DNA of 38,915 bases from Lachnospiraceae bacterium (GTDB taxonomy: Bacteria > Bacillota > Clostridia > Lachnospirales > Lachnospiraceae): the NCBI GenBank assembly GCA_017936785.1, contig JAGBEV010000024.1, forward strand, positions 1 to 38,915, written 5' to 3'. Positions 1-38,915 of this stretch are shown piece by piece. Position 1 is the stretch's first letter. Every line of letters begins with the position of its first letter. The notes beneath the pieces were generated by a model. That model had not been told where the DNA came from. It made no database searches and saw only the letters and a list, made by a program, of their open reading frames with translations. The position numbers and the translations under genes are program-made.

Positions 1-79
1 ACAATGTGCATTGAACCTGAAATGACATAGTTTTCGCCCATTAAAGAATGCTTATCATTGTTTGTAACTTTATAAATCA

Positions 80-87
80 TTGTACAA
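80..87. promoter_or_regulatory. TTGTACAA palindrome upstream of the lipoprotein-ddl-murF unit
   Basis: This is a perfect 8-bp palindrome, TTGTACAA, 70 bp before the first start codon. The same octamer lies inside a 10-bp palindrome downstream of the ispE-gntR promoter (10766-10775). GntR-family regulators of the FCD class bind short palindromes of this general kind, so it may be a second site for the GntR protein encoded at 11746. That link is inference from one shared octamer. Confidence 0.25.
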
Positions 88-157
88 ATGGCTAAAATAA
101 GGGCTTTTTTGTGCAAAATATATAAGAAAGTATAGAGAGAATAAGGGTGAAGTAAAT

Positions 158-1567
158 TTGAAGAAAATATTTTGCATGATGGGTATCTGCTTTTTAGCAG
201 GGCTGTCCGCATGTACAAATCCGGCTGGGGAAGTATCCCGGGGAACAGAGGAAAATTTTTCTGCCGGAATAACAGATGAAAATGTGGATAAGGGGAATGA
301 GTCAGAAGGACTGTATGCTGAAAACAGTGACAGTGGAGAAGCAGATGTTCAAAGCAGCAAGACCCCAAAGGTTTTAATAGATATAAACGGTTATTGTCCC
401 GATGATGAAAAAACTGTATTTTTTGTAGGAAATGAGGAGCCGGGAAGCTTTCGGATCATTAACACGGATACCAGAGAGGAAGTCTATAAAGGTGCTATGA
501 TCGCCACCTCTGAACAGGGGGGAAATGGAGAAGTTTTATTAAAGGGCGACTTTTCTTCACTGAAGGAAGAGGGGAGCTATTACATAGAGGCACCCCATAT
601 TGGAAGATCATATACTTTTCGGATCAAGGAAGATCATTTTGACGGGGTATATGACAAACTGGAAAAGGCTGTCTGGGAAGAGACTGCCCGGTCTGAAGGC
701 GTATTTTTGTACAGGGCACAGGCTTTATCGTGGATGCTGAATTATTATGAGTATTATGAAGAAAAAGAGGAAGCTGCGCTTTCCGGGGAAATGCCGGACT
801 TTTTGAAAAAAGCGGAGGAACTGGGGGAAAACCTTTTAGAAGAAAAGCCACAGGAGATGGATCAAAAGGAATTGGCTTTTTATTGTGCAACAATGGCACA
901 ATTATATGAACAGGTAAAAGAATATGATGCCAGGGAAGCCGGCAAATTTTTAAAGGAAGGCGAAAATGCTTATAAACTCTTGGAAGGCAGGCGCTATGAA
1001 GAGGACCTTGATGAAGTCTGGCTGTTTTATGACAGCGCTGTGTTATATAAAGCTACGGGATATACCAGATATCACAATGTGGTAAAAAATTATCTGAAAC
1101 AGCAGGATGGAAGGAATTTCTTTGAGGAAGATGCAGAAGAAGAACAGCTATTAGCAGATGAGGCATATGTACATGGTGCAGTGGCATATTTAAGTACTGT
1201 GTTCAGTGTGGATATTGATCTGTGCAGTGCACTTATGGAAGAACTGGCTGACAAGGCGGAAAGCATTGAAGAAGAGCGGGAGGAAAATGCCTTTTTATGT
1301 GCCAGCAAGGAACAGCGCAACAGGCTCCTTGCAGATCGTTTATATGTGGTTGCCATTGTAGAACATGTGGTTGTCAGCAAGGAGTATGTTCAGACTTTGG
1401 AGGACGGAATTCATTACATAAATGGCTGTAATGCAACAGGAAGCAGTTTTCTGTCAGAAAAGGGTGTATTGGATAAAACAAAGGATGAAAAAGGCAGTGA
1501 TGCGGTCATAGGCAGCGCATATCTGTTTGTTTTGGGAGAGATCATGGAAAGCGAGGCAGTAGAATGA
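158..1567 (+). CDS. GH9-like lipoprotein, probably not catalytic
   Basis: This is a 469-aa secreted lipoprotein. It starts at TTG (158), preceded by AAGGGTGA. The signal peptide ends in lipobox LSAC with Cys19. Residues about 70-160 resemble the N-terminal Ig-like domain of family 9 cellulases (CelD_N): a VLIDINGY opening, a DFSSLKEEGSYYI core and a final SYTFRI strand. The remaining residues are helical and follow the layout of the GH9 alpha/alpha barrel (ALSWMLNYYEYY; MPDFLKKAEELGENLL; SAVLYKATGYTRY). The GGWHDAGD catalytic block expected after the Ig domain is not present, so I infer a binding or structural role. The gene overlaps ddl by ATGA, which points to translational coupling and an envelope function. 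The GH9 relationship is by motif recognition only. Confidence 0.7.
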   Translation: MKKIFCMMGICFLAGLSACTNPAGEVSRGTEENFSAGITDENVDKGNESEGLYAENSDSGEADVQSSKTPKVLIDINGYCPDDEKTVFFVGNEEPGSFRIINTDTREEVYKGAMIATSEQGGNGEVLLKGDFSSLKEEGSYYIEAPHIGRSYTFRIKEDHFDGVYDKLEKAVWEETARSEGVFLYRAQALSWMLNYYEYYEEKEEAALSGEMPDFLKKAEELGENLLEEKPQEMDQKELAFYCATMAQLYEQVKEYDAREAGKFLKEGENAYKLLEGRRYEEDLDEVWLFYDSAVLYKATGYTRYHNVVKNYLKQQDGRNFFEEDAEEEQLLADEAYVHGAVAYLSTVFSVDIDLCSALMEELADKAESIEEEREENAFLCASKEQRNRLLADRLYVVAIVEHVVVSKEYVQTLEDGIHYINGCNATGSSFLSEKGVLDKTKDEKGSDAVIGSAYLFVLGEIMESEAVE

Positions 1568-2610
1568 AAATTGTAGTATTGGCAGGCGGAATCAGCACCG
1601 AAAGGGATGTGTCCCTGGTATCGGGAACCGGTGTTTACAAAGCATTAAAGAAAAAAGGACATCAGGCAGTGCTTTTGGATGTATTTTTGGGAATAGAACT
1701 TTCTTCAGAAGAGAAGGCGGAGATCTTTTCCCTGGACAGAGACTGGAGCGAAGGAATCCGTCCTGTCAGTGAGACCAATCCTGATCTTGGTGAAATCTAT
1801 GCTATGAGAAAATATCCGGAAGAGGGATTTTTCGGACCTAATATTATCGATATCTGCAGGATGGCAGATATTGTATTCCTGGCTTTACACGGAATGAACG
1901 GCGAAGACGGAAGAATTCAGGCGGCATTTGACCTGTTGAACATTAAATATACGGGAACTGATTATATCAGCAGCACGCTGGCAATGGATAAGGCACTTAC
2001 CAAGGACCTGTTTATTTGTAATAAAGTGCCTACTCCTGTAGGATTTGGTGTTAAGAGGGGTGAGGAAATACCAAAGGTGCCATTCCCCTGTGTGGTAAAA
2101 ACCAGCCATGGCGGTTCCAGCGTAGGTGTTTATCTGGTGGAAAATGAAGAACAGCTTCACAGTGCGGTGGAAGAGGCTTATACATATGAAGATGAGATCG
2201 TCATCGAACAGTTTATCAAGGGACGTGAATTTACGGATGTTGTAATCGACGGAAAAGCCCTTCCTATTGTGGAAATTGTTCCCAAGCAGGGATTTTATGA
2301 TTATAAAAATAAATATCAGGCGGGAAGTACGGAGGAAATCTGTCCTGCGCAGATTGATGAAAAGCTGACTGCCGCTATTCAGAAAACAGCAGTGGATGCA
2401 TATAAGGCATTGCGCTTGAAGGTTTATGCCAGAATGGATTTTATAGTGGATGAACAGAACCGGATATACTGTCTGGAGGCAAATACTCTTCCCGGTATGA
2501 CCCCTACCTCACTGATTCCCCAGGAAGCGGCGGCAATCGGCGTGAATTATGAGGAGCTGTGCCAGTGGCTGGTAGAATTATCATTGAAAAAGTATGAGGA
2601 GCAGGAATAA
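1564..2610 (+). CDS. ddl: D-alanine--D-alanine ligase
   Basis: This 348-aa cytoplasmic ATP-grasp enzyme joins two D-alanines to make the dipeptide that MurF adds to the peptidoglycan precursor. The N-terminus has the Ddl signature GGISTERDVSLVSG. Later segments fit the family: FLALHGMNGEDGRIQ, TGTDYISSTLAMDK, VVKTSHGGSSVGV (ATP grasp), IVIEQFIKGREFT and the metal-binding end CLEANTLPGMTPTSLIPQ. Length is normal. The ATG overlaps the upstream lipoprotein stop (ATGA), and murF follows 2 bp after the stop, so the dipeptide-forming and dipeptide-using enzymes are made from one transcript. Confidence 0.96.
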   Translation: MKIVVLAGGISTERDVSLVSGTGVYKALKKKGHQAVLLDVFLGIELSSEEKAEIFSLDRDWSEGIRPVSETNPDLGEIYAMRKYPEEGFFGPNIIDICRMADIVFLALHGMNGEDGRIQAAFDLLNIKYTGTDYISSTLAMDKALTKDLFICNKVPTPVGFGVKRGEEIPKVPFPCVVKTSHGGSSVGVYLVENEEQLHSAVEEAYTYEDEIVIEQFIKGREFTDVVIDGKALPIVEIVPKQGFYDYKNKYQAGSTEEICPAQIDEKLTAAIQKTAVDAYKALRLKVYARMDFIVDEQNRIYCLEANTLPGMTPTSLIPQEAAAIGVNYEELCQWLVELSLKKYEEQE

Positions 2611-2612
2611 AT

Positions 2613-4013
2613 ATGATGAAGAAAATGACCTGTGGAGAAATTGCAAAGGCTTGCGGCGGTACCTTCCATGGAACAAAGGAGGAGAGCGGGAGAATTGTTG
2701 CAGGCATTGCCATAGATTCCCGTAAAATACAAAAAGACTGGTTATTTGTGGCGACTGTGGGGGAAAGAGTTGACGGACATTCCTTTATTCCCCAGGTATT
2801 TGAAAACCATGCCGCATGTGTTGTCAGTGAGAAGGAACTGGAAAACCCGGCAGGACCTTATATACATGTGGACAGCAGCTTTCAGGCATTAAAGGATATT
2901 GCAGCCTATTACAGGAGCATTTTGGATATCAAGGTCGTAGGCATTACTGGAAGTGTAGGTAAGACCAGCACCAAGGAAATGATCGCATCTGTATTGAACA
3001 CAAGATTTAAGGTACAGAAAACCGCAGGAAATTATAATAATGAAGTAGGACTTCCTCTGACAGTTTTTTCCATAGGAGAAGAACATGAGATCGCAGTGCT
3101 GGAAATGGGCATCAGCGATTTTGGAGAAATGCACAGGCTGGGCAGGATTGCCAGACCTGACTACATGGTCATTACCAATATCGGACAATGCCATCTGGAA
3201 AATCTTAAGACCAGAGACGGTATTTTAAAGGCTAAAACGGAAGTTTTTGACGAAATGGGCGATTCATCAGAAGTGATCCTGAACGGAGATGATGACAAAC
3301 TTGCCACGATCTCACAGGTACATGGAAAAGCACCCCATTTCTTTTCCAGAGCAAATGCAGATTCAGCAGATAAAAGTGGGATCAAGGCAGAAGCATATGC
3401 AACAGATGTGGAAAATCTGGGCTTGTACGGCAGCCGATGTGTCATACATATAAAAGACCGGTCCTTTACAGTAACTATTCCCCTTCCCGGAGAACATATG
3501 ATACAAAACGCCCTTGCTGCAGCCACTGTAGGACATTTACTGGGGCTTACCCCGAAAGAAATTGCAGAGGGAATCTCACAGGTACAATCCGTAGCAGGCA
3601 GAAGCCACATTATGGACACCGGAGTATATACCCTGATCGACGACTGCTACAACGCAAATCCCGTATCCATGAAATCGGCAATCGATCTGTTAGCCACTGC
3701 TAAGACCCGAAAGGTTGCCATTATGGGAGATATGTTTGAACTGGGAAACAACACCGAAGCGCTTCACAAAGAAACAGGCGCCTACGCAGCAGGAGCAGGA
3801 ATCGATGTCATCATCTGCATCGGCAGTCTGTCCTCCCACACCGCATGCGGTGCAAAAGAATCCGGTGCCAAGGAAGTACACCACTATCCCGACAAAGCCG
3901 CTTTCCTCCTTGATGCAAAAAAAATACTGCACCCCCAGGATTCCATCCTCCTAAAAGCCTCCCACGGCATGCATTTTGAAGAACTTTTAGACGCACTGCA
4001 GAAAACCCAGTAA
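2613..4013 (+). CDS. murF: UDP-N-acetylmuramoyl-tripeptide--D-alanyl-D-alanine ligase
   Basis: This 466-aa Mur ligase adds D-Ala-D-Ala to UDP-MurNAc-tripeptide, the last cytoplasmic step of precursor synthesis. The N-terminal domain has DSRKIQKDWLFVA. The Mur-ligase P-loop GITGSVGKTSTKEM lies at residues 110-123. The central domain contains NYNNEVGLPLTV, AVLEMGISDFGEM and VITNIGQCHLE, and the C-terminal domain has DDCYNANPVSMKSA and AIMGDMFELG. Two consecutive ATG codons (2613 and 2616) are possible starts. It directly follows ddl. Transcription probably ends in the long palindrome downstream (4055-4275). Confidence 0.96.
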   Translation: MMKKMTCGEIAKACGGTFHGTKEESGRIVAGIAIDSRKIQKDWLFVATVGERVDGHSFIPQVFENHAACVVSEKELENPAGPYIHVDSSFQALKDIAAYYRSILDIKVVGITGSVGKTSTKEMIASVLNTRFKVQKTAGNYNNEVGLPLTVFSIGEEHEIAVLEMGISDFGEMHRLGRIARPDYMVITNIGQCHLENLKTRDGILKAKTEVFDEMGDSSEVILNGDDDKLATISQVHGKAPHFFSRANADSADKSGIKAEAYATDVENLGLYGSRCVIHIKDRSFTVTIPLPGEHMIQNALAAATVGHLLGLTPKEIAEGISQVQSVAGRSHIMDTGVYTLIDDCYNANPVSMKSAIDLLATAKTRKVAIMGDMFELGNNTEALHKETGAYAAGAGIDVIICIGSLSSHTACGAKESGAKEVHHYPDKAAFLLDAKKILHPQDSILLKASHGMHFEELLDALQKTQ

Positions 4014-4054
4014 ACACCATAACCCCTCTAAAAAATAGCCACAGCGTAGTGGCA

Positions 4055-4275
4055 GCCGAAAAATAAAAAAATCCAAAAGCATAGATTGGAGTATTAGAAG
4101 TTCTTAGTGTCCCATTCCACTCCCAGCAATTTGCAGGCAGGACGCCTGCAAAAGGCTTGTCTGAGCCATGGATGGCGAATACAAGCCGCTTGCGTCCCCA
4201 ATTCATATACTACCTGGGGACACTTAGTACTTCTTATACCCCAATCTCCGCTTTTGGATTTTTTTATTTTTCGGC
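4055..4275. repeat. Long imperfect palindrome between murF and plsC
   Basis: The left arm, about 4055-4113, pairs with the right arm, about 4217-4275, over nearly 60 bp with few mismatches (for example AAAATAAAAAAATCCAAAAG against its complement). The centre holds a perfect 8-bp stem TTGCAGGC/GCCTGCAA with loop AGGAC (4131-4151), then GGCTTGT/ACAAGCC enclosing GCCATGGATGGC. It fills the gap between two convergent genes and has T-runs on both strands, so it could act as a two-way terminator. It is far longer than a normal terminator, and its core hairpins recur at 8858-8905. Confidence 0.85.
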
Positions 4276-4296
4276 GTACCAAAACGTAGTGCCAAT

Positions 4297-5031
4297 TTAC
4301 ACCAACTTCTGATTGCGCAAATAAGTCTCTAAAATAACATCTCTGGTCTTCCCACTCAGTTTCTTTTTCTCTTCTCTGGAAAGCCCTGCCGTTTCAATAG
4401 GCTTACCATATTCAATAATAACATGGGCCGATTTGATCCGGTGATTGTTTTTCTCGTACAATGCGTCAGTATTATTTACAGTGATCGGTACAATGGGACA
4501 TCCGGTTCGTTCCGCTATCTTAAAGGTTCCGTCATGGAAAGGCTGCAAAGGCTCATCTGTTTTGTTCCGGGTTCCTTCCGGACACACATGAACGGAAATG
4601 CCGTTGTTGATCAGATCAATGGCGTCCTTAATGACCTGCATACCCTTCTTAACATCCTTCCTATCCAAAAACAGACAATGTAAATAACGCATCCATCTGG
4701 AGAAAGACGGCACATGGGCCATGGAATCCTTGGCAATATATCCGGTCTGTCTGGGAACTCTGTAATAAGTCAGGATGATATCATAATAGCTGCGGTGATT
4801 GCTGATATATAAAACAGGTCTGTCTTTGGGAACATTTTCCTCTCCGATCACAGTGATCTTAGCGCCTGCGATCAGGGCAACCACCCTAAACCCCCAGCTG
4901 ACAATGGACAGAGAAATACGTCCCTTTAGATCGGGGTTAAATTTTCCGATGATCCATACTACAAACTGAAGGGGAAGTGTGAGAACCAGAAAAAGAACTA
5001 AAAAAATGAAATTTATGATGAAACGTATCAT
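4297..5031 (-). CDS. plsC: 1-acyl-sn-glycerol-3-phosphate acyltransferase
   Basis: This 244-aa membrane-associated acyltransferase makes phosphatidic acid from lysophosphatidic acid. Residues 4-28 form a hydrophobic N-terminal segment. The catalytic HX4D motif is NHRSYYD (His79, Asp84) and the glycerol-phosphate motif is CPEGTRN (about 150-156), followed by TGCPIVPITVNN. Length is normal for PlsC. It is transcribed toward murF and diverges from the lipoprotein gene at 5223. An AGAGGT ribosome site precedes the ATG, and a good sigma-A promoter lies at 5067-5095. Confidence 0.92.
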   Translation of the reverse strand: MIRFIINFIFLVLFLVLTLPLQFVVWIIGKFNPDLKGRISLSIVSWGFRVVALIAGAKITVIGEENVPKDRPVLYISNHRSYYDIILTYYRVPRQTGYIAKDSMAHVPSFSRWMRYLHCLFLDRKDVKKGMQVIKDAIDLINNGISVHVCPEGTRNKTDEPLQPFHDGTFKIAERTGCPIVPITVNNTDALYEKNNHRIKSAHVIIEYGKPIETAGLSREEKKKLSGKTRDVILETYLRNQKLV

Positions 5032-5066
5032 AATATGAAAACCTCTCTGCTTTTTAATCTAGGAAC

Positions 5067-5095
5067 ATTATAGTCAAAATTTTTCCCTAAAACAA
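5067..5095 (-). promoter_or_regulatory. Sigma-A promoter of plsC
   Basis: Read on the minus strand, TTGTTT (5095-5090) and TATAAT (5072-5067) are separated by exactly 17 bp. The -10 element lies 36 bp before the plsC start codon. Confidence 0.7.
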
Positions 5096-5104
5096 GAAAT
5101 GGAT

Positions 5105-5141
5105 AGATAATAGACGACTAATAGAATTGTGTCTATTATCT
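5105..5141. promoter_or_regulatory. 11-bp perfect inverted repeat in the plsC/lipoprotein divergent region
   Basis: AGATAATAGAC (5105-5115) is followed 15 bp later by its exact reverse complement GTCTATTATCT (5131-5141). It lies just upstream of the plsC promoter and about 80 bp before the lipoprotein start. There is no T-run after it, so it looks more like an operator or leader stem than a terminator. No regulator can be assigned. Confidence 0.5.
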
Positions 5142-5222
5142 GCGCCGATATTCCATGAAATAAGTGACATAGGAAAGGCAAAATTATCATATTTTTATAG
5201 AAAGAAATCGGAAAGATATGAT

Positions 5223-5639
5223 ATGAAAAAAATGAAACAGACTTTGTTATGCGCCTTATTGGCAATAACAGTATTGCTTGCAGGATGCGGAAAAAGGCAG
5301 GCAGAAACGCCGGAAAAGATCAGGGATCTGGAGCTGACTGTGGTAGCCGAAGAAAAACTTCCGGAAGAGCTTCTTGCTGCAATTACGGAAAAAAAAGCAG
5401 CACCCTTTAAATTTACCTTCCAGGACAGCGGATATCTCTATATCTGCATTGGCTACGGAGAGCAGGAAAGCGGCGGTTACAGTATTACGGTGGAAGACCT
5501 TTATCTGACAGAAAATGCCATCTATGTAAAAACCTGTCTTATTGGTCCGGGGGCAGATGTACCCGACGACGGAGTAAAATCCTATCCATATATCGTCATA
5601 AAAACGGAGTATCTGGATTATTCGGTTGTCTTTGATTAG
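5223..5639 (+). CDS. Small lipoprotein of unknown function
   Basis: This is a 138-aa predicted lipoprotein. The open frame extends upstream to a TTG at 5127, but the signal peptide only makes sense from the ATG at 5223: MKKMKQ, a hydrophobic core and lipobox LLAGC with Cys22. GGAAAG lies at suitable spacing before it. The mature part is an acidic mixed alpha/beta domain with no family I recognise; it contains KFTFQDSGYLYICIGYGEQ and ends in YIVIKTEYLDYSVVFD. The beta-rich layout resembles small protease-complex or secreted lipoproteins common in Lachnospiraceae, but no function can be given. It lies 44 bp before pyrC and may share its transcript. Confidence 0.75.
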   Translation: MKKMKQTLLCALLAITVLLAGCGKRQAETPEKIRDLELTVVAEEKLPEELLAAITEKKAAPFKFTFQDSGYLYICIGYGEQESGGYSITVEDLYLTENAIYVKTCLIGPGADVPDDGVKSYPYIVIKTEYLDYSVVFD

Positions 5640-5683
5640 GGGAAATGCTATACTCTTTTTTGAAAAAGAAAAGGAGCAGACAT

Positions 5684-7006
5684 ATGTTATTGATCAAAAA
5701 CGGCAGGGTCATTGACCCGGTAACCCAAAGAGACGAAATGTTGGATGTGCTGATCGATCAGGGCAGGATTTTCAAAGTTGCAGACGGAGAATCCATAAAG
5801 GCATATCTGGATAAAGAGAACCCGGAGGGAGCCTGTGCAGATTTGGAAATAATCGATGCCGGGGGATGTGTGGTTGCACCGGGACTTACGGATGTACACG
5901 TACATTTCAGAGATCCGGGCTTTACTTATAAGGAAGATATTATTTCAGGAGCAAAGGCTGCATTGGCTGGGGGCATTACCACAGTAGTCCTTATGGCAAA
6001 TACCAGACCGATAGTAGACAATGAAGAAACCCTTTCCTATGTTCTGGAAAAAGGAAAAGAAACGGGACTTCATGTAAAGACCTGTGCTTCCATCAGCAAA
6101 GGCTTACAGGGAAAAGAAATGGTAGATATGGCGCTTTTAAAGGAAAAGGGTGCGGCAGGTTTTACCGATGATGGCATTCCCCTGTTGGAAGAGAGCTTTG
6201 TAAGGAAGGCAATGGAAGAGGCTGCAAGGCTTGGGATGCCCTTGAGCTTTCATGAGGAAAATCCGGCTTATATTACCAACAATGGTATCAACAGAGGAAA
6301 AGCCAGTGAACATTTTGGAATCGGCGGATCGGACCGCATGGCAGAAATTTCCATGATAGAGCGGGATGTTGAACTGGCAAAAGAAACGGGAGCTGTCATC
6401 GATATTCAGCATATCAGTACAAAGGAAGGGGTTGAACTGGTCAGAAAGGCAAGGGCAGAATATTCTAATATTCATGCGGAAGCAACACCCCACCATTTTT
6501 CATTAACAGAAGAAGCAGCCATAGAGCATGGTACTCTGGCAAAGATGAACCCACCCCTGAGAACTGAGGAAGACAGGAAAGCCATTATCCGGGGGCTGGC
6601 TGACGGAACCATTGAGATCATTGCCACGGATCATGCGCCTCATGGAAAGGAAGAAAAAGAAAAGCCGATTACGGAAGCTCCCAGCGGAATTCTGGGACTG
6701 GAAACCGCATTGCCTCTGGCAATTACCAATCTGGTCAGACCGGGTCATATGACACTGATGCAGGTACTTGAGAGAATGACAGCTGGTCCTGCTGCGCTAT
6801 ACGGCTTTGAAGCGGACAGCATACAGGAAGGAAAAAGGGCAGACCTGATCATTTTTGATCCGGACAAAAGCTTCCTTTATGAAAAATCACTGTCCAAGTC
6901 CCAAAACTCCCCATTTTTGGGACAAACCCTTTATGGAAAAATTTATATTACCATTACAGACGGAAATATAGTATATAGAGATCAATGGGAACAAAAGAAA
7001 TCATAA
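5684..7006 (+). CDS. pyrC: Dihydroorotase
   Basis: This 440-aa zinc amidohydrolase closes carbamoyl-aspartate to dihydroorotate, step three of pyrimidine synthesis. The frame is open from 5645, but the ATG at 5684 (MLLIKNGRVIDPV) fits the family N-terminus and has AAAGGAG upstream. Key motifs are the metal-binding DVHVHFRDPGF, a GGITTVVLMANTRP strand, the IDIQHIST and ATPHHFSLT histidines, and TDHAPH with the catalytic aspartate. This is the long class I type found in Firmicutes. pyrK and pyrD follow, so the next two steps of the pathway are co-transcribed. Confidence 0.96.
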   Translation: MLLIKNGRVIDPVTQRDEMLDVLIDQGRIFKVADGESIKAYLDKENPEGACADLEIIDAGGCVVAPGLTDVHVHFRDPGFTYKEDIISGAKAALAGGITTVVLMANTRPIVDNEETLSYVLEKGKETGLHVKTCASISKGLQGKEMVDMALLKEKGAAGFTDDGIPLLEESFVRKAMEEAARLGMPLSFHEENPAYITNNGINRGKASEHFGIGGSDRMAEISMIERDVELAKETGAVIDIQHISTKEGVELVRKARAEYSNIHAEATPHHFSLTEEAAIEHGTLAKMNPPLRTEEDRKAIIRGLADGTIEIIATDHAPHGKEEKEKPITEAPSGILGLETALPLAITNLVRPGHMTLMQVLERMTAGPAALYGFEADSIQEGKRADLIIFDPDKSFLYEKSLSKSQNSPFLGQTLYGKIYITITDGNIVYRDQWEQKKS

Positions 7007-7021
7007 AAGCGAGGTAGTACC

Positions 7022-7807
7022 ATGGGAAAAAGAAAAGAAAAAGCAGTTGTCTGGAGACAGACCTGTATTGCTCCGGGCATCTATGATATGTGGATAGATA
7101 CCGGACTGGCAGAAGAAGCAAAGCCGGGACAGTTTATCAGCGTTTACCCGGAGAACAAATCCACTTTGCTGCCAAGACCCATCAGCATTTGTGAGGTAGA
7201 TAAGGAAAACAAAAGACTGCGTATCGTATACCGGACGGCAGGAAAGGGAACTGCAGAATTTTCCGGATATCATGCGGGAAAAGAAATAGAGATATTAGGA
7301 ACCTTGGGGAATGGATTTCCATTGGAAAAAGCTCAGGGTAAAACCTGTTTTCTCATGGGCGGCGGAATCGGTATTCCTCCCATGCTGCAGCTTGCCAGGG
7401 AATTAAAAGCCATGGGCGGCTGCCAGGTCAATATCATTGTTGGTTACAGAGATGCCAATCTGTTTCTGGATAAAGATCTACAGCAGTACGGCAGTATTTA
7501 TATTGCAACGGAAGACGGCAGTGTCGGAAGCAAGGGCAATGTAATGAATGCCATAGAAGAAAAGGGATTAAAAGCAGATGTGATCTTTGCCTGCGGTCCC
7601 ATGCCCATGCTCCGTGCTGTCAAACAGTATGCAGAGGCTAACCGAATGGAGGCATATATTTCTCTTGAAGAAAGAATGGCATGCGGCGTAGGGGCATGTC
7701 TGGGCTGTGTATGTAAAACAACCCACAAGGACCCTCATTCCCATGTAAATAATGCAAGAATCTGTACAGACGGTCCTGTTTTTGATGCAAGGGAGGTGGA
7801 GATCTGA
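7022..7807 (+). CDS. pyrK: Dihydroorotate dehydrogenase B, electron transfer subunit
   Basis: This 261-aa FAD and 2Fe-2S protein passes electrons from the PyrD flavin to NAD+. The N-terminal FAD domain has PGQFISVYP and LLPRPISICEV. The NAD-binding part contains FLMGGGIGIPPMLQLA. The C-terminus carries the cluster cysteines in CGVGACLGCVCKT and a further Cys in ARICTDGPVF. GAGGT precedes the ATG. Its stop overlaps the pyrD start by one base (TGATG), as expected for two subunits of one heterotetramer. Confidence 0.96.
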   Translation: MGKRKEKAVVWRQTCIAPGIYDMWIDTGLAEEAKPGQFISVYPENKSTLLPRPISICEVDKENKRLRIVYRTAGKGTAEFSGYHAGKEIEILGTLGNGFPLEKAQGKTCFLMGGGIGIPPMLQLARELKAMGGCQVNIIVGYRDANLFLDKDLQQYGSIYIATEDGSVGSKGNVMNAIEEKGLKADVIFACGPMPMLRAVKQYAEANRMEAYISLEERMACGVGACLGCVCKTTHKDPHSHVNNARICTDGPVFDAREVEI

Positions 7808-8730
7808 TGGCTGAAAACACTAAAAAAATAAATACGGAAGTTACCATTGCAGGTGTTACCTTTAAAAATCCGGTCATGACTGCTTCCGGCACCTTCGGTT
7901 CCGGTATGGAATACGGAGAATTTGTTGATCTGAATAAATTAGGAGCTGTTGTGACCAAAGGTGTTGCCAACGTTCCCTGGCCCGGCAATCCGACTCCCCG
8001 TGTTGCGGAAACCTATGGGGGAATGCTCAATGCCATCGGCTTGCAGAATCCCGGCATGGAAGTTTTTATCAAACGCGATCTGGAATTTTTAAAACAGTTT
8101 GATACCAAAGTGATCGTTAATGTATGCGGCAAAAGCGTAGAAGACTATGTGGAAGTAGTAGAACGCCTTTCCGATGAAGCAGTGGACATGCTGGAGATCA
8201 ACGTTTCCTGCCCCAACGTAAAGGAAGGAGCTATTGCCTTCGGTCAAAGGGCGGATGCTCTTTACAATATCACAAAGGAAATCAGGAAAAAAGCAAAACA
8301 GCCTGTGATCATGAAGCTGAGCCCTAACGTAACAGACATTACCGAAATGGCAAAAGCAGCCGAAGCAGCAGGTGCTGATGCGCTGTCCATGATCAATACC
8401 ATCACCGGCATGAAGATCGATATTCATAAAAGAACCTTTGCTTTGGCAAATAAGACCGGCGGTATGTCCGGTCCTGCCATCAAGCCTGTTGCCGTCCGCA
8501 TGGTCTATCAGGCAGCCAATGCCGTAAACATTCCCATCATCGGCATGGGCGGCATTTCAAATGCTGAAGACGCCATAGAGTTCCTCTTAGCCGGAGCTAC
8601 TGCCATCAGCATCGGAGCCATGAACTTCATCAACCCCTACACCACCGTCGAAACAATACAGGGAATCGAAGACTACATGCACCAATATAACATAGAGGAC
8701 ATCAACACCCTCATAGGCGCCGTCAAATAA
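7807..8730 (+). CDS. pyrD: Dihydroorotate dehydrogenase B (NAD+), catalytic subunit
   Basis: This 307-aa FMN enzyme oxidises dihydroorotate to orotate. The class 1 signature is clear: NPVMTASGTFGSG near the N-terminus, NAIGLQNPG, the catalytic cysteine in EINVSCPNVKEG, VIMKLSPNVTD, and the FMN phosphate site IIGMGGISNAEDAIEFLLAGA. The catalytic Cys rather than Ser and the adjacent pyrK mark it as class 1B. It is the last gene of the pyr cluster here; the 272-bp palindrome begins 8 bp after its stop codon. Confidence 0.97.
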   Translation: MAENTKKINTEVTIAGVTFKNPVMTASGTFGSGMEYGEFVDLNKLGAVVTKGVANVPWPGNPTPRVAETYGGMLNAIGLQNPGMEVFIKRDLEFLKQFDTKVIVNVCGKSVEDYVEVVERLSDEAVDMLEINVSCPNVKEGAIAFGQRADALYNITKEIRKKAKQPVIMKLSPNVTDITEMAKAAEAAGADALSMINTITGMKIDIHKRTFALANKTGGMSGPAIKPVAVRMVYQAANAVNIPIIGMGGISNAEDAIEFLLAGATAISIGAMNFINPYTTVETIQGIEDYMHQYNIEDINTLIGAVK

Positions 8731-8738
8731 AACGTTCT

Positions 8739-9009
8739 AAAGCCAACATCCCCGGAATCAGAAGGTAGCTTATATTTTGTTTTTTCGGAACGGATATTTA
8801 AAACGTGTTTTTCTAACAGAATGAGAAATTTTAAGGAAACGGACGGGTCGGTTCCAACGGGCGTCCTGCCCGAAGGAACCTAATCCTGCCATCCATGGCA
8901 GGATTCCCCTGATTACCGAAGTCATTCTGTAAGAAAAACATCTTTTTAAATATAATATTCCGAAAAAACAAAATATAAGCTGCCGCCTGATTTCGGGGAT
9001 GCTGGCTTT
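8739..9009. repeat. Long imperfect palindrome after pyrD
   Basis: The left arm, about 8739-8823, pairs with the right arm, about 8923-9009, over more than 80 bp (AGCTTATATTTTGTTTTTTC is matched exactly). The centre has two independent perfect hairpins: GGTTCC/GGAACC enclosing CGGGC-GTCCT-GCCCG (8850-8880), and AATCCTGCCA-TCCA-TGGCAGGATT (8882-8905). On the complementary strand their loops are AGGAC and TGGA, the same loops as in the palindrome at 4055-4275. This accounts for most of the 356-bp gap before the next gene; no ORF of interest lies inside it. Confidence 0.88.
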
Positions 9010-9029
9010 GAAAGATTTCAATTTTAGGA

Positions 9030-9086
9030 ATAACCTTTTTAGTTGCTTCATAGGATGTATTAAGCAGCTAAGGAGGTTATTTTTTC
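9030..9086 (+). promoter_or_regulatory. Terminator-like hairpin that buries the ribosome site of the DUF3794 gene
   Basis: Bases 9030-9048 pair with 9062-9080 across 19 continuous positions, counting three G-U pairs, around a 13-nt loop. The 3' arm contains the whole AAGGAGGT ribosome site, and a run of six T follows at once, ending 1 nt before the CATG that carries the start codon at 9087. In RNA it would act either as an intrinsic terminator or as a block on ribosome binding. The controlling signal is unknown. Confidence 0.75.
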
Positions 9087-10655
9087 ATGTTGGATCTTGT
9101 GAAGAAAAATATACATATGGATTGCATCAAAGCAAAAGCAGGAAATCAGATTACGGTAGAAGATGATGTGAATATTCCGGATTTAAGACCTGATATAGAT
9201 AAAGTCATATTTCATTCGGGAGTAATCAAAATTGAGGAAGCGAAAGCCGGAAACGGTCAGGTAACGGTAAGAGGCTCGCTTGCCGTGAACATTCTTTACA
9301 TCAGTGATGAGGAAGAGGAACCTTTAGGCAAGGTGGAGACCAGCCTGCCTTTTGAGGAACAACTCCATATGGAAGGGGTAGAAGCGGGAGATCCTGTGTA
9401 TGTACGCCATACATTGGAGGATTTATCGGTAGGCATTATCAATTCCCGCAAGATCAGTATCAGGGCGTTGCTGACGCTGGAGCTTTGCGTCAGAGAGATT
9501 TTTGATGAATCGGCGGCTGTTGATGTAGAGACGAAGCTTATGGCGGAATACCGCAAAAAGCCGTTGCAGATCATGGAAACTGCAGTTTGCAAAAAAGATA
9601 TTTTCCGTTTCCGTCATGAAGAGACTCTGCCATCCCATCTGCCCAATGTATTTGAAGTCCTTTACGGATCAGTTATGCCGGGCACTGTGGAATGTATTGC
9701 CGGAGAAGACAAATTGTTATTGCGGGGAAATGTAAAACTGTTTTTCCTCTATGCCCCTGACGGAGAAGAAGGCTCTTCAAGATTTTATGAAACAGTGGTG
9801 CCTATGCAGGGAGAGGTGCCATGTAGCGGCATGCACGATATGATGATCCCCTGTGTGGGAGTGTCCTTAAGCAGCGTGGAATATGAGGTAAAACCGGACT
9901 TTGACGGAGAAGACAGGGTATTTGCCATTGATGCAGTATTTGATCTGGATATTAAGGCATATGAAGAAAATGTATATGAAATCCTTGCGGATATGTACGG
10001 CATTACCAAAGAGATCGAAACCCAGTGCAAAGAGGGCAGCTTTATGAATCTGCTGCAGAAAAACAGCGGAAAGGCAAGGATTAAAGAAAGAGTTGAGTCA
10101 GACCATACGAATCTGATGTCGCTGATACATCATGAAGAAACCCCTATGTTGGAAGATGTGGAAATAGAAGGCAGTGAAATGACCGTTATGGGAAATATAC
10201 ATCTGCGCTGCCTGTATACTACCAATGATGATTTAACTGGCTATGGTTATATGGAAAAGGATATTCCCCTTATTTATACTCTGGAAATAGGAGACACCAG
10301 GGGAAAAGAAATCTCCCAGGATATCCAGTTGTCCATTGAGCAGCTGGAACTGACGGTATTGGACAGCAGCCAGATGGAATGTAACGGTGTGATCGGAGTA
10401 ACGGTTCTGGTATTTGAAGAAAAGAAAGAACTCATTATAACCGGGGCATCCGTTTCCGAGCTGGACGGAGAAAAAATGAAAAATCTGCCGGGCATGGTCA
10501 TCTATGTGGTGAAGGAAGGCGACAGCCTCTGGCAGATCGGAAAAGAATACTATATTTCGGTAGAGGCTATTAAATCAATGAACGGATTGACTAAGGATGA
10601 ATGTCAGCCCGGAGATAAACTTCTGTTAATAAAAAATACCACAGAACAAATGTAA
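9087..10655 (+). CDS. DUF3794 (SPOCS) and LysM domain protein
   Basis: This 522-aa protein has repeated beta-rich DUF3794 modules (N-terminal DIPDLRPDIDKVI, VTVRGSLAVNILYISDEEE; later LLRGNVKLFFLYAPDGEE and MTVMGNIHLRCLYTTND). It ends in one LysM domain at about 472-516 (YVVKEGDSLWQIGKEYY ... NGL ... CQPGDKLLLI). There is no signal peptide. Proteins of this design are found in spore-forming Clostridia and are generally linked to the spore coat or cortex, where LysM would bind glycan. AAGGAGGT precedes the ATG but is trapped in the hairpin at 9030-9080. An intrinsic terminator follows the gene, so it looks like a single-gene unit. Confidence 0.88.
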   Translation: MLDLVKKNIHMDCIKAKAGNQITVEDDVNIPDLRPDIDKVIFHSGVIKIEEAKAGNGQVTVRGSLAVNILYISDEEEEPLGKVETSLPFEEQLHMEGVEAGDPVYVRHTLEDLSVGIINSRKISIRALLTLELCVREIFDESAAVDVETKLMAEYRKKPLQIMETAVCKKDIFRFRHEETLPSHLPNVFEVLYGSVMPGTVECIAGEDKLLLRGNVKLFFLYAPDGEEGSSRFYETVVPMQGEVPCSGMHDMMIPCVGVSLSSVEYEVKPDFDGEDRVFAIDAVFDLDIKAYEENVYEILADMYGITKEIETQCKEGSFMNLLQKNSGKARIKERVESDHTNLMSLIHHEETPMLEDVEIEGSEMTVMGNIHLRCLYTTNDDLTGYGYMEKDIPLIYTLEIGDTRGKEISQDIQLSIEQLELTVLDSSQMECNGVIGVTVLVFEEKKELIITGASVSELDGEKMKNLPGMVIYVVKEGDSLWQIGKEYYISVEAIKSMNGLTKDECQPGDKLLLIKNTTEQM

Positions 10656-10669
10656 GATAAGGTTTTGGG

Positions 10670-10711
10670 GGCTGCTGCGAAAAAGCATTTTCTTTTCGTA
10701 GCAGCCTTTTT
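10670..10711 (+). terminator. Intrinsic terminator after the DUF3794/LysM gene
   Basis: GGCTGCTGCGAAAA pairs with TTTTCGTAGCAGCC (one G-U pair) around a short loop, followed by five T. It lies 14 bp after the stop codon, and the ispE promoter begins 6 bp beyond it. Confidence 0.9.
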
Positions 10712-10716
10712 CCTGC

Positions 10717-10745
10717 TTGCAAATAGAAGGGAAGTTGGATATAAT
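10717..10745 (+). promoter_or_regulatory. Sigma-A promoter of ispE-gntR
   Basis: TTGCAA (10717-10722), a 17-bp spacer and a perfect TATAAT (10740-10745). It follows directly after the upstream terminator and leaves a leader of about 125 nt before ispE. Confidence 0.72.
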
Positions 10746-10798
10746 TGTGTATACAAAATACGCTTTTTGTACAAAGTGCATTAAAAGTACAATATGCA
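10745..10798. promoter_or_regulatory. Candidate operators in the ispE-gntR leader
   Basis: Three short symmetrical or repeated elements lie at and just after the predicted transcription start. They are TGTATACA (10748-10755, perfect palindrome, inside TTGTGTATACAA), TTTGTACAAA (10766-10775, perfect 10-bp palindrome), and a direct repeat GTACAAAGTGCA / GTACAATATGCA (10769-10780 and 10787-10798). FCD-class GntR proteins bind palindromes of the TTGTATACAA type, and such a gene is the second gene of this operon, so self-regulation is a reasonable inference. Confidence 0.45.
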
Positions 10799-10876
10799 CG
10801 AAAAAAACAATCTTATGTAATTATTGGAAAGAATACTGATTCTTACTGACAGTGAAAACAAATATCGGAGAATTCT

Positions 10877-11749
10877 ATGAAATTAGTCAAAAATGCCAAT
10901 GCAAAAATAAATTTGGGGCTTGATGTGCTCCGCAGAAGGGAAGACGGCTATCATGATGTGAAGATGATCATGCAGATGGTGGATCTCTATGATACCCTGA
11001 CTTTTGAAAACAGAAAAGATGAGGAAATCCATATTTATACGGATCATGGAAAGCTGCCCTGTGATGAGCACAATCTGATCTATAAAGCGGCAATGGTTCT
11101 TTTTGCCCAAACGGGAAAACGGATCGGAGCGGATATTACTCTGGAAAAAAGAATTCCCATTGCTGCAGGCATGGCAGGAGGCAGTACTGATGCGGCAGCC
11201 ACACTGCTTGCTCTTAATGAAATGATGGGACAGCCTTTATCCAAAGAGAAACTGCAGGAGATCGCAGTTCAGGTGGGGGCAGACGTGCCCTACTGCGTGT
11301 TGGGCGGAACTGCTCTTTCAGAAGGAATCGGGGAAGTGCTGACCGCTTTACCGGCACCGCCAGAGGCGCATTTGCTGATCGCCAAGCCGGACATTGATGT
11401 GTCCACAGCCTTTGTCTATCAAAATCTCCGGCTGGATAAACTGCAGAAGCATCCGGACATCGATGGAATGGTAAAGGCATTACAGGATGGGGATTTAAAA
11501 GGAATTGCGGACCGGATGGAAAATGTACTGGAGACAGTGACTGTACCTGCATATCCCATTATTGGGGAAATCAAAGAAATATGCCGTAAAGAAGGGGCAT
11601 TAAATGCCCTGATGAGCGGCAGCGGACCAACTGTGTTCGGGGTTTACGAGGATCGGGAAAAAGCACAGAAGGCTGCGGAGAAAATCAAAGAAAAGAATTT
11701 ATCACAAGAGGTATTTGTAACAGGGTTTCAGAAAACGGAGGGATTATGA
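10877..11749 (+). CDS. ispE: 4-diphosphocytidyl-2-C-methyl-D-erythritol kinase
   Basis: This 290-aa GHMP kinase phosphorylates CDP-methylerythritol in the non-mevalonate isoprenoid pathway. The N-terminus NANAKINLGLDVLRRREDGYHDV carries the catalytic lysine region in pieces typical of IspE. The ATP-binding glycine loop is PIAAGMAGGSTDAAAT, followed by VGADVPYCVLGGTAL. The C-terminal GHMP motif is ALMSGSGPTVFGVY. Length is normal. CGGAG precedes the ATG. The stop codon overlaps the next gene by ATGA, so the regulator is translated together with it. Confidence 0.95.
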   Translation: MKLVKNANAKINLGLDVLRRREDGYHDVKMIMQMVDLYDTLTFENRKDEEIHIYTDHGKLPCDEHNLIYKAAMVLFAQTGKRIGADITLEKRIPIAAGMAGGSTDAAATLLALNEMMGQPLSKEKLQEIAVQVGADVPYCVLGGTALSEGIGEVLTALPAPPEAHLLIAKPDIDVSTAFVYQNLRLDKLQKHPDIDGMVKALQDGDLKGIADRMENVLETVTVPAYPIIGEIKEICRKEGALNALMSGSGPTVFGVYEDREKAQKAAEKIKEKNLSQEVFVTGFQKTEGL

Positions 11750-12426
11750 TGATGCTTGATATGCTGCAACAAAATATGGATGAGTATCTCCCGCTGCGGG
11801 ATGTGGTATTTAATACCCTTAGACAGGCAATTCTTACAGGGGAGTTAAAGCCCGGAGAAAGACTGATGGAAATTCATCTGGCGGACAGGCTGGGAGTGAG
11901 CCGTACCCCTATCAGGGAAGCAATCCGCAAGCTGGAGCTGGAAGGACTTGTGGTAATGATTCCCAGAAAGGGAGCACAGGTTGCCAAGATTACGGAAAAA
12001 AATCTCAAGGATGTGCTGGAGGTCAGACGGGCATTGGATATGCTGGCGGTAAAGCTGGCGTGTCAGCGCATGAACGAAGAGGATAAAAAAGAATTGAAAA
12101 AGGCATGTGATGAATTTGCCGGAGTGATCAAAAAAAGCAATACAAAGGATATTACCGAGGCAGATGTACATTTTCATGATATTATCCTAAAGTCTACCAA
12201 TAATGACAGACTTATTCAACTGGTAAACAATCTGGCTGAGCAGATGTACCGCTACAGACTGGAGTATATTAAGGATTCTGCCTACCATAACAGGCTGGTA
12301 CAGGAGCATGAGGCAATCTATAATGCCATTATCAATAAAGAAGAGGAAAAGGCAGCACAGGCGGTAGTGGTTCATATTGACAATCAGGAGAAGACAATTA
12401 TCGAGCATTTGCATTTAAATGGCTGA
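11746..12426 (+). CDS. GntR-family regulator, FadR/FCD subfamily
   Basis: This is a 226-aa DNA-binding repressor type. Residues about 15-80 form the GntR winged helix (VFNTLRQAILTGELKPGERL, then LADRLGVSRTPIREAIRKLE and a GLV..IPRKGAQV wing). The C-terminal all-helical FCD domain has VRRALDMLAVKLA, the metal-site histidine in DVHFHDIIL, and HNRLVQEHEAIYNAI. Three in-frame ATG codons (11746, 11749, 11752) follow GGAGGGATT, so the exact start is uncertain by a few residues. The ligand is unknown: an FCD regulator beside ispE may sense an unrelated small acid. Palindromes in the operon leader are candidate binding sites. Confidence 0.9.
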   Translation: MMMLDMLQQNMDEYLPLRDVVFNTLRQAILTGELKPGERLMEIHLADRLGVSRTPIREAIRKLELEGLVVMIPRKGAQVAKITEKNLKDVLEVRRALDMLAVKLACQRMNEEDKKELKKACDEFAGVIKKSNTKDITEADVHFHDIILKSTNNDRLIQLVNNLAEQMYRYRLEYIKDSAYHNRLVQEHEAIYNAIINKEEEKAAQAVVVHIDNQEKTIIEHLHLNG

Positions 12427-12491
12427 AGCTGTATAAATGATTTCCATTTTGTCCAGACTTCTAATAAATGAATGAGAGGAAAGGGAATGGA

Positions 12492-12773
12492 ATGGAAATA
12501 AAGGGAAAACTTTTACTGGAAACAGCAGTCTATGGAATGCTGGCGGTAATTTATACATCTTTGTTTTTCTTTGGCGCATTGTATCCGCAGTTTGGTCTTC
12601 CGTCGCAGAGTATCGCCTGCGAATCGGAAACGGAAGAGGAAGAGGAAGATAGTGTAAAAGATACAGAGAAATCGGCACTAAGAGGAGAAGAGACAGAAAG
12701 TCCGGATGCAGATGAAGAAGAAACAGTAGTCTATAAGAGCCTGTTTCTGGAGAGATTAAAGGAATGGTTATAA
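12492..12773 (+). CDS. Small acidic membrane-anchored protein
   Basis: This is a 93-aa protein. The frame opens at 12468, but the ATG at 12492 follows GAGGAAAGGG at proper spacing, so I chose it. Residues about 8-32 form one transmembrane helix (LLLETAVYGMLAVIYTSLFF). The rest is a highly acidic low-complexity tail (EEEEED and DEEE runs) ending in SLFLERLKEWL. No family is recognised. The stop codon TAA is followed directly by the TTG start of the DUF1934 gene with no gap, so the two are probably translated together. It may place its partner at the membrane, but that is a guess. Confidence 0.65.
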   Translation: MEIKGKLLLETAVYGMLAVIYTSLFFFGALYPQFGLPSQSIACESETEEEEEDSVKDTEKSALRGEETESPDADEEETVVYKSLFLERLKEWL

Positions 12774-13199
12774 TTGGGAAAACAAGTACAAATACAGGTA
12801 AAAGGCATACAAACCGGAACTACGGGGGAGGAGATCACTACCACAACCCGGGGAACCATGCTTTATAAAGAACCTTACTATTATGTATCTTATGAAGAAA
12901 AAATAGATAAGGAATCAGAGCAGTCAAGTAAGACAGTGCTGCGTTTTTCGGAAAGAGAGCTGAGAGTGACCCGGAAGGGTGAGGTGGAGAGCACTTTGGA
13001 ATTTTTGGAGGGAAGTGCCCATAACAGTCTGTATATGACGGGAATGGGAAACTTTGAAGTGGCTTTGTTTACGGACAGGCTTTCCATTGACTGCCATGAA
13101 AGAGGGGCGCACCTGGAAGCGGATTACAGGATCGGATTGAATTCCATGCCGCCTGCTTCGGGCAAACTGAGCATCCATATTGAAGCATTGGAAATATGA
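12774..13199 (+). CDS. DUF1934 (YwiB-like) beta-barrel protein
   Basis: This 141-aa protein begins at TTG directly after the previous stop codon, with AAAGGAATGG upstream. Alternating beta strands fit the calycin-like DUF1934 fold: VQIQVKGIQT, YYYVSYEEKID, KTVLRFSERELRVTRKGEVES, LYMTGMGNFEVALFT, HLEADYRIGLN and a final GKLSIHIEALEI. Family members are small cytoplasmic proteins of unknown biochemical role, common in Firmicutes. No other start is plausible because the family N-terminus begins within the first residues. A two-way terminator follows. Confidence 0.8.
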   Translation: MGKQVQIQVKGIQTGTTGEEITTTTRGTMLYKEPYYYVSYEEKIDKESEQSSKTVLRFSERELRVTRKGEVESTLEFLEGSAHNSLYMTGMGNFEVALFTDRLSIDCHERGAHLEADYRIGLNSMPPASGKLSIHIEALEI

Positions 13200-13206
13200 C
13201 ATAAAG

Positions 13207-13265
13207 AAAAGCATCTTTTTGAATGATCCCCTTTATGGGAAGTTCAATCAGATGCTTTTTGTCTG
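13207..13265. terminator. Two-way intrinsic terminator
   Basis: AAAAGCATCT (13207-13216) pairs with AGATGCTTTT (13250-13259), with an inner TTGAA/TTCAA and a CCCTTTATGGG tip. A-rich and T-rich flanks on both sides suit termination for both convergent genes. Confidence 0.85.
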
Positions 13266-13271
13266 AAACTA

Positions 13272-13751
13272 TTATTTTACCTGTTGTACGCCGGCTTTTT
13301 CTTTTGCTTTAGCCCAGGTGCTTGCCCAGAATCCCTTTTTCTTTTCCGGTTCCTTATTTTTGGAAGTGCGGTAGCCTCTCACTTCGGTAATATAAATGCC
13401 GCTGACTACAGCTTTTACTTCTTTCTTTACGGGAATGGAATCAAAAATCTTTTCATCACATACCAGATTCATAACCTGAGGTCCGACCTTTACTTTGACA
13501 ATAGGCAGTTTGGAGCCGCGCATCAGCTTAGGTGTTTGTGCGATGACTGCCTGGGGAAGTCCTGAATCCTTAATTTTCAACCGCTTCTTATCAATGATCA
13601 GCATGGACATGGTCTGTTTATTGGCGTCAATTTGTACCTGCTGTTCTTCCTGTCTCTTTTTTGCCTTCTTCCCAAGGAAATAAAGACCGGCACCGATTGC
13701 CGCAATGATCACAATGGTGACCACAAGTGCTATGATCGATCCTGTACTCAT
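13272..13751 (-). CDS. Membrane-anchored protein of unknown function
   Basis: This 159-aa protein has one N-terminal transmembrane helix (residues about 6-27, IIALVVTIVIIAAIGAGLYF), then a basic and glutamine-rich stretch (KKAKKRQEEQQ). A compact cytoplasmic beta-rich domain (SMLIIDKKRLKIKDSGLP ... LPIVKVKVGPQVMNLVCDEKIF ... VKAVVSGIYITEVRGY) and a lysine-rich tail follow. AGGAGG precedes the ATG, and a well-spaced promoter lies upstream. I do not recognise a named family. The single cysteine and the positively charged tail give no functional clue. It is transcribed alone. Confidence 0.75.
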   Translation of the reverse strand: MSTGSIIALVVTIVIIAAIGAGLYFLGKKAKKRQEEQQVQIDANKQTMSMLIIDKKRLKIKDSGLPQAVIAQTPKLMRGSKLPIVKVKVGPQVMNLVCDEKIFDSIPVKKEVKAVVSGIYITEVRGYRTSKNKEPEKKKGFWASTWAKAKEKAGVQQVK

Positions 13752-13790
13752 GGAATAACCTCCTAAATTGAAAACTCGTAAACAGTATGT

Positions 13791-13819
13791 ATTGTATCAT
13801 TCTTTCCTTTAAAGTGCAA
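13791..13819 (-). promoter_or_regulatory. Sigma-A promoter of the membrane-anchored protein gene
   Basis: On the minus strand, TTGCAC (13819-13814) and TACAAT (13796-13791) are separated by 17 bp. The -10 element lies 39 bp before the start codon at 13751. Confidence 0.65.
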
Positions 13820-13882
13820 GGAAATCCAGGGAGTAGTTTCCTTATTTTTCAAAATTTTAGGAAAATGTCCGGGGTGCAGGGA

Positions 13883-13911
13883 TTTACATAAGTTGGCGGA
13901 TGTGCTACACT
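13883..13911 (+). promoter_or_regulatory. Sigma-A promoter of the FKBP lipoprotein gene
   Basis: TTTACA (13883-13888), a 17-bp spacer and TACACT (13906-13911). The predicted start site gives a leader of about 30 nt. Confidence 0.6.
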
Positions 13912-13947
13912 GAAAATATCTATAAACAGATTGAGGAGATTAAATTC

Positions 13948-15036
13948 ATGAAAAAGAAATTGTGTTTAGCCGCCATATTGACCATGATGATGACGGTGCT
14001 TGGGGGATGCGGAAAAATAAACCCGGACAAGTATGTTACTTTAGGAAATTATAAGGATTTAAGTGTAGAGGTAACGTATGTGACATATACTGACGAGGAT
14101 GTGCAGACCTGTGCAGAAAACGAATTAAATGCTTATATTCAAATTTATGATTTATATGACTATGAACCTATTGTAAGTGCCAATACGGTAGAACAGGGAC
14201 ATGTTGTAAATATAGATTATGAAGGAAAGATCGACGGACAGATATTTGCCGGTGGCTCTGCCCAGGGAGCCCATCTGGAAATTGGCTCCGGTCAGTTTAT
14301 TCCTGGATTTGAAGATGGTCTGGTGGGCAAAAATATCGGTGAAAATGTGGAACTGAACCTGACCTTCCCGGAGGATTATCAGAATACGGAATATGCAGGC
14401 AGGGATGTTGTATTCTCAGTATCCATTAACTCTATTGATAAAAGGGAAAATCCTGAATTTACCGATGAGTTGATTGCTTCCTTAAATATGGGAGAGGATA
14501 TCACGACCTATGATGCATATTTGGAATACTTAAAGAATTACCTGCAGGATACCTGTGATGAGCAGAATGAGACGGCATTGCAGTCAGCTATCTGGGAAAA
14601 GGTATATGCAGCTTGTGAAGTAAGCGATCCGCCCCAGGAAATGATAGACAAGCAATATGCGGATCTGGAAGAGTATTTCCAGAGTTATGCTGAGTATTAC
14701 AGCATGGATTTAGAAACATTTGTATCCAGCCAGATGGGAATGGATATGGATGCATTTAAAGAGAAAAATATGGAAAGTGCAACAGAACAGGCTAAGATCG
14801 AGCTGGTCTATATGGCAATTGCCAAAGCAGAAGGCATTGATGTGGATGATAAAATGATGAATGAAGTGGCAGAAAGCGAATATGCCCTTTACGGTTATAC
14901 ATCTGCGGATGAGCTGATCAATGAAATGGGCGAGGAAGATTATCAGTCCCATGTTATGAGAGTTAAGGTAATGGAAAGGCTTTCAGAGCTGGTTACAGTT
15001 GTAGAGAATGAGCCGGTTTCCCTGTTAGCACAGTAA
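13948..15036 (+). CDS. FKBP-type peptidyl-prolyl isomerase lipoprotein (trigger-factor-like)
   Basis: This 362-aa extracellular lipoprotein foldase starts at the ATG at 13948, which gives a clean signal peptide (MKKKLCLAAILTMMMTVLGGC, lipid Cys21) with GAGGAG upstream; the frame is open to 13900 but those residues do not fit. An FKBP domain occupies about 85-165 (VVNIDYEGKIDGQIFAGG, LEIGSGQFIPGFEDGLVG, LTFPEDYQ, FSVSINSI). The C-terminal helical region resembles the trigger factor C-terminus (ALQSAIWEKVYAAC; MIDKQYADLEEYFQSYAEYY). Known relatives assist folding of secreted proteins. The NlpC/P60 gene follows after 24 bp and may be a client or simply co-expressed. Confidence 0.88.
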   Translation: MKKKLCLAAILTMMMTVLGGCGKINPDKYVTLGNYKDLSVEVTYVTYTDEDVQTCAENELNAYIQIYDLYDYEPIVSANTVEQGHVVNIDYEGKIDGQIFAGGSAQGAHLEIGSGQFIPGFEDGLVGKNIGENVELNLTFPEDYQNTEYAGRDVVFSVSINSIDKRENPEFTDELIASLNMGEDITTYDAYLEYLKNYLQDTCDEQNETALQSAIWEKVYAACEVSDPPQEMIDKQYADLEEYFQSYAEYYSMDLETFVSSQMGMDMDAFKEKNMESATEQAKIELVYMAIAKAEGIDVDDKMMNEVAESEYALYGYTSADELINEMGEEDYQSHVMRVKVMERLSELVTVVENEPVSLLAQ

Positions 15037-15060
15037 AATACAAAAGTAAAGGAATATACA

Positions 15061-16323
15061 ATGAGAAAGCGTATTCTTAGTGTACTGTTAATTTTAATAT
15101 TGTCTTTAGGGTACAGTGTTCAGGTATGTGCGACTACAGTGGACGAAGTAAGGGAAGAACAGGAAAAGACCCAGGAGCAGTTAGATGAGCTCAATGACCG
15201 TATGGAGGGAATGGAGCAGCAAAAGGACGCTGTTGCAGGGGAAATTACCGTATTGGATACCCAGCTGGTGGATATCCTGACCAGTATCAGTATCTGCGAG
15301 GATGAAATTGCAGCAAAGGAAGATGAGATCGATCTGGTAAAGGTTGAACTGGAAGAGGCCGAAGAGAGGGAACAGACCCAGTATGAGGATATGAAGACCC
15401 GTATCCGCTTTATGTATGAAAAAGGAGACCAGGCGTATCTTCAGATTTTCTTAGAGGCAAGCAGCCTTCCCGAAATGCTGAATAAGGCAAATTATGTAGA
15501 GAAGCTTTATGAATATGACAGGGAGCTTTTGCAGGAATATGAAGCAACGAAACTGGAAGTAGCAGGTATCAAAGAAGAACTGGAAATGGAAGAAGCTGAC
15601 CTCCTGACATCTCAAAAAGAGTTAAAGGAGCAGCAGGATTATCTGGAAAATGTAATTGCGGAAAAACGCGCTACGGTGGCTAACTTTGATGCACAGCTGG
15701 CTCAGGCACAGCAGGAAGCCACCAGCTATAAGCAGCAGTTAAAGAGCCAGAATGAGCAGATCAGAAGACTGGAAGAGGAAGAGCGGGAGAGACAGAAACA
15801 AAAAGAAAAAGAAGAACAGAATGCAGCTAATACTAATGTGCTTGCAAGCAATTCCACAGGGAACAATGCTCAAAACAATCAGACAACAACCCAGCAGCCG
15901 GAAGTGGTTACAGATGTAAACAGTGTTGCAGCAGGAAGTGGAGATGACAGCAGTTTGGGTGGAACGTCTTCTGCAGGATCAGGGCTTGGACAACAGATTG
16001 CCAGTTATGGACAGCAATTTCTTGGAAATCCTTATGTATATGGAGGAACAAGCCTGACAAACGGAACAGACTGTTCAGGTTTTACCCAGGCGGTATATGC
16101 GCATTTCGGTATCAGGATTCCCAGAGATTCCACCAGCCAGAGATTTGCCGGAACAGGCGTTTCTTATGCGGAGGCAATGCCCGGTGATATTATCTGCTAT
16201 GCCGGTCATGTGGGAATTTATATCGGAAACGGACAGATCGTCCATGCAAGTACGGAACGGACAGGAATCAAGATCAGCAATGCAACCTATCGTACGATCC
16301 TGGCAGTCAGAAGAATTGTGTGA
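15061..16323 (+). CDS. Secreted coiled-coil NlpC/P60 peptidoglycan hydrolase
   Basis: This 420-aa secreted endopeptidase has a signal peptide at residues 1-25 ending near QVCA. Residues about 27-245 are a long coiled coil rich in Glu and Gln, as in PcsB and CwlO-like hydrolases that are controlled by FtsEX. A Ser/Thr/Asn/Gln-rich linker (about 250-310) leads to an NlpC/P60 domain: GNPYVYGGTSLTNGTDCSGF with the catalytic Cys, then GDIICYAGHVGIYIGNGQIVHAS with the catalytic His. FtsEX is not in the window. It probably shares a transcript with the foldase upstream, and an intrinsic terminator follows. Confidence 0.92.
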   Translation: MRKRILSVLLILILSLGYSVQVCATTVDEVREEQEKTQEQLDELNDRMEGMEQQKDAVAGEITVLDTQLVDILTSISICEDEIAAKEDEIDLVKVELEEAEEREQTQYEDMKTRIRFMYEKGDQAYLQIFLEASSLPEMLNKANYVEKLYEYDRELLQEYEATKLEVAGIKEELEMEEADLLTSQKELKEQQDYLENVIAEKRATVANFDAQLAQAQQEATSYKQQLKSQNEQIRRLEEEERERQKQKEKEEQNAANTNVLASNSTGNNAQNNQTTTQQPEVVTDVNSVAAGSGDDSSLGGTSSAGSGLGQQIASYGQQFLGNPYVYGGTSLTNGTDCSGFTQAVYAHFGIRIPRDSTSQRFAGTGVSYAEAMPGDIICYAGHVGIYIGNGQIVHASTERTGIKISNATYRTILAVRRIV

Positions 16324-16362
16324 GCCGGTCAGTAAATAGTAAGTGAATAAATGAAAATGAAT

Positions 16363-16398
16363 TGGTCTGATTACAGTGTTTTTCAGACCAGTTTTTTT
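16363..16398 (+). terminator. Intrinsic terminator after the NlpC/P60 gene
   Basis: TGGTCTGA (16363-16370) pairs perfectly with TCAGACCA (16383-16390) around a 12-nt loop, followed after one G by seven T. Confidence 0.9.
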
Positions 16399-16428
16399 AT
16401 GAAAAAATAATTTGGGAAGAGGATAGTA

Positions 16429-16797
16429 ATGAATCGAGGGGAGATCATATCCTATTGTCTGGCTTTGAAAAACGCATATGAGGACCTTCCTTTTCGGGAT
16501 CAAAGCCAGCTGGTCATCAACCATCGGGAAAACCGTAAAGTTTTTGCATGGTTTTATGAGATAAAGGAAGAGGAATATGTCAGGTTCAGGTGCAGCAAAA
16601 TTTCCGGGGAGCGGTGGGAAGAGAGAAGTGTTCAATTTCACATAGGATTTCTTCATGAAGAAATATGTTGGATCGAAGTATCATTGTGTGATGAGGAAGT
16701 ATTGACAGAGGAAGTGATAAAGGAACTTGTGGAGGAGAGCTATAAGCTGACAAAACCCCATAAAAGAAGAAAGCCTGCCAGTTGGTATTTCAGCTGA
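16429..16797 (+). CDS. MmcQ/YjbR family protein
   Basis: This 122-aa protein has the YjbR-like alpha/beta fold. The N-terminal helix MNRGEIISYCLALKNAYEDLPF is the usual family opening, followed by strands that carry KVFAWFYEI and VRFRCSK, a WIEVSL strand and the helix LVEESYKLT. The family resembles double-wing DNA-binding proteins in structure, but its role is not settled. A GGGAAGAGG lies upstream of the ATG. It stands between a terminator and spoIIID and may be a single gene. Confidence 0.8.
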   Translation: MNRGEIISYCLALKNAYEDLPFRDQSQLVINHRENRKVFAWFYEIKEEEYVRFRCSKISGERWEERSVQFHIGFLHEEICWIEVSLCDEEVLTEEVIKELVEESYKLTKPHKRRKPASWYFS

Positions 16798-16875
16798 TAA
16801 AATATACCATATTTCATGGACTATCCGAAGAAAGAACTGCATAGAATGTAAAAAAGCTTTCTGAGGGGAATTCAT

Positions 16876-17133
16876 GTGAAAGAATATATTGAGGAAAGAG
16901 CGGTAAGCGTTGCTAACTATATCATCGAACATAATGCTACCGTCCGCCAGACCGCCAAACAGTTTGGAATCAGCAAAAGTACAGTACATAAGGATGTGAC
17001 GGAACGTCTTGTATTGATAAATCCGGGTCTGGCAAAAAGCGCAAGAAAAGTCCTTGATGTGAACAAATCTGAAAGACATATCCGGGGAGGTATGGCAACG
17101 AAAGAGAAGTACCTGCATCAAATGAGGAACTGA
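16876..17133 (+). CDS. spoIIID: Sporulation transcription factor SpoIIID
   Basis: This 85-aa DNA-binding protein controls mother-cell gene expression in sporulation, acting with sigma-E and leading to sigma-K. The helix-turn-helix is TVRQTAKQFGISKSTVHKDV, followed by the basic C-terminal stretch NKSERHIRGGMATKEKY that is typical of the family. The length is normal. It starts at GTG with GAGGGG upstream. This gene is the best evidence that the organism forms spores. A long palindrome follows 20 bp after the stop codon. Confidence 0.96.
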   Translation: MKEYIEERAVSVANYIIEHNATVRQTAKQFGISKSTVHKDVTERLVLINPGLAKSARKVLDVNKSERHIRGGMATKEKYLHQMRN

Positions 17134-17152
17134 GGGGAGGAAATGAGGTGAA

Positions 17153-17334
17153 GAATCCCGGGGGCAGTCGGCAGGCAAATAAAAAATACTAATATCACGG
17201 GAACGCGCTCTCGCTCGGATAAAAACACAGCGGTACGTAAATCCGCAAAATACGCGGATTAAGTACCGGTGTTTTTATACGGTTCCCTTTGATATTAGTA
17301 TTTTTTATTTGCCTGCCGGCTGCCCCCGGGATTC
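17153..17334. repeat. Long palindrome between spoIIID and trkH
   Basis: The left arm 17153-17204 pairs with 17282-17334 over about 50 bp with three or four mismatches. The inner part pairs again: GATAAAAACAC with GTGTTTTTATAC, GGTAC with GTACC, and AATCCGC with GCGGATT around AAAATAC. The whole 182 bp can fold into one rod. T-runs on both strands suit two-way termination between convergent genes. It does not share the AGGAC and TGGA loops of the other two palindromes. Confidence 0.87.
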
Positions 17335-17423
17335 CAATTTACTGTCCTGGTAAGGGTGTTTTTTTCTTTTTCTGCATCCAGTTATTGTCGGGTGTGCCCG
17401 GTTGTGGCTGTTTCCCTGGTTGT

Positions 17424-18905
17424 CTATTTGGTCTCAGCGGGCTTTTTGGAGCTGAGTTTGGTGGTAAAGAGGTCTTTCCAGATTGCAGGGTGGAACAGGA
17501 TTAACAGAGGGAAAAGTTCCAGGCGTCCGGCGAGCATGTCAAACATCAGTACGTATTTGGAGAAAGGAGTAAAGAGCCCGAAGTTTTGGGTGGGACCTAC
17601 TAATTCCAAGCCGGGGCCGATGTTGTTGATAGTGGCGGCGACGGCTGTAAAATTGGTGATCAGATCCTTTCCTTCAAAGGAGACTGCAAATACGGATACG
17701 GAAAATAATATCATGAAGGTAATGAAATAGACGTTGATAGAGCGGACTACTTCGTGTTCAACAGGTTTGCCTTCAAATTTAATTTTCTTTATGCTCTTAG
17801 GATGAATATAGGAATTCAGTTCCTTGACCAATGTCTTAAACAATATGACAAATCGGGAGACCTTGATACCGCCGCCTGTACTTCCGGCACATGCTCCGAC
17901 AAACATCAGCAGCACCAGAATGGTCTTGGAGGTCTGAGGCCAAAGGTTAAAGTCAATCGTGGAAAATCCCGTTGTGGTAATAATGGAGCCTACCTGGAAG
18001 GAAGCATGAGTCAGGGCATCAAATACGCCTTTTGACATATCCAGTATATCGCAGAAAATAATTGCGATGGATGCGAAGATGATCAGGAAATAATATCTGA
18101 CCTCTTCCATGCTGAAAGCTTTCTTAAAGTTGTGGAATAACACATAATAATAGGCATTAAAATTCACGCCGAATAATATCATAAAAATGGTAACAACCCA
18201 TTGCAGATAAGGGGAATACCCCATCATACTGTTGTTTTTGATACCGAAACCACCGGTTCCGGCAGTACCAAAGGCTGTATTGATAGCATCAAAAAACGGC
18301 ATCTTGCCTGCTATCAGCAGGATGATTTCCAGAATGGTCATACCCAGATAGATCAGATAAAGGATTCTGGCGGTATATTTTACCTTGGGAACCAGTTTAC
18401 CCACAGAGGGCCCCGGGCTTTCTGCACGCATGAGATTGATGTGGGAACCGCCGCTTAAGGGAATGATCGCCAGTAAAAAGACCAGAACACCCATGCCGCC
18501 GACCCAGTGGGTAAAGCTTCGCCAGAAAATCGTACAATGGCTTAAAGCTTCCACATCACTTAAGATGCTGGCACCTGTTGTAGTAAAACCGGAAATGGTT
18601 TCAAACAATGCGTCAGTAAAAGAAGGGATTTCCCTACTGAACCAAAAAGGAAGACAGCCGAAAAAACTGAGGAAAATCCAGCTTAAGGCAGTGGATATAC
18701 AGCCCTCTTTTAAATAAAAGACAAAATTGGTAGGTTTTCTGTAGGTCATGAGCAGACCCAGAAGACCGCAGAGCAAAGCCACCATGAGAAAATAGAAGCC
18801 TTCCCTTTCCTGATAAATAACTGCTACCAGGCAGGGCAAAAGCATTAAAATAGCTTCCATTTTTAAAACATATCCTAAAATATAACGAATAATCGAACTG
18901 TTCAT
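17424..18905 (-). CDS. trkH: TrkH/KtrB-type potassium transporter, membrane subunit
   Basis: This 493-aa multi-pass membrane protein takes up K+. The four pore-loop signatures are visible: ETISGFTTTGASILSD, NTAFGTAGTGGFGIKN, SIITTTGFSTIDFN and FVGACAGSTGGGIKVSRF, each with the central glycine expected for the selectivity filter. CGGAGG precedes the ATG. It follows trkA by 11 bp on the same strand, so pore and gating subunit form an operon. The size is closer to TrkH than to the shorter KtrB. Confidence 0.94.
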   Translation of the reverse strand: MNSSIIRYILGYVLKMEAILMLLPCLVAVIYQEREGFYFLMVALLCGLLGLLMTYRKPTNFVFYLKEGCISTALSWIFLSFFGCLPFWFSREIPSFTDALFETISGFTTTGASILSDVEALSHCTIFWRSFTHWVGGMGVLVFLLAIIPLSGGSHINLMRAESPGPSVGKLVPKVKYTARILYLIYLGMTILEIILLIAGKMPFFDAINTAFGTAGTGGFGIKNNSMMGYSPYLQWVVTIFMILFGVNFNAYYYVLFHNFKKAFSMEEVRYYFLIIFASIAIIFCDILDMSKGVFDALTHASFQVGSIITTTGFSTIDFNLWPQTSKTILVLLMFVGACAGSTGGGIKVSRFVILFKTLVKELNSYIHPKSIKKIKFEGKPVEHEVVRSINVYFITFMILFSVSVFAVSFEGKDLITNFTAVAATINNIGPGLELVGPTQNFGLFTPFSKYVLMFDMLAGRLELFPLLILFHPAIWKDLFTTKLSSKKPAETK

Positions 18906-18916
18906 TTCTGCCTCCG

Positions 18917-20305
18917 TTACCTCAAAATATCCTGGATATCGTTAAAGCCTGTATGGGTCGTAACGATCATGACCGTATCCCCTACCTTAATGCAGTCCTG
19001 ACCGCTGGGGATAATGATGGAACCGTTTCTGTTGATGAAAGAAATCAGCAGATTTTTCTTTAATGACAACTCTGCCAGGGAAATATTGGTTACTTCGGAT
19101 TCCTTGTCCACACGGAATTCAATTGCTTCCGCCCGGTAATCAAACATGTGGTACAGGGTTTCGATATTGCTGTCCATGGAGTCCTTTTTAGCACGGACAT
19201 AAGCGATAATCGCCTCAGAAGTAATATACCGGGGATAGATCAGACTGCCCAGATCCAGCTGGCTGATAACGTCCTTAAAGGTAATGCGGTTGATCTTGGT
19301 AATGACCTTGGCATTGGATACCTGTCTGGCATGAAGGGTCAGCATGATGTTTTCCTCATCAATGCCTGTTAAGGGAACAAAGGATTCCACATATTCAATA
19401 CCTTCTTCTTTTAAAAGTTCCTCATCAGTGCCGTCACCGTTAATGATAATTGCCTTTGGCAGCAGAACACTTAATTCTTCACAGCGTGCCCTGTCGCTTT
19501 CGATGATCTTGACGGAAATACCTGTGTGGAGCAGTTGGTTGGCAAGATAGTAAGCTGCCTTGCCGCCACCAATGATCATGGTATTTTTTACCTGATTGGT
19601 CTTAAAGCCGATATCCTCCAGAAATGCCTTTGCCATTTTTCTGGAAGCCACGAAGGATATGACATCTCCTTTGGCTATCTGGAAATCACCGGAAGGAATA
19701 TGAACCTCACCGTCACGTTCAATGGCACAGATCAATATACTGTGGGCAACACTGCGCCCCAAATTGGAAATGACCATTCCATCTAACATATTTCCCTCCG
19801 GAACCTTGAATTTGATCATTTCAGCCTGACCGTGTGCAAAGGAATTGACCTCCAGAGCGGTGGGAAGATAAAGAATCCTTGCTGCTTCTTTGGCAGCCTC
19901 CAGCTCAGGGTTGATGATCATGGCAAGACCCAGCTTTTCACGAAGATAGCCTACTTCCTTGCTGTAATCGGGAGTACGGACTCTGGCAATGGCGGCACAG
20001 TTACCTACCCGTTTGGCAACAGTACAGCACAAAAGATTTAATTCATCAGAATCCGTTACAGCAATGATCAGATCCGTATTTTCAATGCCGGCTTCCATCT
20101 GAACGCTGTAGCTTGCGCCGTTACCAACAATGCCCATTACATCAAATAAATTGGTCATTGCCTGAATCTTTGAAGCATTTTTATCAATGATCGTAATGTC
20201 GTGCCCTTCCTTACAAAGCTGCTCGATCAAGGTGGCACCGACCTTGCCGCAGCCAACAATAATAATATTTAATCCCTGTTTTATGGGACTTTTTGACTTA
20301 AACAT
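18917..20305 (-). CDS. trkA: Trk potassium uptake regulatory subunit TrkA
   Basis: This 462-aa cytoplasmic gating protein binds NAD(H) or nucleotide and controls TrkH. It has two RCK modules: N-terminal NIIIVGCGKVGATLIEQL with acidic IIDKNASK, and a second TMIIGGGKAAYYLANQL with KIIESDRARCEEL. Each is followed by a TrkA-C domain (VPEGNMLDGMVISNLG; LAELSLKKNLLISFINR). The frame opens at 20329, but the ATG at 20305 follows GGAGGT at correct spacing and gives the usual N-terminus, so I prefer it. trkH follows in the same operon. Confidence 0.94.
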   Translation of the reverse strand: MFKSKSPIKQGLNIIIVGCGKVGATLIEQLCKEGHDITIIDKNASKIQAMTNLFDVMGIVGNGASYSVQMEAGIENTDLIIAVTDSDELNLLCCTVAKRVGNCAAIARVRTPDYSKEVGYLREKLGLAMIINPELEAAKEAARILYLPTALEVNSFAHGQAEMIKFKVPEGNMLDGMVISNLGRSVAHSILICAIERDGEVHIPSGDFQIAKGDVISFVASRKMAKAFLEDIGFKTNQVKNTMIIGGGKAAYYLANQLLHTGISVKIIESDRARCEELSVLLPKAIIINGDGTDEELLKEEGIEYVESFVPLTGIDEENIMLTLHARQVSNAKVITKINRITFKDVISQLDLGSLIYPRYITSEAIIAYVRAKKDSMDSNIETLYHMFDYRAEAIEFRVDKESEVTNISLAELSLKKNLLISFINRNGSIIIPSGQDCIKVGDTVMIVTTHTGFNDIQDILR

Positions 20306-20542
20306 TTTCCATATACCTCCATACACCACTATAATATACCATTTTGCCGTTAAAAAAGCATTAAATATTTATTTTTTGGTGAAAAATATAAAATAATTGT
20401 CCATACTTGTTTTTACGAAACGAAAGGAATAGAATGATAAATTGAAATGAGCAGAAAAAATCTGTGAAGTCTTAAACCTATTCGGGGAAACACGGACTTG
20501 GGATGGAAAATAATTAAAATAGCATGATCTGAGGGAATTTTT

Positions 20543-21463
20543 ATGAAAATATTAGTATTGGGCGGCAGTTATTTCTATGGCAGAGTTTTTACCATGCTGG
20601 CAGCAAAAGAACATGAACTTACCTTATTAAACAGAGGAACCTACTCCATGTCGGAATTTGGAGTTACCCATTTAAAAGGTGACAGACATGACCGGAATAT
20701 TCTCGGGCAGTTAAAGGAAAGCCGGATGGAATTTGATGCTGTGGTGGACTTTTGCGGCTATACACCGGGAGATATCAGGATACTTTTGGAGCATCTGTTC
20801 TGTAAAATAAAACAATATATCTTTATCAGCACCGTGGATGTGTATGAAAGAGGTATCAAGGGATTTAAAAATGAGGAAACCCCTTATGAGACCCGTTCTA
20901 TCCGGGGAGAGGCAGGGGAATATATTGAGGGAAAGATCAGGCTGGAGCAGGAATTGAAGGAAGTCTGTTTACAGGAGGATATTGCTTATACCATTCTGCG
21001 CCCGGCGATTTTATACGGACCGTACAATTATGCGCCCAGAGAGGCTTTGTATATTCAGATGGCAGTACAAAACCATCTGCTGCCCCGGATCGTGGATGCC
21101 GGGGGAAAATTTCAGTTTACTTATGTGAAGGATGCAGCAAATGCCATCTGCCGATGCCTTCTCAATGAAAAGGCTTACGGACATGCCTTTAACCTCTGCG
21201 GAGATGAGGTTTTGGATTACGAAGTGTTTACAGACAGTCTGGAAAAAGCGGCAAGTAAAGAAAATCCCATTCCTTTGGAGCAAAGCCGGATGACGGCGGA
21301 ACAGGCAAAAGAGCGGGGGATACCCCTTCCTTTTCCCGTTTATGAAGAGGAAACGGAGCTGTATTCCAATGAGAAAAGCAAACAGGAGCTTGGTATTTCC
21401 TATACATCTCTTTCAGAAGGCATGGAAAAGACTTACCGGGTTTTTAAGGGAGTGTTTGGATAA
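20543..21463 (+). CDS. Extended SDR-type NAD-dependent epimerase/dehydratase
   Basis: This 306-aa Rossmann-fold protein has nucleotide site MKILVLGGSYFYGR (a relaxed GGxxxxGR version), then LTLLNRG and the acidic region KGDRHDRN. An YIEGK motif at about residue 130 fits the catalytic Tyr-x3-Lys of the superfamily. Further marks are FISTVDVYERG, ILRPAILYGPYNYAPREALYI and FTYVKDAANAICRCL. Similar proteins include chloroplast mRNA-binding-type and sugar-nucleotide epimerases, so the substrate cannot be named. The MATE gene starts immediately after its stop codon. Confidence 0.85.
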   Translation: MKILVLGGSYFYGRVFTMLAAKEHELTLLNRGTYSMSEFGVTHLKGDRHDRNILGQLKESRMEFDAVVDFCGYTPGDIRILLEHLFCKIKQYIFISTVDVYERGIKGFKNEETPYETRSIRGEAGEYIEGKIRLEQELKEVCLQEDIAYTILRPAILYGPYNYAPREALYIQMAVQNHLLPRIVDAGGKFQFTYVKDAANAICRCLLNEKAYGHAFNLCGDEVLDYEVFTDSLEKAASKENPIPLEQSRMTAEQAKERGIPLPFPVYEEETELYSNEKSKQELGISYTSLSEGMEKTYRVFKGVFG

Positions 21464-22792
21464 ATGTACTTTAGCAATAAAGATTTGAAAAAACTGATCT
21501 GGCCACTGTTGGTAGAACAGCTGCTGGTCATGCTGGTAGGCATGGTGGACACAGTGATGATCTCTGTCTGCGGAGAGGCAGCAGTGTCAGGTGTATCTTT
21601 AGTGGATACGGTAAATATTCTGATGATCAATGTATTTGCGGCACTGGCAAACGGCGGCGCTGTAGTGGCGGGACATTTCCTGGGGCAGAAAAATAAGGAA
21701 GATGCCAGCAAGGCGGCATGGCAGTTACTGTTTTTTGCATTTATATCATCCATAGCAGTTATGGTCTTCTATCTGCTGATCCATCAGTGGATTCTGGGAA
21801 CGGTTTTTGGCAGCATTGAGCCGGACGTTTATGCCAGTGCCAAAAGCTATCTGCTCATTACGGCAGTTTCCATTCCCCCTCTGGCAGTTTATAACGGAGC
21901 GGCTGCACTGTTTCGGGCAGAAGGAAATTCCAGGATCACCATGTTTATTTCCCTGCTGATGAACGGTTTGAATATTATCGGAAATTATATTCTTATTTAT
22001 ATCATTCCTATGGGAACAGCAGGAGCGGCGGCTTCAACAACCTTCAGCCGTTTTGTAGCAGGTATCGTGGGCTTTATCCTGATTTATTATAATAAGAAGG
22101 ATATTTCCATAAAAGGAAAGCTGACCTGGCGCTTAAAAGGAGAGTATGTGAAAAAAATCCTTTATATCGGACTGCCTAACAGCCTGGAAAACAGCATGTT
22201 CCAGCTTGGTAAGATCGTGCTCATGAGCCTGATTTCCACTTTAGGGACCTCAGCCATTACGGCAAATGCGGTTTCCGCTTCCATTACCAATCTGAATATT
22301 ATTCCCGGCATGGCGATCAACATGGCGCTGCTGTCCGTAACCTCCTATTGTGTAGGGGCAGGAGATCTGAAACAGGTAAAATATTACACAAAGAAAATTG
22401 AAATACTGACCTATATATCCATGGGCGTGGTTTCTCTGATCATCTTTGGTGCAGTTCATTATATTCTCAGGATCTATCATCTGACACCGGAAACCTATGA
22501 GCTTGCCACGGAAATCATCCGCTACCATGCCGTTATGGCAACGCTGATCTGGACACCTTCCTTTTCTCTGCCCAATACCTTGCGGGCTGCGGGAGATGTG
22601 GTTTATCCCATGGTTACCTCCATCATTTCCATGTGGATATTCAGAATCGGATTTGCCTATCTGTTTACCTATCTGGGAATGGGCGTTATGGGAGTATGGG
22701 TGGCAATGACTTTGGACTGGGCACTGAGAGCTGTTTTATACGTGGTCCGCTATAAGCGGGGGAAATGGCAGAAGTATTTACCGGGAACCTGA
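21464..22792 (+). CDS. MATE family efflux transporter
   Basis: This 442-aa protein has about 12 transmembrane helices in two homologous halves, as in NorM/DinF-type multidrug and toxic-compound exporters driven by Na+ or H+. Typical segments are LIWPLLVEQLLVMLVGMVDT, GGAVVAGHFLGQKNKEDASK, FRAEGNSRITMFISLLMNGLNI... and the repeat in the second half GLPNSLENSMFQLGK with NTLRAAGDVVYPM. The ATG directly follows the TAA of the SDR gene, so the two are co-translated. The substrate is unknown. Confidence 0.9.
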   Translation: MYFSNKDLKKLIWPLLVEQLLVMLVGMVDTVMISVCGEAAVSGVSLVDTVNILMINVFAALANGGAVVAGHFLGQKNKEDASKAAWQLLFFAFISSIAVMVFYLLIHQWILGTVFGSIEPDVYASAKSYLLITAVSIPPLAVYNGAAALFRAEGNSRITMFISLLMNGLNIIGNYILIYIIPMGTAGAAASTTFSRFVAGIVGFILIYYNKKDISIKGKLTWRLKGEYVKKILYIGLPNSLENSMFQLGKIVLMSLISTLGTSAITANAVSASITNLNIIPGMAINMALLSVTSYCVGAGDLKQVKYYTKKIEILTYISMGVVSLIIFGAVHYILRIYHLTPETYELATEIIRYHAVMATLIWTPSFSLPNTLRAAGDVVYPMVTSIISMWIFRIGFAYLFTYLGMGVMGVWVAMTLDWALRAVLYVVRYKRGKWQKYLPGT

Positions 22793-22851
22793 ATCGGAAA
22801 CCTGATGGAAATTTTGAAATGCAGAGAAATGCAGTTGAAGGCAAATTTGTT

Positions 22852-22880
22852 TTGACAAGCACATAGCCAGTCTTTATAAT
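22852..22880 (+). promoter_or_regulatory. Strong sigma-A promoter of guaA
   Basis: TTGACA (22852-22857), exactly 17 bp, then TATAAT (22875-22880): a consensus match at both boxes. The leader is only about 30 nt, so a purine riboswitch does not fit between promoter and gene. Confidence 0.88.
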
Positions 22881-22917
22881 GTTTTTAATAATGTAAGTCA
22901 CTTGGAGGAGGAAAGAC

Positions 22918-24459
22918 ATGAGTCAGGAAATGGTCATCGTGCTGGACTTTGGAGGTCAGTATAATCAGTTAATCGCAAGACGTGTCAGAGAATGTAACGT
23001 TTACTGTGAGGTTCATCCTTACAATCTGAGTTTAGATAAAATCAAAGAAATGAATCCCAAAGGTATCATCTTTACGGGCGGTCCCAACAGCGTTTATGCA
23101 CCCGAATCCCCTATCTGTTCCAAAGAAATTTTTGAAATGGGCATTCCGATCCTGGGCATCTGCTACGGCTCCCAGCTTATGGCATATCTGCTTGGGGGAA
23201 AGGTAGCCACTGCCCCTGTCAGCGAATACGGCAAGACGGAAGTAACCATTGATACCACCAGAGAGATGTTTAAAAATGTAAATCAGAAAACCATCTGCTG
23301 GATGAGCCATACGGATTATATTGCTGAGGCTCCCGCTGATTTCACTGTTACGGCAATCACTCCGGTCTGCCCGGTTGCCGCTATGGAAAATAAAGAGAGA
23401 AAGCTTTATGCGGTGCAGTTCCATCCGGAGGTCATGCATACGGTGGAAGGCATGAAAATGCTCCAGAACTTTGTTATGGATGTGTGCGGATGCTCCGGCG
23501 ACTGGAAAATGGATTCCTTTGTGGAAAAGACCATTGAGGAGATTCGTGAAAAAGTTGGGAAGGGCAAGGTGCTCTGCGCACTGTCCGGCGGTGTGGATTC
23601 CTCCGTTGCCGCAGTCCTGCTTGCCAAAGCCGTAGGCAAACAGCTTACCTGTGTATTTGTAGATCACGGTCTGCTCCGCAAGAACGAAGGAGATGAGGTA
23701 GAGGCTGTATTCGGTCCTGAAGGACCTTATGACTTGAACTTTATCCGTGTAAACGCACAGGAAAGATTTTACAGTAAGTTAGCCGGAGTTACCGAGCCGG
23801 AAGCAAAGAGAAAGATCATCGGCGAAGAATTTATCCGTGTTTTTGAGGATGAGGCAAAGAAGATCGGAGCGGTGGATTTCCTGGTACAGGGGACGATTTA
23901 TCCAGATGTGATCGAAAGCGGTCTGGGCAAGAGCGCAACTATTAAATCTCACCATAATGTGGGTGGTCTGCCGGATTGTGTTGATTTTAAAGAGATCGTG
24001 GAGCCTTTGAGGCTTTTATTTAAAGATGAAGTAAGGAAAGCCGGAAGAGAGTTGGGAATACCGGAGTATCTGGTAAACCGTCAGCCGTTCCCGGGTCCGG
24101 GGCTTGGTATCCGTATCATCGGGGAAGTTACTGCTGAAAAGGTACGGATCGTGCAGGAGGCGGATTATATTTACCGGGAGGAGATCGCCAATGCGGGCGT
24201 GGATACCGGGCTGGGACAGTACTTTGCAGCGTTGACCAATATGAGAAGTGTTGGGGTTATGGGGGATGAGAGAACCTATGACTATGCGGTTGCGTTAAGG
24301 GCTGTTTGTACCAGCGATTTTATGACGGCGGATTGCGCGCAGATTCCCTGGGAAGTGCTGAGCAAGGTGGCGAATAGGATCGTTAATGAGGTTAAAGGGG
24401 TTAACAGGGTGCTGTATGATTGTACCAGTAAGCCGCCGGCGACGATTGAGTTTGAATAA
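22918..24459 (+). CDS. guaA: GMP synthase (glutamine-hydrolysing)
   Basis: This 513-aa enzyme converts XMP to GMP. The N-terminal class I amidotransferase domain has [15 protein letters not shown], the nucleophile Cys82 in [12 protein letters not shown] and the catalytic His-x-Glu in VQFHPEV. The ATP pyrophosphatase domain has P-loop SGGVDSS (223-229). The C-terminal dimer domain has [16 protein letters not shown] and ends in [17 protein letters not shown] precedes the ATG. It is the last core gene: base composition drops sharply just after its stop codon, and the 3' end of guaA is a known insertion site for genomic islands. Confidence 0.97.
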
Positions 24460-24487
24460 TGCGAGAGTGCATAATTTATTTTATATG

Positions 24488-24512
24488 GTAGGTAATCTAT
24501 AAGATTGCCTGC
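24488..24512 (+). terminator. Weak stem-loop after guaA
   Basis: GTAGGTAATC (24488-24497) pairs with GATTGCCTGC (24503-24512), including two G-U pairs, around loop TATAA. No good T-run follows, so termination would be weak. Confidence 0.4.
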
Positions 24513-24660
24513 TGTGTTTATACTTGCTTTTCTTATATTTCTTAACGTTGCCAATGTTAAATGTCAAACGAAGACGCTGATTGCGTTTCTGCTAATATTT
24601 ATTTTGGGTTTATTGAGTAAAAATTAATTTTGAAGTGGATAAAGATGTGGAGGTATTTAT

Positions 24661-25776
24661 ATGGAAAAATGTCCATTAGATGTAGTAGAAGATGAAATAT
24701 ATGCAAAGAGAAAAACTGTTAGATATGATATAAGAGATTTAACGGTTGAAGCAATTTCCCAAAAGTATGCGGATAGTTTGGGAGAAGACTATAAAGAAAT
24801 GAAAAATAAATATAATTACATTTATATACCTGAGTATCAGCGAGATTTTACATGGGATGAGGAGCGACAGTCAAAATTAATTGAATCTATTATATTGGGA
24901 TTGCCAATTCCGTTTATCTTTGTTGCAGAAAATAGAAATAGTTCTTGGGAAATAGTTGATGGATCGCAGAGAGTAAGAACTATACATTCTTTTTTAAATA
25001 ATAACCTTGTTTTGTGTAATTTATCTTCAATCAAATCGCTTAATGGATATAAATTTTCCGAACTTGATGAAACAAGACAAGGTAAAATTTTGAATACAGC
25101 ACTTCGTATTATCGTTTTATCGGAAGAGACAACTGATGATGTTAAGACTGATATGTTTGAACGTATTAATCGAGGAAGTGATTTGTTAAAGCCGATGGAG
25201 AAAAGAAAGGGAATATATCCAGGTAAATTTACGCAGTTTCTATATGATTATTGTGAGAAGAATGATTTGTTTAAAGAGTTGGCACAAATTGATAAATGGT
25301 TAATAAATAGACAGGAATATGAAGAACTTCTTTTGAGATTTTTTGCATTGACTGACACAGAGGTTTATAAGAAAGGGATTAATACAGGGATTGCTATATT
25401 TTTGGATTCGTATTTGGAGAAGAAGAATAATGAATGGCACATGCTTAATACACAGGAATTGCAAGAAGAAATAAAAAAATATACAGAAAGAATTGATTGT
25501 GTTTCAGAGTATGTAAAGAGTAATTTCCCATATGGCTTTAGACATAAAATAAATCCACAAACAAAACGTTCAGTTTTTGAGGCAATATCAGTTGGAGTAT
25601 GGCTTGCAATATCAGAAGAAAAAATTAAGAAAACTTTGGATAAAGAAGAGGTTAAGAATATATTAGATTCTGATGAGTTTAGAAAAAATACGCATGTGGC
25701 GAACCAATTGCATATGAAAGCAAAATTGTATGGAAGAATAAATACTATTTATGAAATGGTTATAGATAAAGGATGA
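24661..25776 (+). CDS. DUF262 domain protein (GmrSD/ParB-like N-terminal type)
   Basis: This 371-aa protein has a DUF262 domain at about 40-190: YIPEYQRDFTWDEERQSKLIESI, LGLPIPFIFVAE and the signature DGSQR (Asp100-Arg104, normally DGQQR), then FERINRGSDLL. DUF262 is ParB/sulfiredoxin-like and is the NTP-using half of GmrSD-type enzymes. The usual C-terminal DUF1524 HNH nuclease domain is missing: the remainder is helical. GTGGAGGT precedes the ATG. The HEPN protein follows after 4 bp. Together they resemble two-gene defence modules in which a DUF262 protein pairs with a separate nuclease; that role is inference. Confidence 0.85.
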   Translation: MEKCPLDVVEDEIYAKRKTVRYDIRDLTVEAISQKYADSLGEDYKEMKNKYNYIYIPEYQRDFTWDEERQSKLIESIILGLPIPFIFVAENRNSSWEIVDGSQRVRTIHSFLNNNLVLCNLSSIKSLNGYKFSELDETRQGKILNTALRIIVLSEETTDDVKTDMFERINRGSDLLKPMEKRKGIYPGKFTQFLYDYCEKNDLFKELAQIDKWLINRQEYEELLLRFFALTDTEVYKKGINTGIAIFLDSYLEKKNNEWHMLNTQELQEEIKKYTERIDCVSEYVKSNFPYGFRHKINPQTKRSVFEAISVGVWLAISEEKIKKTLDKEEVKNILDSDEFRKNTHVANQLHMKAKLYGRINTIYEMVIDKG

Positions 25777-25780
25777 CTGT

Positions 25781-26455
25781 ATGCGTAATGTAAAGAGAGA
25801 ACTTCTAATCAGAAAAGAAGAGACAAATAGTTTGATCTGTTTTGTTAAGTATTTAGAGGAAAATTTTTTACTAGAAACAGAAGTAGAATATAATGTTGTT
25901 ACGGTTAAGACTAGCATGAAAGCGAACATAATTTTAATGCTATATAATGCAGTAGAATCAACACTAACAAAAAGCCTTGAAAGAGTACACGAAAAAATAA
26001 AAGAAAAGAGGCTAAAGTATGGTGATTTATGTAGCGAAATAAAAAAAATTCTGGCAGTGTACTATGGATATTCTATGGAAAAATCAGTCAATGTTAGTGG
26101 TGCGATGGAGTATGTATTGCAATTGGCGGACTTTATTAATGGCAATGTTTGCTTCGATATTTCATATAAAGAATTAATTCAAAAGTATCCCATGTACAGT
26201 GGGAATCTTGATTCAAGAGAAATCGTAACAGTATTGAAAAGGTATGGTATTGTGTATGATGAGAAGTGTTCTGAATTAAAGACAATTAAAGATGATAGAA
26301 ATAAGTTGGCTCATGGCGAAGATTCTTTTGAGGAGATCGGAAGAAATTTATCAATTCCACAACTTGTAGAGATGGCAAATAGAACATTTGAGTACCTGGA
26401 GAAAATGGTAAAAGAGATAGAATGCTATCTGGATGAAGAAAAATACAGAGCATAG
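25781..26455 (+). CDS. HEPN nuclease-like protein (MAE_28990/MAE_18760 type)
   Basis: This 224-aa helical protein carries the HEPN RNase signature R-x4-H in DDRNKLAHGEDSF (Arg173, His178) near the C-terminus. The N-terminal part (MKANIILMLYNAVESTLTKSLERVHEKI) matches the layout of the MAE_28990/MAE_18760 HEPN-like group, which is commonly found next to DUF262 proteins. HEPN proteins of defence systems usually cut RNA and can stop growth on infection. It starts 4 bp after the DUF262 stop codon. The activity is inferred from the motif; pairing with DUF262 would provide sensing or control. Confidence 0.82.
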   Translation: MRNVKRELLIRKEETNSLICFVKYLEENFLLETEVEYNVVTVKTSMKANIILMLYNAVESTLTKSLERVHEKIKEKRLKYGDLCSEIKKILAVYYGYSMEKSVNVSGAMEYVLQLADFINGNVCFDISYKELIQKYPMYSGNLDSREIVTVLKRYGIVYDEKCSELKTIKDDRNKLAHGEDSFEEIGRNLSIPQLVEMANRTFEYLEKMVKEIECYLDEEKYRA

Positions 26456-26693
26456 AATTTCTAGTATGAAATAATTTGGATGGCAACATTTTGACAACAA
26501 AAAATCAGTAAGCCAAAATAAATTATGTATTTTGAAGTAAAAAATCGGCATGTTTAGAATAAAACTTAAACAAAACAGTTTAGGGCAAAAGAAGCGATTT
26601 GCCGAGTTTGAGTGATTGAAAATGTTAAAGGATAATGTATTTGGCTTCAAGAGGAAAAATGAGTAGTTTTGACAATAAAATAAGAGATAAAGA

Positions 26694-26740
26694 AATGACT
26701 TTGATTTGAGCTTTTCAATGGCTCTTGCCAAGGTCATTTT
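26694..26740 (+). terminator. Intrinsic terminator-like hairpin
   Basis: AATGACTTTG pairs with CAAGGTCATT (one G-U pair), with an inner GAGC/GCTC, followed by a T-rich tail. It is 240 bp past the HEPN stop, which is far for its own terminator; it may be the relic of a deleted gene. Confidence 0.55.
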
Positions 26741-26936
26741 TCATTTTTATCAAGTGGTCTGGATCAGCATAAATATGGTGCTTTTGCAAGTTGTGCTGTA
26801 TAGTCTTGTCGTTAAATAATTAGAGTGAAAGTTATAGTTGTTATAATTGAATTTTTTCTTATTGCATAATAATGTTACCTTTTTTAAAAAGAAAATGTAA
26901 TAATAATTTAACTTTTATATCCATATAAGGAAATAA

Positions 26937-26963
26937 TTGTAGAAGAAAATATGTTATTATAAT
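26937..26963 (+). promoter_or_regulatory. Possible promoter of the BREX-like operon
   Basis: A perfect TATAAT (26958-26963) follows TTGTAG (26937-26942) with a short 15-bp spacer. The -10 overlaps a near-palindrome ATAATCATTAT. The leader to the 899-aa gene would be about 260 nt. Other A/T-rich choices exist here. Confidence 0.35.
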
Positions 26964-27129
26964 CATTATAGGATTTTAATGTACAGGTTTTGGGATAGAA
27001 TATTGGAGCTGTATTTATAGAGAATATATTAACGAATGAACAAAGGATCAGAAACTTGGTTAAATTTGGAGAATTTCATTTTAAAGAATTAAAAACAGCA
27101 TTAGAAGGGAAATAGAAGGAGCCTTTATA

Positions 27130-27216
27130 ATGGGAGCATGTTGGTCAATACCAGTGGATGCAGAAAAGCCGAAAGATGAAAGAATAAAAAGCGGACGATA
27201 TGTTAAAGAACGTTAG
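27130..27216 (+). CDS. Possible 28-residue leader peptide
   Basis: An ATG at 27130 follows GAAGGAG at suitable spacing and opens 28 codons (MGACWSIPVDAEKPKDE...). The stop at 27214-27216 lies 15 bp before the ATG of the 899-aa gene. It could be a leader peptide coupled to the operon, a remnant of a truncated gene, or chance. The good ribosome site is the only real support. Confidence 0.35.
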   Translation: MGACWSIPVDAEKPKDERIKSGRYVKER

Positions 27217-27231
27217 AGATGAGGAATCGTT

Positions 27232-29931
27232 ATGGCGAGTCAAAAAGCTTGGGATAAAACTGAAGCAGCTATTTTACTTGAGGCATTAATCCAAGTCAAG
27301 GAAGGCGATGTTTCAAGAAAAGATGCAATTGAATCGGTATCTAAAAGACTTCGTGAAAAAGCACGATTAGAAGGTTTAGAGATTGATGATATCTTTCGTA
27401 ATGTTTCCGGTATAACATTTCAAATGCACAGTATGGAATCTGCGTATGTCGGCAAGACATTAATTAAACCTGCAACAAAACTTTTTTCCGAGATTGTTTT
27501 GCTGAGGAAAGAAGATCCTATAGAGTATTACAAATTGTTAAAAGGAAATCAATCAGTGATTGAACAACAAGGGATTATGGAAGATGAATTTTTTGAATGG
27601 TTATCAGGGAGAATATCTGCATCACAACAACTTGAATTGAAATCGGTATATGAGTTAATAAGTAACTTTTGCCTTGATAGAAAAATTATAAAACAACCTC
27701 TTTTAGAAACAACTGATTTAGGTCAACTCACAAAAGTACGAGATACAATTTCGCATAATCATCTATTTAAGTTTATGTATAAAAAGCAAATAGGGAAGAT
27801 GTCTGTGGGGATTAAGCACTATATAGATTATGTGAAGGAAACGGCTAGTAGAAAAGAAAATGAGCAAGATAGTAGTGTTTTTGATAACGTAGATACTCTT
27901 GATGTTCGGGAGGAATCTGTACGATTTGAAGAACTTCCTACAGAAGAAAGAAAGAATGCGTTTGTTAAATGGATGATGGAGCAAGATATGGCAGAAAGAA
28001 CAGCAATTTCGTATGCTTCATCATGCGGACTTGCAGCACAAATTGCTATAAATTATGGAATAATTGAGAAGGATATTTGGAAAATCACAGATATAGATAT
28101 TCTCAAGAATATGATTTTTGCGCTGTTGGATAATTCAGAATTCATTGAAAAGAATGAATCTAGACATAATCAATTTAGAGCATCATTAGTCAAGTATGTT
28201 CAGTTTTCAGGTGATGAGAATTTTGCTTTAGGAAGAAGTAGAAGAACTCAAAGCGATAAGAAATCTTCTGTTAAAAATCAGGAAGATGAAGCTTTTATGG
28301 AGTCATATCCTGAACTGTATATGAGGCTTCGCTCAATGTCAAAGGTATATGATGATCCGAGAGGACTTCATGTTGAACAGATAAGGGATATGCTTGGGAT
28401 TGAGATTGACATGGATGAGTTGAGGTTCATTCTTCAAGAAATTTCATGGATAACAGAAGTGGATGAAAATATATTCTCATTTTCAAAAAACGCAAGGTCT
28501 TATGAGAAGTTGATTGAGTTTGATCAAGAGGCATTTGTTCGTGTATTGATGAACCGATATCGTGGTGGAATGAGATTTGATTCAATAGATTTAGAGAATT
28601 TCCGAGATACATATTGGGATTTTGAAGATGAAAAAATCGATATGTCGGATGCTGATTTGGAAAAGTGTTTAAGAAAATGCGGTGTCATGTGGCAGGAACG
28701 CTTATTCCCAGCAGAAGCAATTATCGCAAATGATGTAAAGGAGAAATTATTAGCGTATATACAGTCAAGCTTTTGTGAAGGGAAACAGGTGTTGTATTAC
28801 AAAGCAATATTTAGTGATTTGTCTGATGTTTTTGAGTATTGTTTTAACCTCACAGATCCAATGATGCTGAAGCCTTATCTCGAATATGTATGTGAACCGG
28901 GTGAATATCATTTTTTTGATAAGTTTATTTCAAAAGAAAAAAATGTGAAGATAGACCACACTTCTGAGATAGAGGAGTTTCTTTTAGCGGCAGGGAAACC
29001 ATTATCATATGATGAAATTTTTGCAGGACTAGCTCATATTTCTAAGGAAATAATAAGCTCAGAAATCAGAACTAATGAAAACATTGTGATGAACTTTAGG
29101 GAGCATTATTTCCATTATGATTTGTTCGAATTCTCATCAGAGGATGCTGATCGTATCACTGAATATATCAATCAAGAAATTGATGAGGAAGGTTACTGTA
29201 TATGGTCAAGAGTTTTTGAAAGAGTGAAAGCAGAAATGCCGCTTTTTATTGAGAATAATTCATATCTTTCATCGTTGGGAATTAGAAATTCTATAGCAAA
29301 AAAACTTTCAGGGCGTTTTACTTTTGAAAGTGAAGTTATAGGCAAGCTTGGACAATCGATAAATATGGCTGCAGTATATAGTTTATACGGAAGGCATCAT
29401 GCTCCATTTAGTGATAATGATATTTATTTATTTTCAAAAGAGGTGAGCAGAGGGGCTACTTATTTTGATGCCCTAGCAGAGCACACAGTTCGTGTTAGTA
29501 AAGAATTGTTTGTTCCTAAAGAACAGATAGAGTTTGATGTAGCTGAAATTGATAAAGCTCTATCAACGTATTTATCTACGGGATATATGTTGATTAAGGA
29601 CGTTGATTCATTCTTAATGTTTCCAAATGTTGGATATGAATGGAATATATTTTTATTGGAAAGCTATTTGTTACACTATAGCAAGGAATATGCTCTTTGT
29701 AACAATGGACAATCATTGAATAATGTTTCAGGTGCACTTGTCAAAAAAGGTGGAAACTTTGATGAATTTGAAAGTGTATGTGCAGATGCTTTGGCGAAAG
29801 GTTATGTTGAACTAAACAAAAACGCAGCTCTGAATTACTTGGCTGAACAAAATTTACTTACACGAAGGAGTTATGCCGGAATAGAGACAACGATACAAAA
29901 AGCAAAACAAATACGAAACAAGAAGGGATAA
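27232..29931 (+). CDS. 899-aa helical/winged-helix protein leading the BREX-like operon
   Basis: Its function is not recognised. Residues about 1-105 form a module (AWDKTEAAILLEALIQVKEG, AIESVSKRLREKA, IFRNVSGITFQMHSME) that I associate with the N-termini of several clostridial defence proteins. Residues about 240-330 (NAFVKWMMEQDMAERTAISY ... NQFRASLVKYVQFSGD) resemble the core-binding SAM-like domain of phage integrases, without any catalytic domain. From about 375 on there are repeated winged-helix-like segments (GLHVEQIRDMLGIEIDMDEL; KPLSYDEIFAGLAHISKEII). No enzyme motif is visible. A GAGGAATCG precedes the ATG. brxP follows after 8 bp. A DNA-recognition or scaffold role is my inference. 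Confidence 0.8.
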   Translation: MASQKAWDKTEAAILLEALIQVKEGDVSRKDAIESVSKRLREKARLEGLEIDDIFRNVSGITFQMHSMESAYVGKTLIKPATKLFSEIVLLRKEDPIEYYKLLKGNQSVIEQQGIMEDEFFEWLSGRISASQQLELKSVYELISNFCLDRKIIKQPLLETTDLGQLTKVRDTISHNHLFKFMYKKQIGKMSVGIKHYIDYVKETASRKENEQDSSVFDNVDTLDVREESVRFEELPTEERKNAFVKWMMEQDMAERTAISYASSCGLAAQIAINYGIIEKDIWKITDIDILKNMIFALLDNSEFIEKNESRHNQFRASLVKYVQFSGDENFALGRSRRTQSDKKSSVKNQEDEAFMESYPELYMRLRSMSKVYDDPRGLHVEQIRDMLGIEIDMDELRFILQEISWITEVDENIFSFSKNARSYEKLIEFDQEAFVRVLMNRYRGGMRFDSIDLENFRDTYWDFEDEKIDMSDADLEKCLRKCGVMWQERLFPAEAIIANDVKEKLLAYIQSSFCEGKQVLYYKAIFSDLSDVFEYCFNLTDPMMLKPYLEYVCEPGEYHFFDKFISKEKNVKIDHTSEIEEFLLAAGKPLSYDEIFAGLAHISKEIISSEIRTNENIVMNFREHYFHYDLFEFSSEDADRITEYINQEIDEEGYCIWSRVFERVKAEMPLFIENNSYLSSLGIRNSIAKKLSGRFTFESEVIGKLGQSINMAAVYSLYGRHHAPFSDNDIYLFSKEVSRGATYFDALAEHTVRVSKELFVPKEQIEFDVAEIDKALSTYLSTGYMLIKDVDSFLMFPNVGYEWNIFLLESYLLHYSKEYALCNNGQSLNNVSGALVKKGGNFDEFESVCADALAKGYVELNKNAALNYLAEQNLLTRRSYAGIETTIQKAKQIRNKKG

Positions 29932-29939
29932 TGATTTAG

Positions 29940-32282
29940 ATGTATGCATACGAATGGGATTCGTCAACAGGAGGATATGTACTTACTCCTATGCCGTTGG
30001 CGTTTTCAAAAGAACCAAGACCAGTGTACTATAAAGAACTTGATATTTTAGGATTTGATAAGTACTGGGATTATGATAAAAATGATTCTTTTCCATATAT
30101 GTGGGCAGAAGCAAATAATTATATATATAGAGGAAGAGTTGTTGCGAAAATCAAAGGTGGATCATTATATACAGCACCAGAAATAATTTTAGTTGAAGAC
30201 CCAGAACCCGAGGGCTACCCACTGCGATTTGTTGATATTCCAGAGATGGTGAATAAAAATAGAGCCATAATGGAACAACTTACACAAGATACCATCAAAA
30301 AGATTTACAATATTTATACAGAGCATAAAAACAAAGTAGATGTATTTTATGTGGCTTTTTCGGGTGGAAAAGACAGCGTAGTTGTGTTGGATTTGGTACA
30401 AAAGGCACTCCCTCACAACGAATTTAAGGTTTTGTTTGGAGATACAGACATGGAGTTCCCAACAACGCTGAAATTGGTTGAAAAGGTATCTCAAGAATGT
30501 GCATTATATAATATAGAATTCTATTCTGCTAAGGCTCCTAAGTCTGCTGAAGAGACTTGGGATGCGTTTGGTCCACCGGCTAGAAAAGTGAGATGGTGTT
30601 GTACAGTGCATAAAACAGCTCCTGTAATAAACAAACTTAATGAGTTGTTTGACAAAAAATATGTTAGAACAATGATGATTACAGGCGTGAGAGGAGATGA
30701 AAGTTCAAGTAGATCAGAATATGACGAGCTAAGTAAAGGAAAGAAAATAGCTGGACAATATAGTTTCCATCCGATATTAGAATGGTCATCAGCAGAGATA
30801 TATCTATATATGTATGAAAATAATTTGGAATTTAATGAAGCATACAAATATGGATTTAATCGTGTTGGATGTATCATGTGTCCTAATTCTTCTGAAAAAC
30901 ATGAATATATGAAGAGAATGTTTTTCGAAGATGAAGTTATGAAATTTACACAAAAAATTATAGATAATAGTGCTAAGGATCTTTCGGGCGATAATGCAAA
31001 AAAATTCATGGATATCGGCGGATGGAAGACTCGACTTAGTGGTAGAGAATTGAAGTTTTCGGAAGATGAAAGATTTACTTTTGAAGAACATAAAGACAGA
31101 TTAGTATTCAAAGTTATTAAGCTAAATGACAAATGGAAAGAATGGTATAAAACAGTTGGACGTATTCAAGAAATAGATTCTGAAGAATTTATACTTGAGT
31201 ATAACGGTACAGAGCGTCGATGTAAAATATCATATGAAGATCAGTATGATGTTATTTCTGTTGAGAATTTTTCTAAAACAAAAAATGCAATAGAGTTTGT
31301 TTATTATTTTAAGAGTGTTTTAGCAAAATCACAATATTGTATACAATGTGGTACTTGTGAGGCTGAATGTCCGTATAGAAATATTGAGATGAAAAATGGG
31401 AAAATATCTATTTCAGATTCTTGCATAAAGTGTCATGAGTGCTTAAAGATATTATATGGATGTTTGTATTATAATTCAATTAGAGGGAGCAAGATCATGA
31501 AGAAGTTAACAGGAATAAATAAATACCTAAGTGTAGGTGTAGATGCGAATTGGATAGAGGAGTATGCAAAAGATAACTCTTTTGAGCCTGGTAACAGAAA
31601 AACAGATGTAATGTTTGGATTTTTGTCTGATGCTGAACTAGTCAAGAAAAAACAGATTACTTCTATAGGAAAGGTGGTATTTCGATATGAATTGGATGAT
31701 GTACTGCCATGGGCTATCATGCTTTGTAATTTAGCATATTCTTCTCAGTTTGGATGGTTTATTAAGAATATTCCTTTTTTCGATACAGTGACATTGGAGT
31801 CTGTCGAACTAAGATTAAAGCAGGAGGATGTTACAGATAAAGCAGTAGGAGAATTCTGGAATGGTTTTAAGGCGATTTTAGGCACAACAAAGCCATTAAA
31901 TGAAATAGGATTTGGAATTCCAGAAATTGAAGAGAAGGTCACAAAGACGGGAGACGTGAAGAAAAAAATGCTCTCGTTCTATCGTTTACCTTGGGAAAAT
32001 CCAGATGAAAGAGTAATTTTGTATTCTTTATATAAGTTTGCAGAGGAATGTGGTAATCGTAAACAGTTTGATCTTACAGAATTGATGGATGATTCAATTG
32101 AACGAGGCGGTGTAAGTCCTACACTAATATTTGGATTGGATAGAGACACAATGGAGAAGGTGCTGAATGGATTAACTTTTAATTATCCCGATTTGATTGA
32201 AGCAAGATTTACACATGGCCTTGATAATATTACCTTGAAGAGTGATATGAGTGCAGCAGAAATTTTTAATGAATTGTTTTAG
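29940..32282 (+). CDS. brxP: BrxP-like PAPS reductase/ferredoxin fusion
   Basis: This is a 780-aa multidomain protein. After a distinct N-terminal region (1-110), a PAPS reductase/DndC-like domain carries PP-loop SGGKDS (141-146), WCCTVHK (Cys220, Cys221) and GCIMCPNSS (Cys311, Cys314), suited to hold a 4Fe-4S cluster. A ferredoxin-like insert follows with CIQCGTCEAECP (Cys467, 470, 473, 477) and CIKCHEC plus Cys508. The C-terminal 260 residues resemble DUF4007. BREX type 4 is defined by such a PAPS reductase in place of the PglX methyltransferase. By analogy with DndC it may activate DNA or another target for sulfur transfer, which is unproven. Sulfate assimilation is unlikely given the neighbours. 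Confidence 0.85.
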   Translation: MYAYEWDSSTGGYVLTPMPLAFSKEPRPVYYKELDILGFDKYWDYDKNDSFPYMWAEANNYIYRGRVVAKIKGGSLYTAPEIILVEDPEPEGYPLRFVDIPEMVNKNRAIMEQLTQDTIKKIYNIYTEHKNKVDVFYVAFSGGKDSVVVLDLVQKALPHNEFKVLFGDTDMEFPTTLKLVEKVSQECALYNIEFYSAKAPKSAEETWDAFGPPARKVRWCCTVHKTAPVINKLNELFDKKYVRTMMITGVRGDESSSRSEYDELSKGKKIAGQYSFHPILEWSSAEIYLYMYENNLEFNEAYKYGFNRVGCIMCPNSSEKHEYMKRMFFEDEVMKFTQKIIDNSAKDLSGDNAKKFMDIGGWKTRLSGRELKFSEDERFTFEEHKDRLVFKVIKLNDKWKEWYKTVGRIQEIDSEEFILEYNGTERRCKISYEDQYDVISVENFSKTKNAIEFVYYFKSVLAKSQYCIQCGTCEAECPYRNIEMKNGKISISDSCIKCHECLKILYGCLYYNSIRGSKIMKKLTGINKYLSVGVDANWIEEYAKDNSFEPGNRKTDVMFGFLSDAELVKKKQITSIGKVVFRYELDDVLPWAIMLCNLAYSSQFGWFIKNIPFFDTVTLESVELRLKQEDVTDKAVGEFWNGFKAILGTTKPLNEIGFGIPEIEEKVTKTGDVKKKMLSFYRLPWENPDERVILYSLYKFAEECGNRKQFDLTELMDDSIERGGVSPTLIFGLDRDTMEKVLNGLTFNYPDLIEARFTHGLDNITLKSDMSAAEIFNELF

Positions 32283-32293
32283 GAGGACAAAAG

Positions 32294-35200
32294 ATGAGTT
32301 ATCGCGATTATTTTGATATTGATCCAGATTATTTTCCACAGGTGGACAAGAAGATTATTGATACAGTTCCTGATTTATGGAAGAAGTTTTATCCTCATCC
32401 TTCTTTTGTTAACCTCTTAAAGGCGACTACTGATGTTTTGAAAAGAAAATATAAGCTTTCTGTATGGGTAGATGGTGCGTATGGCACAGGAAAATCACAT
32501 GCAGTTCTTACTTTGAAGAAATTATTAGAGGCTTCTGAAGAGGAAACAAAGGCATATTTTGAAAAATATAACCTTGATAGTTTTCTGTGTAAAGATTTGA
32601 TGGCACAAAAAGAATCTGGGAAGATTCTTGTGTGTCATCGTTATGGTTCTTCTGATATTTCGAATGACACAGATTTGATTGTGGCTTTGCAAGAGGGCAT
32701 AGAAAAAGCATTAGCTGATAATGGAATTGAAAATCAGGCAAATATGTCGTTGAAGAATTCACTTATTCGTTATTTTGAAAATACTGAGAATAAGCAGAGT
32801 TTTGATATTTATGCAGGTGGAACCTATAAGGATAGGCTTGGAGGTGATATGGCCGAAAATATCATAGAGAAACTGAAGACATATGAGGATGATGCATTAC
32901 GAGAATTAATCACTAAGATATTTAAGGTTCCGGTTGTTCGAGGTAGCTTTTCCATGAATACTGGTGAAATGTGCGACTGGATTAGAGAAGTTATTGAGAA
33001 AAACAACTTATATAATCTTGTGTTCATTTGGGATGAATTTTCGGAGTATTTTGAAAATAATTTACATCATTTAACTGGTTTCCAACAGATTGCAGAACTT
33101 TCTGCAACTGCACCATTTTGCTTGATGATTGTAACTCATAAAGCAGAGGGTTATTTTTCAGATAGTGATCCGGATAAGAAGAAGATTATAGATCGTTTTG
33201 TTCCTCCTGTACATATCTCTTTACCGGAGAACATTGCATTTGCATTAATGCATGAAGCTATGAAGGTAACAGATGACGAAGCATTGGCTGAAAAGTGGGA
33301 GAAAAACAAGAAGAGCTTAAAAACAAGAACTAATAGCAGTAGAACTACGGTAAAGAATGCAATTAATTTATCAGATTCTGATTTATCGAACGTATTGCCC
33401 ATTCATCCATATGCTGCGTTGCTATTACAGCATATATCAATTTATTATACTTCAACTGCTAGAAGTATGTTTAATTTCATTAAAAATGATGAAGGTGATA
33501 ATGTAAAAGCATTTCAGTGGTTTATTGATAATTATGATTTTTCTTCACAGAATCCGTTTATTACGATAGATATGCTCTGGAGTTTCTTCTACGAAAATGG
33601 CCAGGATAAGCTTGCATCTGGCATAAAAGAAGTTCTTAGTTGCTATACAGCAAAGATGGACAGAGAGCTGATAGAGGATGAAAAGAGAGTATTGAAAACA
33701 ATTCTTTTACTTCAAGCCGTGTCAGATCGAATGAGTGGAAATAAAGATATTTTTCTTCCGAACGATAAGAACTTAACTATGGCTTTCGAAGGAACTGATA
33801 TTGAGTTGTCGGCAAGAAATATTGCAAAGAAATTATTGAATACTCATGTTGTTACAAGAACACCTCTCACAGGTGAAGTGTTCTCATATTGCTGTAAAAA
33901 TACGGGTGCAACAATAGATTCAACACCATTTATTAAAGACGCTCAGAATAAGTCAACGAAAGATTTGTCATTTATGACAGGATGTGAACTTCGTAACACA
34001 GTAGAGTTTAGTGGAGCTTTGAAAGCAAGATATAGTTTGGCATATGCCACGGTGACAGATTTCGATGGGGAAGTAAAAAAAGCCAATAATCCCGCTTCTG
34101 TAAGTAACAGATTGTATGCTATCGTGACTATTGCTCGAGATGATAATGAAAGAGCAACGTTACAGAAAAAAATAAAAGCTTTTTATGAGTCGGACACCAA
34201 TAGTGCTGTAGTGGTTATTGATGCATCAAATAATATATTGGGCGAGGCTAATTATAATGAATTTGTAGAAAACTATGCTATGGCACTTGCTATAGGAAAT
34301 AGTGATATCAATCAGAGAAAGACTTATGAAGGTTATGCGATTGATGTATTAAAGAACTGGGCAAAGAAGATTAAGGCTGGAGATTTCTATGTTTATTCAA
34401 AGTATGCAAAAGATGGTGACAGAGCCACTAATTATACAGATTTAACAGTGAAGCTGATGGAAATTAATAAATTCCATTATCCGGAATGTTTGGAGGTCGC
34501 ATTCCCGAATGTTCTCAATACTATGTATGATGCAAATTCGCTAGCTGCAGGAGCTACTTGTGGAATTACTGAAGAGACTAAGGGTACATTCCGTTCTGGT
34601 AATGAAGCAACAAAGCTTGAAAATGCATTAAAGGATGCATGGAAGATAGAGGATTACTGGAAGACTTCTCATTCTTATATTGCTAATTTGAAGAATGCGG
34701 TTGTAAAGATTATTGATGATGTATTTAAGGATCATGATAGAGTTTCTATTTCGCATATCTACAATATACTGAAGGCGGAACCGTATGGATTTATGCCTTG
34801 CAATTTGACTGCATTTATTCTTGGATTTGTTTTAAAAGAATATGCAAATACAGTCTATTCTTATAGTGATAACATGACTACTGATACGCTTGATACAGAT
34901 AAGCTTGCGACTATGATTTCTGAAGTTATTAAGCAAGAAAATACTCCTGATAAGCGTTACAAGGATAAATATATTGTTACTCTGACAGAAGCTGAGAGAG
35001 CTTTTAATAAGTCGACATCAGAAGCGTTCGGAATTGATCCAAAGTATTGTGTTTCTGTTACGGATACTAGATCGAGAATAAGAGAACAGATGAAGATATT
35101 TTCGTTCCCTATTTGGCTGATTGAATATGCAATTGATGATGTTAGTTTTAAGACAAGTAAAGACAAAGTTTGTGCGTTAATTGATAGCTATTGTTCACTT

Positions 35201-36478
35201 GCAAATAATCAGAATGATGGAAAGGGAAAATCAGATAGTGATATTGCCCTAGAAATTGGTGATATGTGCATCGCTGAAAAGGATATTGTGGAGGATTTGA
35301 AGTCAATACTCGTGAAAGATATTTGCAAAAAAGGTATGCAAAAATATCTGGAAATTTATGCAGGTGGAAAGCTTGTTTCAATCGCCAATGCAATTGGTGA
35401 CGGTGGACAGTACATCAATCATCTTGAATATAAGTTTAGCTCAGATGCAGCGAATTGGGTATGGAATAAGGATACTGTTCATAGCAAAATTGATGAATTG
35501 ATCATCGAATATGAGATTGTCGAATACAGCAATAAGGCCCTTGCAAAGCATGTTTCATACATTGAAACAATGAGAGCATGGTGCGATAGAATAGGACAGA
35601 TTAAATTAGCATATTCGGTAATTAAGAACAACATTGAAGAAGGAAAAGATTTTTTTGAAATGCTTCGTGATTTGAAAAAGGCGAATAGTCTTTTGGATTC
35701 ACAGAAAGCGAAATTCTTGGCTCTTTTGAAAGCTAATGTTGACAACTTCAGAACATTTATGTCATCACAGGCAGAGATGTTTATGAAGGCTTGTGCCCAT
35801 TATTTAGATGAACTTACATTGGATGATGTAAGGGCTATGCTAGAAGATGACCAGTATTCTTTCAAAGGTTCATATGTATCAGAACCGGACAAGTATATTG
35901 GAAAGGTTCAAAATGCTATTAGCGCTTATAAGGGAACGCTTGAAAATGTTAAGCTTCGTAAATTGTGGAAAGAATTAACGGGAACTGAAAAACCATTTGA
36001 TTGGTCGACTACATATTCTATGCCAATTATGGCAATGGTACCTGATTCTGACAGTGAAATTGCAAGAAAAGCATTTTCAACCATTAATACAGGAAAGAAT
36101 GATTCTAATGCAATAGCCAGTGCAAAAGATTATATTTCGAAAATAACCTATGTTGACAAACTTACAAGTAAAGAGGCAAGAGATAAAGCTTTTATTGATG
36201 CGTTCTTAAAGGATTATGAGGTTCTGTTTGAGGATGTTGATTCGGTAAAGGATTATTTGAAAGCACATATTACGGATCAACCATATTATTGGTTAGAAAA
36301 CAAAACTGTGACTTCGAAAATTCGTGAACTTGCAAGTGCTAAGTACATGGAGACTGGCTATTCAAAAGCTAAGAAAGTAATTGATGATATGTCGGCTGAA
36401 AAAGTAAAAGACTATTTGAAACAGCTGATAGAAGATAATGTACTGGTTGGTGTAGAAATCCTGAAGAGCAATAAGTGA
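32294..36478 (+). CDS. brxC: Large P-loop ATPase, BrxC/PglY-like
   Basis: This 1394-aa ATPase has a short N-terminal lead (MSYRDYFDIDPDYFPQVDKK), then Walker A GAYGTGKSH (61-69) and Walker B FIWDEF (Asp247, Glu248), followed by a sensor-like LMIVTHK and a VPPVHISLP segment. Most of the remaining protein is helical with no clear catalytic motif. The family of very large ATPases beside pglZ is a constant part of BREX systems. AGGAGG precedes the ATG, with 11 bp after brxP and 16 bp before pglZ. It probably forms a complex with the neighbouring proteins on DNA. Assignment to BrxC or PglY is by context and size. Confidence 0.83.
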   Translation: MSYRDYFDIDPDYFPQVDKKIIDTVPDLWKKFYPHPSFVNLLKATTDVLKRKYKLSVWVDGAYGTGKSHAVLTLKKLLEASEEETKAYFEKYNLDSFLCKDLMAQKESGKILVCHRYGSSDISNDTDLIVALQEGIEKALADNGIENQANMSLKNSLIRYFENTENKQSFDIYAGGTYKDRLGGDMAENIIEKLKTYEDDALRELITKIFKVPVVRGSFSMNTGEMCDWIREVIEKNNLYNLVFIWDEFSEYFENNLHHLTGFQQIAELSATAPFCLMIVTHKAEGYFSDSDPDKKKIIDRFVPPVHISLPENIAFALMHEAMKVTDDEALAEKWEKNKKSLKTRTNSSRTTVKNAINLSDSDLSNVLPIHPYAALLLQHISIYYTSTARSMFNFIKNDEGDNVKAFQWFIDNYDFSSQNPFITIDMLWSFFYENGQDKLASGIKEVLSCYTAKMDRELIEDEKRVLKTILLLQAVSDRMSGNKDIFLPNDKNLTMAFEGTDIELSARNIAKKLLNTHVVTRTPLTGEVFSYCCKNTGATIDSTPFIKDAQNKSTKDLSFMTGCELRNTVEFSGALKARYSLAYATVTDFDGEVKKANNPASVSNRLYAIVTIARDDNERATLQKKIKAFYESDTNSAVVVIDASNNILGEANYNEFVENYAMALAIGNSDINQRKTYEGYAIDVLKNWAKKIKAGDFYVYSKYAKDGDRATNYTDLTVKLMEINKFHYPECLEVAFPNVLNTMYDANSLAAGATCGITEETKGTFRSGNEATKLENALKDAWKIEDYWKTSHSYIANLKNAVVKIIDDVFKDHDRVSISHIYNILKAEPYGFMPCNLTAFILGFVLKEYANTVYSYSDNMTTDTLDTDKLATMISEVIKQENTPDKRYKDKYIVTLTEAERAFNKSTSEAFGIDPKYCVSVTDTRSRIREQMKIFSFPIWLIEYAIDDVSFKTSKDKVCALIDSYCSLANNQNDGKGKSDSDIALEIGDMCIAEKDIVEDLKSILVKDICKKGMQKYLEIYAGGKLVSIANAIGDGGQYINHLEYKFSSDAANWVWNKDTVHSKIDELIIEYEIVEYSNKALAKHVSYIETMRAWCDRIGQIKLAYSVIKNNIEEGKDFFEMLRDLKKANSLLDSQKAKFLALLKANVDNFRTFMSSQAEMFMKACAHYLDELTLDDVRAMLEDDQYSFKGSYVSEPDKYIGKVQNAISAYKGTLENVKLRKLWKELTGTEKPFDWSTTYSMPIMAMVPDSDSEIARKAFSTINTGKNDSNAIASAKDYISKITYVDKLTSKEARDKAFIDAFLKDYEVLFEDVDSVKDYLKAHITDQPYYWLENKTVTSKIRELASAKYMETGYSKAKKVIDDMSAEKVKDYLKQLIEDNVLVGVEILKSNK

Positions 36479-36494
36479 TTGTGAGGTGTAACTT

Positions 36495-38777
36495 ATGACG
36501 CTTGAAAAAATTGAAAAACACATTGAGATGTTTTTGGCATCAGATAAAAGATGGCCAATTATTGTTGATTTTTCAAACAAAGAAGACTTGAAAAATTTTG
36601 TTTATCATTTCTCTGTTGGATCTAATACTATTCTTTTCGCAGGTAATTTCTGCGGAAAGGATGGAACGATTAAGCTAGAAGAATTATTGAACCGAATAGA
36701 GAATAATACCGGCAACATATTTTTGACACATATATCTAGTTTTTTGAAATTATACGGCGAAAATGAAATTAAAAGACAGTTGAAGACGATTATTTCTAAG
36801 AGCATTAAGGGTCATGTTGTTATTGTTACATATCAATGCCGAAATTTCATAAGGTTTTCAGATAGTCGATTCAATGAAAGAGGTCAGATTTTGACTGTTG
36901 ACGGAGACTTCGATGAAATATCTAATATATGTCTGATTTCTCCTGATTTGGCTGCAGCGTTCAAGGGCTCATATAGTGGATTTGAAAAGACGGGAGAAGC
37001 TTTAGAAACATCTGTGGAAAAAACTATTTATATTGCAACAGATGTTAAGAAGCAAATGTTTAATATGTCCGTTATTAATATTTCTCAATTAAGCAATGGA
37101 TATGATATTTTGTGTTCAAAAGATTCTCGTATAAAGAATGTTCCGGAGAGCTTTGGTGAACCTGAACAGTGGAATAGATTACTCAAAGAGATGGGGGCAA
37201 ACAACATATCCTATGTTGTTGATCATGTATTTGGCAGCGAGGATAACTTAATTGAGTGTGTAAAGAAGTATCCAACATTCAATGATGAGAAGAAATGGAT
37301 ATTCTATATTTTATTATGCATATTAGGGACTAAAAAAAGTGCATATTTATCGCATGTATTGTTGATGACATCAAATTATCAGGATATTCCAAAGGCAATC
37401 TATCGAGGGATTTTGTCATTGGATAAAGATGATGCAGATTTTGAAAAAATATATAACAAGAGAAAGGAGTTCTTGACTGGTTATGTGGATTATCTAGATG
37501 AGGCTGTTGATTATTGTAAGATTGTGTCCACAAAACAAGCAGATTCTATTTATTTCTTGACGGATGTTACTCAGCCGGAAAGAGAAAAGATAATTGAATG
37601 GCTCGGTGTATATGGAAGTAAGTATGATTCGACTCAGCTGATTCAAATTCTCGGAAAAATATATCCTGATTTGGCAGCCTATTTGTCAAACTATAGATTT
37701 AAGAAAGAGTTTTTGAACACCTATTTTGAAAAATACAAGTATCAAAAGGTAATAAATAAGGTGCTTCCTACTTTTGAAACGGTGGTAGAAGATCAAGCTA
37801 TAAAACTTGATTTTGTTAGCCTGTTACCTGCAAGAACAAATGTATTTGATAAGATTGATCTCGTAGGTGCTAGAGTATTTTTCTTTGATTCTTTGGGTGT
37901 TGAATATCTTGGATATATACAGAGCAAATGTAATGAATATGGTTTGTCGGCAAATATAACATGTACTCGCAGCGAACTTCCGACCTTGACATGCTTTAAT
38001 AGAGAATTTGTGGATGTCTGTACTTCGAAAGGGTGCAAGGTTACAGATATTAAGGATCTTGATGAGATTAAGCATCATGGTGAGGATAGTTTTGATTATG
38101 AAAAACCAAAAACTCCTATATATCTCATAAAGGAACTTGAGATTATTGATAATGCATTAAAGGTTATCAGAGGTGAAATATTAAGCAGTCAGTATACTAA
38201 AGCAGTCATTGTTTCGGATCATGGTGCAAGCCGTTTGGCAGTTCTACACGAGACTGAAAATCTGTGGCAGATGGAAACAAAAGGAATGCACTCAGGTCGA
38301 TGCTGTCCAAAGAATGAAATAAACGAAAAACCATCTTTTGCAATTGAGGCAAATGATTACTGGGTGCTTGCCAATTATGATAGATTTAAGGGAAGCAGAA
38401 AAGCTAATGTTGAGGTTCATGGTGGTGCGACAATAGAGGAGGTTACGGTTCCTATCATTGAGATAACGAGAAAAGTGGATGGTATTGAAGCTTGGATTCT
38501 TGATGAATATAAGGTAATAACTCTTGGGGCTATGGAGGTGCCGACAATAAAGTTTTATGTCGGTGTTGTTAGTAACAATATCTCAATAAAGGTTGAAGAA
38601 AAATATTATGATGCCCATAGCACACCAGAGAAATACATTTATTCAGCGAAACTGGATGATTGTGTGAAGAAAGGTACATATATTGCGGAAATAATATACG
38701 GTTCAGAGACGTTATCATCTGGAAACACATTTGAGATTAAAAAGAAAGGTATGACAGAAGTAAGTTTATTTGACTAA
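36495..38777 (+). CDS. pglZ: PglZ-like protein, alkaline phosphatase superfamily (BREX type 4)
   Basis: This is a 760-aa protein. The N-terminal half (1-440) is mostly helical. The C-terminal half has PglZ-domain metal-site motifs in order: FFFDSLGVEYLGYI (Asp465), VSDHGASRLAVL (Asp575, His576) and VHGGATIEEVTVPIIEI (His642). A small beta domain closes the protein (KFYVGVVSNNISIKVEEKYY). PglZ is the hallmark of BREX defence, and this form, beside brxP and a large ATPase, fits type 4. GAGGTG precedes the ATG. It is the last gene of the tight operon visible here. Whether it is a phosphatase or a nuclease is not settled by sequence. Confidence 0.87.
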   Translation: MTLEKIEKHIEMFLASDKRWPIIVDFSNKEDLKNFVYHFSVGSNTILFAGNFCGKDGTIKLEELLNRIENNTGNIFLTHISSFLKLYGENEIKRQLKTIISKSIKGHVVIVTYQCRNFIRFSDSRFNERGQILTVDGDFDEISNICLISPDLAAAFKGSYSGFEKTGEALETSVEKTIYIATDVKKQMFNMSVINISQLSNGYDILCSKDSRIKNVPESFGEPEQWNRLLKEMGANNISYVVDHVFGSEDNLIECVKKYPTFNDEKKWIFYILLCILGTKKSAYLSHVLLMTSNYQDIPKAIYRGILSLDKDDADFEKIYNKRKEFLTGYVDYLDEAVDYCKIVSTKQADSIYFLTDVTQPEREKIIEWLGVYGSKYDSTQLIQILGKIYPDLAAYLSNYRFKKEFLNTYFEKYKYQKVINKVLPTFETVVEDQAIKLDFVSLLPARTNVFDKIDLVGARVFFFDSLGVEYLGYIQSKCNEYGLSANITCTRSELPTLTCFNREFVDVCTSKGCKVTDIKDLDEIKHHGEDSFDYEKPKTPIYLIKELEIIDNALKVIRGEILSSQYTKAVIVSDHGASRLAVLHETENLWQMETKGMHSGRCCPKNEINEKPSFAIEANDYWVLANYDRFKGSRKANVEVHGGATIEEVTVPIIEITRKVDGIEAWILDEYKVITLGAMEVPTIKFYVGVVSNNISIKVEEKYYDAHSTPEKYIYSAKLDDCVKKGTYIAEIIYGSETLSSGNTFEIKKKGMTEVSLFD

Positions 38778-38820
38778 TGGAGCATTCCTGTAATTCAGAA
38801 ATAATGCCAATTGAATAAAA

Positions 38821-38895
38821 AGAAACCTCTGATGTATGATTAGAGTGTTCATCTTGGCGGATGAAACAAAAACACTTAAATCAACGGAGGTTTCT
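38821..38895 (+). promoter_or_regulatory. Leader hairpin that buries the next ribosome site
   Basis: AGAAACCTC (38821-38829) pairs perfectly with GAGGTTTCT (38887-38895), covering most of the GGAGG ribosome site at 38886-38890. Inside are AGTGTT/AACACT (38844-38849, 38871-38876) and TTCATC/GATGAA (38849-38854, 38860-38865), which partly compete. The start codon follows 4 nt later. This could be a translation-control leader, or the left end of an insertion sequence. Confidence 0.6.
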
Positions 38896-38898
38896 AAA

Positions 38899-38915
38899 AT
38901 GAATTTAACACAGAA
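38899..38915 (+). CDS. Start of a further gene, cut by the window end
   Basis: An ATG at 38899 follows GGAGG with 8-nt spacing and reads MNLTQ before the window ends. In BREX type 4 the gene brxL would be expected here, but the 121-bp gap and hairpin leader differ from the 8-16 bp gaps inside the operon, so a separate unit such as a transposase gene is equally possible. Confidence 0.5.

Follow-up and report, generated by a model that had tools for sequence, protein, structure and literature searches.

An additional first gene in a BREX type 4 operon of a Lachnospiraceae bacterium and its possible role as a DNA reader

The operon and its flanks

The window, that is, the whole stretch of DNA analysed here, is one complete contig of 38,915 bases from a gut-dwelling Lachnospiraceae bacterium. 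Four genes on its forward strand, at 27232..38777, are separated by gaps of 8, 11 and 16 bp, and the reading frames, sizes and gaps given in the original prediction were all reproduced. The first gene (27232..29931), hereafter the leader, encodes an 899-aa protein with predicted modular DNA-binding folds, in which no catalytic domain was found. It is followed by brxP (29940..32282; 780 aa), encoding a PAPS-reductase domain, a ferredoxin-like 4Fe-4S region and a C-terminal region with a weak SspB (DUF4007-like) match, by a brxC/pglY ATPase gene (32294..36478; 1394 aa) and by a pglZ of the type 4 family (36495..38777; 760 aa).

Profile searches support the earlier assignment of the last three genes to BREX type 4, a phage-defence system that marks DNA with sulfur. 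BrxP matches PDLC02510 (E = 1.5e-219), the PAPS reductase family PF01507 (1.5e-35) and the 4Fe-4S family PF13237 (8.3e-06). Its SspB match is weak (aa 669-760, E = 0.0025), and a DUF4007 part is implied by the full-length match to the BrxP profile. BrxC matches PDLC02485 over aa 3-1393 (5.4e-214). PglZ scores 445.9 bits against BREX_PglZ_4 (NF033445; cut-off 140), a strong match that bears out its identification; the absence of a PglZ match, named beforehand as refuting, did not occur.

The window shares BrxP, BrxC and a type 4 PglZ, in the same order, with BREX type 4, which is given as the set brxPCZL in the parts of PMC11931770 and PMC12707154 consulted; like that type, it has no methyltransferase among its four operon genes. 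It departs from that type by its extra first gene and by the negative searches for brxL. Section 34 of PMC12839542 lists PAPS reductase, DUF4007, BrxC, PglZ, BrxL and cysteine desulfurase as type 4 components and gives BrxL in 436 of 457 BREX type 4 taxa. The leader is neither part of the brxPCZL set as listed in those parts of the first two sources nor named in that section, in agreement with the original view that it lies outside the type 4 core. Membership in Pbe (CxC ABC-DndE) was rejected: the operon contains BrxP, BrxC and PglZ, and none of its four proteins matches Pbe profiles. The locus family is BREX-4, of which the window copy is an incomplete member.

Directly after pglZ, where brxL begins in the related locus of Lachnospiraceae bacterium IMSAGC_012 (L005), lies the end of a multi-copy IS110-like element (38778..38915, forward strand), inside which the contig stops. 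The sequence departs from that of L005 just past the pglZ stop codon, and the last 138 bases of the window recur at three other places in the same genome. One of these copies adjoins a 445-aa transposase ORF, which we take from its sequence, not from a profile, to be of the IS110 type. In L005 brxL immediately follows pglZ, and in genome G367 it also lies after pglZ; it was present in all four relatives searched alongside but was not found in the assembly of the window by protein search and PF13337. This copy of the operon is therefore truncated or rearranged. Since an IS element separates pglZ from where brxL would lie, and the searches for brxL were negative, the system is probably impaired in this genome. 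A class V aminotransferase gene of the cysteine-desulfurase type follows brxL in G367, L044, L093, L108, L110, L112 and L114, in line with the sixth component listed in section 34 of PMC12839542.

At the other end, homology to L005 and L006 extends over 27067..27231 (forward strand), so that the conserved unit has its left boundary a short way 5′ of the leader start codon. Farther upstream (22918-26455), guaA is followed by two genes, one for a GmrSD_N protein and one for an HEPN protein of the MAE_28990 type, possibly a defence island next to guaA.

A modular leader protein

Its own genome holds a single copy of the leader gene. Searches of PADLOC and NCBIfam with the 899-aa protein returned no match at E ≤ 1, and its sole Pfam match, to PF13102 (phage integrase SAM-like; E = 0.04), is below the family cut-off. 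On the forward strand it comprises an all-helical N-domain (aa 1-110; 27232..27561), a first, degenerate integrase SAM-like domain (aa 112-218; 27565..27885; SAM profile 4.9e-05 on aa 116-203), a second integrase SAM-like, core-binding-like domain (aa 229-332; 27916..28227) that exceeds the PF13102 cut-off in the homologue L108, and a C-terminal module (aa 419-899; 28486..29928), hereafter the C-module, of about six predicted winged-helix domains. The C-module is the conserved part of the family. Its winged-helix array was seen in a predicted model; the pTM values of the leader models (0.42 and 0.36) are too low to fix the domain arrangement, and Foldseek returned no match at E ≤ 0.001 for either model.

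Judged by its domains, the leader looks non-catalytic, and no nuclease-like domain was found in it. A motif in the N-domain may resemble the N-terminal head domain of a ScoMcrA-type modified-DNA endonuclease; a PDB profile search listed no ScoMcrA-type entry, and no sequence or fold match connects the N-domain or the C-module to a known phosphorothioate (PT) reader. A tyrosine recombinase (integrase) was rejected, as no Pfam match extends beyond the SAM-like part and the model places winged helices where the catalytic domain would be expected. PglW of BREX type 2 was likewise rejected, with no kinase match in Pfam, NCBIfam or PADLOC. According to the part of PMC12839542 consulted, PglW does share an arrangement of winged helices behind an alpha-CTD-like domain, and its profile touches the L045 leader (E = 2.3e-07), but its kinase, nuclease and iSTAND domains were not found in the leader, and the likeness need not reflect homology. 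BrxA, DUF4007 and SspB share a multi-HTH, non-catalytic DNA-binding role; the leader, in contrast, is separate, larger and without a profile match to them, and a DUF4007-like part is expected in BrxP.

The front of the protein is variable. Relatives carry at most one N-domain and up to three SAM-like domains, either of which may be absent, and some homologues have an RNA polymerase alpha-CTD and/or sigma region 4 ahead of the same C-module, so that complete BREX-4 leaders seen here range from 535 to 1449 aa. N-domain matches with stop codons occur in or just upstream of leaders without an N-domain at G148:C22 103557-103883 and G223:C60 132165-132311, which suggests recent loss of the front module. 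In L084 (G568:C43), a 238-aa ORF with an N-domain match (6162-6878) lies between a sigma-region-4 leader and brxP; here the N-domain is a separate gene inside a BREX-4 operon.

Occurrence and co-inheritance of the leader

The survey covered the family and phylum of the window together with viral, phage and plasmid records. A leader search of 397 family genomes gave 16 matches. Eleven of these share the strand of brxP and are the large ORF immediately preceding it (G000, G050, G148, G173, G223, G255, G256, G295, G329, G367 and G371). Spacing to brxP is mostly a few tens of bases and reaches about 255 bp (G329; L035). Three further matches are cut by contig ends (G071, G161, G252), and two belong to different defence loci, where the neighbours are PDC-M33A/B/C with a type II RM pair (G082) or PbeA/PbeC (G290). 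With the C-module profile, 396 phylum genomes yielded 11 places in 10 genomes: seven in BREX-4 loci, one at a contig end (G658), two before PbeA (G714, G568:C6) and one isolated weak match (G399). All seven viral contigs found through the leader have brxP right after it (L103, L104, L105, L106, L107, L110, L112; brxP is interrupted in L110), as does the single phage record found, MT835511 (L108); plasmid records gave no leader match. The homologues thus lie mostly beside brxP, and the second outcome named beforehand as refuting, homologues found mainly away from BREX loci, did not occur.

Searching from brxP gave a complementary picture. At a threshold of 1e-100, 14 genomes of the 397-genome family sample matched; 11 carry the leader, two (G184, G249) have BREX-4 without a recognised leader and one (G137) looks Ssp-like, so that 11 of 13 BREX-4 loci are leader-carrying. 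At 1e-60, 34 of 398 phylum genomes matched, with 16 strong loci (below 1e-200). The leader was found in eight of these (G000, G407, G439, G555, G568:C43, G672, G702, G729) and not recognised in five (G568:C30, G606, G645, G693, G701); the remaining three are led by a complete sigma70 gene (G607), by a sigma region 1.1 remnant beside a brxP fragment (G631) and by an unclassified 463-aa ORF (G446). Five of the 19 weaker phylum genomes were retrieved, comprising one with a sigma70 gene before a split brxP (G678) and four that are Ssp-like by gene order. A methanogen plasmid carries BREX-4 without the leader. BREX-4 loci in which the profiles used recognised no leader include L081, L082, L089, L091, L207, L208 and L109; since such operons exist, the core can do without the leader.

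Several neighbouring observations were made in these surveys. Complete sigma70-family genes (regions 1.1 to 4) lie directly before brxP in L088 (12127-13608, reverse strand) and L097 (4978-6423, forward strand). Viral contigs L113 and L115-L119 encode 525-578 aa proteins (fragments in L119) resembling the N-terminal two thirds of BrxP, as a tandem pair in L115 and L116, with no BrxC or PglZ on the stretch examined. Ssp with a long SspD shares a PAPS reductase, a DUF4007-sized protein and an SspC-sized ATPase with the operon, whereas the Ssp-like loci L096, L098-L100 and L209, judged by gene order and size, have no leader of this family.

The C-module also occurs directly before PbeA in three Pbe loci that were found via this module: L045 (9043-11829, reverse strand), L234 (5532-9002) and L236 (6639-10046, reverse strand). 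Unlike the window operon, these loci have PbeA/PbeC in place of BrxC/PglZ, and their large proteins carry sigma region 4, with or without alpha-CTD, instead of the N-domain and SAM-like front. Pbe locus L221, found via the N-domain, differs: it has PbeA/PbeC, and in the region examined PbeA is not preceded by a gene with the C-module. A DndC query gave no match in L234 or L236, and L045 has a PAPS-reductase-like protein. Because no DndC-like protein was matched in L234 and L236, and Pbe systems also occur without a DndD-centred system (PMC10853773, in the part consulted), the Pbe loci do not prove a PT link. A large leader is not among the Pbe components in section 16 of PMC10853773, nor is it mentioned in the consulted part of PMC6459918. 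Elsewhere, a C-module protein (L041, in G082) sits with the PDC-M33 genes and the type II RM pair, and the weak match L235 is isolated.

The N-domain was found in 10 of 299 family genomes: in six it lies in or just before BREX-4 leaders (G000, G148 with an internal stop, G173, G223 as a remnant, G255, G256), in two at contig ends (G071, G252), and in two it stands alone, near DndC, DndD/PbeC and DpdF/DpdH-like genes (G253) or near PbeA/PbeC (G110). The stand-alone small homologues are at L220 8468-8803, in a Dnd/Dpd-like cluster, and L221 7918-8286, in a Pbe cluster.

In a BrxC tree of 30 loci, which were partly found through the leader and whose number is therefore biased, the 18 loci whose leaders have the standard C-module form one clade (100/99). 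Two sigma-region-4 leaders and the long-branched L092 neighbour this clade; on the other side of the tree are five leaderless loci, L088 with its sigma70 gene in first place, and L044, L046 and L107, whose leaders are diverged. Near-duplicates L031 and L093 (of L005 and L036) were omitted from the tree and the distance correlations, and loci without a gene of sufficient length were omitted per gene. Across the 17 loci with all four genes, correlations were 0.92 for leader-BrxC, 0.90 for leader-PglZ, 0.94 for BrxC-PglZ, 0.80 for leader-BrxP and 0.87 for BrxP-BrxC; in a separate permutation test, all 999 permutations fell short of every observed correlation.

Across these surveys the leader recurs as a co-inherited part of many BREX-4 operons, though not of all. 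The original suggestion of a subtype with an extra component placed first is upheld by the recurrent first position, the single BrxC clade of standard leaders and their co-divergence with BrxC and PglZ. It needs correction in four respects: the leader is unrecognised in 2 of 13 family and 5 of 16 strong phylum loci, with three phylum loci otherwise led; three diverged leaders sit elsewhere on the BrxC tree, and the leader therefore does not mark one subtype only; the C-module is not confined to BREX-4, as it also turned up in three Pbe loci, in one candidate system and as a lone gene; and the copy in the window appears to have lost brxL.

Exchange of brxP and the proposed role of the leader

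Between the window and L005, identity is 88% for the leader and PglZ and 54% for BrxP; for BrxC (G367 copy) it is 91%. Matches by blastn to this roughly 88% identical sister operon cover 27067-30847 and 31998-38782, with none between, and the unmatched brxP interval (30848..31997, forward strand) corresponds to roughly aa 61-720, the putatively exchanged allele. Against G367, blastn found one 57-base piece inside this interval. In a global alignment with L005, identity falls from about 90% to 70-78% across it. BrxP aa 1-60 are identical at 59 of 60 positions and 17 of 21 fourfold sites; across aa 61-720 fourfold-site identity is 30-42% (18 to 33 sites per block), and within aa 181-720 the proteins are 41-50% identical, with fourfold sites at 33-42%. 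The corresponding fourfold values in the leader, BrxC and PglZ are 65-80%. Because BrxP fourfold sites have diverged as far as those compared with other systems (34%, 42%), the pattern points to recombination having replaced the brxP allele rather than to selection acting on one that both operons share. In L033, BrxC is 71% and BrxP 54% identical to the window, and L033 BrxP is nearer to L112 (61%) and L035 (58%). The exchange is not general, as most other pairs with BrxC identity of at least 50% have BrxP equally or more conserved. The event in the window resembles specificity switching. Since BrxP was exchanged alone and the leader was not, the thiolated motif would be set by BrxP, and the leader would work with either allele.

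The extra first gene is probably a real working part of the BREX-4 operon. Our preferred reading, to which we assign a probability of about 0.45, is a BREX type 4 (PT) operon whose co-inherited first gene acts as a DNA reader or adaptor, a role we infer. The winged-helix array of the C-module may hold DNA and/or the common machinery as a shared platform, and the exchangeable front may sense a DNA feature, either PT state or a feature of the invader. The leader would thereby direct or license the restriction step, while BrxP, rather than the leader, would determine the sequence to be thiolated.

A regulatory role and a role as modification subunit are both less likely. The less doubtful of the two, if still unlikely, is that the leader regulates transcription, either of its own operon or of phage genes, and is placed first so as to be made first: several relatives contain sigma70 region 4 and alpha-CTD, and complete sigma70-family genes occupy the same place before brxP in L088 and L097. 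However, complete BREX-4 leaders are very large for a regulator, the gene usually sits close to brxP (8 bp here, though up to about 255 bp in L035), a spacing that hints at cotranscription without proving it, the N-domain occurs alone inside Dnd and Pbe clusters, and L088, the sole sigma-led locus in the BrxC tree, lies opposite the standard leaders. We consider it improbable that the leader is a target-recognition subunit choosing the thiolated sequence, like HsdS in type I RM; multi-domain DNA-binding folds and exchangeable fronts would suit such a subunit, but the leader stayed 88% identical to that of L005 where BrxP was exchanged instead, and BREX-4 exists without a recognised leader.

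Slightly less probable still is a backup effector or accessory gene merely travelling with the island. Auxiliary genes are common around BREX (PMC12839542, in the part consulted), but leader-BrxC co-divergence is nearly as tight as that between core genes, the first position is constant and a nuclease-like domain is missing from the domains found. Equally a long shot is a broader proposal, in which the leader belongs to an undescribed defence-reader family of BREX-4 and Pbe made of transcription parts and giving PT systems transcription-linked self/non-self discrimination; the alpha-CTD, sigma region 4 or, in some BREX-4 loci, a whole sigma70 in its place would then sense or use promoters or transcribing phage DNA. 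An ordinary BREX type 4 operon beside a mis-called or chance ORF, for which we found no supporting point, can be dismissed given the conserved 899-aa frame, the 88% identical relative with 192 of 239 fourfold sites identical and the conservation of the family at the same place.

For the DNA reader or adaptor reading, a conserved subunit of DNA-binding folds with exchangeable fronts and a C-module shared with Pbe offers a concrete reader candidate for PT-based BREX, and bears on how such systems distinguish self from non-self without a methyltransferase. The exchange of brxP in an otherwise constant operon makes the motif-setting role of BrxP testable, and the annotation set brxPCZL would need one more gene for leader-carrying operons.
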